Source of the DNA: Prevotella sp.
Lineage (GTDB): Bacteria; Bacteroidota; Bacteroidia; Bacteroidales; Bacteroidaceae
Length of the DNA: 39,052 nucleotides
Assembly: GCA_017412705.1 (NCBI GenBank)
Contig: JAFPWS010000063.1
Location: 1-39,052, forward strand
Direction of reading: 5' to 3'
The translations under genes and the position numbers were made by a program. Positions 1 to 39,052 of this stretch are shown here, piece after piece. How positions within the stretch are numbered: the first letter of the stretch is position 1; each line of letters begins with the position of its first letter. Below the pieces are notes generated by a model. That model saw nothing but the letters and a program-made list of their open reading frames with translations, was not told the DNA's origin and searched no databases.

Positions 1-1494
1 GTCCGCGACGTCGAGCCCTATGTCCGCTTCTTCGATGACCACGGCACCCCTAACGACCGCCTCCTGGCCCACTACCTCCTTGGCCGCGCCTACTACGAGC
101 ACGGCGAGGCCCCCATGGCCCTGCAGTGCTACCACGACGCCATCGACTGTGCCGACACTACCGCTGCCGATTGCGACTTCGCCCAGCTAAGCAGGGTGTA
201 TGCCCAGATGGCAGAGATATTCCATTGGCAGGGGCTATACACACAACAGTTACAACATGATAAACTGTCTGTGAAGTATGCATGGTTAGCAAAGGATACC
301 CTTGGCGCTTTGATGAATTATGAACAGGAGAGTTTCGCCTACAAAGGGCTTGGACTGACAGACTCCGCGATATTCGTTATAGAAGATGTGGCTTCCAAAT
401 ATGAACAATTCGGATATCCACAAAATGGTGCAATTGCATTAGGGACTATCATAAGAACCTTGGTAAACAAAGGTGAACACAAGAAGGCCAAGCATTACAT
501 GGACCAATATGAGTCCGAATCAGGATTCTTTAATAAGGAAGGGGAAATCGTAAAAGGAAAAGAGCGGTATTATTATGCGAAAGGCTGTTATTATCAACAC
601 TGTATTCTTGATTCTGCAGAATATTGGTATCGGAAAGAATTAATAAACGGAAAAGACTTCAATAACCAAAATAGTGCAGCCGAAGGTCTTGCTATGGTTT
701 ACGAGCAGAAACACATGCTTGACTCCGCAACCAAATATTATGCATATGCCTACGCGATGAACGATTCCATGTTTGCCCATACAGCCACACAAACCATTGA
801 GCGTATGCAATCCATGTACGACTATTCCCGCCATCAAGAAGAAGCCTATAATGAAAAAGAAAAGGCAAATCAGCGGGCAACCATTATATGGATTTGTCTG
901 GTAATTATCGTCATCATTTGTATGATGGCATATATCATCTTCCGTGAATTGTCGCATAAACGGCACGATGCTGAACAGAAATATATGCAAAGCTTAACTG
1001 CTATAGAACAAGCCCATCACGACATTACCAATTTACGCCAAAGAGAAGATGTAAACAAAGAGTTGATTTCGGAGAAGGAACAAATAATCCGCGAACAAGA
1101 AACTATCATGAAATCACTGTTGCATCGCGATGGTAACAGCCAGTCGCTGGCAGATAAGAAATTAAAAGGGACTGATATCTACAATAGATTTGAGCTGTTA
1201 TCAGTCAAAGGTCAGCAGCCGACTTCTGAAGACTGGAAACAAATGGAGCAACATATCTTCCGCTGCTTTCCTGGATTCAAGGAATTTCTCTCAAAACACG
1301 AGGTTTCCATTAACGAAAAAGAATATAAAACCTGCCTGTTAGTACGTATTGGTATCAAGCCGACAAACATTGGCTCGATGTTGGGTGTTACTGCATCATA
1401 CATCACAGAACTACGTGCCAGAATGCTACAAAAGCTTTTTGGAATGGCTGGTTCTTCTAAACTGTTTGATAAACTCCTTAAAGAAATCTATTAA
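1..1494 (+). CDS. TPR-containing membrane regulator with C-terminal HTH (5' end outside window)
   Basis: The reading frame is open from base 1, so the gene begins upstream; the first internal Met is at 115. The visible part has tetratricopeptide-like helical repeats (AHYLLGRAYYEHGE, EGLAMVYEQKHMLDSATKYY). A transmembrane helix follows (IIWICLVIIVIICMMAYIIF, about 893-955), then a charged coiled coil and a C-terminal helical region (KTCLLVRIGIKPTNIGSMLGVTASYITELRARM) resembling a winged or helix-turn-helix DNA-binding domain. This layout is common in Bacteroidota as a membrane-anchored regulator with its TPRs outside the cytoplasm; ligand and targets cannot be read from sequence. Third codon positions are almost all G or C up to about base 190-235, then turn AT-rich. 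The DUF3244-like/peptidase pair downstream on the same strand is a plausible target, by proximity only. Confidence 0.85.
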   Translation, partial: VRDVEPYVRFFDDHGTPNDRLLAHYLLGRAYYEHGEAPMALQCYHDAIDCADTTAADCDFAQLSRVYAQMAEIFHWQGLYTQQLQHDKLSVKYAWLAKDTLGALMNYEQESFAYKGLGLTDSAIFVIEDVASKYEQFGYPQNGAIALGTIIRTLVNKGEHKKAKHYMDQYESESGFFNKEGEIVKGKERYYYAKGCYYQHCILDSAEYWYRKELINGKDFNNQNSAAEGLAMVYEQKHMLDSATKYYAYAYAMNDSMFAHTATQTIERMQSMYDYSRHQEEAYNEKEKANQRATIIWICLVIIVIICMMAYIIFRELSHKRHDAEQKYMQSLTAIEQAHHDITNLRQREDVNKELISEKEQIIREQETIMKSLLHRDGNSQSLADKKLKGTDIYNRFELLSVKGQQPTSEDWKQMEQHIFRCFPGFKEFLSKHEVSINEKEYKTCLLVRIGIKPTNIGSMLGVTASYITELRARMLQKLFGMAGSSKLFDKLLKEIY

Positions 1495-1633
1495 CTCACT
1501 ATCCTTATAACCTATCACTTTCTTAATTTATGTAAAAATCCACTTTGGGTCTATTGCGTCAGGAATGTTCTTGTTCTTTGAATTTCAAATAGTTACCATT
1601 ACTGAATTTTTCGCTTAATTCTTATTCATATGA

Positions 1634-1668
1634 TTTGCTCTCAGCAAAAGAATTTCTCATTAACTTTG
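1634..1668 (+). promoter_or_regulatory. Bacteroidota-type promoter for the DUF3244-like gene
   Basis: A TTTG at 1634-1637 and TAACTTTG at 1661-1668 match the Bacteroidota -33/-7 elements, with a 23-bp gap that is slightly long. The -7 box lies 32 bp before the ATG at 1701. The rest of the 206 bp between the two genes (1495-1700) is AT-rich with no other clear signal. Confidence 0.5.
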
Positions 1669-1700
1669 CACTGAGATTTTTACTTTTAAAACCAAATCGT

Positions 1701-2067
1701 ATGAAAAAATTTATTTTGTTTGCGTTGAGTGCCTTCGTTATGGGCACAAGACTATGCGCCCAAGAACTAATCCCTTTATCTGTAAGTTGGGGGGAGCGAC
1801 ATTTCTTATGGAAATGGGCACACCAAATCCCCAATGCAACCACCTACGGTTTATATCGACGATTACACGCTGTTGTTTGCCGTTGACCATCCTGAGTATG
1901 TCCTTAATATTAAGGACGAGGACGACAACGTGGTCTACACGACTGTGGTCTATTCTTCTCTGACGCAGGTCATCCTGCCTTCTACCCTCTCTGGCGACTA
2001 TCAGATAGAACTCGTCATGGGCAACTGGCTGTTCACAGGGTGTATTAATCTGTATTACCAACTTTAA
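1701..2067 (+). pseudogene. DUF3244-like secreted protein, frameshifted in a G6 run
   Basis: The ATG at 1701 opens a signal peptide (MKKFILFALSAFVMGTRLCA) and a mature start QELIPLSVSWG. That frame then reads nonsense and stops at 1886. Skipping one G in the six-G run at 1789-1794 continues as WGSDISYGNGHTKSP, then MQPPTVYIDDYTLLF and on to a natural stop at 2067, giving about 121 residues. The repaired protein has the size and beta-rich pattern of DUF3244-type small secreted proteins (a Val-Tyr-Ile-Asp-Asp strand and a late SGDYQIELVMG hairpin). Some small secreted beta proteins beside Bacteroidota cysteine peptidases act as inhibitors, and only 12 bp separate this gene from the peptidase downstream, so an inhibitor or chaperone role is possible but unproven. 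The frameshift may be a true lesion, a slippage switch or a sequencing error. Confidence 0.7.
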
Positions 2068-2079
2068 AACACAAACACA

Positions 2080-4206
2080 ATGAGAAAATTTTTATTCATC
2101 TTACTTTGCGTTTCAGTTTCATTTCTCTATGCACAACAGAAATATTCTATTTCACAAGACGAGGCATGGAAAATAGTATCTGAAGAAGTTTTGAATAATA
2201 AAATAGAGGGGATTAACGTTTACGTATCGAATTGTCCTGCAAAAAACATTATCAGAACTATTGCAGGTGAAGAGATTTCTTCTGATACTGATTCCTGGTT
2301 TTTCTTTATTGATGACATGCCAATGGAGAGCTGGGAGCATCCATGCCGTTATGTATTTGTTAATAGCACTAAAGGGCAACTTACGGTAATTAATAAAAGA
2401 ACACCACCCATGCTTAGTACAATGAAGAATATTGTAACACATAAAGTCCGCCATTCCGACGAAACACAATTCAATCTCTCTCCTGACTTTTTTAATCAAA
2501 AAGGCATGAAAAATAGCATGTCTATTGGCAACAACTATGCCGTAATTATAAATGGTGGCATTGATGCTCAATATAATCATGAGAGATATTGGAATCATTG
2601 TTCTGCTGTGTATCAAACTTTGGTCTATCTATATGGCGTTCCCAAAAGCCACATATACGTGTTAATGTCTGATGGAACTGACCCTGCTGCTGATATGCAT
2701 ATGATAAGTGGCTTATATCAATCATCACCTCTTGATTTGGATGGTGATGGATTGGCAGACATACAATATGCCGCAACACGTGCCAATATAGCAAGTGTCT
2801 TCAATACTTTAAGCAATACTTTGACATCCAATGACAACCTGTTTGTTTTTACAACAGACCATGGTGGACAAACTTCAGGACAACAAAGCTATTTGTGTTT
2901 ATGGAATTACGAAACACTCTATGATTATGAGTTTGCCAATTATATTAGTCAGGTAAATGCTAACAACATAAATCTATGTTTGGTACAATGTCATAGTGGT
3001 GGCTTTATTGATAATCTTACGGGGAATAATATTGTTGTTTCTACATCTTGTCGATATGATGAGAATGCATATGCTATGGATGATCTTAGATATAGCGAAT
3101 TCCTCTACTACTGGGTTTCAGCTGTTGCTGGTGAAACTCCTGATGGAATAATCGTTAATGCAGACTCCGATAACAATGGATTTGTATCCATTAGGGAGGC
3201 TTTTGAATATGCATCAGCAAATGACACACAAAACGAGCACCCACAGTATCTCTCAAGACCATCAAACTTAGGATTAGAAATAATAGCTACAGGTTCCGAT
3301 ATTAACATCTCAGGGCCAACCATACCATGCTCACAAGAAACGTATCAGGTTGAGAATCTACCGTCAGGATGCACTGTCAACTGGACATGGGCAGGCTCAG
3401 GACTGACCGTTGACAGCATACCCATTTTAGTAGAACCCTACTATTCGACCAACAACTATCTTAAACTCAACAGAAGTAATCTGTCATACGCAAAAGGAGT
3501 CATTACGGCTAACATCCAACAAAGCGGAGCAACAATCGGCACTTTAACCAAAACGATAGATACGGGAGCTTATTTCTATGGCACATGGTATCAAGGCTCT
3601 GCTACAGCAAGCACATTGGCATGTGGGGCGTCTTATAACATTACAGACGGCTCGAGTGTAGTCTTACAATCGGCGGACTTCATGGATGCCACAGCAACAT
3701 ATACATCAAATGACCTTTTGCTTCTTGGGGGGTTAAGTCATTCTGGAAATACTATCTCATTTACGCCAATTGCCTCACTAATAAATCCTATGGGATTAAA
3801 TGCAATAGACCCAGATGGGTTAGGTAACTCTGTAACCATCCACGTCAAGAATACTACAACATGTGAAACTTTCAAGTTTACGTTCACTATATTGACTCAT
3901 CCAACGTCAGGTACCTTAAATCTTAATATTAATTCCTCTGGCAGTGAATATACATTCTCACTTGATGATAGCCAACCTGGTGAAAGCAACTATAGAGCCT
4001 CTGCAACAGAGATTTTAGGCGATGGACAGACTTGGAATCTTGAAATTGTTGAGTTAGAATCAGGAGAAGCTGTCTATAACGAGCAATCTGAGAAAAGATC
4101 GATTACGGTCAATATGTCAAGCCAAAAATCTGGCATATATGTGGTTGTAGCCCGTATTGGCAATAAGACTGTTGCAACACAAAAAATTGCAATCACCAAT
4201 CAATAA
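2080..4206 (+). CDS. Secreted caspase-fold (C13/legumain-like) cysteine peptidase
   Basis: The 708-residue protein starts with a signal peptide (MRKFLFILLCVSVSFLYAQQ). Residues about 21-110 resemble a propeptide-like domain. The catalytic region (about 150-400) has the legumain/caspase-fold landmarks: strand YAVIINGG, then FTTDHGG with the likely catalytic His261, then LCLVQCHSGGF with the likely nucleophile Cys304. A DLDGDGLAD segment (about 219-227) and NADSDNNGFVS look like Ca-binding loops. The remainder (about 410-708) is beta-rich and ends in a domain like those that close secreted Bacteroidota proteins (SGIYVVVARIGNKTVATQKI); its last residues suggest a possible sorting domain, but this is weak. 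It probably works outside the cell on protein substrates. It is transcribed with the frameshifted DUF3244-like gene 12 bp upstream. Family assignment at fold level is good; the substrate is unknown. Confidence 0.8.
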   Translation: MRKFLFILLCVSVSFLYAQQKYSISQDEAWKIVSEEVLNNKIEGINVYVSNCPAKNIIRTIAGEEISSDTDSWFFFIDDMPMESWEHPCRYVFVNSTKGQLTVINKRTPPMLSTMKNIVTHKVRHSDETQFNLSPDFFNQKGMKNSMSIGNNYAVIINGGIDAQYNHERYWNHCSAVYQTLVYLYGVPKSHIYVLMSDGTDPAADMHMISGLYQSSPLDLDGDGLADIQYAATRANIASVFNTLSNTLTSNDNLFVFTTDHGGQTSGQQSYLCLWNYETLYDYEFANYISQVNANNINLCLVQCHSGGFIDNLTGNNIVVSTSCRYDENAYAMDDLRYSEFLYYWVSAVAGETPDGIIVNADSDNNGFVSIREAFEYASANDTQNEHPQYLSRPSNLGLEIIATGSDINISGPTIPCSQETYQVENLPSGCTVNWTWAGSGLTVDSIPILVEPYYSTNNYLKLNRSNLSYAKGVITANIQQSGATIGTLTKTIDTGAYFYGTWYQGSATASTLACGASYNITDGSSVVLQSADFMDATATYTSNDLLLLGGLSHSGNTISFTPIASLINPMGLNAIDPDGLGNSVTIHVKNTTTCETFKFTFTILTHPTSGTLNLNINSSGSEYTFSLDDSQPGESNYRASATEILGDGQTWNLEIVELESGEAVYNEQSEKRSITVNMSSQKSGIYVVVARIGNKTVATQKIAITNQ

Positions 4207-4211
4207 GACTA

Positions 4212-4244
4212 CAATATGGGACGGGCTATGACCGTCCCATATTG
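4212..4244. terminator. Perfect 13-bp hairpin after the peptidase gene
   Basis: CAATATGGGACGG (4212-4224) and CCGTCCCATATTG (4232-4244) pair perfectly around a 7-nt loop, 5 bp after the peptidase stop. No T-tract follows on the plus strand (AAAAA follows instead), so it is either a non-canonical terminator or an mRNA 3'-end stabiliser. Confidence 0.6.
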
Positions 4245-4306
4245 AAAAATGGACAAATCTTAGAATAAAATTCGTACAGAAATGACCTGAATATCGAAAA
4301 AAGTTG

Positions 4307-4314
4307 TATCTTTG
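4307..4314 (+). promoter_or_regulatory. -7 element TATCTTTG upstream of the lipoprotein gene
   Basis: TATCTTTG followed by GCA matches the Bacteroidota -7 box and lies 41 bp before the chosen ATG (4356). No convincing TTG is visible at the usual upstream distance, so the -33 element is weak or absent. Confidence 0.5.
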
Positions 4315-4355
4315 CACATAGAAAACAATAATTTATAATACTAAAATGAAAGAAT

Positions 4356-4910
4356 ATGAAAAAGAGTTTTTTAATTTTATTGATGATGACATTCGTGTCT
4401 GCGCTTGTTGTCATGGGATGCGGAGAGGATAATTCTTCAAGTCAGGACCAGTCGCAGGAGCCTGCGGCAGAAAAAGTCCAAGGAACCGTTAGCGATGAAA
4501 AAATGTCATACGACGAATCTGCTCCAAACCTGCTGGTGTCATTTGCCAATACTGGATGTAAGCAGGATGCCAATACCACTCGTGCCGAAAGTTTTTATAG
4601 CAAAGAGACCATCGTGTATGAGGCAACTCAAGACGGAGGTTTGATAGTCCACCACAACAACATCCTTTACGGCTGCACGGCGGAGATTAGCTCCATGGCA
4701 AACATACAGGGCAATATCATAGAAATATACGAAAAGACAGAGCATAATGCTGACGTTGACTGTGTCTGCCCTTATGACTTGAAGATGGAGGTTGGCGGGC
4801 TGAAGCAAGGCTCATACACCCTGGTGATTGGCGGTAACTCCTGCCACACCATTACCATCCCCATCGAATACACTACTCAGCTGAAAGGGGAGTTTGTCGT
4901 AAGAGAGTGA
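4356..4910 (+). CDS. Cysteine-containing lipoprotein, unknown function
   Basis: The 184-residue product has a signal peptide ending in a lipobox-like VVMGC, giving a lipidated Cys at about residue 22 and a short acidic/Gln-rich linker (SSSQDQSQEPAAEK). The globular part carries Cys in TGCKQD, LYGCTAE and the pair CVCPYDLKMEVGGL, followed by GSYTLVIGGNSCH. The CxCP-YDL..GL..GSYTL pattern resembles small Bacteroidota lipoproteins with a beta-sandwich fold that I cannot name with certainty. The ATG at 4356 was preferred over the ATG at 4345, which is in another frame, because only this frame gives a signal peptide. The gene has its own -7 element and appears monocistronic. Confidence 0.85.
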   Translation: MKKSFLILLMMTFVSALVVMGCGEDNSSSQDQSQEPAAEKVQGTVSDEKMSYDESAPNLLVSFANTGCKQDANTTRAESFYSKETIVYEATQDGGLIVHHNNILYGCTAEISSMANIQGNIIEIYEKTEHNADVDCVCPYDLKMEVGGLKQGSYTLVIGGNSCHTITIPIEYTTQLKGEFVVRE

Positions 4911-5078
4911 AGGCCATACAAAGATTGGCGACGTAATGTGAAGGATTCTCGAATCACGCGAATCCCCTGATTTTATGTCGTCGTATGCCGGACATCAGAT
5001 GAAATCAAGGCCCGTCAGCGGATGCTTGCCGCTGGTGACGGCATCGGGTTCGAAGATGAAGCACCATTTCAATGGTCA

Positions 5079-5214
5079 ATGACACATGACAGATATGACG
5101 GATAAAAACAGGAATCCCTCACACGTGTACGCAGGAACTTTTGGCAGTGTCAACACTTCCTGCGTACACGCGAGAGAAATCAGGAAACCATGTGTCATAT
5201 CCGTCATCCGTCAT
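5079..5214. repeat. Imperfect inverted repeat with a 14-bp perfect core
   Basis: CGTGTACGCAGGAA (5124-5137) pairs perfectly with TTCCTGCGTACACG (5157-5170) around a 19-nt loop. Outside the core, ATGACACATG (5079-5088) is the reverse complement of CATGTGTCAT (5189-5198). ATGAC-type heptamers occur on the left in direct orientation and on the right inverted (ATCCGTCAT at 5199-5207 and 5206-5214). It could be a small non-autonomous element, a binding site or a structured RNA. There is no transposase nearby. Confidence 0.75.
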
Positions 5215-5418
5215 GTAAAAGTGAAGCATGAAGATCATCACCGGAAAGTTCAGCATCGACGTGGCGGAGTGACGGACATCGCTCTCTTGACGACAGAAAT
5301 ATTTGGAGTATCGGGAAACAGTGGGAAGAATGCGGGAGGAAACGGGAGGAAACGGAAATCGGGGGTCGGAATGTCGTACCTTTGCACTGACAACGAGGGA
5401 GCGGCGGCCTGAGCTGAA

Positions 5419-5484
5419 GTTTGGTACCGACAAAGCAAGGGTTTCCTACCGAGAAACTGGTAGTTTCCTACCGAGAAACTCCGC
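5419..5484. repeat. 22-bp-period palindromic tandem array, three units
   Basis: Units begin at 5419, 5441 and 5463, each 22 bp. Units 2 and 3 share an identical 18-bp start with the palindrome GTTTC-CTACCGA-GAAAC. Unit 1 reads GTTTG-GTACCGA-CAAAG: the fifth base changed C to G and its partner G to C, so pairing is preserved. The array lies between two convergent genes. Confidence 0.85.
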
Positions 5485-5520
5485 GTCGTGAGAGAACCAT
5501 AACCCTTAACTCATTAACCA

Positions 5521-6072
5521 TTATGAAGAAGACTTGGCGAAGGCAGTCAGCAGCAGGAGCGTAAGAATAGCAATAATGGCTACGGCAGGCCATAGGGACG
5601 GGGTGGAAGGGTGCTGCGGTGCACCAAAGGTGGTCTGATACTGTAGCATACGGTCTATGTAGGCATCGACTGTCTGCCAGTTGGCCGCCTCAATCTCTGG
5701 CAGTAGGTGCAGGAATACCTCTCTGATATACTTGCGGTGCTCTGTCTCCATGCCGGCAGGCAGCGTGTCGGTTGCGGCATACCAGCTGACGGTGCCAGCT
5801 GCGTTGTGAGGGAAAATGCGCAGCGTCTTCCAACCATCGTAGTTGAAGACGTAGGTGGTAAACATCTGTTCTTGCGTCAGACTGTCGCTGGGGGATGTCT
5901 GGTGTGAGCGGATGTAGCTGCTGATGGGGCTGATGTTGCCTTCGCCGTCGCACACCAACAGCCGGCAAAAATGAGCGGCAGTGGCCTTGGGCAGCATACA
6001 GGGAGTGCTTCTCGCTGCTGTGCCGCACAGGGCTACTGCCACTGTTAAGAGTATATGCGTGATGTGACGCAT
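5521..6072 (-). CDS. Small exported protein with C-terminal membrane anchor, di-heme oxidoreductase partner
   Basis: The 183-residue product has an N-terminal signal peptide (MRHITHILLTVAVALCGTAA) and a C-terminal transmembrane helix (LWPAVAIIAILTLLLLTAF), leaving about 130 residues outside the cytoplasm. I do not recognise a domain. Its ATG overlaps the stop of the di-heme oxidoreductase gene (TGATG at 6070-6074), which argues for translational coupling and a shared function. As the last gene of the porin-imelysin-di-heme unit, it might anchor or assist the cytochrome at the membrane; that role is inference from position only. Confidence 0.8.
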   Translation of the reverse strand: MRHITHILLTVAVALCGTAARSTPCMLPKATAAHFCRLLVCDGEGNISPISSYIRSHQTSPSDSLTQEQMFTTYVFNYDGWKTLRIFPHNAAGTVSWYAATDTLPAGMETEHRKYIREVFLHLLPEIEAANWQTVDAYIDRMLQYQTTFGAPQHPSTPSLWPAVAIIAILTLLLLTAFAKSSS

Positions 6073-7823
6073 CAGATGGATTCAATGAATTTCACGACGG
6101 CGTCGCGGTCGGCCTTCTTCAGGTTATAGAACTTCTCTGTCGATGTGTATGCATCGGACTGCTTTGAGTAGCCGTGCCACATGATGGCCTCGATGACCGT
6201 TCGTGCGCGGCAGTCGTGCAAACGGTCGTCGGCTCCTGTCAGCTGTCGGCTCAGGCCACGTCCCCAGAGTGGGGTGGTGCGACACCAGCCGGTACGGATG
6301 TCGTTAATCATGAACAGACGATGCTGCACCATGTCGGTGTAGGGCCAGATGGTCTGGTTGGGATAGCGCGGCAGCATCTGCGAGGCGCTCTTGCCGATTG
6401 TGGCGGCGTAGGCCTTGGTGGAGGCGTCGACCCACATGTTGTCGGCTCCTGTGGTCCACGAGGGACGGTGACACCGTGCACAGCCCAGCTCGGTGAACAA
6501 GGTCTTGCCGCGCTGTACCGTAGCGTCGTCGAGGTTACGGGCCGCGGGAACTGCCAGACCGCGGTGCCACACCATGAACTGGTAGTACTGCTTGTCGCTC
6601 ATCTCTTCCTGGCCTCCATAGTAGGCGTCGTTCAGAAGGTACTTCTCGAAGGTCTCCTTGTAGGCGACGGAGGGTGTGTTCAGCACCTCGTAGACGCGAT
6701 TCTTGATGCCTTCGTCAGTGCCGTCGGCATAGTAGGGATGCAGGATGCTGGACGTAGAGGCTCCATGCTGCTTGATGTAGGCGATGACCTCAGGGTCCTC
6801 GCTCTGTGCCTTGGCCCATGCTGTGGTTGTGTAGAGCCAGTGGCGGTCGGAGCGCGTGACGTTGGTAATGTTCCAGATGGCGTTGGCTCCGGCGCCGTCC
6901 TGCAGCGAACCACGTGTCATGGCATATGTGAAGCGCTTCAGCGGACCATGTGAGCCGCGGTGCGTGCCAGTGTCATTGTAGGGTGCTGAGTAGTAGGCCG
7001 AGGCCTTGAAGGTACCGGCAGCCTTGTCCCACATGGCGGGGTTCAGCTCGACATAGGGGGCCTCGGCAGCCCACTGCTTCTCAATGTCCTCGTCGTCGAT
7101 GGCATCCAGCAGTCCTGTACCGTAGACACCGATGGTTGACTCCAGTCGGACGTCATAGTTCGAGGGCTTGGGGTCGGTGTTGAAGGCTGTCTGTGGAATG
7201 CGTACCTCAGGATAGATGAGCGAGTAGGTCTCGCCGTCGGGGAACGTCATAGCCAGTCCGCTCTCCATTTGCGATACCGTCTTCCACTCGATGCTGATCT
7301 GGCTTTCGTCGATGGGTGCCTTGAAGGGTGCCATGGCCTGTGTCTGCGGCATGCCTGTCACCTCGGTGATGTAGCCGTTGGTGTCGGGATGGTAGATGAC
7401 CAGCAGGTAGCCGTTGCCAATCTGGTTGGCGCGATACTCCGTCTGACGCTTGCCGTGTCCGTAGGACGGGTGGCAGGCGATGCACGAGTTGCGTACCCAT
7501 GCCGGTCCGAGGCCCTTGCGGGGCTCCACGTCGAACGTGTAGAGGTGTTCGAAGAAGTCCTCGCCCGTGTTGAAGTCGGCATCCATGCCTGCGTCCTCAG
7601 CAGCCGGGGTGATGGCTGAGTAGCTGGCTTTTTCGGTTGTTCCCAGCTCACCGCCGGGATACCACTCCTCGGCAGTGAAGTTGCCAGTGGCCTTGCCGAA
7701 GTTGTTGGTGGTAGGCGTCAGGTTGCCAAGGTCTGTGGCATCGTCATTACTGTCAGAACAAGCTGTCAGCATGCCTGCGCATGCCAACAGCCCGATAAAG
7801 GTCTTTTTTGAAAACTGAATCAT
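6072..7823 (-). CDS. Di-heme c-type oxidoreductase lipoprotein (DUF1111/DHOR family)
   Basis: The 583-residue product carries a lipoprotein signal ending LTAC (Cys22) and two c-type heme motifs, CIACH (114-118) and CARCH (448-452). The spacing, length and the flanking GPAWVRNSCIACH and RGKTLFTELGCARCH segments fit the di-heme oxidoreductase family related to MauG/cytochrome c peroxidases. The family is typically found beside imelysin proteins in bacterial iron-uptake loci. It should be lipid-anchored and periplasmic or surface-facing, and needs a cytochrome c maturation system that is not encoded here. It follows the imelysin gene by 27 bp and overlaps the membrane-protein gene downstream. 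A redox role in releasing or processing iron is the usual proposal; the reaction is unproven. Confidence 0.9.
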   Translation of the reverse strand: MIQFSKKTFIGLLACAGMLTACSDSNDDATDLGNLTPTTNNFGKATGNFTAEEWYPGGELGTTEKASYSAITPAAEDAGMDADFNTGEDFFEHLYTFDVEPRKGLGPAWVRNSCIACHPSYGHGKRQTEYRANQIGNGYLLVIYHPDTNGYITEVTGMPQTQAMAPFKAPIDESQISIEWKTVSQMESGLAMTFPDGETYSLIYPEVRIPQTAFNTDPKPSNYDVRLESTIGVYGTGLLDAIDDEDIEKQWAAEAPYVELNPAMWDKAAGTFKASAYYSAPYNDTGTHRGSHGPLKRFTYAMTRGSLQDGAGANAIWNITNVTRSDRHWLYTTTAWAKAQSEDPEVIAYIKQHGASTSSILHPYYADGTDEGIKNRVYEVLNTPSVAYKETFEKYLLNDAYYGGQEEMSDKQYYQFMVWHRGLAVPAARNLDDATVQRGKTLFTELGCARCHRPSWTTGADNMWVDASTKAYAATIGKSASQMLPRYPNQTIWPYTDMVQHRLFMINDIRTGWCRTTPLWGRGLSRQLTGADDRLHDCRARTVIEAIMWHGYSKQSDAYTSTEKFYNLKKADRDAVVKFIESI

Positions 7824-7850
7824 GGGTATTTGTTCTGTTGTTTAGTCGGA

Positions 7851-9113
7851 TTATTCTTCTACGCTCCAGTCTTCGTCGTCCTCGAAGTTGATGCCCCAGA
7901 CGATGCAGCAGTATTTCACGAAGGGTGCAGGCATGGCACCAATCTTGGTGATGGCATTGTTGAAGGCTGTCTCCACGCTGGTGTTCGTAGCCGTATTGCC
8001 CACACTTGCGAAGAATCCGTGGAAGCTGTTGCCGGCTGCGCTGCCGCTGGTGCTGCCGAACCACACGTTGCGAATGCTGCGGATGTTGTCCTGGAAATCG
8101 GTGATGGAGTTGTAGCTGTAGGGCGACTCCACATAGCTGATGTCGCCAGCGCTGAAGGGGTTGGCAATCTTTGCCGTTCCCACCTCGTTGGCAATGCCTA
8201 CGCATGAGCCCTCGTCGTTGGAGAGCACCTGGGCAATGGCAGCCTTCAGGCTGGGGAACGTGCTGTTAGAGTCTGCCAAGCCTGCCGTGGTGAGGTTGGT
8301 GCCATACGACAAGCCTTTCTCCGTCTCGTAGTCCAGACCGGCAGCCTCTACGACAGCCACGCGGTTGGCATTGGCACTGGTTACACCCTCCCAAGCTACT
8401 TGCAGCTGGAAGCAGCGCTGTTTCAGCAGGGTGCAGATGGTCTGGGCATACTTCAGCTCCTGAGCACCCGTAATCTTCTCGAAGTTCTTGTAGGTGTCGT
8501 TTTCCTGGAACTCAGAAACCTTGCGGGGCTGTCCGTTGCGGAAGAGGATGAACTCCAGGGCGTGGAATCCCAGGGTTGTGGCATCCTCGAGCATCTCTTC
8601 GCTCATGCCGTTGTTGAAGTAGCTGAGCAACAGCGAGCGGTTCAGCGGCCAGGAGTCAATGGTGGGGTCGATGTCGAAGTCGGAGGCGGCACCCATCAGG
8701 AAAGCCTCCGAGCGCTCCCAGTTCTCACGGGCGGCCTTGAAGTCGGCGCATGCCGTGTTGATTTGGCTCTGGGTGATGTTGTTGACGGTCAGACCGTTCA
8801 GCGTCTTCTCCAAGTCTTCCACGTCGTCGGCCAGGCTGGTGTAGGTGGGTACGATGACGTTGCTGACCAGGTTGGTGAGCACTTGGCGCAGGTAGGTTTG
8901 CTGGTCGCTGGTGAGGTCGGCATTCTCAATGAGTGCATTGGCCGCTTCGAAGTTGACCACTACCTCGCCGCAGGCCTCGATGGCAGCGATGCCGTAGGTG
9001 CGGTCCTTGTACTTGCTGTCGTCGGAAGAGGTGTTGTTGTCGTTGTCACTGTTACAAGCAGTGAATGAAAGACCCATCATGAGGGTCGTCATGAGATAAA
9101 AAATCTTTTTCAT
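7851..9113 (-). CDS. Imelysin-family lipoprotein (peptidase M75-like)
   Basis: The 420-residue product has a lipoprotein signal (MKKIFYLMTTLMMGLSFTAC, Cys20) followed by a low-complexity Asn/Asp linker. The imelysin GxHxxE motif is present as GFHALE (182-187), within the typical two-lobed all-helical fold; a run of helices with VAWEGVTSANANRV and a late DFQDNIRSIRNVWFG support the assignment. The family includes EfeO/Algp7-like metal-binding proteins and IrpA; peptidase activity is generally doubted. It lies 33 bp downstream of the porin gene and 27 bp upstream of the di-heme protein, so an operon for uptake of iron or another metal or ligand is likely. Confidence 0.92.
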   Translation of the reverse strand: MKKIFYLMTTLMMGLSFTACNSDNDNNTSSDDSKYKDRTYGIAAIEACGEVVVNFEAANALIENADLTSDQQTYLRQVLTNLVSNVIVPTYTSLADDVEDLEKTLNGLTVNNITQSQINTACADFKAARENWERSEAFLMGAASDFDIDPTIDSWPLNRSLLLSYFNNGMSEEMLEDATTLGFHALEFILFRNGQPRKVSEFQENDTYKNFEKITGAQELKYAQTICTLLKQRCFQLQVAWEGVTSANANRVAVVEAAGLDYETEKGLSYGTNLTTAGLADSNSTFPSLKAAIAQVLSNDEGSCVGIANEVGTAKIANPFSAGDISYVESPYSYNSITDFQDNIRSIRNVWFGSTSGSAAGNSFHGFFASVGNTATNTSVETAFNNAITKIGAMPAPFVKYCCIVWGINFEDDEDWSVEE

Positions 9114-9146
9114 TGTCTTTGTTTGATAAATGTGGTTATAACTTGT

Positions 9147-10541
9147 CTATTGTTTCTTCAGTTCGTTCAGCTGGCGCTGCAGATCGTTGATGCGCTCGTT
9201 CAGACGGTCAATGTCTGCCTGTTCCTTCTTTGCCAGCTGGCGATGTCCCAGTTCGAACCATCCCTCATAGGCAATACCGAAGTTCAGTGAGGGCTCATCG
9301 TTGTATAACGACTTCAGGAAGCGCTTCGAGTACTCTGCCTTGATGACAATCTGCTTGATGGGGAAGTAGTTGATGCCCAGTGCCATGCGCTTCACCGCCG
9401 TATAGTCGTAGTCGGTGCCTTTCGTGGAGCTGGCGTAGGGGTTGTAGGCCTCGTAGCGTCCAAAAAGGTAGAGCTTCTGGTTGTGCTTGCGGGTGTACTC
9501 TATTTGTGAGAAGAGGTCGTAGCCTGCCTCGATGCCTACGGCGTAAGCATTGCCGCTGACAAAAGCCGAATGCTTGTAAGGCGACTTTGAGTTCAGGCGG
9601 TTGTAGACATATTTCAGCTGTTCGGCATCGCTCAGATAACCATAGTCTGCCTGACCGCGTACTATCCAGTTGTGTCCCTGGTAGGTGAAATCGATGGCTC
9701 CGATAGCCACCTTGCCTTTGTATTCGGCATCTACGCCATTGGCATTGTTGGGATAGCTGTTGCCGATGCTGTGTCCGTAGTAGGCACTCAGGCCAATGCG
9801 CAGACCCGGTACGGTGTAGTTGTCTAAGCGCACTGCCAGGCCGTATTTGTTGGCAACGTCGAACTCCAGTGGCGACTTGGGACCTTTCTTAATCCAGCTC
9901 GTGTTGGTGAAGTTGTCACTGTTCAGGCCTGCCAGGAACTGTGCCTCATAGCGGAAGTCGCCATGGCGGCCCCAAAACGAGACACCCGTCTGGTGCCATG
10001 TCGAGGGCATGATGGTATTCTCGCCCTCAGGACGATATACGGTAAAGAAGTTCAGGGGTTCGTGGTGGGCATTGTTCAGACCAACAGGTACAACGATGTG
10101 TCCTGCACGGACATTGGCCCAGCGGGCAAATGATTTCTGAAGCCAGAATTGCTCTAACTCTACCTCACCGCCTTTCTCGGTTTCCTGTTCCCATTCACCG
10201 CCTTCTTCGTCTTCCTTCTCATAGGCGATGCCGTTGCCGCCGTGCTCGAACTCTATCTCGGTGCCGAAGCTCCAACCTTTGCCGAAGTCATAGCCTAAAA
10301 AAATGACGGCATGGGGAATGTCGAATCTGCCATGCGAGGGGTCATCCTTATGGGCCTCAGGCTGACTGTAACGACTGACGTGGTCACTGTAGAAGTTTCG
10401 TGAATAGACAGCCTCACCGTAGCCGCCGATTGATAAACGTGAGCCCACCTTCTGCAGGAATGTGCTGTCGCCAGCATTCTCCTGGGCGCTGGCAGTCATC
10501 ACTGATGCAATGACCAATAATGTGAAAACAAATCTTTTCAT
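9147..10541 (-). CDS. Outer-membrane porin (OprO/OprP-like)
   Basis: The first Met of the open frame (10601) would add 20 non-signal residues; the internal ATG at 10541 gives a clean signal peptide (MKRFVFTLLVIASVMTASAQ), lies 30 bp after the -7 box and is chosen. The mature protein starts with a beta-strand pattern (LSIGGYGEAVYSRNF). It continues with porin-type strands such as FDIPHAVIFLGYDFGKGW and AGHIVVPVGLNN, plus an acidic extracellular loop rich in Glu and Gly near residues 120-145. The C-terminus is an unusual short coiled coil (IDRLNERINDLQRQLNELKKQ) that would sit in the periplasm. It is first in the unit with imelysin and the di-heme protein, so it may admit their substrate; the substrate itself is not evident. 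Confidence 0.87.
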   Translation of the reverse strand: MKRFVFTLLVIASVMTASAQENAGDSTFLQKVGSRLSIGGYGEAVYSRNFYSDHVSRYSQPEAHKDDPSHGRFDIPHAVIFLGYDFGKGWSFGTEIEFEHGGNGIAYEKEDEEGGEWEQETEKGGEVELEQFWLQKSFARWANVRAGHIVVPVGLNNAHHEPLNFFTVYRPEGENTIMPSTWHQTGVSFWGRHGDFRYEAQFLAGLNSDNFTNTSWIKKGPKSPLEFDVANKYGLAVRLDNYTVPGLRIGLSAYYGHSIGNSYPNNANGVDAEYKGKVAIGAIDFTYQGHNWIVRGQADYGYLSDAEQLKYVYNRLNSKSPYKHSAFVSGNAYAVGIEAGYDLFSQIEYTRKHNQKLYLFGRYEAYNPYASSTKGTDYDYTAVKRMALGINYFPIKQIVIKAEYSKRFLKSLYNDEPSLNFGIAYEGWFELGHRQLAKKEQADIDRLNERINDLQRQLNELKKQ

Positions 10542-10570
10542 CTTTTTTGTCTTTTTTTCAAATTCGGCTG

Positions 10571-10601
10571 CAAAGGTACGGGGAATCGACGGGTTCGACA
10601 A
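10571..10601 (-). promoter_or_regulatory. Promoter of the porin-imelysin-DHOR unit
   Basis: On the minus strand TTG (10599-10601) and TACCTTTG (10571-10578) are separated by 20 bp, an excellent match to the Bacteroidota promoter. It is divergent from the promoter of the hemerythrin-LuxR gene, 31 bp away. Confidence 0.8.
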
Positions 10602-10632
10602 TACCTAATAATAATGAAATTGTTTTAAAAAG

Positions 10633-10663
10633 TTGCACGTTTCATGGGAAATGATTAATTTTG
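10633..10663 (+). promoter_or_regulatory. Promoter of the hemerythrin-LuxR gene
   Basis: TTG (10633-10635), a 20-bp gap and TAATTTTG (10656-10663) followed by CAG match the Bacteroidota promoter. The start codon is 38 bp downstream. Confidence 0.8.
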
Positions 10664-10701
10664 CAGCGTCATAGAGTATATTAATACAAGGTATAGGTAT
10701 T

Positions 10702-11661
10702 ATGAAGAATCTGAAAATGTATGAGCCTACAGATAAGATGATAACGCTTATCAAGGACAACTATAGTGTACTGCAGGCACTTGGCTCGTTTGGCATCAAT
10801 CTTGGCTTTGGCGACAAGACGGTTCGCGAGACCTGCGAGATGAACCATGTGGATACCTATACGTTCCTGGCGGTAGTCAATTTCACCATTAATGACTTCA
10901 CCAATTTTGAGGATGACGAGCAAATCAGCGTTCCTACACTGCTGCACTATCTTGAGGCCAGTCACGCCTATTACCTTGATTTCCAGCTGCCTTTCATCCG
11001 CAGGGAACTGGAGGAGAGCCTATCACACGACGACCAGCTGGGCCACCTCATTATGCGCCTCTATGACGAGTATGCGCAGGAGATACGTCGCCACATGAAG
11101 TACGAGGAAAAGACCCTTTTCCCCTATGTCCAGTCTCTGCTTGACGGCCAGCCCATGAACGACTATAACATCGAGACCTTCTCGAAGCACCATGAGCAGA
11201 CCGACAAGAAGTTGCGTGAGGTTAAGCTGATGATTATCAAATACTTGCCGTCTGACGCACACCTGAACAACAAGCTGACGGCTACCCTTTACGATATCTA
11301 CAACAACGAGGAGTGGCTGCACCAGCATGCCGAGGTCGAAGACCACATCTTCACCCCTGCCATCCGTCGTTTGGAGCACCAGACCAAGCAGCAGGATGTC
11401 ACCAAGAACATCTCGACGATGGTATTCAAGGGCGGTCAGGACAATGCCGACGCACTTTCCGAGCGTGAGCGTGAGGTGATTGTTGCCGTGGTGCAGGGTA
11501 TGCAGAACAAGGAAATAGCCGACCACTTGTGCATCAGCATCAACACGGTCATTACCCATCGCCGTAATATTGCCCGCAAACTACAGATTCACTCAGCAGC
11601 CGGATTGACTATTTATGCCATTGTCAACGGCCTTATAGACATCACCAGTGTGAAGCTCTAA
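10702..11661 (+). CDS. Hemerythrin-like (RIC/ScdA-type) domain fused to LuxR-type HTH
   Basis: The 319-residue protein has three parts. Residues about 8-60 resemble the ScdA_N/DUF542 domain of RIC di-iron proteins, but the usual Cys-Cys-Gly-Gly is replaced by LGFGD, so its Cys pair is missing. Residues about 78-225 form a hemerythrin-like helical bundle with candidate iron ligands His82/His88, the pair His131...Glu135 (HMKYE), His163/His164 and His209...Glu213 (HAEVE). Residues 252-312 are a LuxR/NarL-type HTH (LSEREREVIVAVVQG, NKEIADHL, NTVITHRRNIARKL). It is best read as a cytoplasmic regulator whose output is gated by a di-iron site sensing oxygen, NO or redox state; the ligand is inferred from the family. 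It converges on a second LuxR gene with a very similar HTH and is divergent from the porin/di-heme unit, a possible target. Confidence 0.88.
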   Translation: MKNLKMYEPTDKMITLIKDNYSVLQALGSFGINLGFGDKTVRETCEMNHVDTYTFLAVVNFTINDFTNFEDDEQISVPTLLHYLEASHAYYLDFQLPFIRRELEESLSHDDQLGHLIMRLYDEYAQEIRRHMKYEEKTLFPYVQSLLDGQPMNDYNIETFSKHHEQTDKKLREVKLMIIKYLPSDAHLNNKLTATLYDIYNNEEWLHQHAEVEDHIFTPAIRRLEHQTKQQDVTKNISTMVFKGGQDNADALSEREREVIVAVVQGMQNKEIADHLCISINTVITHRRNIARKLQIHSAAGLTIYAIVNGLIDITSVKL

Positions 11662-11668
11662 TAAATCA

Positions 11669-12259
11669 TCAGATTTTATTGATGTCCACGTAACCGTGCA
11701 TGACAGCATAGATTGTGAGGGCAGAGACTGACTTCATGCCAAGCTTGTCCATGATGTTCTTGCGGTGCGTGATGACAGTAGACAGGCTGATGTTAAGGCG
11801 GTCGGCAATCTCCTTATTGATATAGCCTTGGACGATGAGCGACATGACTTCTATCTCGCGGTCGGTGAGGATGCGCTGCTGCAGTGCCTGTGGCATGGGG
11901 GGCAGGTTGCGTCCTCCGGAATGGGCATGTTGCTCAAGCATGAGCAGCTGGCGTATGAGCTGAGGCTCCGGCTGGTTGATGCAGAGCGAATGGAAGTCGG
12001 CGAGCTGCGAGGTGTCGGAGAACGAGAGGGTAAGAACAATGGTCTTACGCCGTCGCTGGGCGAAGAAGGAACGGTGGGTGAGGACGATGTCAAGCGATAC
12101 GAAGTAGTGGAAATACTGGTCGGGCTGGTTAGCCTCAAGTTCAGCCAACGAGCCGTAAGTGTCCACAGTCATGATAGGAAGCACGTTTTGCAGTATCTGC
12201 TTCAGTCCGATGACGGACAACGTGTTGGCATCAATAATGGCAATCTTGGGACGAATCAT
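11669..12259 (-). CDS. NarL/LuxR-type regulator with degenerate receiver domain
   Basis: The 196-residue product has a receiver-like N-terminal half (PKIAIIDANTLSVIGLKQIL) and a LuxR HTH (LTDREIEVMSLIVQGYINKEIADRLNISLSTVITHRKNIMDKL). Of the receiver residues only Asp10 of the acidic pair is present; Asp57 (SLDIVL) may be the phosphate acceptor, while the conserved late Lys is not obvious. Phosphorylation control is therefore uncertain. Its ATG overlaps the stop of the RelA/SpoT-type gene by four bases, so it is translated as the last gene of that unit, and it ends 7 bp from the convergent hemerythrin-LuxR gene. The HTH is closely similar to that neighbour's, suggesting overlapping targets. 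Confidence 0.87.
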   Translation of the reverse strand: MIRPKIAIIDANTLSVIGLKQILQNVLPIMTVDTYGSLAELEANQPDQYFHYFVSLDIVLTHRSFFAQRRRKTIVLTLSFSDTSQLADFHSLCINQPEPQLIRQLLMLEQHAHSGGRNLPPMPQALQQRILTDREIEVMSLIVQGYINKEIADRLNISLSTVITHRKNIMDKLGMKSVSALTIYAVMHGYVDINKI

Positions 12260-13350
12260 TTGTTCATGAATTCAAGCCTGCTGGCTTGCTCGTACACAAT
12301 GTTGGCCAATACCTCGTTTTGCGCCATAGGACCGTTGACCATGTCGAAGAGTCCGACAATGCCAGGCTTGCCTCCGCCAGACTTGAGAATGTAGACAATG
12401 CATAGGTTCTGCAGTCCTACACTCTCTGAAAGAATGTCGATGTCGGTACTGCCAAGCTGGTAGAGTGCCAGCTGGTAGGCATCGTTGAAGTTGTCGTGCT
12501 GGAGTTTCTCGACATCGGCAAGTGTCTTCATGCCTATCAACCTTAGGACAGACAGGTAGGGGCGGAGATTGGCTTCGTGTATCTCAGCCTGCGTGATGGC
12601 TGCAATCTTGCGGTTGAGCTTGTCGAAGGGGCGCAGGTTGAGATAGCTACGGAAGGTGTCACCGTCGAGCTGAACCTCGTCGAGCTTGCCGCTCTGGACA
12701 AGGCTTTGGGCACGCCGGCGATAGTCGGTAATAGCGGTACGGATACGGCTGAACTCGTTGTCGGCGAGTTCGAGCAGTCCTGCCAGGCGGCTCAAGTTAC
12801 GGTGGTACTCCACAGGAGTCTCTATCTCGCTCTTGTAGCCGATGTCATGCTGGATGGCCGACCATACATGCTGTAGTGCAGTACGCATCTGGAGCTCGAA
12901 CGCAATGGTGTTGAGCTCTGGCATCTGGGGATTGTAATAGAGCGACTTGGGCAGTCGGCAGATGTAGTGCAACGAGTTGTAGCCGAAGCTGTTGAACTCG
13001 TGCTGTTTACGCTTGTCTACGGAATTGGGCCAGTCGACGTCGAAGAGGGTCTCTGCCATGGAGGCTATGCGGTCAACATCCTCGTTGTAGAAGGTGATGA
13101 TGCGGGCACCGAAGATATCGGTAATGTTTGCCAGCGACGCATATTTGTGACCCTTACGGTGGAGCTTGCCCGCCAATGATTGCTCTTCCTTGATGCGAGA
13201 CTCCATGGTGTTGACTTCGATACCACTCTGATGGATAAGCTCCTTGAGATGCTTTGTGACAATCTCTTGCAGCTTCTTGAAAATGGGCATTTGTGAGCGA
13301 TACTCCTCGAGCAGCATTTCGCCGTGCAAGTCCAGTCCGTAGTTGTCCAT
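12256..13350 (-). CDS. RelA/SpoT-domain alarmone synthetase-like protein
   Basis: The 364-residue protein has the RelA/SpoT synthetase domain at about 45-180. Landmarks are SRIKEE (51-56), KYASLANITDIFGARII with Asp78 and Arg83, FGYNSLHY (122-129) and FELQMRTALQHVW with Glu152. No HD hydrolase domain precedes it and there are no TGS/ACT domains, so it is a small alarmone synthetase type with an extra C-terminal helical region of about 170 residues of unclear role. The expected reaction is pyrophosphate transfer from ATP to GTP or GDP to make (p)ppGpp. It sits 10 bp after the STAS gene and overlaps the LuxR gene, tying alarmone synthesis to a partner-switching module. Confidence 0.88.
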   Translation of the reverse strand: MDNYGLDLHGEMLLEEYRSQMPIFKKLQEIVTKHLKELIHQSGIEVNTMESRIKEEQSLAGKLHRKGHKYASLANITDIFGARIITFYNEDVDRIASMAETLFDVDWPNSVDKRKQHEFNSFGYNSLHYICRLPKSLYYNPQMPELNTIAFELQMRTALQHVWSAIQHDIGYKSEIETPVEYHRNLSRLAGLLELADNEFSRIRTAITDYRRRAQSLVQSGKLDEVQLDGDTFRSYLNLRPFDKLNRKIAAITQAEIHEANLRPYLSVLRLIGMKTLADVEKLQHDNFNDAYQLALYQLGSTDIDILSESVGLQNLCIVYILKSGGGKPGIVGLFDMVNGPMAQNEVLANIVYEQASRLEFMNK

Positions 13351-13360
13351 CGTAATCCTC

Positions 13361-13663
13361 TTAACGAATCTCGAACAGGTTGAAGAAACCTGTCATCATG
13401 AAGACCTTCTTGATCTCGTCGTTGATGTTTTCAATAATTACTTTTCCGCCCTTAGCTGAAGCTTCCTTGCGGATGGTGAGGAACAAACGCAGACCAGAGC
13501 TGCTGATGTACTCCAAGTCCTTGCAGTCAAGGGTAATCGCCTTGTTGGCGTTCTCCAGCAATGGGGTGATTTCCTGCTGGGCCTTTACGGCTGCAGGGGT
13601 GTCAAGGCGGCCGCTAATGGTTGCCAGCATGCCGTCGTTTTGTTCTTTAATGTCGAAAGTCAT
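13361..13663 (-). CDS. STAS-domain anti-sigma factor antagonist (SpoIIAA/RsbV-like)
   Basis: The 100-residue protein is a single STAS domain (GRLDTPAAVKAQQEI, ITLDCKDLEYISSSGLRLFL, GGKVIIENINDEIKKVF). The SSSG motif at 54-57 places the phosphorylatable Ser at residue 55 by alignment with SpoIIAA. Such proteins are switched by the kinase encoded just upstream, whose gene overlaps this one by four bases. The classic target is a sigma factor, but none is encoded in this unit, so the partner may be another protein. Confidence 0.93.
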   Translation of the reverse strand: MTFDIKEQNDGMLATISGRLDTPAAVKAQQEITPLLENANKAITLDCKDLEYISSSGLRLFLTIRKEASAKGGKVIIENINDEIKKVFMMTGFFNLFEIR

Positions 13664-14097
13664 AATTCGTTGTTTAATGTCTTTGTTAGTGTGAGCACGT
13701 TCTTGTTATCAACGTATTGATAGCTGATGTCGTCCATGATTTGGCGCACCAGGAAGATGCCCAGACCACCGATAGGCCGTTCCTCGGCTGACAGCGTAGT
13801 GTCTGCGTCGGGTGTCTGGGTGGGGTCGAAGGGTGTTCCTGAGTCGCTGAGGACGCATGTAAGCTGCTCACCATTTGTTTTAATGTCAATGTCCACCGTG
13901 CCTGCCGTGCCCTCAGGGTAGGCGTAGGTCATGACGTTGACTACGGCTTCCTCGAGGGCAAGGTTCAGACTCATGGTGAAAGACATGTCAAGCCCAGCCT
14001 CTTCGGCGATGTTGTCGATGAACTCATTGAGCTGCGGTATGGTTTCAATGTCGTTGGGCAGCGTGAGTCGGCGTTCGATGGTGGGACGAGCTTGCAT
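13660..14097 (-). CDS. RsbW/SpoIIAB-like serine kinase (anti-sigma-factor type)
   Basis: The 145-residue protein is a GHKL-type ATPase. It shows the N box (NLALEEAVVNVMTYAYP, Glu49/Glu50, Asn54), a G1-like box (SDSGTPFDP, Asp85) and a G2-like box (RPIGGLGIFLVRQIMD, 107-122). In the family it phosphorylates its STAS antagonist and binds a target protein when the antagonist is phosphorylated. It overlaps the STAS gene by four bases and starts 34 bp after the lipoprotein gene. No cognate sigma factor or PP2C phosphatase is visible in the window. Confidence 0.92.
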   Translation of the reverse strand: MQARPTIERRLTLPNDIETIPQLNEFIDNIAEEAGLDMSFTMSLNLALEEAVVNVMTYAYPEGTAGTVDIDIKTNGEQLTCVLSDSGTPFDPTQTPDADTTLSAEERPIGGLGIFLVRQIMDDISYQYVDNKNVLTLTKTLNNEL

Positions 14098-14131
14098 GTT
14101 CTTTATTTGTTTCGTTTAAATGATGACAATG

Positions 14132-14932
14132 TTATTTAATGATAGCCTTACGGGCAGCCTCAATCTTGTCCTTAGCTTCGTTGACCTGAGTCTTCAGCTC
14201 GTCAACGGTGGTAGCGTTGAGCACATCCAGAGGAGCGATAGCATCTGCGATGGGCTTGATCTCAGGATCGTACTGAGCCAGACGGTTAACAGCGTCGAGG
14301 ATGAGGACGATGCGGAAAGAAACGTTGGCAGCGGCCTCGTCGTCGAAGATGCTGAGGAACTTGTCAGAGTTCTTGCTGGCAACGAAGAGCTGCTCAACAA
14401 GAGCTGCAGAAGCGAGCTGCCAGAACTGGTTGATGCGGCCATTCTGCTCCATGCCTTCATAGAGGGCGGTAGAGGTCTCGTAAAGCGTACCGCTGTCCTC
14501 GATGTTCTTGAACGAAGGATCATTGATGTCAGCAGACAGCTTGGCAATAGCCTTGTCGTAGTCCTCAACGGGCATCTCATAGAGAGAGGCAATCTTCTTA
14601 TCTACGTTCAGAGCGCTCAGTATACGATACTTCTCTGCCAGAGTGGTGGCTTCGTCGGCAACGCTGGGGCTGAGCAGATAGTCAGGCTTAACCTGCTTCT
14701 CTTCTTTGGTCAAAGCCAGACCGCCATTGTTCTCCTGCAGGAAGGGCAGCTGGGGCAGCTTGCTGATTTCAGCAGCGATACTGTCGAAGTGCATCTTAAT
14801 GCTGGCCTCAATCTGCTGCTGTTCAAAACTCTTCAGAGTGTCTGCCTCTTCTGTGGCCTGAGTCTTTTTGCCTCCGCAGGCTGCAAAGGCAATAGCTACA
14901 AATGCGATAGCTAAAACTGATAATTTCTTCAT
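14132..14932 (-). CDS. Helical lipoprotein, unknown function
   Basis: The 266-residue product has a lipoprotein signal (MKKLSVLAIAFVAIAFAAC, Cys19). The mature part is mostly helical and rich in Ala, Glu and Lys (KSFEQQQIEASIKMHFDSIA, VDELKTQVNEAKDKIEAA), without recognisable enzymatic motifs. It lies between the exporter gene (58 bp upstream) and the kinase gene, on the same strand. It could be an envelope stress sensor or an exporter accessory feeding the cytoplasmic switch, but nothing in the sequence demonstrates this. Confidence 0.85.
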   Translation of the reverse strand: MKKLSVLAIAFVAIAFAACGGKKTQATEEADTLKSFEQQQIEASIKMHFDSIAAEISKLPQLPFLQENNGGLALTKEEKQVKPDYLLSPSVADEATTLAEKYRILSALNVDKKIASLYEMPVEDYDKAIAKLSADINDPSFKNIEDSGTLYETSTALYEGMEQNGRINQFWQLASAALVEQLFVASKNSDKFLSIFDDEAAANVSFRIVLILDAVNRLAQYDPEIKPIADAIAPLDVLNATTVDELKTQVNEAKDKIEAARKAIIK

Positions 14933-14990
14933 TGCTTTTTTTAATTTTAAGTTATTAATAATGTTATTTGTTAATTTGCTTGTTAATGTT

Positions 14991-17888
14991 TTATTGTGGG
15001 TTCTTACGAATATACCTTCCTGGGCAGTCAGTCAAGAGCAGGATGGTTACGATGATGCTCATCAGTAGCAGCATGCACATGTTGAACCAGAGCGTCTTGA
15101 CATGATGGGATCCGATAATCTTCTCGCTGCTGTAGAACGGTGCCCGGCCTATGTGGCTCTGCGGTGTCAGGAAGATGAGTCCGGTACGAGGCACGATATA
15201 GTTGTCCACGACATCGAGCACTCTTTGCTGGTCGGCACCGATGACACAGTCCTCCAGCTTCAGGTTATAGTTGTCGCGCTTCAGCTCGAGCAGGGCTTCC
15301 TTGCCGTTCTTTCGAATGAATTGGGCCACGAGGGCGTCGGATTTCAGGGTTATCTGGTTGCTACGGCTGGCAAGTAGGTCCTCGGCTTTATGCATATAGT
15401 CGTTCAACGACTCGTAGGATTCATCACCAGTATATGGCTCAATACCGCAGTATTCAGTGAGGACAGGCAGGTTGGTGCGGATGACTTCCATATGCTCAGG
15501 CTTTACCTGCTCGCCACGGATATGCTCGCTCTTCTGGGTTTCCAGCTGCGACTGCAGCTCATAGAGGAATCCCATGTTGTAGAATTGTGTCTCGTATTTC
15601 TCCTTGTCAAGCTCAAAGAACTGAGCCTCGTAGGCATTGTCTGTGAAGGAAGTAACGGCTAAGGCCTCGTATGACCATCTCGAAGGAATGAGATCGCCTA
15701 TCAGAGGCACGTTGCCTGTGGTGCTCTTGCTGTCAAGATCGCTGAAGCTGACTACGAGTCCGCAGAGCAATATCTGTGGGATGAGCAGAATGGGGATACT
15801 GATATAGATGGCCACCACGGAGCTGAGACACTGTGACAGCAGCAGTCCTGTCAGGTTGGCCAGTAGTGCCGTCACGAAGAGGACAATCCACCAGGTGGTA
15901 AAGAGCCCATGCAATCCCATGATGGTGTTACCAACGAGGATGAACAGCAGGGTCTGAATCAGTGATACGAAGGCCATATAGACTATCTTCGACCAGATAT
16001 AACTGCTGTATGACAGATTGAGGAAGCTCTCACGTTTCAGAAGGGCACGATCCTTGATAATCTCTTCTGCAGAGCCGCTCATGCCGGTAAATGTAGCCAC
16101 GATGACTGCCATGAAGAAGTAACTTACCAGGTTCTTGTTGTTCATGACGGTATAGCCTTCGGGTGGGGCATAGCGGGTAAGCAAAGCACAGATGCAAGCC
16201 AACAGGGGAGCCTCCAGCAGGGTGATGCAGAGGTACTGGACGTTGGTAATCTTAGTCTTGATATTGCGCTGGAGGAAGATGGCAAACTGCTTCAGTGCGC
16301 CAGGCTTCTTCTGGTCGGACGGCGGCACGTCGCTCACCGTTGGCGCGTCCATTTCCTCACGATGCTTCAGATAAAGCTCATGCCAGTCCTGAGGCGTCAT
16401 CTTGCGCTCATCGGAAGGCTCACCGGTATTGCTGAGTGCTTTCTCGTCAATGATGTTCAGCACAATCTCCGGGTTCACATTGCCACAAGTGGGGCAGGCG
16501 CTGGTCTCAGCGTCGGCATAGTTAGCCGCTTCCTTGAAATAGGTAATGGCGTCAATGGGGTTACCGTCAAAGACTGGATAGCCGCCACGGTCCAGCAGCC
16601 ACAGACGGTCGAAAAGCTTATAGACATCGCTGGACGGCTGATGGATATTGACGATGATGAGCTTGCCTTTCAGGGTTTGCTCCTTCAGCAGGTTGATAAC
16701 CTTCTCCGTATCGGCAGAAGACAGTCCGGAAGTTGGCTCGTCAAGGAAGAGCACGGCTGGTTCTCTAATCAACTCCAAGGCGATGTTCAGACGCTTGCGC
16801 TGACCTCCTGAGATGTATTTATTGATGGCAGAGCCGACTTTCAAGTCTTTGGTGGCATCCAGACCAAGGTCTTTCAGCGTCTTCATCACTCGACGGTCCA
16901 GCTCTTGTGCAGACATGCCTTCAAAGCAAAGCTTGGCTGTGAACCAAAGGTTCTGGTAGACGGTAAGTTCTTCGATAAGCAGGTCGTCCTGTGGCACAAA
17001 ACCTATCAAGTCCTTGGCTGCAGGCTCTGTGATGTCATGTCCGTTGATGGTAATGGTGCCTTCCTGTGGCTTCAGACTGCCGTTGAGCAGGGAGAGTAGG
17101 GTGGTCTTGCCCGTTCCTGAGCCTCCCATGATGGCCAAGAGCTCTCCACTCTTAAGGGTGAAGCTCAAATCGTGCATACCATTATCGCTGTTGGGGAATC
17201 GGAAATTAATGTCCCTACCGCAGAACTCCACAGCCTCATGGCTGTTCTCTCCGCTTTCCTTATTATAGGCACTGATGATGCTGGAGTAGTAGACAGGACG
17301 TCCGTTACTGTTCTTCAGCACGCTGCTCTGTATCCAGACCTGATAGGTTCCTGCCAGCACAGGGACATCGTTTAGCAAAACGGTATCATCGCCTAAATAG
17401 GTGAAGATAAGCATGCCTGTGACGGGGTCGAGTAAGGTCTTGACAGTACCTTGGAACCCCTCGATATGGTGCAGCATGACATGTTCCGTCTCACGATTGC
17501 CGACATAGTCTGAAAAGTTCTTGTACTGCTCCTCAGGGATGAGGAACTTCTCGGCCATGGTCTTGAACATGTCCTCAGACTGGATACCGTCATAGCCGCA
17601 GAACTCCATCAGACGCAGCAGCAATAGGGCTTCCTCGAAGGGACGAATCTTTCCGTGCAAGGTCGAACAGATAGAGCTGACGGTATCTTGTGTGTTCAAG
17701 TCGTCGGTCATCTCGTAAGCCATACGCATGTCGCTGTAGAGGTCGAGATAGAGGTCTGTATTACGAATACCAAAGTGATGACGCAAGTAACTAACGAGCA
17801 TTTCCTTTGCTCGTGTCTCGTCCACCTGCTCCACCTTTCCGAATAGAGCAAACAGACTGATAAAACTGGATAGTATGACGTCTGTCAT
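14991..17888 (-). CDS. ABCG-like ABC transporter, ATPase fused to ABC-2 permease
   Basis: The 965-residue protein has four parts. Residues 1-130 are helical, possibly TerB-like (weak). About 140-215 form a beta-rich region (GMLIFTYLGDDTVLLNDVPV) that is not a standard transporter part. The ATPase domain (about 222-450) has Walker A GGSGTGKT (255-262), signature ISGGQRKRLN (359-368) and Walker B VLFLDEP (379-385). A hinge with CPTCGN precedes an ABC-2 type permease with about six membrane helices and a large external loop. ATPase-first half-transporter fusion is the ABCG (WHITE-like) layout; related bacterial proteins export lipids, drugs or other hydrophobic compounds. It opens the six-gene stress-type unit; the transported substrate is unknown. 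Confidence 0.9.
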   Translation of the reverse strand: MTDVILSSFISLFALFGKVEQVDETRAKEMLVSYLRHHFGIRNTDLYLDLYSDMRMAYEMTDDLNTQDTVSSICSTLHGKIRPFEEALLLLRLMEFCGYDGIQSEDMFKTMAEKFLIPEEQYKNFSDYVGNRETEHVMLHHIEGFQGTVKTLLDPVTGMLIFTYLGDDTVLLNDVPVLAGTYQVWIQSSVLKNSNGRPVYYSSIISAYNKESGENSHEAVEFCGRDINFRFPNSDNGMHDLSFTLKSGELLAIMGGSGTGKTTLLSLLNGSLKPQEGTITINGHDITEPAAKDLIGFVPQDDLLIEELTVYQNLWFTAKLCFEGMSAQELDRRVMKTLKDLGLDATKDLKVGSAINKYISGGQRKRLNIALELIREPAVLFLDEPTSGLSSADTEKVINLLKEQTLKGKLIIVNIHQPSSDVYKLFDRLWLLDRGGYPVFDGNPIDAITYFKEAANYADAETSACPTCGNVNPEIVLNIIDEKALSNTGEPSDERKMTPQDWHELYLKHREEMDAPTVSDVPPSDQKKPGALKQFAIFLQRNIKTKITNVQYLCITLLEAPLLACICALLTRYAPPEGYTVMNNKNLVSYFFMAVIVATFTGMSGSAEEIIKDRALLKRESFLNLSYSSYIWSKIVYMAFVSLIQTLLFILVGNTIMGLHGLFTTWWIVLFVTALLANLTGLLLSQCLSSVVAIYISIPILLIPQILLCGLVVSFSDLDSKSTTGNVPLIGDLIPSRWSYEALAVTSFTDNAYEAQFFELDKEKYETQFYNMGFLYELQSQLETQKSEHIRGEQVKPEHMEVIRTNLPVLTEYCGIEPYTGDESYESLNDYMHKAEDLLASRSNQITLKSDALVAQFIRKNGKEALLELKRDNYNLKLEDCVIGADQQRVLDVVDNYIVPRTGLIFLTPQSHIGRAPFYSSEKIIGSHHVKTLWFNMCMLLLMSIIVTILLLTDCPGRYIRKNPQ

Positions 17889-17906
17889 CTTACTGCTTTA
17901 GGTTTG

Positions 17907-17914
17907 CAAATTTA
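17907..17914 (-). promoter_or_regulatory. -7 element for the ABC transporter unit
   Basis: On the minus strand TAAATTTG lies 18 bp before the transporter ATG. No clear TTG sits 19-21 bp upstream, so the -33 element is weak, which would fit activator-dependent transcription. Confidence 0.4.
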
Positions 17915-18009
17915 TTAAAAATATCAGACTACCGTCATATCGTAGCCGTTAAAAAACATTAAAAGGGGTATTAAACGACTTTTTTGCTCAGTGTTAGCAC
18001 GGATTTTTG

Positions 18010-18017
18010 TACCTTTG
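18010..18017 (+). promoter_or_regulatory. -7 element TACCTTTG for the basic-tail protein gene
   Basis: TACCTTTG followed by GCA is the commonest form of the Bacteroidota -7 box. A TTG at 17984-17986 is 23 bp upstream. Its position rules out starts at or before 18010, which supports the ATG at 18045. Confidence 0.6.
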
Positions 18018-18044
18018 CACCTTGATTTGAAAACGGATATTGTC

Positions 18045-18728
18045 ATGATACGGAAATATATATTATCAATAATAGCTGCAACATTCTTTGCCATTATGTC
18101 GGCAGCTCAACCCAATATTCGGTTTGCCGACCTGCCTTTAAGCCTGTCGCCGGACCAGATGGTGGAACAGTTGCAGCAGAAGGGCATGCACCTGGTCATG
18201 GGTGCTGGAATCACGAATACCTACCGCCTGACGGGTAAGCTGGCTGGCCTGAATGTCTATGTAGACATCAACTATGCTAAGGACAGCCTGCATATTAACC
18301 ATCTTCGGCTTTCAACCCATAAGGCTGTGCGGAGCATCCTGGAGGACTATACGACGGTGATGCGCTGGATGGAGAAGCACTATGGCAAACCTACCTGGGA
18401 ATCTACCGTCCGCAGTCATCCCTTTGCCCGCTGGTATATAGGTTTCGACTGCGACATCGTGCTCATAGCTACTGCCAAGTCGACTATCGAGGTTTATTTT
18501 TATAATAACCATCAGAAGCGTAACATCGACTACTATGCCATTCTTAAGTATTGTGAGCGCAACCCTGTCGATACGGCTCCCCACCTGACAGCACGTGAGA
18601 GCGTGACGTGGCGAAGCAGCTCTGCTCCTGTGGTAAAGAAGAAGCCTTCTAAACGTCATTTACGCAAGAAGGCTTCTAAAAGTCGTCGGAAGTCGAAGGC
18701 TCGTAAGTCTCGAAAGCGTCGTCGCTAA
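18045..18728 (+). CDS. Exported protein with Lys/Arg-rich C-terminal tail
   Basis: An open frame begins at 17991, but a -7 box at 18010-18017 and the signal peptide (MIRKYILSIIAATFFAIMSAA) favour the ATG at 18045, giving 227 residues. The globular part (about 25-180) is alpha/beta and unrecognised. The last 45 residues are extraordinarily basic (KKKPSKRHLRKKASKSRRK, then KARKSRKRRR), as in histone-like or nucleic-acid/polyanion-binding tails. An exported protein with such a tail could bind polyanionic cell-surface material or extracellular DNA; this is inference. It is monocistronic, between two minus-strand units. Confidence 0.8.
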   Translation: MIRKYILSIIAATFFAIMSAAQPNIRFADLPLSLSPDQMVEQLQQKGMHLVMGAGITNTYRLTGKLAGLNVYVDINYAKDSLHINHLRLSTHKAVRSILEDYTTVMRWMEKHYGKPTWESTVRSHPFARWYIGFDCDIVLIATAKSTIEVYFYNNHQKRNIDYYAILKYCERNPVDTAPHLTARESVTWRSSSAPVVKKKPSKRHLRKKASKSRRKSKARKSRKRRR

Positions 18729-18761
18729 TCCTTGCTTCTCGGCTCTTACCTTATTATATTA

Positions 18762-19913
18762 TTAGGACAGGAATCCTAACAGGGCACCTGCTGCAACGGC
18801 AGAGCCTATGACGCCAGCCACATTGGGGCCCATGGCGTGCATCAGCAGGAAGTTATGACGGTCGTACTCCAATCCGAGGTTATTCGATATGCGTGCTGCC
18901 ATAGGAACAGCAGAGACACCTGCATTGCCAATCAGCGGGTTCAGCTTCTTGTCTTTGGGCAGGAACACGTTCATCAGCTTGACAAACAACACACCACTCA
19001 TGGTAGCAATGATGAATGCACCGGCACCGATGGCGAAGATATAGATGGTGTTCATGGTCAGGAACTCTGAAGCCTGTGTGGAGCAGCCTACCGTCAGTCC
19101 TAACAACATGACGACGATGTCGTTCAGCGCAGCACCAGCAGTCTTGGCCAGACGGGTGGTCTTGCCACTCTCTTTCAGCAGGTTACCAAAGAACAGCATA
19201 CCCAGCAGGGGCAGACCTGAAGGCACGATGAACGTAGTCAGCAGCAGTCCTACAATAGGGAACAGGATGCGCTCTGTCTGCGATACTTGACGGGCAGGCT
19301 TCATCTTGATGACACGCTCCTTCTTGGTGGTCAGCAGACGCATCAATGGGGGCTGAATGAGTGGCACCAAGGCCATATACGAATAGGCACACACGGCAAT
19401 GGCACCCATCAGGTTGGGTGATAGCTTGCTACTGAGGAAGATGGCTGTAGGGCCGTCTGCGCCACCAATGATGGCAATACCAGCAGCCTGGTTAGGCTCG
19501 AAGCCCAGGGCCAAAGCAAACATATAGGCACCAAAGATGCCAAACTGGGCGGCAGCGCCAATGAGCATCAGCTTTGGATTGGCCAGCAGGGCTGAGAAGT
19601 CTGTCATAGCGCCAATGCCAAGGAAGATGAGAGGAGGATACCAGCCTTGACGTACGCCTTGGTAGAAGATGTTCAGCACGGAGTTGTCCTCATAGAGTCC
19701 TATCTCCAGTCCTGCGTCAGCACGGAAGGGGATGTTGCCTAAGATGATGCCCAGTCCGATGGGTACAAGCAGCAGAGGCTCAAAGTCCTTCTTAATGGCG
19801 AGCCAGATGAAGAAGGCTCCCACTACTATCATGATGAGATTGCCTGCCGACACGTTGGCAAAGCCCGTATAGGTCAGGAACTCATTGAAGTTTTCTACGA
19901 TAAATTGCCACAT
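18762..19913 (-). CDS. Sodium-translocating decarboxylase beta subunit
   Basis: The 383-residue integral membrane protein matches the OadB/MmdB/GcdB family. About ten hydrophobic helices are visible, and the signature GGADGPTAIFLSSKL (150-164) contains the conserved Asp153 needed for sodium transport; the GNAGVSAVPMAARISN segment near the C-terminus is also typical. It decarboxylates the carboxybiotin carried by the neighbouring biotin protein and exports Na+. In a methylmalonyl-CoA pathway it would act with an MmdA carboxyltransferase to convert methylmalonyl-CoA to propionyl-CoA. It is the last gene of the unit, 23 bp after the biotin carrier. Confidence 0.95.
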   Translation of the reverse strand: MWQFIVENFNEFLTYTGFANVSAGNLIMIVVGAFFIWLAIKKDFEPLLLVPIGLGIILGNIPFRADAGLEIGLYEDNSVLNIFYQGVRQGWYPPLIFLGIGAMTDFSALLANPKLMLIGAAAQFGIFGAYMFALALGFEPNQAAGIAIIGGADGPTAIFLSSKLSPNLMGAIAVCAYSYMALVPLIQPPLMRLLTTKKERVIKMKPARQVSQTERILFPIVGLLLTTFIVPSGLPLLGMLFFGNLLKESGKTTRLAKTAGAALNDIVVMLLGLTVGCSTQASEFLTMNTIYIFAIGAGAFIIATMSGVLFVKLMNVFLPKDKKLNPLIGNAGVSAVPMAARISNNLGLEYDRHNFLLMHAMGPNVAGVIGSAVAAGALLGFLS

Positions 19914-19936
19914 AACTCTTTATAGTCAATCTTCAA

Positions 19937-20410
19937 TTATCCGATGGTCAACAATATGGCGCCCTCCATGACAGAGTCGCCAGGATTAACATTGATGGCA
20001 GTTACGGTTCCTGCATACTCTGACTCGATGTTGTTCTGCATCTTCATGGCTTCGAGTATGACAACGACGTCACCAACAGCGATGGTGTCGCCTACCTTGA
20101 CATTGATAGTGGTAATGGTACCAGGCAGGGGAGCTTTTACAGGATTGCCTGCACCGGCAGGAGCTGCGGGTTGTGCAGGTCTTGGCTGGGGTGTTGCGGC
20201 TACTGGTGCTGCTGCGGGTGCAGGTGTAGCTGCCACAGAAGCAGAGCGCCTGGTGGCGGCCAGCTCTGGGTGCTTGGCTGCATTGATGGGTTTCTGCATC
20301 TCTATCTCAAAGGGGATGCCGTTTACGCTTACGCTGGCTATTTTGCCTTCTACATCGAGGATTTCTACCTCGTAGTCTACGCCTTGTACTTTATATTGAT
20401 ACTTTTTCAT
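19937..20410 (-). CDS. Biotin carboxyl carrier subunit of the sodium-pumping decarboxylase
   Basis: The start at 20410 (MKKYQYKVQGVDYEVEI) is preferred over 20440, which would add 10 residues unlike the family. The 157-residue protein has a short N-terminal beta domain, an Ala/Pro linker (about 57-92: APAAAPVAATPQPRPAQ) and a C-terminal biotinyl domain with the EAMKM motif, biotinylated Lys at 123. It shuttles carboxybiotin between the carboxyltransferase and the beta subunit. Family paralogues act in oxaloacetate, methylmalonyl-CoA and glutaconyl-CoA decarboxylases; the mutase genes nearby favour methylmalonyl-CoA. Confidence 0.94.
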   Translation of the reverse strand: MKKYQYKVQGVDYEVEILDVEGKIASVSVNGIPFEIEMQKPINAAKHPELAATRRSASVAATPAPAAAPVAATPQPRPAQPAAPAGAGNPVKAPLPGTITTINVKVGDTIAVGDVVVILEAMKMQNNIESEYAGTVTAINVNPGDSVMEGAILLTIG

Positions 20411-20465
20411 TGCTGTAATCTGTTGTTTTATGCTTATCACTAATCGCTCATCGCTGATTCATTCC

Positions 20466-21536
20466 TTAGTGTAGTTGTGGTGTTGTAGGAATGGATGGAG
20501 AGTTATGCTTGGTGGGAATGAAAGCCTCATGCAGATGGGTCATCTGGCTATACTCGTCGTCCCAGTCCGTCTCTTTGGGCTTGATGGTGATGACACCACT
20601 CTCCACATCGTGGATGTCGTCCTCATACTGGCGCAGAGCCAGGCCAATGACAGCCATGTAGACCTCTCTGTCGATACCCTTCGTGTTAAGGCCTTCTTTG
20701 AGGATGACGCCAGTCTTGTGTCCAACTTCCATGGTCTTCTCTACCGTCTTGGTGATGGGCTTGATGGGTTGCTGATTGATGACCTTCTTTGCCATTTCCT
20801 GATGGCGCATGAACATGCCGAAGAGGGTAAAGAATACCCACAGCAAGGCCAGGCAGAAGAACACGATGCCCATAGCCATTACTGCCATACCAACGCCATA
20901 GGGGTCCTCGCGCTTGAACTTCTCTACCTTCGACTCGCTGACTGTTGTCTGGTTCTGAATGCCAGGAGTTACGCGGTCGGCAGATTTGACCTCCCAGTCA
21001 GCAGCAGTACCGTTATTGGCAATGCGGGCAAACGACTGGTCTTTGTCCAGTACGGGTACTGTGACAGAGTCGATGAGCTGGGTGGCGTTACCGTTGTAAA
21101 GGGCTATCCATGTAGGCTTGTCTGCATGGACGGGAACTGCGAGGTGCAGGGTGCCTTGTGCAGGCTTGCTGCCTAACTGGAACACGATAAGCTGGCGAGC
21201 TGTGAGGTTGGTGCGCTCGTCGCCGCTGGGAATCTGGCTCATACGGCTGACGCGCTCAGGAACGCTCATCTTCTTGTCGAGTACAGAGCGGTCAGTAGTC
21301 AGGTACATGCCACGAATGTTGTAGGTCGAATGCGAGATGTTGGCAATCTCGACCCAGGCATTCCTTGCTCCGTATTCGTCAATCAGGCTCGTCTCGTTGT
21401 TGGTCATCACCTCGTTCAGTTTGATGCTGGCATCCATCTGGGCCATCATGGGCTGAGAGGCAAGCGCTAGGAACGAGCCCATCAGGAGGGCACGTCCTAC
21501 TTTGGCCTTTAGATCGAAGAATCCGATTCTTTTCAT
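20466..21536 (-). CDS. OadG-like gamma subunit fused to a lamin-tail domain
   Basis: The 356-residue protein begins with a signal-type segment (MKRIGFFDLKAKVGRALLMG, cleavage near MMAQ). A lamin-tail-like domain follows at about 37-190 (IKLNEVMTNNETSLIDEYG, WVEIANISHSTYNIRGMYL), then one membrane helix (216-243, VGMAVMAMGIVFFCLALLWV) and a cytoplasmic tail ending in a charged region. OadG subunits are usually about 80 residues and consist only of the helix and a metal-binding tail, so this is a fused, four-times-longer version. The lamin-tail domain would lie outside the membrane. It starts the unit of carrier and beta subunit and is 29 bp downstream of the transporter gene. Confidence 0.87.
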   Translation of the reverse strand: MKRIGFFDLKAKVGRALLMGSFLALASQPMMAQMDASIKLNEVMTNNETSLIDEYGARNAWVEIANISHSTYNIRGMYLTTDRSVLDKKMSVPERVSRMSQIPSGDERTNLTARQLIVFQLGSKPAQGTLHLAVPVHADKPTWIALYNGNATQLIDSVTVPVLDKDQSFARIANNGTAADWEVKSADRVTPGIQNQTTVSESKVEKFKREDPYGVGMAVMAMGIVFFCLALLWVFFTLFGMFMRHQEMAKKVINQQPIKPITKTVEKTMEVGHKTGVILKEGLNTKGIDREVYMAVIGLALRQYEDDIHDVESGVITIKPKETDWDDEYSQMTHLHEAFIPTKHNSPSIPTTPQLH

Positions 21537-21564
21537 TTGTTAGTCTATTGTGTATTATTATTTG

Positions 21565-23256
21565 TTATCCACAGAAGAACAGCACCACTATCTGTGCCGT
21601 GAAGATGCGCAGGAACATGGATAGCGGGTAGACTGTCGAATAGCCCAGAGCGGGAGCCTCTTTCGTGCAGACGCTATTGGCATAGGCCAGTGCTGGGGGG
21701 TCGGTATAGGTACCTGCTATCATACCCATGATGGTGAAGTAGTTGAAGTTGAACTTCAGGCGGGCTATGGGGCCTACGATGAGGATGGGGATGACGGTAA
21801 TGAGGAAACCTGTCAGCACATAGAGCAGTCCGTCGCCGTCGATTACCGTATCGAAGAAGTTGGCTCCAGCCTTGATGCCCACAGAAGCCAGGAACAGCAC
21901 CAGTCCTATCTCGCGCAACATCATGTTGGCAGAGGTGGTGGTGTAGGTCACAAGGTGTATCTTATAGCCATAGCGGCCAATGAGAATCGCTATAATCAGG
22001 GGGCCTCCGGCAATACCCAGCTTCATGGGGACAGGCATGCCTGGAATGGCGATGGGCAGGGAGCCGAAGATGATACCGATGATGATGCCTACGAAGATGG
22101 TGGCAATGTTAGGAGCATCCAGACGACGGATGGAGTTGCCCATCTTGTTGGCCACGCGGTCGACAGCATCCTCAGGACCTACAACCATAATCTTGTCGCC
22201 CACCTGCAAGGGAAGTCCTGCAGTAGCAAAAAGGTCCATTCCGTGACGAGTGACACGGGTGACATTGACACCATGAACGCTTGAGAAGTGGAGTGATGCC
22301 AGGGTCTTGCCGTTAATCTTCGGGTTGGTAATCAGGATTCGCTTCGATACCAAGGGCTGGTCTTGCTGCTCGAAGTCGATGTCGAGCTTAGGACCGATGA
22401 AGGCCATGATGGCTTCCTGGTCAGCTTCAGCGCATACAATGAGCATCTGGTCGCCCAGATGGAAGATGGTGTCGCGGTTGGGGATGCAGAGTTCGCCCTC
22501 ATGGACGAGACGCGAAACCACGAAATCGCGGTTCAGAAAGTCGTGAACCTGCAGCAGGGTCTTTCCTTCAAGGTATTTATTAGTCACCTCCAGGTGCATC
22601 TTATAAGGCTTCTTGTTGGCTGCTGTCTCCTCCATAGCCACCAGACGTTCCTCCTCTTTCTCTAGACGTACCTTACATACATACCTTATTAATATGGTGG
22701 CACCAATGATGCCCAGCACGCCAAGCGGGTAGGCGCAGGCATAGGCTGAGGCTATCTGGGGTGCACCATTGGGGAAGACCGATTGCAGGGCCTCGTTGGC
22801 GGCACCAAGACCAGGGGTGTTCGTGACGGCACCATAGAGCGTACCAACCATCATGGGCAGGTTGGTTACGTTCGACGTGTCGAAGAAGATGAAGTAACAG
22901 GCAAACATCACCACGATATTGAGGAAGATGGCCAGGGCGGCCAACCCGTTGAGCTTGATGCCTGCTGTGCCAAAACTCTCGAAGAAACCAGGGCCCACCT
23001 GCATACCAATCATGAACACGAACAGAATGAGTCCGAAGTCCTGAATGAACGTCAGAATGGGCGTGGGGGCAGTAAGTCCGATGTGTCCTGCCGCGATACC
23101 GGCAAACAGCACAAAGGTGACACCTAACGAGATGCCTCCAATCTTGATTTTTCCCAAATATACACCAGCAGCAATGACAATAGCGTATAGCAACGCAATG
23201 TGCGCTACAGAGTCCGTTGTGATGAATAAGTCTTTAAGCCATTGAAATGATTCCAT
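21565..23256 (-). CDS. AspT/YidE-type transporter with two RCK_C domains
   Basis: The 563-residue protein has two blocks of membrane helices separated by a cytoplasmic region. That region carries two RCK_C/TrkA-C-like domains ([38 protein letters not shown]). This is the layout of the aspartate:alanine exchanger family, which includes the succinate exporter SucE of Corynebacterium. Its placement between the mutase genes and the sodium-pumping decarboxylase subunits makes succinate or another dicarboxylate a good candidate substrate; sequence alone cannot fix that. It leads the unit, with a promoter at 23282-23310, and is divergent from the mutase genes. Confidence 0.88.
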
Positions 23257-23281
23257 AACCTACAAATGTCGAAATTGCCTG

Positions 23282-23310
23282 CAAAATTACTAAATTCTTG
23301 CTCAATACAA
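23282..23310 (-). promoter_or_regulatory. Promoter of the AspT/decarboxylase unit
   Basis: On the minus strand TTG (23308-23310), an 18-bp gap and TAATTTTG (23282-23289) followed by CAG match the Bacteroidota promoter. The ATG is 26 bp downstream. Confidence 0.65.
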
Positions 23311-23418
23311 GCAACTTTGTGCAATTAATTTTTGATTTTTACTTTTTTTACCTTTTCTCCTGCTGGCAAAAGGCCTTTTGGGGACCGTTTTGAGGGTAGG
23401 GGGTAACTGAGCGTTGCT

Positions 23419-23484
23419 CAATCGTAATGCGAAGGCCCTTCAATCGTAATACGAATGGCCTTCAGTCGTAATACGATTTTTGGT
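23419..23484. repeat. 22-bp-period palindromic tandem array, three units
   Basis: Units begin at 23419, 23441 and 23463. Units 2 and 3 contain TCGTAATACGA, a perfect palindrome about one central base; unit 1 has TCGTAATGCGA, which keeps most pairing through T-G. The spacers between palindromes are AT/G-rich and diverged. The array lies in the 369-bp divergent interval between the transporter unit and the mutase genes, upstream of the mutA promoter. Its sequence is unrelated to the arrays at 5419 and 36339 but has the same period. Confidence 0.85.
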
Positions 23485-23536
23485 CTGTTTGGAGGTCTTT
23501 TGCTGCATAAAGATAAAATAAATATTAAAAAGTTCT

Positions 23537-23564
23537 TTGTTTAGGAAATAAGTTGGTATCTTTG
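23537..23564 (+). promoter_or_regulatory. Promoter of the methylmalonyl-CoA mutase operon
   Basis: TTG (23537-23539), a 17-bp gap and TATCTTTG (23557-23564) followed by CAA match the Bacteroidota promoter with a slightly short gap. The leader to the ATG is about 50 bp; no cobalamin riboswitch fold or B12-box-like element is apparent in it. Confidence 0.65.
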
Positions 23565-23625
23565 CAAAGAATTTGCGAACGCTAAAATATTACTTATATA
23601 ATAATACAAAACGTTTTTTATTCTT

Positions 23626-25473
23626 ATGGCAAACAAAGAGAAACTCTTTAGCGAGTTCCAAGCGCCGACCACCCAGGAGTGGCTGGACAAGATTGAAGTG
23701 GACCTGAAAGGTGCCGACTTCCAGAAGCGACTCGTATGGAGAACCAACGAAGGGTTCAATGTGCAGCCCTTCTATCGTCGGGAAGACCTGGCGAATCTGA
23801 AGACGCCTGACGCTTTGCCGGGCGAGTTCCCGTTCGTACGTGGTAACAAGAAAGACACGAATGAGTGGTATGTTCGTCAGAACATTGCAGTCAATGACCC
23901 TGTGGAGGCCAACAAGAAGGCACTCGACATCCTGAACAAGGGTATCGACTCTCTTGGCTTCCGTATTCCTAAGACACTTGTCTCTGCAGAGAACATCGAG
24001 GCTCTGCTGAAGGACATCTGCTGCGAGATTGTCGACCTGAACTTCCGCACCTGTGCCCGTCATGCGCTGGAGCTGGCTCAGATAGTCGACGCCTACTTTA
24101 CCAAGCAGGGCTACGACAAGCCGAAGCTGTCGTTCACAGTTGGCTTCGACCCCATCGAGAACATCCTCACCAAGGGTAAGGACGTGACGCCAGTATTGGC
24201 TGAGGGCCCGAAGATTGTCGAGGTGCTGAAGGACTATCCCAAGGCTCACGTGATGACTGTTCATACGGAGACGCTGAACAATGCCGGTGCCTATATCGTT
24301 CAGGAGCTGGGCTATGCGCTGGCTTGGGGTAACGAGTACCTGCAGCAGTTGGTTGACGCCGGTGTCGATGTTGACCAGGCTGCCCGTCAGATGAAGTTCT
24401 ACATGGGCGTATCGGAGAACTACTTCATGGAGATTGCCAAGTTCCGTGCAGCTCGCCTGCTGTGGGCACAGATAGTGAAGCAGTATGAGCCCAAGGACGA
24501 CAATTCGTGCAAGATGACCATCAACGCTACGACCTCTACTTACAACATGACGGTGTTCGACTCATACGTCAACCTGCTTCGCTCGCAGACGGAGGCCATG
24601 AGTGCTGCCCTGGGTGGCGTTCACTCAATGGTAGTCACTCCGTTCAACGTTCCCTACGAGAAGCCTTCTGACTTCTCAGAGCGTATTGCACGCAACCAGC
24701 AGTTGCTGATTAAGGAAGAGGCTCACTTCGATCGTATTGTCGACCCCTCTGCAGGCTCATATTATATCGAGCACCTGACGGACGCTCTGGCTCAGGAGGG
24801 CTGGAAGCTGTTCCTGAAGATAGAGGAAGAGGGCGGTTTCCTGGAGGCCTGCAAGAAGGGCATCGTTCAGGACGATATCAATGCCACCAACGTGAAGCGT
24901 CATGGTGACGCTGCCAAGCGTAAGGAGTTCCTGCTGGGTACCAACCAGTTCCCCAACTTCACGGAGAAGAGCGAGGGCAAGCGTGCCGCTGTCGCAGCTT
25001 GTGGCTGTGGTTGTGCCGAACAGCCCCCCTTCAAGAAGCTTGAGACCACTCGTCTTGCTGCCGATTTCGAGGATCTCCGCATTCATACCGAAGAGACTAA
25101 GGTTCCTACAGCCTTCATGCTGACGATTGGCAACCTCGCCATGCGTCAGGCTCGTGCCCAGTTCTCTTGCAACTTCCTGGCTTGTGCTGGTTACAAGGTG
25201 ATTGATAACCTAGGTTTCAAGACCGTTGAGGAAGGTGTTGACGCTGCGCTTGAGGCTAAGGCCGATATCGTGGTCATCTGTTCTAGCGACGATGAGTATG
25301 CTGAGTATGCCATCCCTGCCTTCAAGTATCTGAACGGTCGCGCTATGTTCGTTGTAGCAGGTGCTCCTGCTTGCATGGAGGATCTGAAGGCTGCCGGCAT
25401 CGAGAACTACATCCACGTAAAGTGCAATGTGCTCGAGACTTTGAAAGAATATAATCAGAAACTTGGTATTTAA
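23626..25473 (+). CDS. mutA: Methylmalonyl-CoA mutase small subunit
   Basis: The 615-residue protein is the small, non-catalytic subunit of adenosylcobalamin-dependent methylmalonyl-CoA mutase. It keeps the barrel of the family (NYFMEIAKFRAARLLWAQIV, MSAALGGVHSMVVTPFNVPY, DPSAGSYYIEHLTDALAQE). Its C-terminal cobalamin-like domain lacks the D-x-H-x-x-G motif, as expected for this subunit. A Cys/Gly-rich insert (CGCGC, near residue 460) separates the two domains. It pairs with MutB to interconvert succinyl-CoA and methylmalonyl-CoA. MutB begins 19 bp downstream. Length fits the family. Confidence 0.96.
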   Translation: MANKEKLFSEFQAPTTQEWLDKIEVDLKGADFQKRLVWRTNEGFNVQPFYRREDLANLKTPDALPGEFPFVRGNKKDTNEWYVRQNIAVNDPVEANKKALDILNKGIDSLGFRIPKTLVSAENIEALLKDICCEIVDLNFRTCARHALELAQIVDAYFTKQGYDKPKLSFTVGFDPIENILTKGKDVTPVLAEGPKIVEVLKDYPKAHVMTVHTETLNNAGAYIVQELGYALAWGNEYLQQLVDAGVDVDQAARQMKFYMGVSENYFMEIAKFRAARLLWAQIVKQYEPKDDNSCKMTINATTSTYNMTVFDSYVNLLRSQTEAMSAALGGVHSMVVTPFNVPYEKPSDFSERIARNQQLLIKEEAHFDRIVDPSAGSYYIEHLTDALAQEGWKLFLKIEEEGGFLEACKKGIVQDDINATNVKRHGDAAKRKEFLLGTNQFPNFTEKSEGKRAAVAACGCGCAEQPPFKKLETTRLAADFEDLRIHTEETKVPTAFMLTIGNLAMRQARAQFSCNFLACAGYKVIDNLGFKTVEEGVDAALEAKADIVVICSSDDEYAEYAIPAFKYLNGRAMFVVAGAPACMEDLKAAGIENYIHVKCNVLETLKEYNQKLGI

Positions 25474-25492
25474 AGAATAGGAGACTTGAATT

Positions 25493-27658
25493 ATGCGTAA
25501 ACAGTTTAAAGATATTGATATCTATGCAGGCATCAAGGCTCAAGATGGTGCTAAGTGGATTAAAGACAACGGTATAGTAGCTGACTGGAAGACCCCGGAG
25601 CACATCGAGGTTCGTCCTGTCTACACGAAAGAAGACCTCGAAGGTATGGAGCACCTCGACTTCACAGCCGGTATCCCTCCCTATTTGCGTGGTCCGTACA
25701 GTATGATGTATCCGTTCCGCCCGTGGACTATCCGTCAGTATGCCGGATTCTCTACTGCCGAGGAGTCGAATGCATTCTATCGCCGTAACCTCGCTTCTGG
25801 TCAGAAGGGCCTTTCTGTAGCCTTCGACCTGCCGACGCACCGTGGTTACGACCCCGACAACGCCCGTGTGGTGGGCGATGTAGGTAAGGCAGGTGTGAGT
25901 ATCTGTAACGAGGAGAACATGAAGGTGCTCTTCAGCGGTATCCCCTTGAATAAGATGTCTGTGTCGATGACCATGAACGGTGCCGTGCTGCCTATCCTGG
26001 CATTCTACATCGTGGCAGGTCTGGAGCAGGGCGCTCAGCTCGAGGAGATGGCTGGAACCATCCAGAACGATATCCTGAAGGAGTTCATGGTGCGTAACAC
26101 CTATATCTATCCCCCTGCATTCTCAATGAAGATCATCGCTGATATCTTCGAGTACACTTCGCAGAAGATGCCTAAGTTCAACAGCATCTCCATCTCAGGC
26201 TATCACATGCAGGAGGCTGGTGCAACGGCTGACATCGAGTTGGCTTACACCCTTGCCGACGGTATGGACTACCTGCGTACTGGTGTGAATGCCGGTATCG
26301 ATGTGGATGCCTTCGCTCCGCGTCTGTCGTTCTTCTGGGCTATCGGTATGAACCACTTCATGGAGATTGCCAAGATGCGTGCAGGCCGTCTGCTGTGGGC
26401 TAAGATCGTGAAGAGCTTCGGTGCCAAGAACCCGAAGTCGCTCGCCCTGCGTACCCACTCACAGACCTCTGGTTGGTCGCTCACCGAGCAGGATCCCTTC
26501 AACAACGTGGGTCGTACCTGTATCGAGGCTATGGCTGCCGTGCTGGGTCATACTCAGTCTCTGCACACCAACGCCCTCGACGAGGCTATCGCCCTGCCTA
26601 CAGACTTCTCGGCCCGTATCGCCCGTAACACCCAGATCTACATCCAGAACGAGACTAAGGTCTGCAAGCAGATCGACCCATGGGCAGGTTCTTACTACGT
26701 GGAGACCCTGACCAACGAGCTGGTTCACAAGGCTTGGGAGCACATCCAGGAGATTGAGAAGCTGGGCGGTATGGCCAAGGCCATCGAGACCGGTCTGCCC
26801 AAGATGCGTATCGAGGAGGCCGCTGCCCGCACACAGGCTCGTATCGACTCAGGCGTTCAGACTATCGTGGGTACCAACAAGTATCGTCTTGAGCACGAGG
26901 ATCCTATCGATATCCTCGAGGTCGACAATACTGCTGTACGCAAGCAGCAGGAGGAGAGCCTGAAGGAGGTTCGCAGCAAGCGTGACGAGGCTGCCTGCCA
27001 GGCTGCCCTGAAGGCGATTACCGAGTGCGTGCGCGACTTCAACGAAGGCCGCAAGAGCGAGAACAACCTGCTCGACTTGGCTGTCAAGGCTGCTCAGCTG
27101 CGTTGTACCCTTGGTGAGATTTCAGATGCCTGCGAGGAAATCGTAGGTCGTTATAAAGCAGTAATCAGAACAATTTCAGGTGTGTACAGTTCAGAATCAA
27201 AGAACGACAGCGACTTCGAGTTGGCTTGCAAGCTGACCGATGAGTTCGCAAAGAAGGAGGGTCGTCGTCCGCGTATCTTCATTGCCAAGATGGGTCAGGA
27301 TGGTCACGACCGTGGTGCAAAGGTGGTGGCTACGGGTTATGCCGACTGTGGCTTCGACGTGGATATGGGACCCTTGTTCCAGACACCTGCCGAGGCTGCT
27401 CGTGAGGCTGTAGAGAACGATGTCCACGTGGTGGGCGCCTCGTCGCTGGCTGCTGGTCACAAGACGCTCATCCCACAGCTCATCGAGGAACTGAAGAAGC
27501 TGGGACGTGAGGATATCATGGTCATTGCAGGTGGTGTGATTCCTGCTCAGGACTACGACTTCCTCTACAAAGCTGGCGTCGCTGCCATCTTCGGTCCTGG
27601 TACTTCTGTTGCCAAGGCTGCTGTCGAGATGATGAAGATTTTGCTTGAGGAAGAGTAA
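25493..27658 (+). CDS. mutB: Methylmalonyl-CoA mutase large (catalytic) subunit
   Basis: The 721-residue protein has the catalytic TIM barrel ([57 protein letters not shown]). The C-terminal cobalamin domain carries the B12 motif D-x-H-x-x-G ([20 protein letters not shown]) and the later [16 protein letters not shown]. It catalyses the radical rearrangement of succinyl-CoA to (R)-methylmalonyl-CoA, the step that commits succinate to propionate. Immediately downstream, 4 bp after the stop, is a P-loop/CYTH protein; the usual repair chaperone MeaB is not in this window. Confidence 0.98.
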
Positions 27659-27662
27659 GTGA

Positions 27663-28760
27663 ATGAGTGACATCAAGCGAATAGTTTTGACGGGAGGGCC
27701 GTGTGCTGGAAAGACCACGGCCCTCGTCCGTATAGTAGAACACTTCTCAAATCTGGGCTTTAAGGTGTTTACCGTCCCTGAGGTGCCTACCATGTATAGT
27801 CAGGGAGGCTGGAGCTATCTGACACCTAATCCTAAACTCTATTACGAGGGCGAGTTGGCCATCCTCCAGACGCAGCTGTCGCTGGAGGATTCGTTTATGC
27901 GACTGGCTGAAACCTGTACAAAGCCTACCTTTGTAGTTTGCGATAGAGGTACAATGGATATATCGGCCTATATTGCTCCTGAAATGTGGCAGGAGATTAC
28001 CTCTAAGTGTGGCACAAACTCAAACGACCTTCGTCATCGCTATGATGCTGTGCTCCATTTGGTAAGTGCTGCTGATGGTGCCGAGCAGTTCTATACGCTT
28101 GCAACCAATTCTACTCGCTACGAGCAGGCTAACGAGGAGGGGCTGCAGTTGGCTCGCGACTTGGACAAGAAGGTCAATAAGGCCTGGACAGGACATCCGC
28201 ATCTGCGTGTCATCAACAACCACGACGATTTCGATACCAAGATTCGTCGTGTCTTGAAGGAAATCAGCAATGTGCTGGGCATTCCGCAACCAATAGAGGA
28301 CGAACGTACCTATATCGTTGAGGTGACAGGTCAGTTACCTGAGTGCGTCGAGAGCGAGATAACCCAGACTTATCTTGTCGCCGATCCTGGCTGTGAGGTT
28401 CGTTTGCGTCGTCGTGGCTGGGGTGGGGAGTTCGTCAATGTGCATAAGACCAAAAAACGCATCTCTGACACAGAAGTGCTGGAGACGGAGCGTCAGGTTA
28501 GCAACGCCCTTTACGAGTCGCTGTTGCAGCAGGCCGACCCTTATCGCGCTACTATTCGTAAGACACGTCGCAGCTTTATCTGGAAAGGTCAGTACTTTGA
28601 GATTGATACCTTCCATGAACCCATTGCCAACCTGACAATTCTTGAGACAAAGGGCGTTGCCCGACAGGAGAATGTAAATTTCCCTCCATTCCTAAAAGTG
28701 GTGAAGGAGGTAACGGGCGATCCTCAGTATAACAACTATAACATGGCATTACGTAGATAA
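27663..28760 (+). CDS. P-loop kinase/ATPase fused to a CYTH (triphosphate tunnel) domain
   Basis: The 365-residue protein has an N-terminal P-loop kinase-like domain (1-205) with Walker A GGPCAGKT (11-18), a likely Walker B/DRG segment VVCDRGTMD (91-99) and thymidylate-kinase-like architecture. Its C-terminal region (about 216-345) is a CYTH/triphosphate tunnel domain, with EVRLRRRG (245-252), KTKKR (262-266), ETERQVS (274-280), RKTRRSFIWKGQYFEIDTF and LETKG as the charged tunnel strands. The fusion parallels kinase-TTM proteins of plants and bacteria; substrates could be a nucleoside or cofactor triphosphate. It begins 4 bp after mutB and so is co-transcribed with the mutase; a role in cofactor metabolism is inference. 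Confidence 0.85.
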   Translation: MSDIKRIVLTGGPCAGKTTALVRIVEHFSNLGFKVFTVPEVPTMYSQGGWSYLTPNPKLYYEGELAILQTQLSLEDSFMRLAETCTKPTFVVCDRGTMDISAYIAPEMWQEITSKCGTNSNDLRHRYDAVLHLVSAADGAEQFYTLATNSTRYEQANEEGLQLARDLDKKVNKAWTGHPHLRVINNHDDFDTKIRRVLKEISNVLGIPQPIEDERTYIVEVTGQLPECVESEITQTYLVADPGCEVRLRRRGWGGEFVNVHKTKKRISDTEVLETERQVSNALYESLLQQADPYRATIRKTRRSFIWKGQYFEIDTFHEPIANLTILETKGVARQENVNFPPFLKVVKEVTGDPQYNNYNMALRR

Positions 28761-28772
28761 TATAAATAAGGT

Positions 28773-29132
28773 ATGAAGAAGGCAATATTGACCCTTACAG
28801 TTCTGTTGGCTATAACGACAGCGAGCGCGCAAAACAACCAGAAGGGCGGGGCACCCCAGCCTCCAAAGAAGATGACCATTGAGGATAAAACCAACCATAT
28901 GGTTCACGACCTTGGACTTAACAATGCGCAGAAAGCCAAACTGTTGCAGCTGAATAAGGAGTACGAGGCCAAGTTGAAAGGCATTTTGACTGCTGAGCAA
29001 TACAAGAAGTACCAGAGCATGGGTCCTGGAGGCCCGGGCAGACCTGGTGGCCCTGATGGTCCTGGAGGACCGGGAGGTCCCGATGGTCCAGGCACGCCAC
29101 CCAAGGATGCAAAGACTAAGAAACAGAAGTAA
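28773..29132 (+). CDS. Small exported protein with collagen-like Gly-Pro tail
   Basis: The 119-residue product has a signal peptide ([20 protein letters not shown]) and a helical segment ([35 protein letters not shown], cut here as residues 46-80) of the CpxP/LTxxQ-like (DUF4890-type) kind. A collagen-like run of G-x-y triplets (about 84-108: [13 protein letters not shown] and on) and a Lys-rich end follow. It starts 12 bp after the kinase/CYTH gene, so it probably belongs to the mutase transcript. Its helical segment is clearly paralogous to the gene at 29281 (TDDQYKTYQKQ against [11 protein letters not shown]). Envelope stress or metal-related roles are known for CpxP-like proteins; none is shown here. 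Confidence 0.83.
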
Positions 29133-29170
29133 AATCGGCAGCCATAAGGGCGATTCGCTATTAAAATTCG

Positions 29171-29200
29171 ACCGTTCGCAGAAATTCTTCTGCGGGCGGT
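29171..29200. terminator. 13-bp hairpin, likely terminator
   Basis: ACCGTTCGCAGAA (29171-29183) pairs with TTCTGCGGGCGGT (29188-29200) around ATTC, with two U-G pairs. A short T-containing stretch follows. It lies just upstream of the -7 box for the next gene, so it probably ends the mutase-operon transcript and insulates the following gene. Confidence 0.65.
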
Positions 29201-29211
29201 TAAACTTTATC

Positions 29212-29219
29212 TACCTTTG
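29212..29219 (+). promoter_or_regulatory. -7 element TACCTTTG for the second CpxP-like gene
   Basis: TACCTTTG followed by GCA, 61 bp before the ATG at 29281. The -33 region falls inside the preceding hairpin and shows no TTG. Confidence 0.6.
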
Positions 29220-29280
29220 CAACGTCAAACAGACGTAAACAATTTAAACAATAGTAATATATTAGTTAATAGAAAAAGGT

Positions 29281-29760
29281 ATGAAAAAAGTAGTTTTAAC
29301 AATGGTTGCCCTCCTGTCAATGACAGCAGCAATGGCACAGAGCGAGAATGGTGAGCGCAAGGCTCGTAAGCGGATGACCCCGACAGAGATGACCTCTCAA
29401 ATGACTAAGGAGTTGAACCTTACTGACGATCAGAAGTCCAAGATACAGTCACTCAACGAAGAGTATAAAGACTATCTGGCAGGTCCTGCCGGAATGGGTC
29501 CCGGCAAGCGTGGCCAGCGTCCTGACGGTAACACTGGGGCCACTCAGCAGCAGGGTCAGGAGAAGCGCCAGCGCCCAGAACTGAGTGATGAACAGAAAGC
29601 CGAGATGAAGCAGCACATGGCCAAGCGTGAGGAGTACAATGCCAAGTTGAAGGGCATTCTGACTGATGACCAGTATAAGACTTATCAGAAACAGCACATG
29701 CGTCGTGGTCCTGGAGGACCCCGTGGCGGCAAGTCAAAAGACCGCAGCAGCAACGATTAA
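29281..29760 (+). CDS. Small exported CpxP/LTxxQ-like (DUF4890-type) protein
   Basis: The 159-residue product has a signal peptide (MKKVVLTMVALLSMTAAMAQ) and two helical segments of the same family type (MTKELNLTDDQKSKIQSLNEEYK and, after a variable Gly/Gln-rich linker, ELSDEQKAEMKQHMAKREE, KLKGILTDDQYKTYQ). It ends in a basic Gly/Arg tail. It is a paralogue of the shorter protein at 28773, which retains one helical segment and a Gly-Pro tail. The protein is probably periplasmic, with a metal- or stress-related role by family. A strong bidirectional hairpin follows 25 bp after the stop. Confidence 0.86.
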   Translation: MKKVVLTMVALLSMTAAMAQSENGERKARKRMTPTEMTSQMTKELNLTDDQKSKIQSLNEEYKDYLAGPAGMGPGKRGQRPDGNTGATQQQGQEKRQRPELSDEQKAEMKQHMAKREEYNAKLKGILTDDQYKTYQKQHMRRGPGGPRGGKSKDRSSND

Positions 29761-29784
29761 TGCCGTCAGGCAGATAGAAACCAA

Positions 29785-29821
29785 AAGAAAGGATGGGCTT
29801 CTTGGAAGTCCATCCTTTCTT
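29785..29821. terminator. 17-bp bidirectional terminator
   Basis: AAGAAAGGATGGGCTTC (29785-29801) pairs with GAAGTCCATCCTTTCTT (29805-29821) around TTG with a single G-T pair. It can terminate both the CpxP-like gene and the tRNA on the opposite strand, whose 3' end is 6 bp away. Confidence 0.85.
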
Positions 29822-29826
29822 GCTGT

Positions 29827-29904
29827 TGGTAGGGACGATCGGGCTCGAACCGATGACCTCTGCAATGTGACTGCAGCGCTCTAAACCAACTGGGCTACGC
29901 CCCT
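29827..29904 (-). tRNA. tRNA-Val (anticodon CAC, encoded CCA)
   Basis: Read on the minus strand, the acceptor arm AGGGGCG/CGTCCCT pairs fully with one G-T. The anticodon arm is CTGCA-GTCACAT-TGCAG and the T arm ATCGG-TTCGAGC-CCGAT. CCA is encoded at 29827-29829. The 7-nt loop has T at position 33 and A at 37, giving anticodon CAC (plus-strand 29867-29869 GTG) for Val. The D stem GCCC/GAGC contains one C-A mismatch, so the identity is likely but not certain. Confidence 0.88.
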
Positions 29905-29999
29905 GTTTCTTCAAATCGCCTGCAAAGTTACGAATAAACCGCAAAAAAACCAAAGGAAAATGAATTTTTCTTTTTGTTTTCTGAAGAAAGAAGCGGATT

Positions 30000-30033
30000 T
30001 GTCATTTTGGCATACTTTTGCGACAAAATGACA
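30000..30033. promoter_or_regulatory. Inverted repeat upstream of the hsp20 sigma-54 promoter
   Basis: TGTCATTTTG (30000-30009) and CAAAATGACA (30024-30033) form a perfect 10-bp inverted repeat around 14 nt. Its centre is about 30 bp upstream of the GG of the sigma-54 box. It is a candidate binding site for an enhancer-binding protein or heat-shock regulator. The TTGGCATACTTTTGC inside it looks like a sigma-54 box, but its GG-GC spacing is 11, one short. Confidence 0.7.
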
Positions 30034-30045
30034 CCATTTCCCGTT

Positions 30046-30061
30046 TGGCACCTAAGTTGCA
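30046..30061 (+). promoter_or_regulatory. Sigma-54 (RpoN) promoter of hsp20
   Basis: TGGCACCTAAGTTGCA matches the consensus TGGCAC-N5-TTGCA at every fixed base, with GG (30047) to GC (30059) spaced 12. Transcription should start near 30072, giving a leader of about 72 nt. No TAnnTTTG box is visible in the same interval. Confidence 0.85.
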
Positions 30062-30129
30062 TATCCATAAGTGAAAGCCGAAAGGCAATCGTAAGTAAGT
30101 AAATAATGTATAACTAATAAAAAAGAATT

Positions 30130-30136
30130 AGGAGGT
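30130..30136 (+). promoter_or_regulatory. Strong Shine-Dalgarno of hsp20
   Basis: AGGAGGT, 7 nt before the ATG at 30144. Strong SD sequences are uncommon in Bacteroidota genes, and this one fixes the start (the tandem ATG-ATG begins here). Confidence 0.85.
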
Positions 30137-30143
30137 AACGATT

Positions 30144-30569
30144 ATGATGCCAATGATGAGAAGTAACAACTGGATTCCCTCAGTGTTCAACGATTTGTTT
30201 GATACGGAGTTTATGCCAAAGGCTAACTGCACAGCTCCCGCTATCAATGTGAAAGAATCAGACAAGTCCTATACTGTAGAGCTGGCTGCTCCAGGTATGA
30301 AGAAGGAAGACTTCAATGTACACATCAACGACGAGGGCAACCTCATCATCAAGATGGAACAGAAGCAGGAAAAGAAGGAGGAAGACAAGAACACGCGCTA
30401 TCTGCGTCGCGAGTTCAGCTACTCGAAGTACGAGCAGACGCTGATACTGCCCGACGATGTGAAGAAAGACGCCATCTCTGCCAAGGTAGAACACGGAGTG
30501 CTGACCGTAGAACTGCCCAAGGAGGTAGAGGAAAAGGTTAAAGTCTCCCGCCAGATAGACATCGCATAA
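30144..30569 (+). CDS. Small heat-shock protein (Hsp20/alpha-crystallin)
   Basis: The 141-residue protein has a short N-terminal arm (NNWIPSVFNDLFDTEFM), then an alpha-crystallin domain at about 34-135. Landmarks are SYTVELAAPGMKKEDFNVHI, EGNLIIKMEQKQEKKEED, RREFSYSKYEQTLILPDDV, AKVEHGVLTVELPK and a final EKVKVSRQIDIA. It is an ATP-independent holdase that binds unfolding proteins in the cytoplasm. The gene has a sigma-54 promoter, a strong SD, a perfect downstream terminator and no operon partner. Confidence 0.97.
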   Translation: MMPMMRSNNWIPSVFNDLFDTEFMPKANCTAPAINVKESDKSYTVELAAPGMKKEDFNVHINDEGNLIIKMEQKQEKKEEDKNTRYLRREFSYSKYEQTLILPDDVKKDAISAKVEHGVLTVELPKEVEEKVKVSRQIDIA

Positions 30570-30580
30570 GTTCGAGTCAC

Positions 30581-30610
30581 AAAAATCCCCTCAATGCAGA
30601 GGGGATTTTT
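30581..30610. terminator. Perfect 12-bp bidirectional terminator
   Basis: AAAAATCCCCTC (30581-30592) and GAGGGGATTTTT (30599-30610) pair perfectly around AATGCA. The A and T runs at both ends allow termination from either side; it separates hsp20 from the convergent hydrolase gene, which ends at 30618. Confidence 0.92.
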
Positions 30611-30617
30611 CGTGTCC

Positions 30618-31517
30618 TTAGTTTGAAGCCTCAAACATTTTGTTTTTCTCAATGGTCCAGCCTTCACGCTGAAGAATGCCAGGGTGCTGTCCTTGGAACA
30701 TCTTGGCAGCCTGTTGGTTGCCCTTCAGCTGCCAGTCGAGCCAGGCAATGGCGATGGGGCTGAACTCGCCGCCGTGGGGTTGCCGGTAGGTGCCTCCATG
30801 CCCCACGGGATAGTTGACAACGCATGCCGGCACGTGATTGATGAGGTGGAAGTCGTCCATGCCGTTTTCGTAGGCGATGTCCTCTTTGCCCCCAAGAATG
30901 TAAATGACCGGTGTATGAATCTCTTCCAGCTTCGATTTCTCAGGCATGGGCATGCCACCAACTGCCTGGGCTGCATTCGAGCGCTTGAAGAGGCCGCTAT
31001 TGCAGATCATCATCGCCGTGATGCGCGGGTCAGCGCAGTTGTATAGCGTCTGCAGACCGCCACACGACATGCCAGCGGCGCAGATGTTCCTGGCATCTAT
31101 CTTCTGGTAATAAACAGACGTCGGGTCGGCATTCTGTGCCATCGCCCAGTCGATGCTTTCTATCTGCTGCTGTGTAGTCGACATCGGACCTTGATAGGGC
31201 TCTTCCTCCATCGGGATGTAGCCTGTAGCCACAACGAGGTAACCGTGTGAGGCAATCTCGTTGAGGAACTTAAAATGCTCCCATGGCGAGTTGGTGCAGG
31301 CACCATTTCCCCATACCAGCACGGGCAGCGGATGCTTCTGGCTGAAGGCGGAGAGATCTTGTGGCGCGAAGACCGTGTGTGCAGCAAGATTCGGTTCTTC
31401 CTTCATCAGGGCCTTATAGGCTCCCGTTCCACCATCTTCGACGATTTTCTCTTTAGGCTGTGCTGTAGCCACTAGGCTTGTACACAACATCAAAACGGTA
31501 AATAGTTGCTTTTTCAT
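30618..31517 (-). CDS. Exported alpha/beta hydrolase (esterase-like)
   Basis: The open frame reaches 31553, overlapping the upstream gene; the ATG at 31517 gives a signal peptide (MKKQLFTVLMLCTSLVATAQ) and is chosen (299 residues). The fold is alpha/beta hydrolase: PVLVWGNGACTNSPW (oxyanion region), nucleophile elbow G-M-S-C-G with Ser151, then GGKEDIAYENGMDD with Asp213 and VGHGG with His240. It resembles PETase/dienelactone-hydrolase-like exported esterases. It lies 17 bp after the tandem GH43 gene on the same strand, so it probably removes acyl or other ester side groups from the same polysaccharide. The substrate is inference. Confidence 0.87.
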   Translation of the reverse strand: MKKQLFTVLMLCTSLVATAQPKEKIVEDGGTGAYKALMKEEPNLAAHTVFAPQDLSAFSQKHPLPVLVWGNGACTNSPWEHFKFLNEIASHGYLVVATGYIPMEEEPYQGPMSTTQQQIESIDWAMAQNADPTSVYYQKIDARNICAAGMSCGGLQTLYNCADPRITAMMICNSGLFKRSNAAQAVGGMPMPEKSKLEEIHTPVIYILGGKEDIAYENGMDDFHLINHVPACVVNYPVGHGGTYRQPHGGEFSPIAIAWLDWQLKGNQQAAKMFQGQHPGILQREGWTIEKNKMFEASN

Positions 31518-31534
31518 TTTTGATTGATTGGTTG

Positions 31535-34252
31535 TTATTTTTTGAATTGCCACCAGTCGAGACGCACCTCGCCTTTTGTTTTCGAGAAGCAGAGGTATAG
31601 GTCGTGAACGCCTGTGGCATTTTTTACTTTTGTGGTGAACGAACGGTATTTTTCTGTCGTTCCCGTATGCTTGATGTCTACCGTGCCGACGACGGGTCCT
31701 TCTGTGCTGTCGAGTCTAAGCGTAATGGATGTTTGCCCTGCTGCAGCGGCAGTGATGACGAAAGACTGGGCTCCCTGACCGAAATCGACACCGCGCAGAC
31801 GGATGTATTCGCCGTCGTCGAGGCCAAAGACATACATATTCTTTTTGCCTGTCGAGGCAGGCATGTCTTCCACGACCCCTGTGTTGGCTATACCCATCTT
31901 GGCAGTTTTCAGACCATAGCCCCATGCCATCGTCTCGGCTTCCACTTTGCGATAGGGGTTCAGCCACTGCAGTTGCTGCAGGGGTTGCTGGTCGAGCCAG
32001 TAGGGTACTTCCTGTATGGTACCGTCAGGAAGGTAGGTGATTTCAGTGGCTGAGACACTGCGTCGCTCGTGGTGCTCCTGGGTTTCGAGGTGCATGATGT
32101 CGTAGTCTTGGCCGAAGACGTAGGAGTGGCCTTTGTAGTCGACGATGCCAGGATGGTTGCCACGGTCGCGCTCTGTAGGCTGCATGATATATCCCTTACT
32201 CTGCCAAGGACCTGTGGGCGAGTCGCTCATGGCATAGCCCAGTGCTTCAGGACAGCAGGTGGTGGCATAGGCCAGATAGTAGTGTCCGTTGCGCTTGTAG
32301 AACCACGGGCCCTCCTGGTAGTGGTCCAAGTGATAGTCGAGCCTTACGATGTCTCCCTTTACCGATATCATGTCGTCGTTCAGTTTGACGTAGTAGGTGT
32401 TAGGATTGCCCCAATACAGATAGGCCTGTCCGTCGCTGTCTACAAAGACGGTCGGGTCGATATCCTCCCAGTGCTCTTTTTGCCAGACGAGCGGCTTGCC
32501 CAGGGGGTCTCTGAAAGGACCATAGGGCGAGTCGGCCACCAAGACACCAATGCCGTGGCCGTGGAGAGGTGCGTAGAGATAGTATTTCCCATTGCGCTCT
32601 ACGGTCTGGATGGCCCACGCACCATTGTCTCTGCTTCGCCAAGAGAAGTCTTTCAGTGATGCCACAGCGCCATGCTCCGTCCAGTTCACCATATCGGTGG
32701 TCGACCACAACAGCCAGTCGTACATGTAGAATCCCGCTGCACTATTCTCGTTCAGGTCAGTGATGTCTTCTGGCGAGGCATCGTGCGAGGTGTAGAGGAA
32801 CAGGGTGTCGCCCACAAGGAGTGGAGAGGGGTCGGCTGTGAACTTCGTCTGGAACAGCGGCATGTTGACTTGTTCCAGCCCACGCATCTCCCACCAGTCG
32901 AAGTTGAAGAGCTTGGGACCCTTGCGGCCTGTAAAGACGAGATAGAGGTCGTGGGTGCCGGCAGCCTTTGCCGTGAAGTCGGTGGTCAGCGTCTGCCACT
33001 GTTCCCATCCGCCCGTGGCAGGAACCTCAAGGCGTCCTAAGAGATGTCCGCCCAGGCTGTCGATGCGCAGCTCTATCTGACCGCCACGCAGACCACTGGC
33101 CACTCGGGCGGTAAAGGTTCTGGGCACTTTGTCGCCGAAATCGACAGCCTGCAGCTTGATGTAGTCGCCATTGTGGATGTCGCTCACATAGACGCCCACC
33201 TGGTCGTTTTGCTCGGTCTTCACTCCACGAGAGAAAGCCATTGTCTCGGCCTCTACCTTCCGATAGGGGTTGAAAGAGGCAAGCGCGCTCACCCCCTCGT
33301 CTGTAGGCATGATGATAGGGAAGCTGCCGTCGCTGTTGTATTTGAATTCCTCGACAGCAACACTACGCTCAAAGCCGCCACCCTTTGGCAGTTTGCCTGT
33401 ATGGTAGAAGAAATAGCTATGCCCCTTGTAGTCGGCTACGCCACAGTGGTTGGTGAAGGAATTGGTGTCGCAAAGCGGCATAATCTCTCCTGCATATTTC
33501 CATGGACCCAACGGCGAGGGTGCTGTGCTGTAGGCGATATGCTCGGGCACGCCACCTGCAGCGTAGAGCAGCTGATAAGTGCCATTGCGCTTGGTGAGCC
33601 AAGGTCCTTCTACATAGCTGTCTTTATACGTCTTGCCTTTCTCGCGCTCGTTCATGGCTGGTGATCCAAAGGCTTCCTCCGTCATGGGCAGCATGCCCAC
33701 CTCGCCCTCGTAGGAAACCATATCCTCGCGGAGCTTGAGGTAATAGACGCGCGGATTGCCCCACATCAGCCAAGCCTGTCCGTCGTCGTCGATGAATACG
33801 GTGGGGTCGATATGGTCCCAACTGCCGTTTTCATACAGGGGCTTCCCGATGGCATCGCGGAAGGGACCCGTGGGCGTGTCGCCTACGGCAACGCCAATCG
33901 CCATGCCGTTCGACAGCTTTGAGTGGGCGCAGATGTACCAATAGAATTTACCGTTGCGTTCGACACACTGACTGGCCCAGGCACGGTCGTCGGCCCAAGA
34001 GAAGCTCTCTAAGGCGAGGGGTGAGCCATGATCCTGCCAATTGACCATGTCCCGGGTGCTATACACGCGCCACTCCTGCATCCAGAAGAAGTCAGCCCCG
34101 TCCTCGTCGTGCCCGGTGTAGACATACATCGTACCGTTGTGCACCATCGGGGCGGGGTCGCTGGTACACCATGTCTGTACAAACGGATTCTGGGCAAAGC
34201 TCTTGATGCTTATGGCTATCAGAAAAAGTGTAGAAGAAAAAAGTCGTTTCAT
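31535..34252 (-). CDS. Tandem GH43-CBM6 GH43-CBM6 glycoside hydrolase
   Basis: The 905-residue secreted protein (signal MKRLFSSTLFLIAISIKSFA) contains two full GH43-CBM6 units. The first GH43 (about 22-325) has Asp32, Asp149 (HIDPTVF) and Glu215 (VEGPW) as the base, pKa modulator and acid; CBM6 follows at about 330-455. The second GH43 (about 465-770) has Asp474, Asp599 (DIDPTVF) and Glu647 (YQEGPW); its CBM6 is about 775-905. Both CBMs begin NPYRKVEAETMA and end with the FDWWEMR/LDWWQFKK type strand. GH43 enzymes act on arabinose or xylose linkages, so arabinoxylan or arabinan side chains are likely targets. Both catalytic triads appear intact, implying two activities or an internal duplication. 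Followed by the esterase gene. Confidence 0.92.
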   Translation of the reverse strand: MKRLFSSTLFLIAISIKSFAQNPFVQTWCTSDPAPMVHNGTMYVYTGHDEDGADFFWMQEWRVYSTRDMVNWQDHGSPLALESFSWADDRAWASQCVERNGKFYWYICAHSKLSNGMAIGVAVGDTPTGPFRDAIGKPLYENGSWDHIDPTVFIDDDGQAWLMWGNPRVYYLKLREDMVSYEGEVGMLPMTEEAFGSPAMNEREKGKTYKDSYVEGPWLTKRNGTYQLLYAAGGVPEHIAYSTAPSPLGPWKYAGEIMPLCDTNSFTNHCGVADYKGHSYFFYHTGKLPKGGGFERSVAVEEFKYNSDGSFPIIMPTDEGVSALASFNPYRKVEAETMAFSRGVKTEQNDQVGVYVSDIHNGDYIKLQAVDFGDKVPRTFTARVASGLRGGQIELRIDSLGGHLLGRLEVPATGGWEQWQTLTTDFTAKAAGTHDLYLVFTGRKGPKLFNFDWWEMRGLEQVNMPLFQTKFTADPSPLLVGDTLFLYTSHDASPEDITDLNENSAAGFYMYDWLLWSTTDMVNWTEHGAVASLKDFSWRSRDNGAWAIQTVERNGKYYLYAPLHGHGIGVLVADSPYGPFRDPLGKPLVWQKEHWEDIDPTVFVDSDGQAYLYWGNPNTYYVKLNDDMISVKGDIVRLDYHLDHYQEGPWFYKRNGHYYLAYATTCCPEALGYAMSDSPTGPWQSKGYIMQPTERDRGNHPGIVDYKGHSYVFGQDYDIMHLETQEHHERRSVSATEITYLPDGTIQEVPYWLDQQPLQQLQWLNPYRKVEAETMAWGYGLKTAKMGIANTGVVEDMPASTGKKNMYVFGLDDGEYIRLRGVDFGQGAQSFVITAAAAGQTSITLRLDSTEGPVVGTVDIKHTGTTEKYRSFTTKVKNATGVHDLYLCFSKTKGEVRLDWWQFKK

Positions 34253-34294
34253 ACTTGATATCGATTAATGTTAGTACTCAGTCGGAAATCGTTG

Positions 34295-34302
34295 CAAAGG
34301 TA
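34295..34302 (-). promoter_or_regulatory. -7 element for the tandem GH43 gene
   Basis: On the minus strand TACCTTTG followed by GCA, 42 bp before the ATG. No TTG is seen at the usual distance upstream. Confidence 0.55.
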
Positions 34303-34376
34303 AGCATAAATACCGAAAACCATTTTGCAGCCTGTACCTAATTTTTGGGTAAATGTAACAAAACCTCGTGTTTTCC

Positions 34377-34407
34377 TTTGATTTCAGGATAACTTGTTGT
34401 ATCTTTG
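34377..34407 (+). promoter_or_regulatory. Promoter of the GH53 galactanase gene
   Basis: TTTG (34377-34380), a 19-bp gap and TATCTTTG (34400-34407) followed by GCA match the Bacteroidota promoter very well; the ATG is 32 bp downstream. Confidence 0.8.
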
Positions 34408-34439
34408 CATCCGACATTGAACTACAGAATTAGAGTACT

Positions 34440-35576
34440 ATGATGAATCAGTTTATAATCAAAGTCAGGCTGACAATCGCTCTCTTGGCAATCACGGCAA
34501 TGACGTCCGCTGCCCAGACCAAGAGGTATCTCGGCGGCGACATGTCGCTGCTGCCGTCGTATGAGGAACAGGGTACGGTGTATAAGGACTACGACGGAAA
34601 GAAGGTCGATCTCCTGTCCTTCCTCAGGCAGCAAGGATGGAACATGGTACGCGTGCGACTGTTTGTAAATCCCGACAATGCCCCAGAACAACATAAGGGC
34701 GAGGGTGTATGCCAGGACCTGGAATACGTGACGCGTCTCTGCCGGCAGATAAAGAAGGCCGGCATGCAGGTGATGCTCGACTTCCACTACAGCGACACAT
34801 GGGCAGACCCTGGAAAGCAGTTCACCCCGAAGGCATGGGCTGATGCCGACGCACGCCAGCTGGCCGACAGCGTATATGCTCACACCCGGGCCTCGCTGAC
34901 GGCACTGGAACGGGCAGGAGTGGCTCCGGAGATGATACAGGTAGGCAACGAGATAACCAACGGCATGCTGTGGCCCACAGGTCAGCTGTATCCCAAGGAT
35001 GCCCCCCGAGACTCCAGCAGCATGTCACGCCGCTGGGATGTCCTCTGCGATTTCCTCAAGGCGGGGGCAAAGGCATGCAGGGAGATATGCCCGAAGGCAC
35101 AGATCATCATACATACCGAGAAAGCCGGCGACTGGGACGTGACAAGCAACTACTACCTGCAGCTGCGACGCCGACAGGTGGACTACGACATCATAGGCCT
35201 GAGCTACTACCCCATGTGGCATAAGTCGATACCCAACCTCGCCACAAACCTCGAACGCCTCGCAAGGCTCTTCCCCGAAAAGCCTGTGATGATTGTCGAG
35301 ACGGCAGCCTACTACTCACATGAGAACGACCCCTGGGCCACTGCTGACAAGTATTCCGAGTTCTACCCCATCAGCACCGAAGGGCAGACACAGTTCACCA
35401 GAGAACTGGTAACCGAACTCAAGCGCCACCAGAATGTCATAGGACTCTTCTGGTGGTATCCAGAAGAGAATGCCGCAGGCAACAACGTCACTAAAGGCTG
35501 GGTAAACCGTGGCCTCTTCGACAACCACACAGGCCGTGCCCTGCCTGCGCTGAAGGAATTCAACAAATACCGATAG
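34440..35576 (+). CDS. GH53 endo-beta-1,4-galactanase
   Basis: The 378-residue secreted enzyme has a signal peptide and a (beta/alpha)8 barrel of GH53. The acid/base is Glu171 in VGNEITNGMLWP and the nucleophile Glu287 in PVMIVETAAYY. LGGDMSLLPSYEEQG at the start of the mature region, VRVRLFVNP and MLDFHYSDTWADPGKQ are also GH53 hallmarks. It cleaves internal beta-1,4-galactosyl links of galactan and arabinogalactan I side chains of pectin. It is divergent from the GH43 gene, consistent with joint degradation of arabinogalactan or arabinan. No SusCD pair is present in the window. Start: tandem ATG at 34440 and 34443 cannot be told apart. Confidence 0.95.
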   Translation: MMNQFIIKVRLTIALLAITAMTSAAQTKRYLGGDMSLLPSYEEQGTVYKDYDGKKVDLLSFLRQQGWNMVRVRLFVNPDNAPEQHKGEGVCQDLEYVTRLCRQIKKAGMQVMLDFHYSDTWADPGKQFTPKAWADADARQLADSVYAHTRASLTALERAGVAPEMIQVGNEITNGMLWPTGQLYPKDAPRDSSSMSRRWDVLCDFLKAGAKACREICPKAQIIIHTEKAGDWDVTSNYYLQLRRRQVDYDIIGLSYYPMWHKSIPNLATNLERLARLFPEKPVMIVETAAYYSHENDPWATADKYSEFYPISTEGQTQFTRELVTELKRHQNVIGLFWWYPEENAAGNNVTKGWVNRGLFDNHTGRALPALKEFNKYR

Positions 35577-35595
35577 AACTACCCGACAGTTTTGA

Positions 35596-35691
35596 GGGGC
35601 ATCATACGCTTCATGGTGGAGCGCACGGGCTTATATCCGATTTGTGGGTACTCATAGTGAATACGATAAGACAGACGTTTCAACGATATAA
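35596..35691 (+). pseudogene. HigB-like toxin remnant (C-terminal end)
   Basis: The frame between stops reads as a short peptide that ends RAYIRFVGTHSEYDKTDVST and a final Ile before TAA at 35689. This is the C-terminal end of HigB/RelE-like toxins (the I-R-x-x-G-T-H-x-E-Y-D-K core). Upstream sequence is unrelated to a toxin and contains an in-frame stop at 35593, so only about 20 recognisable residues remain. It precedes the HigA-like gene by 4-11 bp, as a toxin gene would. Confidence 0.6.
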
Positions 35692-35744
35692 TATAAGGAG
35701 GCACGAATAAGGCAAAGATTACAAAGGAACAATATGAGTTCGCT

Positions 35745-36071
35745 TTGGCACGGATTGAGGAACTGTTGCCAATGGTAGATGACAATACACCGTCTAACGA
35801 CCGAAATGCTGTGGAATTGACAATGATGTCGGATGTTGTGATTGACTACGAAAAGGAGCACTATCCCATAGGGAAACCTACTGTAGCCCAGATGATACAA
35901 CTTTCGTTGGACGAGAAGAATATGAGTCAGAAGCAGTTGGCTACAGAGATTGGGGTTAGCCCTTCACGCATAAGCGACTACGTCTCAGATAGAGCAGAGC
36001 CAACGCAGAAAATCGCACGTCTGCTTTGTGTCACTTTGGGTATAACACCAGCAGCTATGTTGGGATATTAA
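35745..36071 (+). CDS. HigA-like XRE antitoxin with damaged start
   Basis: The homologous reading frame begins further up at about 35706 with KAKITKEQYEFALARIEELL and continues through YEKEHYPIGKP to an XRE-type HTH (MSQKQLATEIGVSPSRISDYVSDRAEPTQKIARLL), ending at 36071. This is a HigA-like antitoxin of the host-inhibition-of-growth type. AGGAGG (35696-35701) is well placed for an ATG at about 35707, but the bases there read GAATAAGGCAAAG; a single G lost from GAATGAAGGCAAAG would explain this. The annotated start is the TTG at 35745, which truncates about 13 residues, so the protein may be poorly made. Its toxin partner survives only as a fragment. Confidence 0.7.
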   Translation: MARIEELLPMVDDNTPSNDRNAVELTMMSDVVIDYEKEHYPIGKPTVAQMIQLSLDEKNMSQKQLATEIGVSPSRISDYVSDRAEPTQKIARLLCVTLGITPAAMLGY

Positions 36072-36128
36072 ACAAGAGTAAACTTAAAGGGAAAGAAATA
36101 CGACGATGAACATTCTTATATTTACAGC

Positions 36129-36191
36129 CTCGTAATGTTTAACCGAGACGACATGAGACAGCAGTCCGTGTCGCCTCATAACATTTACGAG
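36129..36191. repeat. Imperfect inverted repeat (two nested arms)
   Basis: CTCGTAATGTT (36129-36139) matches the reverse complement of AACATTTACGAG (36180-36191) with one inserted A. The inner GAGACGACA matches the reverse complement of TGTCGCCTC with one mismatch. The region 36072-36660 has no protein gene; this hairpin and the array at 36339 are its only clear structures. A 22-codon frame (36135-36203) lies in it but resembles nothing known. Confidence 0.6.
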
Positions 36192-36338
36192 ACAATGAGC
36201 TGAAGTAGAAAGCGAATGCCTGGCAGCACACGGTGCTGCTGCAAGTCACAAAAGAAAGGAAAGCAGGCGAGTAGCTGCAAGTTTCGCCGTAGGCACATGT
36301 GTTATTACAACAGGGAAAAGAAGAAATTTCAACAAACT

Positions 36339-36426
36339 ATTTTGGCTATGGGCAAAAGGTGTTTTGCCTATAAGCGCAAGATGTTTTGCCTATAGACGCA
36401 AGATGTTTTGCCTGTAGGCGAAAGGT
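36339..36426. repeat. 22-bp-period palindromic tandem array, four units
   Basis: Units start at 36339, 36361, 36383 and 36405, each 22 bp. The last three begin GTTTTGCCT and differ mainly in the spacer. Palindromes are strongest in unit 4 (TTTTGCCTGTAGGCGAAA, eight pairs with one G-T) and weaker in units 2-3; unit 1 (TTTTGGCTATGGGCAAAA) keeps six pairs. The array lies between a plus-strand gene and a convergent minus-strand gene. The 22-bp period is shared with the arrays at 5419 and 23419, whose sequences are different. Confidence 0.85.
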
Positions 36427-36661
36427 TCTTAGCCCGGCTCTAAATCCCTGTTTGAATAGGGGTTTGCCCCTGTTTGAAGCGTTCCTATACCCTATTAGGT
36501 GTCGTTTGCGTCTTTGGGAGATTTCTGGGCTTCTGAAATGGAGTATCACCTACGGGGCGCTCTTTCTCCTCCCCGCCGCCCGTCGCGCGCTCGACCTATG
36601 GTCGCTTTGCTAGCAAAGAACAGGCGAGCGGGAAGGACACATCATAGAAACAATGTGTTTC

Positions 36662-37474
36662 TTATTCGATTTCATATCCTTTCACGATAATCATCGGACA
36701 GCCGGGGATTTTCTTCATTTTCCCCTTTACCTTGTGCCGGGCGTAGCTGCTCTTGAAGTTGGCAGGGAAAGAGAGGCTTCCATTGCCCTTCATGTCAACC
36801 ACACATATTGTAACGCAGTATTTCTTCTTGCCCTTCAGCACGACAGACTCCGCTGGGCTGACGTAGATGTTTTTCCCGTTGTCAGCAGGGGTAACACGCT
36901 TGTAGATAGGCTTGTTCAGGACGCAATAAAGTTTCTTGTCCCTGACCTCGTAGCAGTTGAAACTCAACAGACATTCCTCGTACTCGCACTTGTCGATGGA
37001 GACCATGATGTCTGTCAACAGATAGTCTTTCCTGTTCTTGAAGATTGGCCCCCATTCTATATCGCCTTTGCAGTTGCCACGAAAACCTGCCGTGCTTGTC
37101 CTCAGCCACGACTTGCCCGACAGCGTGTGCGGCTTGCTTTTCTTGCCGACCACGACCTCGGCCAGTTCGATTACCTTGTCTTTCAGTGTCACGGTCAGTT
37201 CATGTCCATCGGTGTAAGTCGTGTAGGGGATTGTCGCCGTCTGATAGGAAACGTGCGTGAAGGTAAGTTCGTCCCTGCGTCCTGCGGGTATCGTCAGCGT
37301 GAAGAGCCCCTGTGCGTCGGAGATAACGCCCACGCTATCTTCCTCGATGCCGATGCTGACGTACTCTACAGTCTCGCCCCGTTCGTTGACGACGTGGCCT
37401 GTGACCTTTGTCTGCCCCAGCCCCGTCATTGCTAAGAGGACGAGCAGTATGGTGATGATGATTTTCTTGTTCAT
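36662..37474 (-). CDS. CarboxypepD_reg-like exported protein
   Basis: The 270-residue product has a signal peptide (MNKKIIITILLVLLAMTGLG) and an N-terminal CarboxypepD_reg-like/CNA-B-like domain (TKVTGHVVNERGETVEYVSI, GVISDAQGLFTLTIPAG, TVTLKDKVIELAEVVVG). That domain type is usually found at the start of SusC/TonB-dependent receptors and outer-membrane proteins. No TonB barrel follows; the remaining 150 residues are unrecognised and contain several Cys. It may be an anchored exported protein of unknown role. Its first 54 coding bases are almost identical to those of the unrelated gene at 38325. Confidence 0.83.
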   Translation of the reverse strand: MNKKIIITILLVLLAMTGLGQTKVTGHVVNERGETVEYVSIGIEEDSVGVISDAQGLFTLTIPAGRRDELTFTHVSYQTATIPYTTYTDGHELTVTLKDKVIELAEVVVGKKSKPHTLSGKSWLRTSTAGFRGNCKGDIEWGPIFKNRKDYLLTDIMVSIDKCEYEECLLSFNCYEVRDKKLYCVLNKPIYKRVTPADNGKNIYVSPAESVVLKGKKKYCVTICVVDMKGNGSLSFPANFKSSYARHKVKGKMKKIPGCPMIIVKGYEIE

Positions 37475-37517
37475 AAAAATATTTCTTGTTTAGAATGATT
37501 ATTTCAAATTTTTTTTG

Positions 37518-37525
37518 TATCTTTG
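37518..37525 (+). promoter_or_regulatory. -7 element for the polyvalent-type gene
   Basis: TATCTTTG followed by GCC. Transcription from here rules out the frame's first start-like codon at 37523 and supports the ATG at 37547. Confidence 0.55.
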
Positions 37526-37546
37526 CCCCAGAATCAATTAATTGTT

Positions 37547-38188
37547 ATGGACTATGACATTCTTCAATCAGTTTCACAAGGAGGTGACGGAGCGCAAGAT
37601 GCGGAAAATAGCCGTATCGCAGCAATCGCCGATGAACTCGAACGACTTTGTGCAGTATATGAAGCGCAATGTAGAGTTGGCCAACCAGATGTGACACATT
37701 TCGATGCCGAGCAGCGTGTTGCGGAGCAGATGGCAAAGGGACATGGTTTTTGGATTCCCATGATGGAGATATTCGATCTTGGAGTCCCTGGGCCCAGCGG
37801 TAATGAAAACGACACCTATGTAGCGACAGATGCCATTTATAAAGTGAACAATCTTCTGAATAGTGGAAGCATAGTCGCCCTGCTTAGGAAGATTTTGATG
37901 CACAACCAAATATTTCCTGACACAGCATATTGTTTTCATGGATTTGCAGGTTTTGACGGACGTACCGTACAGCCTGTGATTCGCCAGCCAAGAGTAGCGG
38001 ATGCACATCCTGCTACGATGGTTATGATTGAAACGTATATGGCGGCACTTGGTTTTGAGAAAACCACAAATGAAGGACGCTTTACAAACGGACACTATGA
38101 AGTTTGGGATGTTGTTCCCAGAAACGCCCTTGTGGATGCTGAAGGTGACATCTTCGTAGTTGATGCTGAAATAAAAGAAATCAAATAG
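37547..38188 (+). CDS. Kinase-like domain of the polyvalent-protein type
   Basis: The ATG at 37547 follows the -7 box by 21 bp and gives 213 residues. The conserved core runs from about residue 50 (THFDAEQRVAEQMAKGHGFW) through GVPGPSGNENDTYVATDAIY, Lys99 (YKVNN), LNSGSIVALLRKILMHNQIF and GFAGFDGRTVQPVIRQPRV to the end. There Asp188, Asn193 and Asp206 (WDVVPRN...VVDAEI) match kinase catalytic and metal residues. This resembles the Ser/Thr/Tyr-kinase-fold domain of phage and plasmid polyvalent proteins, so it may modify a host or phage protein; there is no experimental basis here. The first 50 residues are dubious: an overlapping frame (37554-37694) encodes a more natural-looking 46-residue peptide. 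Confidence 0.72.
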   Translation: MDYDILQSVSQGGDGAQDAENSRIAAIADELERLCAVYEAQCRVGQPDVTHFDAEQRVAEQMAKGHGFWIPMMEIFDLGVPGPSGNENDTYVATDAIYKVNNLLNSGSIVALLRKILMHNQIFPDTAYCFHGFAGFDGRTVQPVIRQPRVADAHPATMVMIETYMAALGFEKTTNEGRFTNGHYEVWDVVPRNALVDAEGDIFVVDAEIKEIK

Positions 38189-38267
38189 TTTGCTCAACAC
38201 CATCTCCTTCCCCCTCACCGACGAGAAGGATGTTTCGTTTTGGCGATATGGTGTCAGATATTTCATT

Positions 38268-38321
38268 TCAGTAACTTAATGCAAGGGCGAGCAGTGCGGT
38301 GATGATTATCTTCTTATTCAT
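38268..38321 (-). pseudogene. Signal-peptide stub, 17 codons
   Basis: ATG at 38321 on the minus strand reads MNKKIIITALLALALSY and stops. The first part is the same signal peptide as the genes at 36662 and 38325 (MNKKIIITI and MNKQIIITI), with no mature protein after it. It ends downstream of the 38325 gene, so it is a leftover copy, not a functional gene. Confidence 0.7.
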
Positions 38322-38324
38322 TAT

Positions 38325-38909
38325 CTACCATCCTTTAATCTGAAAGCACACTCCTATGTTAACTCCCAAACTATGAATCAACTTGCTACGGTAATCATTC
38401 CGACTGTTATCAAACGCATTAACCAGGTATGCTTCATCACACACAGAAGCTAACACCCCTATGTTCGGTGTAATATGCATCTTAATGCCGATGCTGGGTG
38501 AAATATATAAGCTGAACCCCTGCTTTTCTTTTGAGATAGAGTATTTTTCATTGGTTCCTACATTCTTTGCGTTGAACAGGGCGAATCCTCCAACACGCAG
38601 ATTGGCAAAAGGCGAAAACCGATTGTCAAGAAAGAAATAGTGTGTGCTGAAATAAACGGGAATAGCGGAAAACTTGTATTCTTTGTGATGGCTATATCCT
38701 ATTCCTCCTCCAATACAGAACTGCTCATTGATGAATACTTCATGCAGATAGTTTGCAGAAACACAATTGTTTCCATATTCACCAATGCCTTGCCCAAAAG
38801 AAAAGTCAACGACATTCAGGCATCCTCCATTGGGATCAAAGGATGTCTGTCCTTGCCCCGTCATTGCTAAGAGGACGACCAGTATGGTGATGATGATTTG
38901 CTTGTTCAT
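38325..38909 (-). CDS. Exported beta-barrel-like outer-membrane protein
   Basis: The 194-residue product has a signal peptide (MNKQIIITILVVLLAMTGQG) and a small beta-barrel pattern: alternating hydrophobic strands (FCIGGGIGYSHHKEYKF, FSPFANLRVGGFALFN, FSLYISPSIGIKMHITP, SLGVNIGVCFQIKGW) ending in Trp, as in small porin-like outer-membrane proteins. Four Cys are spread through the mature part. The role is unknown. It shares its signal-peptide DNA, but nothing more, with the gene at 36662. Confidence 0.8.
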   Translation of the reverse strand: MNKQIIITILVVLLAMTGQGQTSFDPNGGCLNVVDFSFGQGIGEYGNNCVSANYLHEVFINEQFCIGGGIGYSHHKEYKFSAIPVYFSTHYFFLDNRFSPFANLRVGGFALFNAKNVGTNEKYSISKEKQGFSLYISPSIGIKMHITPNIGVLASVCDEAYLVNAFDNSRNDYRSKLIHSLGVNIGVCFQIKGW

Positions 38910-38925
38910 TATTCTTCTATGTTGC

Positions 38926-38943
38926 TTTCCAAATAATTGGAAA
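38926..38943. repeat. Short inverted repeat upstream of the beta-barrel gene
   Basis: TTTCCAA (38926-38932) and TTGGAAA (38937-38943) pair perfectly around four bases, 17 bp upstream of the start codon. It could be an operator or part of an mRNA leader hairpin; no classical promoter box is visible. The remaining 109 bp to the window end show no recognisable signal. Confidence 0.4.
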
Positions 38944-39052
38944 ATATTTATTGTTTATTAACTGTTTATTATCAATCACTTAGCGTGAATTCCGTTAGTA
39001 CGATGACATCTGAAGAAGATGTAGCTATCAGCCCAACACTTTATGCTGGGTA

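Follow-up and report, generated by a model that had tools for sequence, protein, structure and literature searches.

The window, the whole 39,052-nucleotide stretch of Prevotella sp. DNA analyzed here, carries three tandem arrays of differing sequence with the same 22-bp period, named A1, A2 and A3. A preliminary description of this DNA had listed all three, and TRF finds each of them (5418-5479, score 66; 23418-23476, score 90; 36340-36424, score 107); they score highest among the 22 rows of a tandem-repeat scan of the window. The A1 array is made up of three units, spans 5418-5483 (starts at 5418, 5440 and 5462) and lies within a longer interspersed repeat. TAnnTTTG, the promoter box of Bacteroidetes, is matched on its left side:

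4974-5503, plus strand: interspersed repeat of about 0.53 kb (about 530 bp) carrying the A1 array, 92% identical to C96:103115-103666
5378-5385, plus strand: TACCTTTG, which fits the TAnnTTTG promoter box, with predicted transcription into the A1 array
5418-5439, plus strand: A1 unit 1, leader-side type, TTTG/CAAA arms and GTACCGA centre
5440-5461, plus strand: A1 unit 2, GTTTC CTACCGA GAAAC
5462-5483, plus strand: A1 unit 3, AGTTTC CTACCGA GAAACT
23415-23480, plus strand: A2 array, three units around TCGTAATACGA, flanked by divergently oriented genes for an Asp-Al_Ex permease and a methylmalonyl-CoA mutase
36339-36426, plus strand: A3 array, four units around GCCTATAGGC

Each A1 unit had been credited with a five-base stem. 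Units 2 and 3 have it (GTTTC/GAAAC), but unit 1 (GTTTG GTACCGA CAAAG) forms four pairs only, its outer G standing opposite G. At the inner pair, unit 1 has G-C where units 2 and 3 have C-G, so that the swap formerly read as a compensatory change is present; it nevertheless represents one inherited unit and no independent event, because AGTTTGGTACCGACAAAGC occurs six times in the 1.03 Mb sampled of this genome, units of the leader type (11 in total) take the first position in 10 of the 11 arrays holding one, and the flanking sequence is also common to most of these arrays. Partial copies of the carrier repeat are found at C34 and in MAG RGIG1062 (L071), and alignment with these and C96 shows that the C96 copy exceeds the window copy by exactly one 22-bp unit. 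No clear ends were seen when four aligned carrier copies were inspected for terminal inverted repeats and target duplications. TAnnTTTG is kept at the position of TACCTTTG in six of the eight A1 copies compared.

The 3.42-Mb genome (96 contigs) gave 59 matches to a 141-base query around the A1 array and 41 and 29 to A2 and A3 queries, respectively, all with E up to 10; one array may take several of these matches and the weakest are doubtful. Counted as arrays of at least two units, A1 is present 41 times (144 units), A2 25 times (82) and A3 12 times (45), the A1 clusters holding four (22 clusters), three (9), two (7) or five units (3). The units keep a strict register: with spacings up to 46 counted, adjacent units of the same family are exactly 22 bp apart in 103 of 103 cases for A1, 56 of 57 for A2 and 33 of 33 for A3. 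Moreover, A1 and A2 have a common 22-bp frame, 11 of their 13 joins measuring 22 bp (10) or 44 bp (one) from centre to centre and two measuring 43; one locus, L017, carries four A1 and four A2 units. Inverted units occur in 16 of the 41 A1 arrays, 6 of the 25 A2 arrays and 1 of the 12 A3 arrays. CGA ends the centre of both A1 and A2, mixed units are apparent by eye, and the two look like one superfamily. Both A1 arms draw on a small vocabulary, mainly TTTC, TTAC and TTTG, combined largely, if not wholly, independently. The A1 pattern has 36 hits in its own genome and none in 59 other genomes, 35 of them of the same genus; within one genome collection it was met in five other stretches, all from Prevotella (three from RGIG1062, one each from P6B1 and tf2-5). 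The family to which the A1 array belongs is interspersed and nearly species-specific.

Several further repeats were observed. A longer repeat with conserved flanks holds several A3 arrays (window 36320-36450, C33, C64, C78, C65 and C27), and a period-18 repeat with consensus GGTCCTGGAGGCCCGGGA, possibly inside a gene, lies at 29022-29080 of the window. Two identical-looking 21-bp arrays (L011 7831-7967 and L012 17205-17341, on contigs C63 and C5) lie equally far from the same A1 locus, which suggests that the region was duplicated, either in the genome or in the assembly. Several arrays lie less than 1 kb from the ends of their contigs (C63, C32, C13, C8, C87, C81 and C55), some of them near HU-HIG genes or fragments.

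The prevalence of the period was measured in two samples. The first, biased to matches, joins the window to 60 stretches of the own genome, of which 55 surround matches and five were unselected, 1.03 Mb altogether. Period 22 accounts for 60 of its 107 arrays with a TRF score of at least 60, period 21 for 12 and period 44 for three; the five unselected stretches (57 kb) hold no period-22 array. The second consists of 1.06 Mb from 21 genomes of the same genus, in stretches chosen blind to repeats. Here, 29 of 99 arrays have period 22 and six have period 44 (35 together), followed by periods 7 (10 arrays), 18 (8) and 21 (6). After block shuffling, the same-genus sample yielded two arrays in total, neither with period 22. 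Period 22 far exceeds chance and dominates over the other periods, and the earlier proposal of a period-22 family with differing sequences is borne out in both samples; the sequences of the same-genus period-22/44 arrays vary both between and within genomes. Their density ranges from 0 to 90 per Mb in same-genus genomes sampled over at least 20 kb. Among the 13 relatives sampled over at least 40 kb, four (G007, G008, G019 and G029) have none in their samples, which means that these genomes either can do without the arrays or have few of them. From 20 genomes of other families of the order (273 kb), 11 arrays were obtained, one of period 22 and three of period 23.

Placement was assessed on stretches of at least 15 kb, which hold 34 of the 35 same-genus arrays, with simple gene calls of our own. 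All 34 period-22/44 arrays are intergenic, as are 30 of 36 arrays of other periods (15-60 bp). Similarly, 74 of the 78 multi-unit clusters of the own genome lie outside predicted genes and four inside. The neighbours of the own clusters are convergent in 25 cases, same-strand in 24 and divergent in nine, 16 clusters being at stretch ends; for the relatives' arrays, the corresponding counts are 11, 16, four and three, compared with total lengths of 29, 97 and 33 kb for convergent, same-strand and divergent gaps. Between same-strand genes, single-unit hits included, neither A1 (11 same, 8 opposite) nor A2 (6 and 4) is clearly biased in orientation, and A3 leans to one strand relative to the genes (6 same, 1 opposite). 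Comparison of orthologous sites was clear for A2 only: of the relatives with both flanks, four were examined (G018, G020, G009 and G006), and none has the array between these two genes. The absence was read from the sequences, and the alignments are poor at their right ends. The two A2 flanks are more than 4 kb apart in G007.

Among the relatives, arrays of period 22/44 do tend to be palindromic. A stem of at least five is present in 16 of 35 same-genus arrays, compared with 5 of 37 arrays of other periods between 15 and 60 (Mann-Whitney p 0.001), and 19 of the 35 have no stem of five. Whole-unit dyad symmetry exceeds that of shuffled units for the A3 consensus of the window and not for those of A1 and A2, for which this circular score is too blunt. 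The arms of two further arrays, L107 (five units) and L161 (four units), are invariant over 7 bp across units, with varying centres and spacers. The half-site words TGTATAA/TTATACA are common to these two loci, which come from two species (L107 13838-13954 in G026; L161 11305-11388 in G003).

The suggestion that the palindrome itself is under selection fared less well when aligned units were checked for covariation. Arm words are matched in 64 of the 144 A1 units versus 39 expected, and in 16 of 55 distinct units versus 10 expected (p 0.013); leaving out the leader unit, the figures are 12 of 50 versus 8.5 (p 0.08). Matching is marginal in the distinct units of A3 (6 of 38 versus 4.1 expected, p 0.09), and those of A2 show no excess (15 of 57 versus 15.5 expected, p 0.64). 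Column-wise pairing of distinct units is at chance level in A1, A2 and A3 (p 0.45, 0.73 and 0.46), the unit scan for this test including many single hits inside predicted genes that are likely due to chance; with all A1 copies, identical ones included, it reaches 0.536 versus 0.520 by permutation (p 0.003). Neighbouring A1 units pair no more often than chance predicts (20 of 86 versus 23.0 expected), and a within-array pairing test has a p value of 0.01 in the own genome and of 0.80 in the relatives. Since the arms are mismatched in more than half of the A1 units (80 of 144), pairing is not strictly kept: the data on this family support a tendency to symmetry and not strict pairing, and selection on the A1 hairpin or on pairing itself is at best weakly indicated by the modest excess of matched arms. 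Strict covariation of the stems is disfavoured by the chance-level columns, by the relatives' within-array result and by the lack of excess in A2.

The A1 array is a minisatellite, short, placed between genes, interspersed and fixed in its 22-bp period, and resembles two described systems. Tandem repeats of constant length and variable sequence, of 20-21 and 52 nt, are described in Bacillus and other bacteria in the sections used here of Subirana and Messeguer (2021, PMC8161180): several families per genome, mostly species-specific, non-coding, with mostly few units and conserved short words. The study concerns Bacillus and states that 20-21 nt repeats occur in other groups; its authors weigh nucleoid proteins and RNA and leave the role open, and the words Prevotella and Bacteroid- are absent from the main text of their 2019 paper (PMC6749651). 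The Prevotella arrays likewise show one dominant length over unrelated sequences, a non-coding location and several families per genome (three here), with a nearly species-specific A1 pattern. They differ in the unit of 22 instead of 20-21 or 52 nt and, in the own genome, in A1 and A2 sharing arrays in register, in some inverted units, in frequent dyads and in longer carriers. As the traits tested are shared except for the length, we class the arrays as a variant of these repeats.

Porphyromonas belongs to the same order as Prevotella. Its BrickBuilt minisatellite-MITE, as outlined in the sections used of Klein et al. (2015, PMC4596501), has in P. gingivalis a 23-nt unit, up to 22.8 units and 19 intergenic copies, 11 of which have portions of both leader and tail. 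The Prevotella arrays resemble this description in their short spacerless tandem unit, intergenic location, multiple copies and predicted stem loops, and part of the A1 and A3 copies have conserved flanks where BrickBuilt has its leader and tail. They are set apart, by description, by a unit of 22 versus 23, by two to five units per family cluster versus up to 22.8, and by several families sharing one period. Among the papers listed by searches of an open-licence library, none has a title or abstract opening devoted to 22-bp arrays in Prevotella.

The explanation that we favour, tentatively and at somewhat less than an even chance, is that the arrays are a Prevotella variant of the constant-length, variable-sequence satellites, close to BrickBuilt, and probably form rows of dyads that act on duplex DNA. 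Whole 22-bp modules are gained, lost and recombined, and some array copies have moved within larger duplicated segments. Each unit would be an imperfect dyad of two half-sites acting in double-stranded DNA, and three or four units in strict register could offer a multivalent platform to a dimeric or polymerising protein of nucleoid type, tolerant of sequence and dependent on spacing. Such a protein, its binding and any effect are what we infer from the pattern of the arrays. This reading draws on the period of 22 over unrelated sequences, the exact register and the common A1/A2 frame; on the shared arm words, the enriched palindromes and the invariant arms of L107 and L161 with their varying centres; and on the intergenic placement, the one-unit difference of the C96 copy, the lack of clear orientation bias in A1 and A2 and the chance-level pairing of neighbouring units. 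Counted against it are the 19 relatives' arrays without a stem of five, the four relatives without an array in their samples, the missing A2 array at the orthologous site, the A1 arm matching, which also fits hairpins, the strand lean of A3 and the four own clusters inside genes. Nor does 22 bp fit exactly the two helical turns suggested earlier: with 10.5 bp to the turn, it makes two turns and one base, which by arithmetic rotates each unit by about 34 degrees relative to the last.

Almost the same likelihood goes to a satellite with no function, though it too remains rather doubtful. The arrays would then be passive or selfish by-products of slippage and recombination within MITE-like or duplicated segments, intergenic only because 22 bp breaks reading frames. 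The near species-specificity of the sequences, the longer repeats that carry some copies, the variable number of units and the absence of A2 from its orthologous site all agree with such an origin, which by itself leaves unexplained the fixed period over unrelated sequences and the invariant arms around variable centres. Intergenic placement alone says little either way, given the similar location of most arrays of other periods.

It is unlikely that the arrays work as RNA or single-strand hairpins, that is, that they are transcribed, mostly at gene ends, into one long stem stopping transcription or shielding 3' ends. Convergent gaps are indeed enriched, with 25 of 58 own clusters versus 21% of gap length and 11 of 31 relatives' arrays versus 18%, and the arm matching within A1 units would fit as well. 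The folding results are divided. Against dinucleotide shuffles, the A2 region (23412-23482, z -3.7/-3.2 for the two strands) and the A3 region (36336-36428, z -6.5/-3.3) fold better, whereas the A1 array folds no better (z +0.60 and +0.06). Across all arrays with at least three whole units, 18 of 23 in the relatives and 16 of 32 in the own genome fold better than mononucleotide shuffles at p < 0.05. When columns were re-dealt among units, pairing beyond column make-up was retained in four of the 23 relatives' arrays (L101, L107, L156 and L166; Fisher p 0.009 for all 23), and the own arrays as a set showed none (2 of 32 at p < 0.05, Fisher p 0.60); re-ordering of units revealed no excess in either set. 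Further points against hairpins are the lack of clear strand bias in A1 and A2 and two negative scans: a search of 4900-5700 for a G+C-rich stem followed by a T run found one site elsewhere and none at the A1 array, which dismisses an intrinsic terminator there, and Rfam at gathering score recognized only a tRNA in the whole window, which dismisses a known RNA family.

REP/BIME elements are interspersed short palindromes in mixed orientation, and Y1 transposases occur in genomes with REP elements. That the arrays are elements of this type moved by a RAYT (Y1) transposase is highly improbable: they share the short multicopy palindromes and the inverted units, and Y1_Tnp has matches in 6 of 10 genomes with one in the own genome, but the strict 22-bp register sets them apart, and they show no dependence on the transposase, G024 and G026 having no Y1_Tnp match and 5 and 7 arrays in 120 and 80 kb, respectively.

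Returning to the favoured action on duplex DNA, HU-HIG proteins (PF18291) were considered as readers of the arrays. The own genome has PF18291 matches at 14 places, 13 of them over the cut-off, plain HU included; five array-rich relatives have 81 (30 fetched) and nine others have 2 to 19 each. A period-22/44 array lies at most 450 bp upstream of PF18291 in 4 of 14 own cases and in 4 of the 30 fetched, compared with 9 of 118 ordinary genes of the same five relatives; these counts were made by eye and measured from the family match, not the start codon, and include cases that are not independent, as the own C8 and C32 loci look related, as do L200 and L209. Two further own loci, L175 and L176, carry pairs of period-22 units whose score falls short of the cut. 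Of the A1 copies compared, only the near-identical C5 and C63 copies immediately precede an HU-HIG gene (PF18291, E 5.5e-16), and an A1 array occupies this position in Prevotella sp. tf2-5 as well. Four period-22 arrays of differing sequence stand in a row at L200 (G026, 1055-1367) and at L209 (G003, 1042-1376), upstream of apparently related HU-HIG genes of two species. Over 14 relatives, HU-HIG copy number and array density give a Spearman coefficient of 0.48 (p 0.08), and G007 runs counter to the link, with 19 matches and no array in 80 kb. The link to HU-HIG is weak, a lead only. It would be a long shot to propose that a histone-like protein, for instance one of the HU-HIG paralogues, some of whose genes have arrays upstream, recognizes tens of sites on Prevotella chromosomes. 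If true, such sites would be set by spacing and dyad symmetry instead of by sequence. Why bacterial genomes keep one repeat length across unrelated sequences is a standing puzzle, which Prevotella makes testable: arrays are numerous within a genome, some relatives are rich in them and others poor, and conserved arms, whole-unit changes and register are concretely predicted.
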